A stretch of 29,488 nucleotides of DNA from Saccoglossus kowalevskii (Eukaryota; Hemichordata; Enteropneusta; Harrimaniidae). Under the pieces are notes generated by a model. It saw nothing but the letters and a program-made list of their open reading frames with translations, did no database searches and was not told the origin of the DNA. Positions 1-29,488 of the stretch are shown one piece after another. Position 1 is the first letter of the stretch. Each line of letters opens with the position of its first letter. The stretch is from the NCBI RefSeq assembly GCF_000003605.2, contig NW_003125405.1, positions 1-29,488 on the forward strand, in the 5' to 3' direction. A program made the position numbers and the translations under genes.

Positions 1-95
1 TTCCTGTCTGTTAGACAACTGTGACCTGATTTCCTGTCTGTTGGATAACTGTGACCTCTTCCTGTCTGTTAGACAACTGTGACCCCTTTTTCTGT
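1..95. repeat. Minisatellite, about 28-30 bp unit
   Basis: Three consecutive copies of a unit beginning TTCCTGTCTGTT and ending AACTGTGACC start at positions 1, 31 and 59. A degraded fourth copy follows (TTTTCTGTCCGTG). The array may continue left of the window. It lies inside the last intron of the gene whose terminal exon begins at 288. No coding potential is apparent. Confidence 0.85.
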
Positions 96-287
96 CCGTG
101 TTCACTTCATATCTGATATACTTGACACTTCCCTGTAAATCTGTAAATGTGATCCCTCCTTGATTGACCCAAATCAATTCACTGTTATAAAATGTTGTGA
201 TTTTAGACCAGAAATGTGTAAATATTTGTGACAGAATAAAAAGCATTTCACAGTGTAATATTATCAACTTGTGTTTTTGTTTCACAG

Positions 288-422
288 GAGGAGAGGACTG
301 TTACTTCTCTGTACACTCACAACAAGCGCAATATGCTGAAGTACATGTATGAATGTGTTTATTTTGTGTGTCGTAAACCATACAATGTGAAAGTAAATGG
401 TGAACCAGCACAGTGTCAATAA
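288..422 (+). CDS. Terminal coding exon of an unrecognised upstream gene (partial)
   Basis: A strong acceptor (TTTGTTTCACAG, ending at 287) opens an exon whose transcript then runs to AATAAA signals at 710 and 907. Two reading frames are possible because the incoming phase is outside the window. Frame A runs from 288 to a TAA at 420-422 and gives 44 residues beginning EERTVTSLYTHNKR and ending NGEPAQCQ. Frame B runs from 290 to a TGA at 350-352 and gives a 20-residue tail, GEDCYFSVHSQQAQYAEVHV. Frame A is longer, but its second half is built from TGTGT- and ATG-rich sequence that looks like untranslated DNA. Frame B has a more ordinary soluble composition. I recognise no family in either. The exon call rests on the acceptor plus the downstream polyadenylation signals; the frame choice is open. 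Confidence 0.5.
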   Translation, partial: EERTVTSLYTHNKRNMLKYMYECVYFVCRKPYNVKVNGEPAQCQ

Positions 423-709
423 CGACTACTTCATAACGTTTGAAACTAACTTGCCATAGAACATAAAAAGTGCTTGTTACTTCTAATTATATACTGGTAC
501 ATACGAGAGAGAAAGAGTGTCATAACAATAATAGTATGATTTTTGTGTCCATGTAGTGAGATTTTGATACATTAAAGGGGGCATCCCAAGAATTGCACCA
601 AGGAATTATGGGAAATATTGTGTCCATTTTTATTATGTCTTGTTTTCTATTGTCAATGTACATTTGCTTTGAGATTATAGGCTTATACTGACATGGTCAT
701 TTAAATATT

Positions 710-912
710 AATAAAGCAACATTATATCAAACTATATTTCCTGAATAAGTTTCGTTGAATAATTTTTGGTTTTTACACATAGGGGTATTTCAACTTGTAA
801 GGACCAGATATTTGTTGTAAATGAGAGGACCATTGTTAATTGTACACGTACCTGTAGGGACTAGATATTTGTTGTGAAGATTACAAATTCCCAGCACTGT
901 TTTGTCAATAAA
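710..912 (+). terminator. Polyadenylation signals of the upstream gene
   Basis: AATAAA occurs at 710-715 and again at 907-912, the second followed by a GT-rich stretch (GTTTGTCC, then TTAGTTAGTA). Together with the terminal exon at 288 this suggests a 3' untranslated region of roughly 500-580 bp with two alternative ends. A third AATAAA near 235 lies in the preceding intron and is not counted. Confidence 0.5.
796..880. repeat. Short tandem duplication in the 3' untranslated region
   Basis: Two 30-bp segments 55 bp apart (796-825 and 851-880) share TGTARGGACYAGATATTTGTTGT. They lie between the two polyadenylation signals, so the longer 3' UTR would carry the repeat and the shorter would not. 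No function is visible. Confidence 0.6.
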
Positions 913-929
913 GTTTGTCCCAGTGGCAT

Positions 930-1590
930 GTTAGTTAGTATAATTGTGCAAAGCTGTATGTCCATCATACAAGGTTATGAAGAAAACGTGCAAGTATGTG
1001 TAGACAGTGTATAGTGTATTCCATCTTTGAAGTAACTATGGAATTTGAGAGGTCAGGCACTGTAAGCACCCTCTAATAATTTGTTGTCATTCACATGACT
1101 CGTGTAGCTCAATTTGCAATTTTCCCCGGCCCCATTTCCCTGTATTTTGTTTGTGCAATTGTTTATTAGTCTATTGACACAACCAGTCATAGCTGTTTCC
1201 CAACTAAACACTCGATAATACTAACAGAGAATCATGAACTATGAGTCTCAATGCATTAGAATGGCATAAAACATGGGTAGTATGATTGCAACCATAGTGA
1301 TAAGGTAAAAGTCGAATGACTGACAACATATAATGGGAAAACTAAGTACAATATTTATTAAACTGTAGTACAAAGAATGTATTAGTACATGTATGTCCTG
1401 AAGCTATCTTGAGTGCCGTAACTACATAATTGAAGTGATGATGAAAAAAATACAGAAACTTCTCAATATGTTAGTAAATTACACAACCAACTTTATACAC
1501 TCAAAGTAGCTTGTCATCATCTTATGGGAATGTCACCTAAATAGGCAAAGCCCCCCAAATTATGCCAATAAAATAATAGGGTGACCCAGA
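930..1590. other. Intergenic, nothing recognised
   Basis: AT-rich sequence after the polyadenylation signal of the first gene. I see no open frame with family features, no RNA gene and no clear repeat. Confidence 0.5.
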
Positions 1591-1591
1591 C

Positions 1592-1719
1592 TGGTGTATG
1601 TAAGCTGGTTCTAAGCACTGAACTGTAAAAGCATAATTCGCGGAAGATCTCGAAGTTTCAAGTTGTGACTTTATTATATACCAATATATAGATGGTAAAA
1701 CTTGGTGTATGTAAGCTGG
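1592..1719. repeat. 17-bp direct repeat pair
   Basis: TGGTGTATGTAAGCTGG occurs exactly at 1592-1608 and again at 1703-1719, enclosing about 94 bp. The length is within the range of a long target site duplication, but the enclosed DNA shows no element features. It could equally be a remnant of a local duplication. Confidence 0.5.
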
Positions 1720-1750
1720 GGATTTATGGTTTGGCCTCCATTCATCTCCA

Positions 1751-2196
1751 ATGTTCAAAATTCATTTAAATTCATTTTTCTTGTGCAGATGGATTTCATT
1801 CAAACTTGGTACATTATTAAAATCTTGCTGCACATTATTTTGGTTTTCAGATCAGATTCTAAATGACCGACTGGTGGCCATTTTTAGCTTTGCTGTCATT
1901 GTTTGTGATTGTCTGTTGCTCGTTGTCCATCTATTATTCGTCAACAATTCTATTTTTGACTTCTTAAAAACTAACAGTTCAATTGCTTTGGTACTTGTTA
2001 TATAGGTAAATTGGGTAGATTTCTGTCGTATTTGTTCATTTCATGATTTCTTCAATTCTCTATTTTTGGCAAATATTTTTGCCACTTTTGGTAAAAAAGA
2101 ATTAGTTAAATTAATACTTGATATGTAGGTATCTTGGGTGGATTTCTGTCAGATTTGTTCATTTTGTAAAGATAACTTCAATTCTCTATTTTTCCT
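1751..2196. repeat. Diverged tandem repeat, 123-bp period
   Basis: The segment 1991-2068 recurs at 2114-2193 at an offset of 123 bp. Shared blocks are TACTTG, GATTTCTGTC, ATTTGTTCATTT and CTTCAATTCTCTATTTTT. Similar wording before 1991 suggests an older third unit. I infer a decayed dispersed repeat rather than a gene; the short open frame across 1751-2005 has no recognisable content. Confidence 0.6.
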
Positions 2197-2199
2197 ATC

Positions 2200-3520
2200 A
2201 TTTGTAACTTGTAAATTATGCAGAATGTTATTTTGAGAAAGAGAGGACACTCTACAAAGACAATAGAACTATTTCGATTGTTAGGTTAGAATTGTTTCTT
2301 TCATCACGTTCAAACTTTATATATACATCAGACATCAGCATCATTCTTGAGTCAGGTGATGTTCAGAATATCTCCCATTTAAAACGTCTTTTGTGGTGAA
2401 TTTGAAAACAACTTAACTTTTTTGAAAATTTGACGAACTGACACTAGTTCAAAGTTTTAATTATTCCCAGCAGAGAACATGCCAATTATTTTATCGTCCA
2501 ATCATCCATAAAAGAGCAGATCAATTGGGCATAGTTGTTATTTACTATTATATTTGCTTTTCCATAAAAAATTAGTTTTGTATTCATGCCATCATCTGTG
2601 AGATGGATATGCATGTCTTACATTATCATAATATCCAGTGATTCATACCAGCCGTTATGAGCCAGTGTATACTAGTACCTGCCATGTACTGGCAGTGGTT
2701 ATTGTTAAACAAATTATTTGTACGCTGAAATTGGATTAATATAATGTATTTCCTATGGCACAACTAAAGATTTAAAAAAAATAAAATAAAAAAACAAGCT
2801 TGTTTTGCTTTGTTTTCAATGAACAATCCGTATCCTGAGTTTGAATCAAGGTTGAACTTTTCCGCCTTCGACATTATAGTGCCTTTGTTTAGTACTACAG
2901 CACTTTCCGGGCATGTTTTATTATGTCATGGCGCCCTCTATAGTTGTTGACAGCAATATATAGAGATTCAAAATTACTATACACTCAAGAGTTGGAATCG
3001 AATTCAAATATGTCTACTGATCACGTGATACATTGTAAATCCGTTATTGGAGTGTGTGTGCAAAAATGTATTTCCGAAACGATAGCTAGACAATTAAGTT
3101 GGATGCCTTAGAGGTGAGGTCGTTGTTCTTTTACTAGTCCTTGTGTATTTGACATCAACGCAGTAAGATTATTGATACTTGTATCACTCGTGTCATTGTC
3201 AACAGATTTATTCAAGGCACTGAGGGAAAAGATCGCTCACATTGCACAGGTAAAGTTGTAAATTAGAATTATGTCGAATGCTGGGAAAATAGAAATAGAA
3301 TGTTCAATCAATATATAAGTTATTGATTTTGCTGAACACGTGACATCGCAATGTATCAACCTCAGTAATTCCTCTCCGGGGGGCACTATGTAGAAATAAC
3401 TTATTGTGGACGTGCTACTGTAATAGATTTGAGTATGGAATAAATTCTTCTGTATCAATATCGTGAACTTGTTTCAATCACGCACAGCCACGTATTTTAT
3501 CTATTCCAGACAGATAAACA
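2200..3520. other. Intergenic, no gene seen
   Basis: AT-rich sequence with no coding signal or RNA gene that I can support. The only item of note is a weak CTCF-like string, TGGCGCCCTCTATAG, at 2930-2944, whose 5' half does not fit the consensus well. Confidence 0.4.
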
Positions 3521-3524
3521 CTGA

Positions 3525-3760
3525 GGGCGTAAAGCCTTAAATGATGTCATCCTGGATTTGCGCATGTGGTCGCAGTGGCGGGGGTGGGGTGGGGTGTGAT
3601 CTCGCCCCCTCAAAAAATGTTGAGGGGTGTCGCCCCTCTAAAATCAAGCTGTAACCCTTTGTTTCAGCAAAATTTGCCTCTCAAAATGCAGGAAATGCGT
3701 TTCAAGGGGTCTAGATTTCAACATTTTTAAAGGGGAGCATGCCCGGACCCCCTAGTAAGA
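3525..3760. repeat. GC-rich block resembling a dispersed repeat
   Basis: This block differs sharply in composition from its surroundings. It has runs such as GGGGGTGGGGTGGGG, GCCCCCTC, TGAGGGGTGTCGCCCCTC and a terminal AGCATGCCCGGACCCCC. The style resembles an old, high-copy interspersed repeat of marine invertebrate genomes whose class I cannot name. Frames on both strands are interrupted. A 9-bp poly-C tract follows at about 3792-3800. Direct evidence is compositional only; the dispersed status is inferred. Confidence 0.5.
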
Positions 3761-4094
3761 TCGTGCATTCGGCGCAACGTTAGTGAGTAGACCCCCCCCC
3801 AATGCAAAATTGCATTTATTCGGTAAACACATGGATTGCAAAAATTGTGCTCTGATAAAATAACTGTAAGAATGTTGTGGTATCCAAATGCTCACACTTT
3901 TGAAAGCATGGTAGCACTCCTCTCTCTAGTTTTAGGCCTAGTAAATTTTGTTGTTGTTTGCTACAATTACGCAAATTAACTAACTAAACTGATTGATTCC
4001 CCTACAACGTGTAGAAGTTGTCCGAAACATTGTAAATTACTATGTACATTCACCTGTTAACAAGTTACCTAAATACTACACCATTCCTTTAAAG

Positions 4095-4109
4095 TGCGCC
4101 ATCTAGCGG
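4095..4109 (-). promoter_or_regulatory. CTCF-like binding site
   Basis: On the minus strand this reads CCGCTAGATGGCGCA, close to the bilaterian CTCF core (CC-R-S-YAG-R-TGGCGC). It lies between the 3' end of the first gene and the distant neuropeptide gene, a plausible place for a boundary element. It is a single motif match without occupancy data. Confidence 0.45.
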
Positions 4110-4596
4110 CGAAGCACATCTATGACGTAAGGTAATGATTGCGGCAGTCGCACGTTAACTGGAATAGGTCACTGTACTGTCTTCCAGTTATATTCAGTTA
4201 TATACCCCATATTTGCTTTTATCTTTTACGTGCGTCTCGTATCACAAACCACATGACTGGTATTTCAGACTGATCGCTTATCTGAGTCACGCCTCTCCCG
4301 TGCTAAGGGCATCGGGTTTCAGAGAAAGCATCGCTGTCGATGTTTCACAAGATGTCATCTCGCCGGGGAATTGGCATTTTAAACTAAAATGAAAACGCTG
4401 TTCCTTTTTTATAATATGATACTTGTATGTTGACAGAACACTCAAGATCCATCAATCATGGAAAACACTGATTTTCCTGTAAAATATATTCTTAGCGTCT
4501 GATAGCATTCCGGATGAACCGAATTGACGTGACATGGCGAAGAAGATATTCCTTTCATTTCGGCAAGACAAAAACGTTATTAATTTTTTTATTTAG

Positions 4597-4754
4597 TTCA
4601 GCTGCACAGATATTGTTACCCTCGTCTACAAAACCATGTATGCAATATATAGTGGTGTCAAAACAGATAGTTACTTATTTTTGCAAATTATTTCAGCTGC
4701 TCTGAGATTGTTACCCTCGTCTATAAAACCATGTATAGCTGATATAGTGGTGTC
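4597..4754. repeat. Tandem duplication, 95-bp period
   Basis: The segment 4597-4660 (TTCAGCTGC... GATATTGTTACCCTCGTCTA ... ATAGTGGTGTC) is repeated at 4692-4754 with modest divergence. TTGTTACCCTCGTCTA and AAAACCATGTAT are conserved in both. The two copies are separated by about 30 bp of unrelated AT-rich DNA. Confidence 0.8.
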
Positions 4755-4759
4755 GTCAT

Positions 4760-7700
4760 ATTTTCCATTAATGTGGCGGTTCATTGACATCGTGATCTTA
4801 TCATCAGTGTGATAATAAGGCTGTGTTGCTGTAGTATATGCACTTATTAATGCAGGTCTAATACAATCAAACGTTAATGTTATATGTACATAAGACAAGA
4901 CGATATATTTCATAATTCTACGATATGATAAATTGTTTTAATTAGTTGTTGTAATTAATTGAAAAGATACATACTAGTAGAATATATTTGCTGTCAGCTA
5001 TATTAGCATATCATATCAATTCGTTTTAGATGATCCCTTCTCAATGCCACGAGTATATAGGCGCCATTGTCGTCACCTGTAATTGGGGAATTAGCTTTCC
5101 GATAAAAGCGGATTTGAGAAATAAAATAAAATCCCGATTCACAATATTTAACGCCTCCAGGCAGTACAATTAATACAAGTTGTTATAGTTGTTACAATAT
5201 GAATGTCATCCTTAAGCTGACCAATTAGGATACAATAGAATAATTGACTTCGTCCACTTTCATTGATTCCATGAGATTCCTATATTCAGCGAGTTATTCC
5301 TGTCTTCATTCGCTTTAAAATGTAGTCAAAAATTGTGTTAAGGAGTAAATATTATCATTTATGAAAACTGATGTGATAATGCAAATCGTTGTACTATTTT
5401 AAATAGGTCACACTATATGACTCGTAGATACACAGTAATTCACCATGGCTATATAGTGCTACCACAATGTCAATGATATCACGTGACTACCTCGTGAATA
5501 GGTTTAGTTGAGCAATGTTATAAAGAGAACTACAACTACTGTATTTTACGAAATATTCCGACATGTCAACTCAACATTATGATATATATGAGCATATTTA
5601 TATTCATATTATATTATATTTTATACATTGTTTCTTTTTTTTGTAATTGAACTCGACTAGATTTTAATTCAGTATGAAATTGCTATATTAAATGAATTCG
5701 CTTGGGTACATCCGGGGTAATTAACGTTTCACCGTCACTCGTGTACACACTGTTGCTAAGGAGTAGCACAATGAAAACTGTTACCTCTTATCTAACTTTC
5801 GGCTAGTCATATATACTCCTGCTTCCGCGACTGCTTTAAATTAATTGCCATTCTTACGTTGCTAGCATATATAAGTAAATATTCTGTTTCCATAATGCGT
5901 TACAAAATTACGAAATATATTGCGATATTAATAAAAACAGATGACCGTAAGATCAGGATCTAATATAATTTTTATCGTATTCCCCTTGTTATGTAGAATT
6001 GCAATAAAAATGATCAACAAGACATATTATAAAAGACGTATCACATATACAATATTAATCTTAATATGTACATTGACCCCTCGTAACCATATTATGTTGA
6101 CTTTGAAACCTGATTACCAAGCCTTGATTAATTCAACGGAAGATGAAAAATCAATTCAATTTTTTATTGTACCAGGCAGAGTAAGATGAACTGAACTAGA
6201 ATTTCACAATCGATGCATTCCGCCTCTTTTAAAAACACCAAGAGAGTGCGTTTGTGTGTGATGGGGGAGGAACGCATAGGAAACAACCCACTATTATGTG
6301 TCGACAGAGTGTGAGAGTACACCATTCGTATATTGACATCCACAAACTAAAGCCTGCTCTATAATTGAAGGTGATATTCAGAGTTGGGTTTAGTGTTGCG
6401 CAATCAATATTACATTGTCATGGAATAATAAATTGCATGAAAGCATGTTTTTCGTTAAGAGTGTTATAAAATTGAATATATTCAACACTTCCCGCATGAC
6501 GAATTAAATGACAATATTAAGAGAATGTGACCATTGTTGTCAGATAATCTAACGAATAAAAGAGAAACTACTGGTTTGCTGGATTTGTTTTGCTGCGATT
6601 TTACGATTAGGGAAGTCGAATTAACCGGCATTATTTTAAAAGTGTCTGGTTGATAAAATTCATATTAAATCTGTTAATTATTCGTGGCATATATATATTA
6701 AAATAAACATATGCGTTGCCAAGTTGATTTTGCTACATACACGTTCAAACATTCGTAACTGAACATATGAAACTAACTAACATATTTGTCAGTTTACTTG
6801 ATTGTTGATCGTTGGTACGCAGTTAAATGTAGCGATTTATAATTTACTCATTGTATTTAGAAATAAACAACATATAAGCACGAATATCTGAGTCACAATC
6901 AATCAGACGATTGATATTGACGCCTACTGGAACAATCTTTGTAACTAAGAGATTGGGAGCATTGCTATGACGATGTGGATATATAATGACGTCATCTCAC
7001 AATGTTTGGTCCATAACTAATCACCTGGTAATATACGTAGAAAGCAGAAACAAAGGTTTTTTTAGTTTAGTAGAATTAACAATCTGTATATAATAACCTA
7101 ACTAAACATCATCAATACATTTAAATGCTAACTTTGAGAATCAAATCTTCTATCATTGCCCTTTTGTTTGTTACTTAAACCAGAAGCTTTCATAAACTAT
7201 ACAACAAAGTAGGTTTCAACATTTTTAAGTAAGATACCAAAAATATATATACATTACCTTTAAATAAATCTAAATCCTTAAAATAAATAATTAAATTATC
7301 CAGCTCCAGCGACGTTACTATCAACGACTGATGGTTGATATCCTAACCCGTAGTTGTAGGTTATCATGTTAGTGTGGTATTGGTAGACAAATTCGCTAGA
7401 AAGTGGTCGTTACGTTGCGTACTTGATGTTTTTCTAAAGTTCTTTGTTGAACACTATAATGATGCAATAATACTCGATATTAAATGAACTGGAATATCGT
7501 TGGACATTTTTTTCTTTCTTGAATCATTGATAGTAAACCAGGATTTCCTTGTGAGAACGCACAAAATGAATACAGAGTAAGCTCTATAGTAAGGCCTTTA
7601 TATTTCAACACTATATTACAACATTGTCAAAAACATATCAAACATATCTGTCATTTGGTATAGACCTTGGGTATAGTTTTAAACATGTTATTTAAATACA

Positions 7701-8200
7701 TATTTTGGTGGTCAATGGTCTGTCAATCTGTGTGATTTATGCCGTGACTAACCTACTCCTTTTCTGTGGCGCCATTTACCGTAATATCTTGCAAAATAAA
7801 TTGTATTAAAGTATTGACACTGTGCTGCTCACAATATGGGGTTCCGAAGATTATTACGTGGACTAATATATAATAACTTAATTCCTCGAGTTTATCATAG
7901 AGTTGTTGCATGATTAATTTGTCAACAGCGTTGTCAGTTGTGCCGTTAACTTCGTTATCAATATTGACAATTATGTGCAATGATGCTACTGGGATATTCT
8001 TGAAGTTCAACCATCATATTAAAATTAGACCACCCATTCGTATCCATGGCAATATCAGCATTGGAATCAATACTATTTATACATATAAAACATGTAGATA
8101 CGTTGTGGTTGTATTGGTGTATACTAAGCCAGACATTCTGTAAACGAACTACTGCCACCACGATATCATCAATAACGCGACACGTGCTAGCTATATCATT
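4760..8200. other. Intergenic, no gene seen
   Basis: Strongly AT-rich DNA. Short open frames (for example 5941-6189 and 7753-8161) have no splice context, domains or plausible composition and overlap each other on opposite strands. A palindromic CRE, TGACGTCA, occurs at 6987-6994 and is isolated. I see no RNA gene or mobile element. Confidence 0.5.
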
Positions 8201-8203
8201 GTG

Positions 8204-8204
<1 letters not shown>

Positions 8205-8279
<75 letters not shown>
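8205..8279. repeat. (TA)n microsatellite
   Basis: An uninterrupted TA dinucleotide tract of about 75 bp. Its length is likely polymorphic and it can extrude a hairpin. The long run of Tyr-Ile codons that it creates is an artefact. Confidence 0.98.
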
Positions 8280-8281
<2 letters not shown>

Positions 8282-11200
8282 ATCACGCAAACTTCCTTTA
8301 GTCCAGGTGTCAATAAAAAGTATTGATTGAATAGTTTCAACTTTGATTTTAAGTTCATGAAAAACTAATAATTATATATATTTATAAAAGAACAATAAAT
8401 TAAAAATCATGCTTACGTATATTATAATTTTTTCTCAGTTGAACTGAGAAGCTTTCATTACTGATTCAACCAGATTCGTTAGAAGATTCAACAATCACTC
8501 TCAGTATTTCAACCTCTATCTTTTAGGGTTAAGTTAATATGTGAAATCAATCCCAGGTGTTGCTTTGTGATTCATTGAATAAATCCCGTATCCTAAACGT
8601 TTCCATCAATATCTTTCGAAATCCTTTATATTAGTAACAAAGAATTTGAATTGAGATTTCAATAAAGGTATGGCATAGATGAAATAGGACAGAAGAAGAA
8701 AGTGTGATTGTCACACTGCCATGTCACCATGGATATCTACAGTGTGGAGAGTAAGTTGTCGATATAAGTATCTGTATGTATGCGTTGACTAATTATATGC
8801 AAAATATTTGAACATTTCAGCATTTTTTGTTCATATTTTCATATATTTCGCATATTAAATAATGTTGTCAGTTCATGTGACACACGGTTTCTAACATATA
8901 CTATTATATGCACATGCCATTACTTCAAGGATGGTTATGTGGATAAAAAAAGAACTTTTATATTTTTTCTAAGCATGCCTAATTCCCCACCCGGGGGAAA
9001 TGACAATAATCAATAACTCAATGTACAAATTGACGGTAGTAATTACATACGTCAAATCTGTCTACATACGAGCACTAAGTCTGCCCACATCACCACTGTG
9101 GGACTTTTTATTGTTAATCCCCTGTTGCCTCCTCTATTACAAAAAAACGGAAATACAAGACAGCCACCGTATCACCGCACCTCACTGGGAAAACGTTTTA
9201 CGTTTAAGTTTAGATACCCTTTCTATTTCCTGAAATACGCTACCCCGCCCAACAAAAAAACACGTTTTCTGAAATTCTGTGACAATGTGAGTCACGCTAT
9301 TCTTTGCTCGACAAGCTCAGCGATTCGGATGCGATGTTTCAGCTTTGACGTACATATTGTCATCTTATAAAAAATTCCTAACATCAAACCGTATCTATAA
9401 TTTGGCTATCTTAAATTAGTAGAGGGGTAATCGATAGTGAAATTGACATCAACAACGAAACTTGACCCTTGGATAAAGTTACAGGTCAGGTTGCCGATTA
9501 TTAAAGATATCGCAATATGAAACCTATTTTAAAAATACTAACTTACAACCCTGTTGTATTATTGTTTCTTTCAGTCAAAGAATGCTTTGAAAAAACTCTC
9601 TCATGCAGAGGGTAATGTGTAGGCACGCAATAAAATGGGGAATATACAAACGATAATAATACCTTCATACTATTATATTAATCAAGACATCGGTTCATAT
9701 AAAGAGGTTCTAGAGATTTATGTAGAAGTGTACCATTAATGCATGTGCAAATGAATATTTAATATTCGAAACGTTGAAACAAGAAATAACCATGTCTGGA
9801 TCATCACAGAGCACTTAAGTCGGCGACGAAATATGACATGACAACCGTTATATCCCTTAATTGACGATGAAACATTGTGAAATCTCGAGTGGTGTTACGA
9901 CTTTGCATCTAACTGTCGAATAATTGCATAGTCTCAATATATTTGATAAGAATGTTCGTAATTGTATTTTTATCCATGTGGTCAAATAACACGTCATTAT
10001 ATTCAATTTAAATATTAAATCAAATTACGCATTAATTTTTCACGTAATTCCTTCGCTTCAAATCTGACTTAAAACACATATAACGCAATCATATTCAGAG
10101 CATCCGCGACACAATGATTCAGAAATATCAGTCCCTAGTTGACATCAACGCAAGTCTTAAATGTGACAGTAATTTTGAAAAGAATTATGGAATATTAATA
10201 CATACGAACCATTGTGTGATAAAGCAGCCACCTGTGAATGGAGAATATTCTGGACTTTATCATTGGAGAGATCTTACAATGCAGTCTTTAACAAAATGTT
10301 GGTTTTATTCGCTATAATAATACAAATATTGATCCCAGCACCTGCCGATATACATATTTGTCGACCCTCGGTGAGCATTGTTGTGAGCAAGGCTTCGACG
10401 TGACCTGGGTCAACGTTTCTATAATATAAACGGGCAATAGCGGGAAATAAAATATAAACTGAGTAAATTTATCCAATCACTGCATGCGTAGCAAGTTTCA
10501 GAACACCACTTATTTATTTTGTGTAGTTAAGATCAATTTAAGAAAATAAATCAGAATACTGTTGAAGACGATTTTTTTAAATATAGAATCTTTGCAGTAG
10601 TTCCATTTCACTCCTTATAACTTGCAAATGACAAAGTCAGCAAATGATAGCGCGAAGTGTGACAAAGGCAATGTCATGCGCAAGAGCAATGTTAAATTAA
10701 CGAATTTATCAATAAAGATCAATCATCTATTGGAGGTAGTGTATTACGTGAGTTAGCAGGGATGAGATCAGAGAGTAGAAATGATGACCATGATAATAGA
10801 CTACGAAGAAACAATCTCATTTTTTAACAGTCCGAATCATGTGAAGAAACAGAAGGTAGGAGCATGTGAACGTGCTCACCGTATTATCAATAGTCTAACA
10901 GTGAATACATTATACATATTGTTGCAATCATCTGTAAATATAAAGAAATAATTCTCAAAATGCATCGCGACTGCAAGAGGATTTGATGAGTATATTTCGC
11001 GCCATGTCAGATTCAAAAGAAAACAGCTATTTAGTTTTAGAAAAAGCGCTACGTCAGCAGAAATCAAAGATTACAAAAATTAAGAGTAGCTAACCGCTAG
11101 GAGTACAAATGGTACAAAACGTATCTACAACAACAAACAAATCCGGAAATGCAAATCGAAATAAAAGTCCGGCTTGTACGCAAATGTACAGCCCACTGCT

Positions 11201-11395
11201 ATCAACCTATGACACAGTTGACTTTCTTTTATTTTGTTTTGAATTGGACATTTTTGGTTTAGTAGAAACGTGATGTACCATGGGTAACAGTTGCAAGCTT
11301 GACAGATTTTAATATCTGTGTTAAACGCAAAACACGACGAGTTTGGTATTCGTATATCATTGTGGATGAGAAAACTAATCAATATAGGCATTTTA
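8280..11395. other. Intergenic, no gene seen
   Basis: AT-rich DNA without supported exons. A 19-bp near-perfect palindrome, TTCTCAGTTGAACTGAGAA (9-bp arms around one base), lies at 8432-8450. Overlapping open frames around 9000-9370 and 10,114-10,403 show no family features and no coherent splice signals. Confidence 0.45.
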
Positions 11396-11399
11396 AATT

Positions 11400-11785
11400 T
11401 TGAAAATTTGAAATTTGGCAGAGAAAAGTACTTGACACTTTTAATGAACCCAAACTTACGTACAGCATATGCCTGTCCAAGATGTTTGAATCACCCTCTG
11501 TATATAGAAGCTGGAAGACTCCATGGTGTGGACAGAGAGCTTGGAATTTGTAATTTGTGTTTGGATGAAATTGGAGATGAGTTTCATTTGCTTTTAAAAT
11601 TCCTCACACTCACTACGCTCAGATATACCGGTATATTTCTTCAACGGTATTTACAAAACCATGCATTTACCACACTGATTTTCATCAAATTCTGGCCTCT
11701 GATAATGGTTGACACTGAAAATATGGCATCTTGCTGTTTTCACGCATTTAACAATTTTTCATTCACGTCCATCCTAGGACACTAG
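11400..11785 (+). mobile_element. LINE (non-LTR retrotransposon) fragment, C-terminal end of the reverse transcriptase protein
   Basis: An open frame from 11,318 to 11,785 gives 155 residues. From about residue 35 it resembles the segment that follows the reverse transcriptase domain in many invertebrate LINE proteins: EKYLTLL, then LRTAYACPRCLNHPLYIEAG, then the zinc finger-like CNLC (Cys78, Cys81) with IGDEFH (His90). The fourth ligand, expected at residue 95, is Phe, so the finger is incomplete. The tail LRYTGIFLQRYLQN and the final AFNNF also fit the usual ending of this domain. The catalytic reverse transcriptase and endonuclease parts are absent upstream, so this is a 5'-truncated, non-functional copy. 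A CR1/Jockey-like clade is my best guess. Residues before 35 are probably flanking or scrambled sequence. Confidence 0.75.
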
Positions 11786-11815
11786 GTCATAGTAATTTGA
11801 TAAATACCATAACTC

Positions 11816-11966
11816 GATGAATGCACAACACGGTGAATGCATAGCCTATTGTATCACATGACATGGTAAATGCACTACATATCATAATAAGTACACTACA
11901 TGTTATAATAAATGCACCACATAATGTGATGAATGCACCATAGAATGAACATCGTGAATGCACCGT
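11816..11966. repeat. Degenerate short-motif array after the LINE fragment
   Basis: About seven irregularly spaced copies of a motif near TRAATGCACYACA occur (for example at 11,818, 11,865, 11,907, 11,930 and 11,955), spaced roughly 15-32 bp. The array begins about 30 bp after the end of the LINE frame. It could be an expanded 3' tail of the element or an independent minisatellite. Confidence 0.6.
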
Positions 11967-11999
11967 AAAATACGAGTGGACCACATAACCTAATATTGT

Positions 12000-12900
12000 A
12001 CGACTTAAGATAGCTAAGGCTGTCCATACTTAGTATGTATATTTGTTGGACCGTGGCAGCATTCAACTCAAGTTTTCGTAAGTGAAAATGTACATCCAGT
12101 AACAAGCCTTCAAATTATGTTAAGTTACGGAGATTACATTATATGTTAGCTGTTTGTTTAGAATACAGGACTGGTTGATTACATTGTACACACGCTGCAA
12201 AACGTAGAAATCAGAATATTTTCTTTACAACACTACGTATTGCAATGGTATTATTTGCTACACCTGGCCCATTAATACAAACTAACAAAACACGTAGTAA
12301 TCTTATAAGCCAGTAGTTATCCCCATACATCCATTGTTATATAGGTATCTGGGCATTCACAGCGACAACTTTCACCTGTTTTTACTGAATGGAATGACTC
12401 CTTGATATAATAATATGTTCATCCGAACTGGCATGATAAATAAGCTTTGAATTTCTTTATTATTTCCAGTTGTAATTAATTTTTGTGAACATATCGTGAC
12501 AGCCAGTGGAGACACCGTACTTAATATAACTGCCTTCTATATGCATGTCTGATATTTAGGACTGACCTTACTGTTAGTATATGTTACACGTTATAATTTG
12601 GACTATGATTCAAACTAGTGTTAAAATATGCTACAATACATGTGTATATAAACAATACATATCTCACGATTATGAACAGCGACAACAAGACAAACAGTAA
12701 ATCTAAATTACCCTAAAACTGTAACCTAACACTCTACTGCAAAAATCGAAGAGTGTGTGTCCCAGTACAAGTAATTACTTGTTGATTGGGTGAAGGTTAT
12801 ACTTGTGGGATTCAAATGTAACTTTCGAGATTTGTTATGAAAAAATGACAGTGATAATCGCGGATAAGATCAACCATTAGGTGTTATCAAGCTGAATACA
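12000..12900. other. Intergenic, nothing recognised
   Basis: AT-rich sequence with no supported exon, RNA gene or repeat. Confidence 0.45.
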
Positions 12901-12904
12901 CCCT

Positions 12905-12943
12905 TGACTGACTGACTGACTGACTGACTGACTGACTGACTGA
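12905..12943. repeat. (TGAC)n tetranucleotide microsatellite
   Basis: About nine and a half perfect tandem copies of TGAC (equivalently ACTG), ending in TGAATTT. No imperfect units are seen inside the tract, so it is probably length-variable. Confidence 0.97.
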
Positions 12944-12949
12944 ATTTAA

Positions 12950-15900
12950 ACGCTGTTTTCTATTAATTGTCGTGTGTGCTTTTCCATTTCACCTCCGAAC
13001 ACTGAATGAGGAATATGCAATTAGAAACCCCAGAACTATTCTGACGAGTGTGACAATTGTCTTGATTAGTTCTGAGTTTTATAGACATTACTGATACCAT
13101 ATTAAGAATTCGTTAAACGTGTGACAAATCTACAAGCCAGGTTGTATAATTCCATTCCCCAGTCACTAACACACACATTAAGACTAGATTGTACATTAAT
13201 TTTAAACACAGTCCATTTATCTTTATCCACCAATCACATGAGGGCTAGGAACATGTGTAAATGTCCAGGTATGGCGTTTACCAATCAGTGTATATCCAAT
13301 AACATCTAAATGCCTAGTACGTTTTCATCGTCACTACAAAAACCCTATACATCAAACTAACAGGTATTCTACTAGTATCATAACACCTCCACCGCCAACA
13401 AAACCCACAATTGTATAAGCCTGAAAAACCAATGTCATCGTTCTCGGAAATACGAACACCCTGGAAAGTTGCCGCTGATTATTAGTTGTGAAAAGTGTAT
13501 TCACATTATACTTTTGACTACAATGAAACAGGTGAGTTGTACTTGTATCCTGAATGTACTTGTAGTATTCGTAGTAGCTCGGCGCCTGGAAGTGTCAAGA
13601 GTTCCCTTTTGATATGACAATATCCAAGTTCAAAGGATCGACTAGTTGTCCAATGAACAACTTCCACAAAGTATTCCCCTGAGAGTGTTTTCGGCAACGT
13701 CTGATCACAAGAGTTGTACTGAATACGATCACAAGTGTTGTCAAAAGAAAGGTCTTCAAATTATTCCGTACGTGTTAAACACAGGAAATACGAACAATTA
13801 GCGGCGTGCCAAACGCGTACCACCCTCCATTATATTCGCATTATGAAGGCTTTTCGCTGAAAATAAAATTAAGTCTGAATGTATACAAATAACTTATAAC
13901 CAGTCAAATAAAACATGTATTTTATAAGACGCAGTAAAACTAAATAGGTGTCTCCAACATGTATCGCTGTGGGCTTTAGGTAATTAAACGTTGTTTTTAT
14001 TGTAAAGCCGACATCGTAAGCTTTAGACATCCCTCCGTTGGCGTTATTTATATGAATATAGTATTGGTTTGTGGAGACGACTATCGTTTGGGATTACTTG
14101 GTTTACCTCGAGTAGGCGTTATACTGTGACTAATTGGGGAGCCGCCATTAAAGCATGTTAATAAAGACATTTGATCACACGTCTGGAGAACACACAGCTG
14201 AGGCCATAGACATGAGGATGCTCACTGACAATACATAGAGATTAAACATACTAGTAATGCGGCAACCTAGTGTATAAGCTCTAGATTCCCATGGCTTTAA
14301 GATGATCCATTCAAAGATCATGTCAATGCGTTGGCAATAGGAAGAAGGTGATTGTGCATTACAGTGCTACGAGCTAGGGGAATAAATATCGTATAGGGAT
14401 ACGCAGATGGCAGAATCTCCAGATTGCATTATTTGAATACTTTTTTATAATTGACCCGGGCAGGACAAAATCGTATATGATATAATGGCTGCAGTAAATA
14501 GATAATATGATGCTGTGATATGGTTGAAGGAGCGTGTGCATTACACAGATTGTCGGTCAGAATGAGACAAATGTGCACCTGTTATTTCGGAAGACAATAG
14601 TTAATAGAATAATAGATGAAATAGAAAAAATACGAGCCCTGGGCATGCGATGGCATTGTATATGTGGTGTCATTCGAATCAGCAACTTGCTCATTTGTTC
14701 AACTTGTCAGTGTTCTAGTTCAGCCTAGTGTTCTAGTACGCAAGACCCCATTAATGAATATGGCTTGGACGCTCTACTGAATGCATTTGTTCATGTATTA
14801 TATAACTATAACCATAGCTAGGGCAAACGAGGACACAATTCGGTTTTGCATCTTCACATATACATATCACATTATTAACTTGCAATTATGGAACGTGGCA
14901 GGAAATATAATCTTTGAATAATACTACATCTTTATCTGGGTCATTTCATATTCATGTTTTTGGTTGCAATTCCTTATTATATAACATGCATTCCGTATAT
15001 ATAACGTTTTTTTATTCGTGAAGTATTTAGTCTCTGTGATGCCGACACTGGTAACAAATATCACTTACTTACTGGGATTTATTATAGATAAGTAAAATTG
15101 AGTTAAATCAAGCTGCACGTACAAGGGAAATAGGTTCCGACCAGGAAATACACTAACGATAATGTGGCTAATTAATCACGATTCGCCCATCGCTAATGAT
15201 TGGTGTAATTTAGAAAAATTAAATATTAATATAATTAGATCAGATTAGTATTACATGCGGCTTTGAGACGTAGTGTCACCCTGTTCGCCAAACTACTAAC
15301 CGGATTTCACTGGTTGTATAGTATGCATAACTTTGGGACGTCAGTACACTGCAGTACAGATGATTTCAACAATCTTGTCTATGTGTGAATACAAAGTTCC
15401 ATCAACATATTTCACTCTCAATTAGCATATTCAGGTTAATGTTAATTATTGACGAACTTGGCAATTTACCAAGTTGTTCATGATTTGTCCCGTTCAAGAT
15501 GAAAGTATAACAAGCACTGATACAACATAATTAAATAATAATGATTTCTCCATGGTAACATGTTGCATAATTATATTTGATGATTATATTTGAGATATTA
15601 CATGGTAAGATATTTGGATATTGTATAGGCCGGTGCACTTCGTTTTGTGCGCGTGCGCATTTACTGGTTGACAAGAACAGGTCATTGCTCCGAAGATAAA
15701 ATAAAGGCGTTTTTCGCTGCTTCAGTTATAATTGAATATTGTTTTACGTGTCCCTGTTAATAAAACAACTTTTAGACAATGTTATCGCTGCAGATTGCGA
15801 GCCAGAGTTATCACACATTCGCATGCATGTTGGCAAAAAAGTAAACACATTACGTCACACTGCGACGGCCTATAGCATATACTCATATCCGAACGATTGG

Positions 15901-18380
15901 TAAAGGAAATAAAGATATTCAGAAAATGTATACATAATTGTAACAGTACTATAACAATCCCATGATGGAATTAAGATGAACAATAACCTTATACCGATAT
16001 GTATTTGTAACGTTTCAGGTAAAAAATACTCATGACCATGCATTCTTAATATGACCAACAGTTCAAATTGACGCCATAAATTGTTGCCACGAGCGAAAAC
16101 AAATGTGTGCAGAGAATTATTACCATATAAGGCTTATCAAACACGGAAACGTCCAATGTGACGTGAATGCTCTCATGGGACGGATGCTGAAATTCAACGA
16201 TAAAACTGATTGATGCTTGTCTCATTTATAAGTACTGTAGTAATGAAAAATACACATACATAATAAGACATTATAAGTGATTGGTTTGCAGGACAGGAAA
16301 TATAAAATAACTGCAATTCAGTGCAAACTGATCTGGCAGTCATTCCAGGAAACTGGCAATTGTAGCAAATGGGTTTTCATTCTATGAATATTTCACACTA
16401 TTATTGATGGAACGTGTGGTCACTATCAATGATAGTAAGATCTCTTATTTTAAATAATGAACAACCTGAAAAACGTACTATGATTATATAATATACTGAT
16501 TAACGAAATGTTTCCAATGTTGACGAGGTTTATGTCAATAATGTTTAGTTTAGTGGTTGTATTCAGACAACACAACACAACTGAACATTCAATTGAAAGA
16601 AACCCTGCCCTCAACATTTTATACTTTTTTACCACGATTTTTACTTTAGTATTCCCATCAGTGTGTAACATAATGTTTTCAATGTTACCATCATCACACT
16701 ATATAACAACATTCCGATATCCTCATCTTATTCTACCCTCCAATCCAGCGAATATTCCGAGTTATGGAAACTATTAACTCGAGGGTATCCAGAAAACTAT
16801 TTTCAGTAACGTACACTAGCTTTATTGAAAGACGTAATGACTAATAATGAGGCGATTTAAGAAGGCATTTATGTTACCTGTAGAACATAATATTTTGTCT
16901 CGGATTGATACATAGTTATGGAAAATATAAAGAAGAATATGTCTATTTCTTCTGACATGATCAATCAGTGAGGGAAAGATGTATTGACTTTGACGATTTA
17001 CAACCAAAAAGCTGATTTTGTGGTTAATTGAGTTTGTTAATAGAATGCACATGAATTTGATTTAATTATTATGTTTTCCTTGTCGATAATTGACTTTGAC
17101 ATTACACACATTGTCTAATACTAATACACGATTCCGATATTTTAAAAAACTGACAAATTTGTAAGTTTTTTTACTGTAATAATAATGCAAATGTTAATGC
17201 AAATAATACAGCGAACTGTCCATTATTGAAATGCCGCGTTCTCATTGGTTGATCGGTACCACGTACCAGACCTATTGTCATGATTACGCTAAGAAATCCT
17301 GGTTACAGAGAATATAAAGAAAAAAAACTTTTCATTTCAGGATACAATTGAGATAATGAACTACCCACTTTCCATTTTTGCCATAACAAGGCTCGGATGG
17401 GGATGGTCGGCTAACTAATGGCTACAGCTCGCCTAATATTACGCACATCTCCGTTCCTGCCCTGTCATAACGCAATAATGAGCACTGTGTCGTTCTTTAT
17501 TCTCCAAATACACATACTTTATAAGTATAGGTAATGTGAGGTCAATATACACTGGTGATGGAAACCATACTATTCTCAGTTCTAGTAGATCATGGGATAG
17601 AACGAATCAGTTTAATGACTTCAAGAGGTGAATAGTACAAATGCTGGCGATGCAGCAAAAGTGAGAAGAGTGAAAGGTCCGGTTAACGCGTTGCTATGTC
17701 GTATTTAACATTGTCTCATATAATTCTATGGCGGGAAAAATGTAAAAGGACGCGTTAGTAACGAATAACTTCTTTGAAAAAAATTATATAATTATATTCG
17801 TTCCACACTGTATAACCAAGTACCACGTAATTGACAAAGTGGATCCTACATGCTGCAGGATAAAGTACATTTGCATCATTTCCGCGTCGTCTACCCTAGC
17901 ATCGAATTACAGTCATTTCCACCTGTACCAATACATTGTGTAAAATTGTGATTAACCAAATGTGGTCACCATGGACTCTTCTGACGCCATTTTGTTATAC
18001 GAGTCGCTGCCAGCAGTTTTATTTACCAAAGATGATTAATCAAAAATGTCATTATGGTTTCCGTCCTTCTCATACAGACATTTTTTCTAAAGACTTCTGG
18101 GTTTTTCATTACAGTTATACATGTTTCAATAGAGTGTTGAAAAAGATGTATCACATAGTAACACCATTATATTATATATTCAGTGACACCTGACAAGGAT
18201 CCTAATTATTGTCAAGTAATATCTTTCCAGTGAAGATTGTGGAACAATACAAAGTTGTCTCTACTAAAATGAATAACTGTAACGGAAGGATGAGAGGAGT
18301 GCGTATTGTAGAGACTTTAATGTATGTTTAATTACTTCATGGACATGGAAATTGTGTAGGGACGCCCTATGAATGACGCA
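12950..18380. other. Intergenic, no gene seen
   Basis: A long AT-rich stretch without supported exons. Short open frames at 13,121, 14,534, 16,508 and 17,936 lack any family signature or splice context. A CpG-rich string TGTGCGCGTGCGCA at about 15,646-15,659 is one mismatch from the NRF1 consensus. ATTGGTTG (reverse CCAAT) occurs near 17,247 without other promoter signals. Confidence 0.45.
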
Positions 18381-18392
18381 CTGATATACCGA

Positions 18393-18400
18393 TGACGTCA
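18393..18400. promoter_or_regulatory. Palindromic CRE (TGACGTCA)
   Basis: A perfect 8-bp cAMP response element lies about 590 bp upstream of the inferred start of the neuropeptide-like gene. CREB sites are common in neuropeptide promoters, so this could be functional. A single 8-mer at this distance is weak evidence, and another copy occurs at 6987 in empty DNA. Confidence 0.3.
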
Positions 18401-18845
18401 TAATTACAAAAGGAAACGTTAAACTTATGTCAACAAAATATTCGACTATATTAAGTAGGTTATTGACTCATTGTGGTTTTTCAGGATGAAATTATAAAAT
18501 TGAGTCATTAAATAAATAACAATAATTAGTGTCATAGAATAGTTGCCAACAATGTCACACATGACACGATATTATATAGATATTATTTTCCCCTTTTCCT
18601 CATACAGAATCACGTTTCGTATTGTTTCTATATAGTATTCCCTCGCGGCAAATGGAGAGGAGGAGAATACTCCATTCGTTCAGGACGGTTTGTTGATTGT
18701 TCATAAAACAGGTACATGGTTACAAACACCATGTCTCCGGGTAGAAAGAGTGCTGACTTGTCTATTATATAATTGAAAAATGTTGACAAATTAGTTGTGT
18801 ATAATCCGTGTGCGTGTTTAAACTCACTTGCTTATAATATGTAAA

Positions 18846-18990
18846 CACACCCCTTTTGATTAAATACGTACGTATCACCCTTTTTCTATTGGTTGTTCCT
18901 GTCAAATAGAATATTCAACACAGTGTCGATAACGCCAACGCCTTAATGTAGTATTGCTTATAAAGCAAGAGAAGACACGAGTCATCAAAG
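18846..18990 (+). promoter_or_regulatory. Core promoter of the neuropeptide-like gene
   Basis: The elements are in the expected order. A CACACCCC box lies at 18,846-18,853. A palindromic TACGTACGTA lies at 18,865-18,874. ATTGG (reverse CCAAT) at 18,888-18,892 is about 95 bp before the start. A TATA box TATAAAG lies at 18,959-18,965. An initiator-like TCATCAA at 18,982-18,988 sits 25-28 bp after the TATA box, giving a predicted start near 18,984-18,990. A TATA-driven start fits a tissue-restricted gene. All element calls are by motif. Confidence 0.6.
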
Positions 18991-19072
18991 TAGTGAAAAC
19001 CGTTAGACCTGTGAAGAGATCAATTTGGTAATCATAGATTGTTTTGTATATATATATTCGTAACGTATTAAG
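18984..19072 (+). other. Non-coding first exon (5' UTR) of the neuropeptide-like gene
   Basis: The exon begins at the inferred initiator and ends with the consensus donor AAG|GTAAGTTA (GT at 19,073). It contains no ATG, so the first AUG of the spliced message is the one at 19,254 in exon 2. Intron 1 is short, 19,073-19,242 (170 bp), and ends in TTTTAATTCTACAG. A short untranslated first exon is common in neuropeptide genes. Confidence 0.65.
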
Positions 19073-19253
19073 GTAAGTTAGAAGACTTTTATAATTCTAT
19101 TCAATGATTATACTTACTTCTATGTTATCTACAATTTTACATTACGTACATATTGGTTCCATGTTTTGTTTACTTTGCACAGTGTTAAAAATTTAAAATT
19201 GTTATCATTCGATTAATGCTTATGTTAATTTTAATTCTACAGAAAACATCGAT

Positions 19254-19377
19254 ATGCGCTACAGAGATCTACTAGCTATATTTCTACTTTTATTTGTTGC
19301 TATGACAACAGTAGACAGTATGGGACTACCGTGTGTTGATTACTGGGCTAAATGGTGTGGTAGAAGACCAGGAAATA
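19254..19377 (+). CDS. Neuropeptide-like prohormone, coding exon 2 (signal peptide and cysteine-loop peptide)
   Basis: This exon encodes residues 1-41 of a predicted 102-residue secreted precursor. The ATG is the first in the message and has G at -3. Residues 1-22 form a signal peptide: basic MRYRD, a hydrophobic core of Leu, Ile, Phe and Val, and a polar TTVDS end. The peptide follows directly: MGLPCVDYWAKWC, then GRR, then PGN. Cys27 and Cys35 can form one disulfide ring of nine residues containing Tyr30, Trp31 and Trp34. Cleavage at Arg37-Arg38 with Gly36 as amide donor would give a peptide ending in Cys-amide; cleavage at Lys43-Arg44 in the next exon would give a 20-mer. The donor is AATA|GTAAGAAA, phase 1. 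The C-x3-W-A-x2-C spacing loosely recalls GGNG/excitatory peptides, which have one more residue in the loop. Position in the precursor also recalls elevenin. The family is unproven; the gene call is firmer. Confidence 0.75.
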
Positions 19378-22300
19378 GTAAGAAATGTTTTATATCAGCA
19401 TATTAGTTCTGATATTGTCTGCATTAAATACGACTAGGTCTGAATAAAAATATATAGCAAAAATCCATTTAACATAAAAATAATATCTATGGAAGTAAAA
19501 ATAGTAATATATTTTATTCCAAATATTAATTTAGTATTACGCATTGTTGTCAAACAGATTACCGTGTGTATGCATGTTATGTACACTTACGGTATACAAT
19601 TTAAATGATTGGTTGTTACTTAATTATTATCCTAACTAAACTCGATGATTATGAAAAACAAATACGATTCCGATTGTATCCCTCTTAGGGGTAACATACA
19701 AATATGTATTTTCCGTCATAACATGTATACAAAAGTGGGTTATATTCATATCATACCCACTTGACCCGTAAACGCGTTGATCGGCAAAACGTAAGCCCTT
19801 TAGTCGCGGTCGCGCATTTTACAGGTGAAGCGTTTGATACTTACAAGACAGTATATTATTAGCCGTAGGGTAATCAGGTTCGTCTTTATTCAGCACGGTG
19901 TAATCTGCGTGTACGCAGGACTAACTTTTTCATTTACTTCATTCATCATTTGACTCACAAAGGTTTTAATACGTTCGTCTTGCGGCTTTACATTATTAAT
20001 GTTTTGAGGATACATGACCTGACTCGACACTTTGCTGTCCATACTAGCAGTCTCGTTGCATGAATTGTGAGATCATACGTCAAACATATCAACAACAAAC
20101 AAAAGCTTTATATCTTATAGTTAAGTGTGTTTTATACGAATTCGGATTTGAATAATCTTTTAAATGGGAATATTTATCTGTTTTTATGCGTCCCATTAAT
20201 GCAATATGAATAATAAGGATTTGGTTTTTTCTACTGTTTCCATGGAGATCAGTACTCGAGTAAGTTTGCCGGATATGGTGTAGCTGTGTCTTGTAGGCTT
20301 TATTCAGAAGTATCAGTGGCTGTCAAAGCAATTTGCGATTTCTACATCAGAGAATAAGTTTACGAGAGGTGTTAAATTTAAATTACTTCATTGATTCCGT
20401 CATATACCGTGACATGGGGACAATATAATATAGAATTAGTAGAATTATTTACCAGGCTTTGGGGAAAATGCTAATTGAAGCTAGCTAGAATAAAATCAAA
20501 ATGTTAAAGTAGATATTTATCTACACAATGCGATTAATATATTTTTGCTAAAGTTTGATAGTACTCAAGTGGGAGTGTATGGGCATTGAAATTACTCGTC
20601 TGAATAGATAGAGTACTTGTCAATATAGGAAACAGTATTTGTTTTTTTTACTAGTAAAGAATGTTATCTTAATGACATAACTAATTTCGTCTCTACCTGT
20701 AACATAAACATGGAAATGAACATATAGCACTGGAATGGGAACACTAGGTGTCAATATATCAGTCCTACAAGGGAACATAAACAACAGCGTTAAAATTAAA
20801 CACAAACATCGGTCAAACTTAATGGGTGGTCTGGGGTACATACAACCTGACAGGAGCAACAGGTTAATAACGGTGTTGTGATATATTCATTTCAACAATA
20901 CGACATCATCGGCAGTGGCAAAAATTTGCATGTAGAATATGTAGCGTTTGTATATGTATGCGGAAATAGACGATGCGCTTGCTGTAAAGTTTGTCTCTGA
21001 CTATATTCAGTAATCAGTCGTGACTCAGATACAAATTGTTTCAACTGCTAAAATGAGAGATATCTGGGTCAAGTAAACGATTCTCCTTTATGCACAAAAA
21101 GGTTTTAGGAAATTTATGGAGATAATTTAGACAACACGAGGTCATTTTATTGTTTAATTTGCCTGTTTATCTCCGGGTCAACAGAACATTATGACTGTTG
21201 TTACATTAATGTAATAGTTGCACTATTTCCTAGCATGTGGTTCGTCACACCGACGATTCTAAAACAAATAGCTTAAAATGACGTGCAATGAACGTGGTCA
21301 TTCAGTGACTAGCTGTTAAATACACAAGCCAATTCCCGGACATCACAGACAACATGCAATAGATATCTACACGCATGAATATATTATGTATTCATGGTTC
21401 ATAACGTGCTTCAGGACATCAGGACAATTCTGTTGACTAGAAGGGACAACCAAACTGGGTGGAATCAACGTAATTACAGGAAAACAAACACACATAAATC
21501 ACACTTAACACGAGATTCGAACTCCTACTAACAGGCGCCTTAACTATAACATAAATACTCAAATAATTACCTCTAAACACAAATCCAGTTTAATGTTTAT
21601 TGGTTTTCAGAATAATTAGTTATAATTGTCATGTATTCTTTTGAAATTATGTTTTTTTTCTATGAAATGGTAATTGTCACGTAGTAATTACAGTGATATT
21701 AGCCTCCGTGACTGCGCAATAACGGTTATACTAATTTATTAGATGTTATATATTTTACTTTTATTAGTTCGTGTCCATATATTATATATATGTTTTATTT
21801 TCTGTAATCAGAGTTATTGATTTATACACGCCTCTGGCACATTGAATGTAAATAGTGTTAATATTTGTATGAATATTAGATTCCAAAATTACCCCAGAAC
21901 ACGTGTTTTAACAATCTCAAAAACCATTAGAAAACTCAATTAACCTTGGTAACAGTAGTGCTACTGTGGAATCCTAGCGGTCTCGGCTAAACAGAACAAA
22001 CTAGTAGAGCAGAAAAGAAAACGTGTATTTGTAACTGTCAGTAAAATTTATGTAACTGTATTAAACGTATATGCACGTTTACGTAACACATCATATGTAA
22101 CTGTCAGTACCGTAGTCGCTGGGGGCGGTGTTCACTATACGTCATTTCGAATTACGATTTTCATACCATTGAGTGTGTCGTGATAGGTAGTGTGTCTGTA
22201 CACAGTGGCGAGGCGGTTTCCGTGTACATTTATCGGTGTTATGCAAATAGATCGATGACGTAGTATGGTGAAAATATATAATTTACTTTGCCCACTCAAC

Positions 22301-23424
22301 CTCCTAAATACTATGAAACAATAAACCCGCAATGTTGCGAGGTCCTTGGTAACAATTTGGAATCAAACTTTCAGAAAAATATTTATTTCGAACCTAGCGT
22401 AGAAGAAAATATTGAAACTACATATTGATGTAGTGAGGTTGTCATTAGAATGTCCATTTCGACCACATGCAGCCTCTATATCACCTATTTCGTTCTATTG
22501 GTTTAGAACAACTGCATTTTTAGTTATACACATACATGGATTATATATTATGCATATATAACAATTTTGCTTTCTTGCACGAAGCCAAAGTGTACGTGAT
22601 CCCCCCGTACCCTATTCTAGAAATGTCGGTTTGAAGCTATCTATCAGTATCAATTCCCTGTACGAGAACACACAATTACATGTATGCCATTTTTATTGTA
22701 GTGTAGTAGATTTATTGACTTAATTAACGACATTATATCTAATATTGATAGCTATTAATTGTTATTTACTGGCGTTACGGATATATTAATGCAATGTAAT
22801 CATCGATTTAAAACTAATCTAGTTTGGGAAATTAATAAATAATCTAATCAACCTGACTTGATGATCACGGCCAAGTCAAATTACCATGTCAATGCGACTA
22901 TTCTTCATGTCTCAATCCTCACATAAACATTAACGTGTAATTAAAAATATTGTTTTTGCGGTAATACTTGATGTATCAATGGGCTATAGACCCAAATGGC
23001 CGCTGAGATATTGTTGACAGCTGAGAGGGAGAGAGGGACACGAGACTTTTCACCCTCCATATTGCTTCATTCTTTTGTGATCGCGTCTAGTGTTCAAACT
23101 ATCATGGTAGCAGTGGACGTGAGAAAAAGGGAAAATAAGACACCGTTTTAGGGGCACAAATATGTCTCGTGATTCTCTCTTTCGTAACGAAGTTTCGGCG
23201 GCCATCTGAGTCTAAGGTCTGTCGAACGCTAATTTATTTGTTTTAGTGTGTATCAAAAAATAATGTCGACATTTTACCGATAATATGCATGTAATTGTTA
23301 TTTATCCCAATCAGAGAAACGTTGTAGTAATATAAAGATGTGTATTGAAAACAATTATGTCTTATATAGATGTACATATGTAGTTGTTTTAATGGAATCG
23401 TTAACAAAGACATTTCATTCAAAG
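19378..23424 (+). other. Large intron of the neuropeptide-like gene, 5' part
   Basis: The intron spans 19,378-26,834. This first part is AT-rich with no exon I can support. A small direct repeat TGTAACTGTCAGTA occurs near 22,027 and 22,100. If the intron were retained, the frame would add SKKCFISAY and stop. Confidence 0.5.
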
Positions 23425-23440
23425 CAAGATTATTAATGCT

Positions 23441-23564
23441 AGCAAATAACACCGAATAAACGGCAATGTAAAGACTATGTCTAATTATAGTAAATACGTA
23501 CTGCGTGCGTGACTCGAACCGGCGCTCGCGTACGGCACCTAATCGCCTAGCTTCACGCCACTAC
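23441..23564 (-). repeat. SINE terminal direct repeat, copy A (full pol III promoter adjoining)
   Basis: This copy is about 98% identical to 23,810-23,933. On the minus strand it begins GTAGTGGCGTGAAGC and ends GGTGTTATTTGCT. It holds the B box at 23,511-23,520, and its A box lies just outside at 23,572-23,582. It abuts the target duplication at 23,440. Confidence 0.9.
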
Positions 23565-23809
23565 ACGTCTTCCCCTCGGCCACCGGGCATCCCCAAAAAA
23601 GGATGCTTAATAACCGAGCTTATTACGTGCAGAGAACGTGAAACCCGTCCACGCGATACGCGCCACACAGCATGGCCACAATGCGGCAAAGGCCTTCAGA
23701 TCTGGCTGTAGTAGGATGGTGAAAGTAATGGTACAGCATTTTAACAGTGAATAAGTACTGAGAAATAATTTTTAAACTCATAGTTGCTGTCGACATAGGA
23801 AGTAAAGTA

Positions 23810-23933
23810 AGCAAATAACACCGAATAAACGACAAGGTAAAGACTATGTCTAATTATAGTAAATACGTACTGCGTGCGTGACTCGAACCGGCGCTCGCGT
23901 ACGGCACCTAATCGCCTAGCTTCACGCCACTAC
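23810..23933 (-). repeat. SINE terminal direct repeat, copy B (lacks the A box)
   Basis: This is the same 124 bp as copy A, with the B box at 23,880-23,889. It is bounded by the right-hand target duplication, so its head is cut at GTAGTGG and no A box is present. It is therefore unlikely to be transcribed by pol III on its own. Confidence 0.9.
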
Positions 23934-24614
23934 AAGATTATTAATGCTGCCACTTGAACAATTTTGACGGATAAAATTGAAAATTTGTTTGTAAAAACGT
24001 ATTTGTCCAAGAATCAGTCTGTTAATCGTGATTGTGCTTTAAGGCCTAAATAACTAGAAAGATGGAAACCAGGTTTGCATAATATTACTGAAAAACCAGT
24101 CACTTTCCGTATCTTGAAATAACATCACACTCGGTAAATACATAATTTGACAATCAACAATACTGGATTTACAACTCCACCAATTGACAAACACATACAT
24201 CGATAAGGGACATGAAAGTATTAGATGTATATTCTTGAAAGGTGGCAGTCTTCGCGCTGCGCACGTTTGACATTTGTATTAATAACTCATGAATTTCCCT
24301 CAATCCAATGCGTTCTTCTAATGGAAATCACAAGTATTAACGCCGGTGACTTCTTCGATACCTTCCAATTACCTAAAAATACCTAATTAAAGGTTCGTAA
24401 CGTCCCAGTTTGTACCCAGTTTGATCTGCGAAACAGTCAAAGTCGTCATCTTTGTTTATATGAGATCCACATATCTTGCGCATGCGTCGCGCAACGACTA
24501 CCACCCTTTAAATGAATATATTAGGATTTCTGAATGTTTTAAATAACGATTATTCATTTATAGTAATTTTCGAGAAGCAGTGATACAAGTTACATTATGT
24601 ACCCTGTTATGGAT

Positions 24615-24886
24615 CTTTGTTGTGTTATTTCCTCGAGTTATGAGTATTGGGAATAATCCGAGTGTTGCATTATCGTGTTTGAAAACGAAATATAAATCCC
24701 AGCCATGCATTGTCAATCATTAGACCAAATGTATTATGACGAATTAAATACAATTCGAGTTAGTCATGTTAAAAACAGGGCGGCAGGAAACAACACAGAA
24801 AAATCAATATTTGTGGCTGATCACTGACAACAATTGTTATAAATCACTTTCTTGAACAAATAATTTAACCTCAGATACAAAACGTA
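24615..24886. repeat. 272-bp interspersed direct repeat, copy 1
   Basis: This segment is matched by 26,295-26,566 at a constant offset of 1680 bp, so with no net insertion or deletion. By eye identity is about 90%. Conserved blocks include AATATAAATCCCAGCCATGC, GAGTTAGTCATGTTAAAAAC and CAATATTTGTGGCTGATCAC. No terminal inverted repeats, pol III boxes or coding frame are seen. The right edge coincides with a 14-bp NRF1-type palindrome. Confidence 0.9.
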
Positions 24887-24900
24887 ATGCGCATGCGCAT
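24887..24900. promoter_or_regulatory. NRF1-type palindrome
   Basis: ATGCGCATGCGCAT is a perfect 14-bp palindrome containing the NRF1 consensus TGCGCATGCGCA. A near match TTGCGCATGCGTC lies 410 bp upstream at 24,477-24,489. They are intronic, with no CpG island or transcription start evident. Confidence 0.4.
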
Positions 24901-25181
24901 CAATGGAATTGTTTGGACTGACATTACAATCAAGCAAAGAATATTTTGACATGACCGCTTTGTGAAATTATGACTTTTAGCAAATGCATATGTATGATCG
25001 ATCTTTCCTTTGATTCATATAACAGTTGATTTCAAACATAGCTGTGAAGTATGGATCGGTTTGTGTTGTAATTTGATCTAAATAATTTGTTATATGTAGC
25101 ACACGTATTGTTGGGATTCGTCGCTGATGTGCCGTGTACAATCACTAGTTCTTTTTTCTCTAAAACCATTAACAGCTTTAA

Positions 25182-25270
25182 GGTTATTTTAGTATTTGTG
25201 CTTGAGGACGACAAGGGGGTTATTTTAGTATTTGTGCTAGGGGATATTACGTGGGTTATTTTATTACATT
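25182..25270. repeat. 36-bp minisatellite, about 2.5 copies
   Basis: GGTTATTTTAGTATTTGTGC starts at 25,182 and 25,218, and a diverged unit GGTTATTTTATTACATTGC starts at 25,254. The period is exactly 36 bp, so an open frame crosses it as a 12-residue repeat (VILVFVLEDDKG, VILVFVLGDITW). I see no splice signals or homologous family for that frame and treat it as a non-coding minisatellite in the intron. Confidence 0.8.
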
Positions 25271-26119
25271 GCTTTATAATTCAGGGTCATGAACTAATGA
25301 TGACGCCCGGTATTCGTCGCTTACGACAATGTTCGCTTTACTGTTTGCAGATTTGGTTAAACAAAACAATTACTAAAAGTATAAGTTAAAATTTCTCGTA
25401 AAGTATCGTTTTAAATACCTGCCATCAAGCAGACAGCTTAGATTAGCAATCCTTTGAAATCATCAGACACATATATTAGTTTGGGATTAAAGATATAAAT
25501 ACAGATTATAAGCTTATTATTTACTCATCTATTCAATAGTCTCCACACAGTAAAAACGTAAACCTCATACAGTGTTTGTAATAAAATAGAGGCTCGTAGT
25601 AGTAGGCTAATAGGTTGAACGTTATTACTAACCCGTGGTAATAAGTATACACACAGGTTAATTTAGTATGTTCTATAATCTGTAATAGTTATTTCTAATA
25701 TTAGGTCAGGGCGACTAGTATACGTATATGTGTTGTACATTTTTTCATATTTATTTAATCCTCAATAAATTTGAAAATGTAGTACAAGTGACATCGGACA
25801 ACAACAGTCAGTCACGTGATCACAATTAAATTAATATTTATCTGAAAACAATTACTGAAACTAAAATGAAATCAAAGGGGTTTCCAGACATCTGAAATAC
25901 CGAACAAACATACACGCTGGGAAAGCATTCCCGCTATGAACAATATTACTCTTGTACCAATTTTTACTGATTGACTTCTATGATCTTCAAAAAGAAATGA
26001 ATGATCCTAAATTATTAACTAATCGAAAGTAATCTAATTTCGATGTCAATCACAGATAATTCAGAAATTGTTCAAATATTGTCTATTTCTAATAAAACAT
26101 CCTAGACAAACATTAATAA

Positions 26120-26263
26120 AACCAGCTCTGTCATTGTGTGAATGACATATATAAAATAGTAAATGGAAAAAATCATGTAACATTTAATAAAGCTAATTCT
26201 TTGTTAAGTAATTTTTACAGAATAGCACTGTACATAGCTTTGTTCGCATTGAACACACCAATG
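26120..26263. repeat. Diverged direct repeat X, copy 1
   Basis: This segment, starting AACCAGCTCTGTCATT, resembles 26,572-26,715 (offset about 451 bp). Shared pieces are AACCAGCTCTGTCATT, ATAGTAAA, AAAATCATGTA, TTTT-(A/G)CAGAATA, and TTGTACATAG or CTGTACATAG followed by TTTGTT. The 272-bp repeat copy 2 lies between the two, giving the order X, Y, X'. This points to an old local segmental duplication just upstream of exon 3. Confidence 0.6.
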
Positions 26264-26294
26264 TGTTGTGTGTTTGTAAGGCTGTCTGCTACCT

Positions 26295-26566
26295 CTTTGT
26301 TGTGTTATTTGCACGAAATGTGAGAGTTGGGAATAATTCAAGTGTTGCATTAGCTTGTTTGGTAACGAAATATAAATCCCAGCCATGCATTGTTAATTAT
26401 TAGACCAAATTTATTATGACAAATTCAATAAACTTCGAGTTAGTCATGTTAAAAACAGGGCAGCAGGAAACAACACAGAAAAATCAATATTTGTGGCTGA
26501 TCACTGACAACACTTGTTATTAATCACTTTCTTAAACAAATAATTCAACCTCAGATAGAAAATGTG
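26295..26566. repeat. 272-bp interspersed direct repeat, copy 2
   Basis: This is the partner of 24,615-24,886. It ends a few bases before the second copy of repeat X and about 270 bp before the exon 3 acceptor. It is non-coding as far as can be seen. Confidence 0.9.
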
Positions 26567-26571
26567 ATATA

Positions 26572-26715
26572 ACCAGCTCTGTCATTATGTGAAAGAATAT
26601 TATATATATTATAGTAAACGAGGCAAAAATCATGTATTTTTTGCAGAATACCAAATTTGAATCAAAATTTAAGTAAAGCTCTCCCATTGTACATAGATTT
26701 GTTTATACACACAAC
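26572..26715. repeat. Diverged direct repeat X, copy 2
   Basis: This copy is related to 26,120-26,263 but more AT-rich (an ATATATATT expansion near 26,600). It lies in the 3' end of the intron, about 120 bp before exon 3. A TTTTTTGCAG acceptor-like string at its centre (ending near 26,645) matches TTTTTACAG in copy 1. The following sequence has no conserved coding frame, so I do not call an exon. Confidence 0.55.
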
Positions 26716-26834
26716 ATATTATGTATGTGTGTATCTGAATGCAGTTTGTTGGAATAAATCCCAAACAGTATCTTTATTATGTATTTTATTTATTCTTTCT
26801 ACATTCTATATAATTTCCCTCTATTTTCTTTCAG

Positions 26835-27019
26835 TAAAGAGATCACATTCCTCGATGAAAGCCCAGAAGGATTTGTTGGCCCCATTGGTAAAAAATGCAA
26901 TACTCAAGATCTTGAATGAAAACTTAGAAGAAGATGAGTTCGATGACTATCTCCCGTTACCAGTGGAAACAGATGCAGAATACAATAACAACAGACAAAT
27001 GACGAACAACTGGCTTTGA
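26835..27019 (+). CDS. Neuropeptide-like prohormone, terminal coding exon 3 (processing site and acidic C-terminal peptide)
   Basis: A textbook acceptor (TTTCCCTCTATTTTCTTTCAG, ending at 26,834) opens this exon. It supplies two bases that complete a split Ile42 codon in phase with exon 2. The frame then reads KRSHSSMKAQKDLLAPLVKN and continues to a TGA at 27,017-27,019. Lys43-Arg44 is a dibasic convertase site releasing the cysteine-loop peptide. Residues about 55-70 (LLAPLVKNAILKILNEN) form an amphipathic helix. An acidic stretch EEDEFDDY follows, then an Asn-rich tail ending NNWL. No cysteines occur here, so the only pair in the precursor is in exon 2. Acidic, helix-bearing spacer peptides are usual in prohormones and probably aid sorting or folding. 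The open frame extends upstream to 26,657 by chance. An additional symmetric phase-1 exon inside the 7.46-kb intron cannot be excluded. Confidence 0.75.
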
Positions 27020-27420
27020 TTTGGACACATTACTTGATGTATATTAAACCACACAAGCGCGCCACCACGCACGTGATCGTCACGTGCAAGAGAAGTATAT
27101 AACGTGACTTTTATGTGGGCCTTCCGAATTGTTAGCCTTTTTGCAATGTTTTCGGCCGATGGGTGGGAAGTGGAATATTAATGTTTTCCCATGGGTTCAA
27201 CTTTGCGCTGTCATGAACTTGCAAAGTACGAGATGTAATATTTCAGAAAAAAAATCAATCACTCGCAATTGCCTTAAATATGGCTTATTATAATCACACT
27301 TTACATTGCTATTGTAAATCTAACGTACTTTTTCCCATTGTATCTTTTCTTCATCGCATAGATGGATTAAATTTATTACTATTTATATCTTTAAATAAAC
27401 AACATGCAAATGATTAATTT
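27020..27420 (+). terminator. 3' untranslated region and polyadenylation signal of the neuropeptide-like gene
   Basis: The first canonical AATAAA after the stop lies at 27,394-27,399, followed by a T/GT-rich stretch (TTATGTTGTACTTCTTTATTG). This predicts a 3' UTR near 400 bp. A weaker ATTAAA occurs at 27,043. The UTR contains the E-box hairpin listed separately. Confidence 0.6.
27069..27087. promoter_or_regulatory. Perfect hairpin with two E-boxes (CACGTG) in the 3' UTR
   Basis: GCACGTGA-TCG-TCACGTGC is an 8-bp perfect inverted repeat around three bases. Each arm carries CACGTG, the site for bHLH factors such as USF, MITF/TFEB, CLOCK and MYC. As RNA it would form a stable short stem-loop in the message. 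Which level it acts at, if any, is not visible. The surrounding bases are locally GC-rich. Confidence 0.5.
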
Positions 27421-27424
27421 AATA

Positions 27425-28810
27425 ACATTATGTTGTACTTCTTTATTGTATATCATTAAATTGAAAGACAAGATTTGTAACAGCTATACTGACGTAATAC
27501 TCTAAAAAATACGCAGTGTGTCACATTATACATATAACAAATATTACAAATCACGTACGAGTTATTATATACAAGATTGCGTCTGATTCCATGGATTTGA
27601 ATAACATAAACGAAAGTCTTTTTCAAAACATATCATTAGAATGCAATTGTCTTTCATCATGTCATGGGTTAATTAAAATACAATATAGTATAGAATGCAA
27701 TGTATTTTTCAATTTGATATATTTTGTGAAAAAAACATGTTTAAAGGGCGATGATCGTTGCCCCGCGTCGTGCCCGGCATGGATCCCATAGCATCGTATA
27801 CAACGCGTGTATTATATATATTTTACACAACATTCGAACGTGCACTGCGTCACGGTGACAACGACCGTCCTTTAAGTTGCTATGTTCAGCAATTAAAACG
27901 GGGTTAGAGGCATTTTCAAGCACTATATATAAATTTGTAAAATTTACAGAAAATGGCGACAAATACTTCTTTTGGAAGAGTTCAATTAACTGTATGTTTG
28001 TGTATAAATGTCCCACTGTAAATGATATAAGGGACGGCGCCCTCAACTATTCCAATGTATCACAGACATAATGGTGAGGATATCATACGAGTTGACGTGT
28101 GGCGGCGATGTTATTAAAATCACAAGACAAAAAATACAAACAATATAACACAGATGTAAAATTGGCAATAAATAAATAAAACAAATTACAGATACTGTTT
28201 TCATTTTCGATTGTGTACTTAACTGTGTGAAGAGAATCTGAAAATTCAAGTATTAACCAAGAATGCAATGTTTTCATAATGGTGTTTCGCAATATATCTG
28301 TGGTCAATTTTGTATACACAATAAATTACGACTCATCTTAAATTTTAACGCGTTTTGTGGTTGCTAACAAACAACCTACCGAACTGTGCACATGCATTCA
28401 CATTTGCACACACGTACTTACAATACAATAAGTAAATTCCACAGTTCATTATTTCAAAACAATTTTGTGCTGTAACAAAAAACGATTCAGCTAATCTAAT
28501 GCCATCATACATTGCAACACGTGTTGTTTGTCAGGCCCTAGTCCAATCATGCATTGCAACCTTTGGTTGCCAGTCTAGACCCTATCACCGACAACTTTGC
28601 TAATTTTGCTATGATATGTACTTTTGCAATGAAATACTTGTATATATTAAAATAAGCGCACTTACAAATTAATAAACCTACTACGAAATTATCGTACCCC
28701 TTAAATTACCTGTTTTTCAGTGGCCAGTGGTTATACGATAACCTGCTTCCATGACATTTTAACCTATATTCCATTCCCAAGATATGGCAAGGAAAACAAA
28801 CCGCATATTG
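27425..28810. other. Intergenic, no gene supported
   Basis: AT-rich sequence after the neuropeptide-like gene. A frame over 27,516-27,791 includes ECNCLSSCHG, faintly like the cysteine-rich signature of DEG/ENaC channels, but the spacing after it is wrong and no splice sites flank it. A GGCGCCCTC string at 28,036-28,044 is a weak CTCF half-match. Confidence 0.4.
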
Positions 28811-28812
28811 AT

Positions 28813-28893
28813 GTGAGGATATTGTATGGTAATTCACATCCATGTGATGAGATTGTATGTAATACATATCATGTGAAGATATTGTATGGTAAC
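28813..28893. repeat. Short tandem repeat, about 30-bp period
   Basis: Three imperfect units start GTGAGGATATTGTATGG (28,813), GTGATGAGATTGTATG (28,844) and GTGAAGATATTGTATGG (28,873). The array causes overlapping open frames on both strands (about 28,706-29,083), which I therefore distrust. Confidence 0.75.
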
Positions 28894-28959
28894 GGAAATG
28901 GCCAGCAGCCAGAATCAAGGGGGATTGGCACAGAGTTCTGGGTAAATCAAGGAAATACT

Positions 28960-29150
28960 CGCTGTTACGGCACACCTGATTGGCTGGAAATGAGTATGCG
29001 CATTTGATGAACTCGTCGGATATCACCAGAAGACGCGGGATTTGTGCAGTTTTGAATAAAACCAAGTTAGCGATTATGAACAATGGTTATTAACGTAACA
29101 ACCGCCCCCTCTGAACTTTTTGTTTCGCATTTTAAGGTAAGAAATCGACA
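28960..29150 (+). promoter_or_regulatory. Possible promoter and first-exon donor of a gene to the right
   Basis: Within 180 bp there is GATTGGCTG (reverse CCAAT), GTATGCGCATTT (NRF1-like), a GC-box-like CCGCCCCCTC at 29,102-29,111, and then a consensus donor TTTTAAG|GTAAGAAA with GT at 29,137. The order is right for a TATA-less promoter and untranslated first exon, but each signal is common by chance. Confidence 0.25.
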
Positions 29151-29488
29151 TTTGAAACCGACAAGGTGTCGATTTAATAGGTGCCATGTTTCACGACTTG
29201 TTTATTTATATGCGTACAGTGGAAGATTTAAAAATTAGTATTTATTAATTTTGAGTCCCCCCCCCCATCAGCGTGTATCTCGAATTGTTTGCACTAGTTA
29301 GCGTACATCAGTGGGCTGGTTAGTTTGATAAGTAAAGCCTTGAATGGTCAGTGACTTTTCGCGATTATCTAATTTTGAATATTTCTACCCAGGTGTTTCA
29401 AGTTGTTATGCCAAGAGTATATGACAAGGTGATATCTAATTAGCAATCTTCCACTGACAAACATAGCCTCTTGGTAAACCCTGTCTGA
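29150..29488. other. Right edge, nothing recognised
   Basis: AT-rich sequence with a poly-C tract near 29,257-29,266. No exon or repeat is supported. Confidence 0.4.

What the first reader, a model, noticed from the sequence alone, without database searches (positions are those of the whole stretch)
18984..27420. Complete, phase-consistent gene for a small neuropeptide-type precursor, hidden in three exons
Seen: TATA/CCAAT promoter, ATG-free first exon ending AAG|GTAAGT, acceptor at 19,242, signal-peptide exon ending in phase 1 at 19,377, excellent acceptor at 26,834 that restores the frame through a split Ile codon, stop at 27,019, AATAAA at 27,394. Known: the order signal peptide, Cys-loop peptide, Gly-Arg-Arg / Lys-Arg sites and acidic spacer is the standard neuropeptide prohormone layout. 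Inferred: the product is a secreted 102-residue prohormone. Neither coding exon would be found by open-frame length alone, because each is short.
Basis: partly seen in the sequence, partly recalled or inferred. Interest (0 to 1): 0.8.

Follow-up and report, generated by a model that had tools for sequence, protein, structure and literature searches.

The report
Acorn-worm disulfide peptide hormone gene family
The window holds one of four related acorn-worm genes that each seem to encode a small secreted ring-shaped peptide, probably a hormone or neuropeptide, and the relatives show that it is cut out at a different place than first thought.

Summary
The gene model holds; the peptide assignment is wrong at one end. 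The own genome (572 Mb) yields three paralogues of the coding exon. Each has a signal-peptide-like start, LPC[VF]DxWxxxCGxxxG, a Lys-Arg site, an acceptor 5-20 bases before the ATG and a phase-1 donor just after the peptide. A motif scan finds these four and one hit judged to be chance. The paralogues indicate a mature peptide running to Lys-Arg (18-20 residues, one disulfide, not amidated); Gly-Arg-Arg is present in 1 of 4 copies. The window's last exon rests on splice signals and on restoring Lys-Arg, not on homology. Mitochondrial code and the vasotocin-type peptide CFISDCARG point to an acorn worm close to Saccoglossus. No Pfam family matches any of the four; limited literature searches found no description. 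Layout resembles CCHamide/excitatory-peptide/elevenin precursors, but defining features fail. Best reading: an undescribed hemichordate family of cyclic secreted signalling peptides. Expression and receptor are untested.

The parts
18959..18964 (+). TATAAA 25 bases upstream of the proposed start of exon 1
   Evidence: weak alone (26 TATAAA on this strand of the window)
18984..19072 (+). exon 1, 5' untranslated, no ATG, ends AAG|GTAAGT
   Evidence: the start position is inferred from the TATA box
19243..19377 (+). exon 2: short leader, ATG at 19254, signal peptide and cyclic peptide, phase-1 donor A|GTAAGA
   Evidence: paralogous exons
19254..19319 (+). signal peptide, residues 1-22 (cleavage site inferred by eye)
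   Evidence: hydropathy peak 3.48 over 9 residues; similar hydrophobic starts in 3 paralogues; no signal-peptide predictor was run
19323..19377 (+). mature peptide GLPCVDYWAKWCGRRPGN(I): residues 24-42, the last codon split by intron 2; Cys27 at 19332-19334, Cys35 at 19356-19358
   Evidence: invariant L25 P26 C27 D29 W31 C35 G36 G40 in four paralogues; codons checked
19378..26834 (+). intron 2, phase 1, 7457 bases
   Evidence: phase-1 donors near this place in 3 of 3 paralogues (introns 925 bases, about 5.3 kb, about 16.4 kb)
26835..27019 (+). coding part of exon 3: end of Ile42, Lys43-Arg44 (26837-26842), acidic C-terminal spacer, stop
   Evidence: acceptor one of the best 2 of 1369 AGs; restores Lys-Arg at the conserved place; no significant homology to the paralogues' exons 3
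27394..27399 (+). AATAAA, possible polyadenylation signal
   Evidence: three further AATAAA/ATTAAA within 481 bases after the stop

Best explanation
The locus is one of four paralogous genes of a hemichordate (Saccoglossus-like acorn worm) that encode precursors of small secreted cyclic peptides. The precursor enters the secretory route by its signal peptide. Cys27 and Cys35 form a ring with seven residues between them. A prohormone convertase cuts after Lys43-Arg44 and a carboxypeptidase trims the basic residues. [quoted passage not shown] Shown: splice signals and reading frame, paralogues, conserved residues, Lys-Arg site, phase-1 donors. Inferred: transcription, secretion, disulfide, cleavage, hormone or neuropeptide role, receptor class.
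For: Three paralogous exons found with the window protein (E 0.0024, 0.0092, 0.023) and, from the paralogue P4, the other three (9.4e-10, 9.3e-6, and the window at 0.0045). All four have an acceptor-like AG 5-20 bases upstream of the ATG and a phase-1 donor right after the peptide. A last exon was picked for P2 by its splice signal, phase and acidity; exons found downstream of P3 and P4 in phase 1 then scored 51 and 77 against it, next best 34 and 29 among 203 and 209 candidates, opposite-strand controls up to 31 and 38; P2 also finds the P4 last exon genome-wide, weakly (E 0.12). Invariant residues M1, L7, L25, P26, C27, D29, W31, C35, G36, G40, K43, R44, L72. Identity by codon position in the peptide block, summed over six non-independent pairs, is 67, 80 and 42 of 102, as expected for selection on protein. 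The DNA motif for P-C-x-D-x-W-x3-C-G occurs 5 times in the genome, control 0: four are this family, the fifth lies in another frame of what I read as an ankyrin repeat. 2 of 449 downstream AGs restore a dibasic site with an open frame of at least 25 codons; the one at 26834 has 17 of 20 pyrimidines before it, the other 13.
Against: No transcript or mass-spectrometry data. Window exon 3 ranks 71st of 1396 candidate exons against a profile of the paralogues' exons 3 (0.2 bits), so the C-terminal part of the precursor is supported by splice signals only. The intron in the window gene sits before Lys-Arg; in the paralogues 3-6 full codons after it. The whole-genome E-values for the window copy alone are modest (0.0024-0.083). 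No sequence from a second species could be compared, and parts of the genome are withheld.
Confidence: 0.75

Rival explanations
1. One reading: the window precursor is cut at Gly36-Arg37-Arg38 and yields an amidated peptide ending at Cys35.
For: Gly-Arg-Arg is a textbook amidation site (recalled) and is present in this copy.
Against: The three paralogues have GRN, GSR and GRL there, with no dibasic pair, and keep Gly40 and Lys-Arg beyond it.
Confidence: 0.12
2. A secreted defensive or mucus peptide (antimicrobial or deterrent) rather than a hormone or neuropeptide.
For: A small divergent gene family with a signal peptide and one disulfide also fits secreted effectors; identity of the three other precursors to the window copy is 25-27%.
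Against: Ring and flanks keep ten invariant residues in four copies, and the peptide sits next to the signal peptide with one Lys-Arg site, the layout described for single-copy excitatory-peptide/CCHamide precursors (PMC6617912 section 12).
Confidence: 0.15
3. The window copy uses another last exon, or is a decaying copy, or is read into the intron to a 50-residue product that ends SKKCFISAY.
For: Its exon 3 does not match the paralogues' exons 3; reading into the intron gives a short open end with Lys-Lys at the place of Lys-Arg; part of the contig beyond the window is withheld and could not be searched.
Against: Strong acceptor, open frame of 60 codons, and the Lys-Arg-Ser junction restored where P2 and P3 have Lys-Arg-Ser and P4 Lys-Arg-Ala.
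Confidence: 0.1
4. Thioredoxin remnant or chance open frame.
For: The stretch CVDYWAKWCG resembles the thioredoxin active-site strand (best E 0.32 for the single protein; 0.13 for the family profile; 0.046 in NCBIfam at 13.9 bits against a cut-off of 96.8).
Against: The matches cover about 10-27 residues; there is no CxxC pair in any of the four; Pfam gives nothing at E up to 10 for any of the four; the paralogues share a gene structure.
Confidence: 0.02

Closest known systems
CCHamide / excitatory peptide (GGNG) precursors of protostomes and CCHamide-like precursors of brittle stars
   Same: Single copy directly after the signal peptide, two cysteines, then a cleavage site (PMC6617912 section 12; PMC5627052 section 7).
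   Different: Those are nearly all amidated, and spiralian members keep a C-terminal Asn, arthropod ones a His; none of the four here has Gly before the conserved Lys-Arg.
Elevenin precursors
   Same: About 20 residues, one disulfide, not amidated; elevenin-like receptors without a predicted precursor are reported for Saccoglossus kowalevskii (PMC10175484 introduction; non-amidation from PMC5627052).
   Different: Elevenins have 8 residues between the cysteines and Arg-Gly after the second; here 7 residues and Gly. No Ile-Asp before the first cysteine.
Bombesin / GRP-type precursors
   Same: Peptide next to the signal peptide; first coding intron is phase 1 and cuts the peptide, as in the window gene (PMC12002301, passages).
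   Different: No disulfide there, amidated, and a further phase-0 intron; here two cysteines, not amidated, one coding intron in the model.
Arnp25 of the starfish Asterias rubens
   Same: 97-residue precursor, two-cysteine peptide after the signal peptide (PMC4772807 section 44).
   Different: Cysteines separated by 4 residues, and amidated.

Membership tests
Neuropeptide / peptide-hormone precursor (general kind) | N-terminal signal peptide | tested here: met
   Hydrophobic core by hydropathy for the window copy; similar starts in 3 of 3 paralogues by eye; no signal-peptide predictor was available
Neuropeptide / peptide-hormone precursor (general kind) | Dibasic cleavage site bounding a conserved peptide | tested here: met
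   Lys-Arg in 4 of 4
Neuropeptide / peptide-hormone precursor (general kind) | Expression in neurons or endocrine cells | not testable with these tools
   no RNA data
CCHamide / excitatory peptide | Two cysteines in a single peptide directly after the signal peptide | tested here: met
   4 of 4; definition from PMC6617912
CCHamide / excitatory peptide | Amidated C-terminus (Gly before the basic pair) | tested here: not met
   0 of 4 at the conserved Lys-Arg; Gly-Arg-Arg in the window copy only
CCHamide / excitatory peptide | Activates a receptor of that clade | not testable with these tools
   none
Elevenin | Eight residues between the two cysteines | tested here: not met
   seven in 4 of 4; definition from PMC10175484
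Elevenin | Arg-Gly after the second cysteine and Ile-Asp before the first | tested here: not met
   Gly follows and Leu-Pro precedes in 4 of 4; residues from PMC10175484
Elevenin | Non-amidated with a disulfide | tested here: inconclusive
   layout agrees; disulfide and end group not measured; definition from PMC5627052
Bombesin / GRP type | Phase-1 intron that cuts the peptide | tested here: met
   window gene only; in the three paralogues the phase-1 donor lies 3-6 codons after Lys-Arg
Bombesin / GRP type | Amidated peptide without a disulfide | tested here: not met
   two cysteines and no Gly before Lys-Arg in 4 of 4
Vasopressin / oxytocin type | Neurophysin domain | tested here: not met
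   no Pfam match in any of the four; the genome has separate neurophysin matches
Thioredoxin | Thioredoxin domain with CxxC | tested here: not met

The most novel reading that the evidence does not exclude
These four hemichordate peptides are the missing ligands of the elevenin-like receptors (or of another orphan clade of the bombesin/endothelin/CCHamide group) that have been predicted in Saccoglossus without a partner. They would be the ambulacrarian branch of that single-disulfide peptide group, diverged in ring size and end group.
Probability: 0.12. Interest if true: 0.75.

Novelty: new member of a known kind. Interest (0 to 1): 0.5.

Why it matters
[quoted passage not shown] A four-gene family of cyclic peptides gives concrete synthetic candidates for such receptors and markers for nervous system or epidermis. 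It also corrects the peptide that one would synthesise: the form ending at Ile42, not the amide ending at Cys35. The case shows that a short split gene read by eye from raw sequence can be confirmed by paralogues alone.

Tried and rejected
Pfam on all four precursors gave nothing at E up to 10. NCBIfam, a prokaryote library, was tried on two of four (window and P2) and gave one sub-threshold thioredoxin strand. PDB sequences gave only sub-significant matches: 13 thioredoxin chains or fusions for the window protein, and 41 sequences for the family profile, nearly all thioredoxins, plus a ribosomal protein, neprilysin and a scorpion toxin at E 0.44-3. Rfam at gathering cut-offs found nothing in the window. 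131 of 205 window frames of 45 residues or more (those of 52 or more, TA repeats left out) were scanned against Pfam: nine families with one member each, best 3e-05; ten of these frames were rescanned and none was the source.

Literature: exact letter strings of the peptide gave 0 papers. A second string search returned 1,300 papers, of which I saw the 20 listed, all about a semiconductor process with the same letters (LPCVD), so it says little about the other five strings. Topic searches. I opened 13 papers, as passages or named sections and none whole; none of what I saw describes this peptide. Supplements were not readable and many subscription papers are not held, so an earlier description cannot be excluded.

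I considered a homologous last exon elsewhere on the contig. The best plus-strand candidates on C1809 had 5.2 bits (upstream of the gene) and 5.0 bits (downstream), and a minus-strand stretch 12.2 bits; none is convincing. I did not look for receptors in this genome.
Full report
What was checked. The three exons were re-read and joined. The CCAAT box is on the minus strand, as ATTGG at 18888. The acceptor at 26834 is outstanding: 2 of 1369 AGs on the strand, itself included, have that many pyrimidines in the 20 bases before it. The acceptor at 19242 is ordinary, 176 of 1369.

Is it more than chance? The window is part of a 572-Mb eukaryotic genome (contig C1809). A search of that genome with the 102-residue protein found, besides its own two exons, three exons at E 0.0024, 0.0092 and 0.023, and one further weak match at 2.3. 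All three start with a signal-peptide-like stretch and continue TKLPCVDFWMEYCGRNAGVKR (C4611 near 107.8 kb, here P2), GLPCVDFWSEVCGSRSGYKR (C4611 near 148.3 kb, P3) and AGLPCFDHWEEVCGRLPGIKR (C4125 near 532.2 kb, P4). Searched from P4, the family closes on itself: P2 9.4e-10, P3 9.3e-6, window 0.0045, and no other match at E up to 10 among the four candidates that the search scored. From the whole P2 precursor the window scores only 0.083. The degenerate DNA motif for P-C-x-D-x-W-x3-C-G occurs five times in the genome against 0 for the reversed control. Four are these genes. The fifth, on C2517, codes in another frame for what I read as an ankyrin repeat. Withheld stretches could hide more members.

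Gene structure. In all four genes an acceptor-like AG lies 5, 11, 17 or 20 bases upstream of the ATG, and a donor in phase 1 lies right after the peptide; the upstream acceptors of the paralogues were judged by eye. A last exon for P2 was picked 925 bases downstream by splice signal, phase and acidity. Candidates downstream of P3 (about 5.3 kb) and P4 (about 16.4 kb, across a withheld stretch), each joining in phase 1, then scored 51 and 77 against it (17 and 32 against the window's exon). The next-best were 34 and 29 among 203 and 209 candidates, and opposite-strand controls reached 31 and 38. P2 also finds the P4 last exon genome-wide, weakly (E 0.12). The three share W-x-x-[YF]-[LI]-R, a basic amphipathic stretch and a P-Y-T or P-x-Y-T end. 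P2 and P3 lie head to head about 40 kb apart (ATGs at 107,856 and 148,262). In the peptide block the identity summed over six pairs (not independent) is 67, 80 and 42 of 102 at codon positions 1, 2 and 3, as expected for selection on the protein.

What the paralogues change. Invariant residues are L25, P26, C27, D29, W31, C35, G36, G40, K43 and R44 besides M1, L7 and L72. At the place of Gly-Arg-Arg, P2 has GRN, P3 GSR and P4 GRL: one of the two arginines is lost in each, so there is no dibasic pair in 3 of 4, while Lys-Arg is present in 4 of 4. The mature peptide therefore most likely runs from about Gly24 (or Met23) to Ile42, is not amidated, and has one ring with seven residues between the cysteines. 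A cut at Gly-Arg-Arg in the window copy alone cannot be excluded.

What stays weak. The window's last exon is not recognisably homologous to the other last exons: a profile of those three ranks it 71st of 1396 candidate exons at 0.2 bits. Its support is the acceptor, the 60-codon frame and the restoration of Lys-Arg where the others have it. Of 449 downstream AGs, 7 give a dibasic pair at that place, 2 of these with an open frame of 25 codons or more; the one at 26834 has 17 of 20 pyrimidines before it, the other 13. In the window the intron lies before Lys-Arg; in the others 3 to 6 full codons after it, in the same phase. Reading on into the intron would give a 50-residue product ending SKKCFISAY.

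Which animal. The mitochondrial contig (17,037 bases, 60% A+T) reads ATA as Ile, TGA as Trp and AAA as Lys at positions that I know as conserved (my reading from recall). In 12 protein genes, with boundaries set by me, it has 98 ATA, 48 AAA, 4 AGA and 0 AGG. Table 3 of PMC3121625 (passages) gives for Saccoglossus kowalevskii: AUA Ile, AAA Lys, AGG absent, AGA Ser; echinoderms read AAA as Asn. ND5 is followed by COB, an order that PMC2697986 gives for hemichordates and for Xenoturbella; Xenoturbella does not read ATA as Ile (passages). A pattern made from the S. kowalevskii vasotocin-type peptide CFISDCARG (PMC7181382, passages) hits once, at C2221:1086887, behind a signal-like sequence and before GKR, about 2.5 kb upstream of a neurophysin exon on the same strand. 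The genome is thus most likely from a Saccoglossus-like acorn worm; the species is not established.

How it most likely works. Signal peptide removed, ring closed in the secretory route, cut after Lys-Arg, trimmed, and released as a short cyclic peptide that acts on a receptor of other cells. Secretion, ring, cut and receptor are inferred from layout.

Compared with what is known. Pfam has no match for any of the four; NCBIfam, tried on two of four, gave only a sub-threshold thioredoxin strand, and PDB likewise. By layout the nearest are CCHamide/excitatory peptide precursors (PMC6617912 section 12) and the brittle-star CCHamide-like precursors (PMC5627052 section 7), but these are amidated. 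Elevenin is not amidated, but has eight residues between its cysteines and Arg-Gly after the second (PMC10175484, sections 3 and 5 and passages). Bombesin-type genes share a phase-1 intron that cuts the peptide (PMC12002301 passages) but lack the disulfide and are amidated. So it is not filed in any of these. PMC10175484 states that elevenin-like receptors are predicted in S. kowalevskii without a precursor. A survey of S. kowalevskii neuropeptide expression (PMC10508912, first of two parts of section 12, and passages) names other peptides in what I saw. That the present family belongs to such an orphan receptor is the boldest reading left open, at about 0.12; no receptor was examined.

Verdict. 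Observation confirmed; interpretation partly supported. A four-gene family of a known kind, undescribed as far as the searches can tell, which is not far.

Noticed in passing
window 19893-20072, minus strand: An open frame ending RIKTFVSQMMNEVNEKVSPAYTQITPC resembles the last-exon helix and P-x-Y-T of the three paralogues (12.2 bits, E 0.011 among 1396 candidates; 11.3 bits, E 0.063 among 4204 frames) but lies on the opposite strand and has no good acceptor. Possibly a decayed relative, possibly chance.
   Followed up: partly
window, one of 131 frames scanned, place not found: One frame matched Pfam Carnosine N-methyltransferase at E 3e-05 and one YABBY_N at 2e-04; ten frames rescanned gave no match.
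   Followed up: partly
window 24614-24888 and 26294-26568; 23434-23565 and 23803-23934: Two pairs of direct repeats (90% and 96% identical) inside intron 2, perhaps mobile-element or duplication remains.
   Followed up: no
G000:C4830 (L003, L011, L012): Mitochondrial gene order looks derived: COX1 lies on the strand opposite to its neighbours ND1 and COX2, and ND2 precedes ND1. PMC3121625 says S. kowalevskii also has a derived order; the orders were not compared.
   Followed up: no
G000:C3808:144108-144341: A second neurophysin-like match with one internal stop, perhaps a relic or a split exon.
   Followed up: no
L004 (P2) and L005 (P3) on G000:C4611: Two family members lie head to head about 40 kb apart, suggesting an inverted local duplication.
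   Followed up: partly
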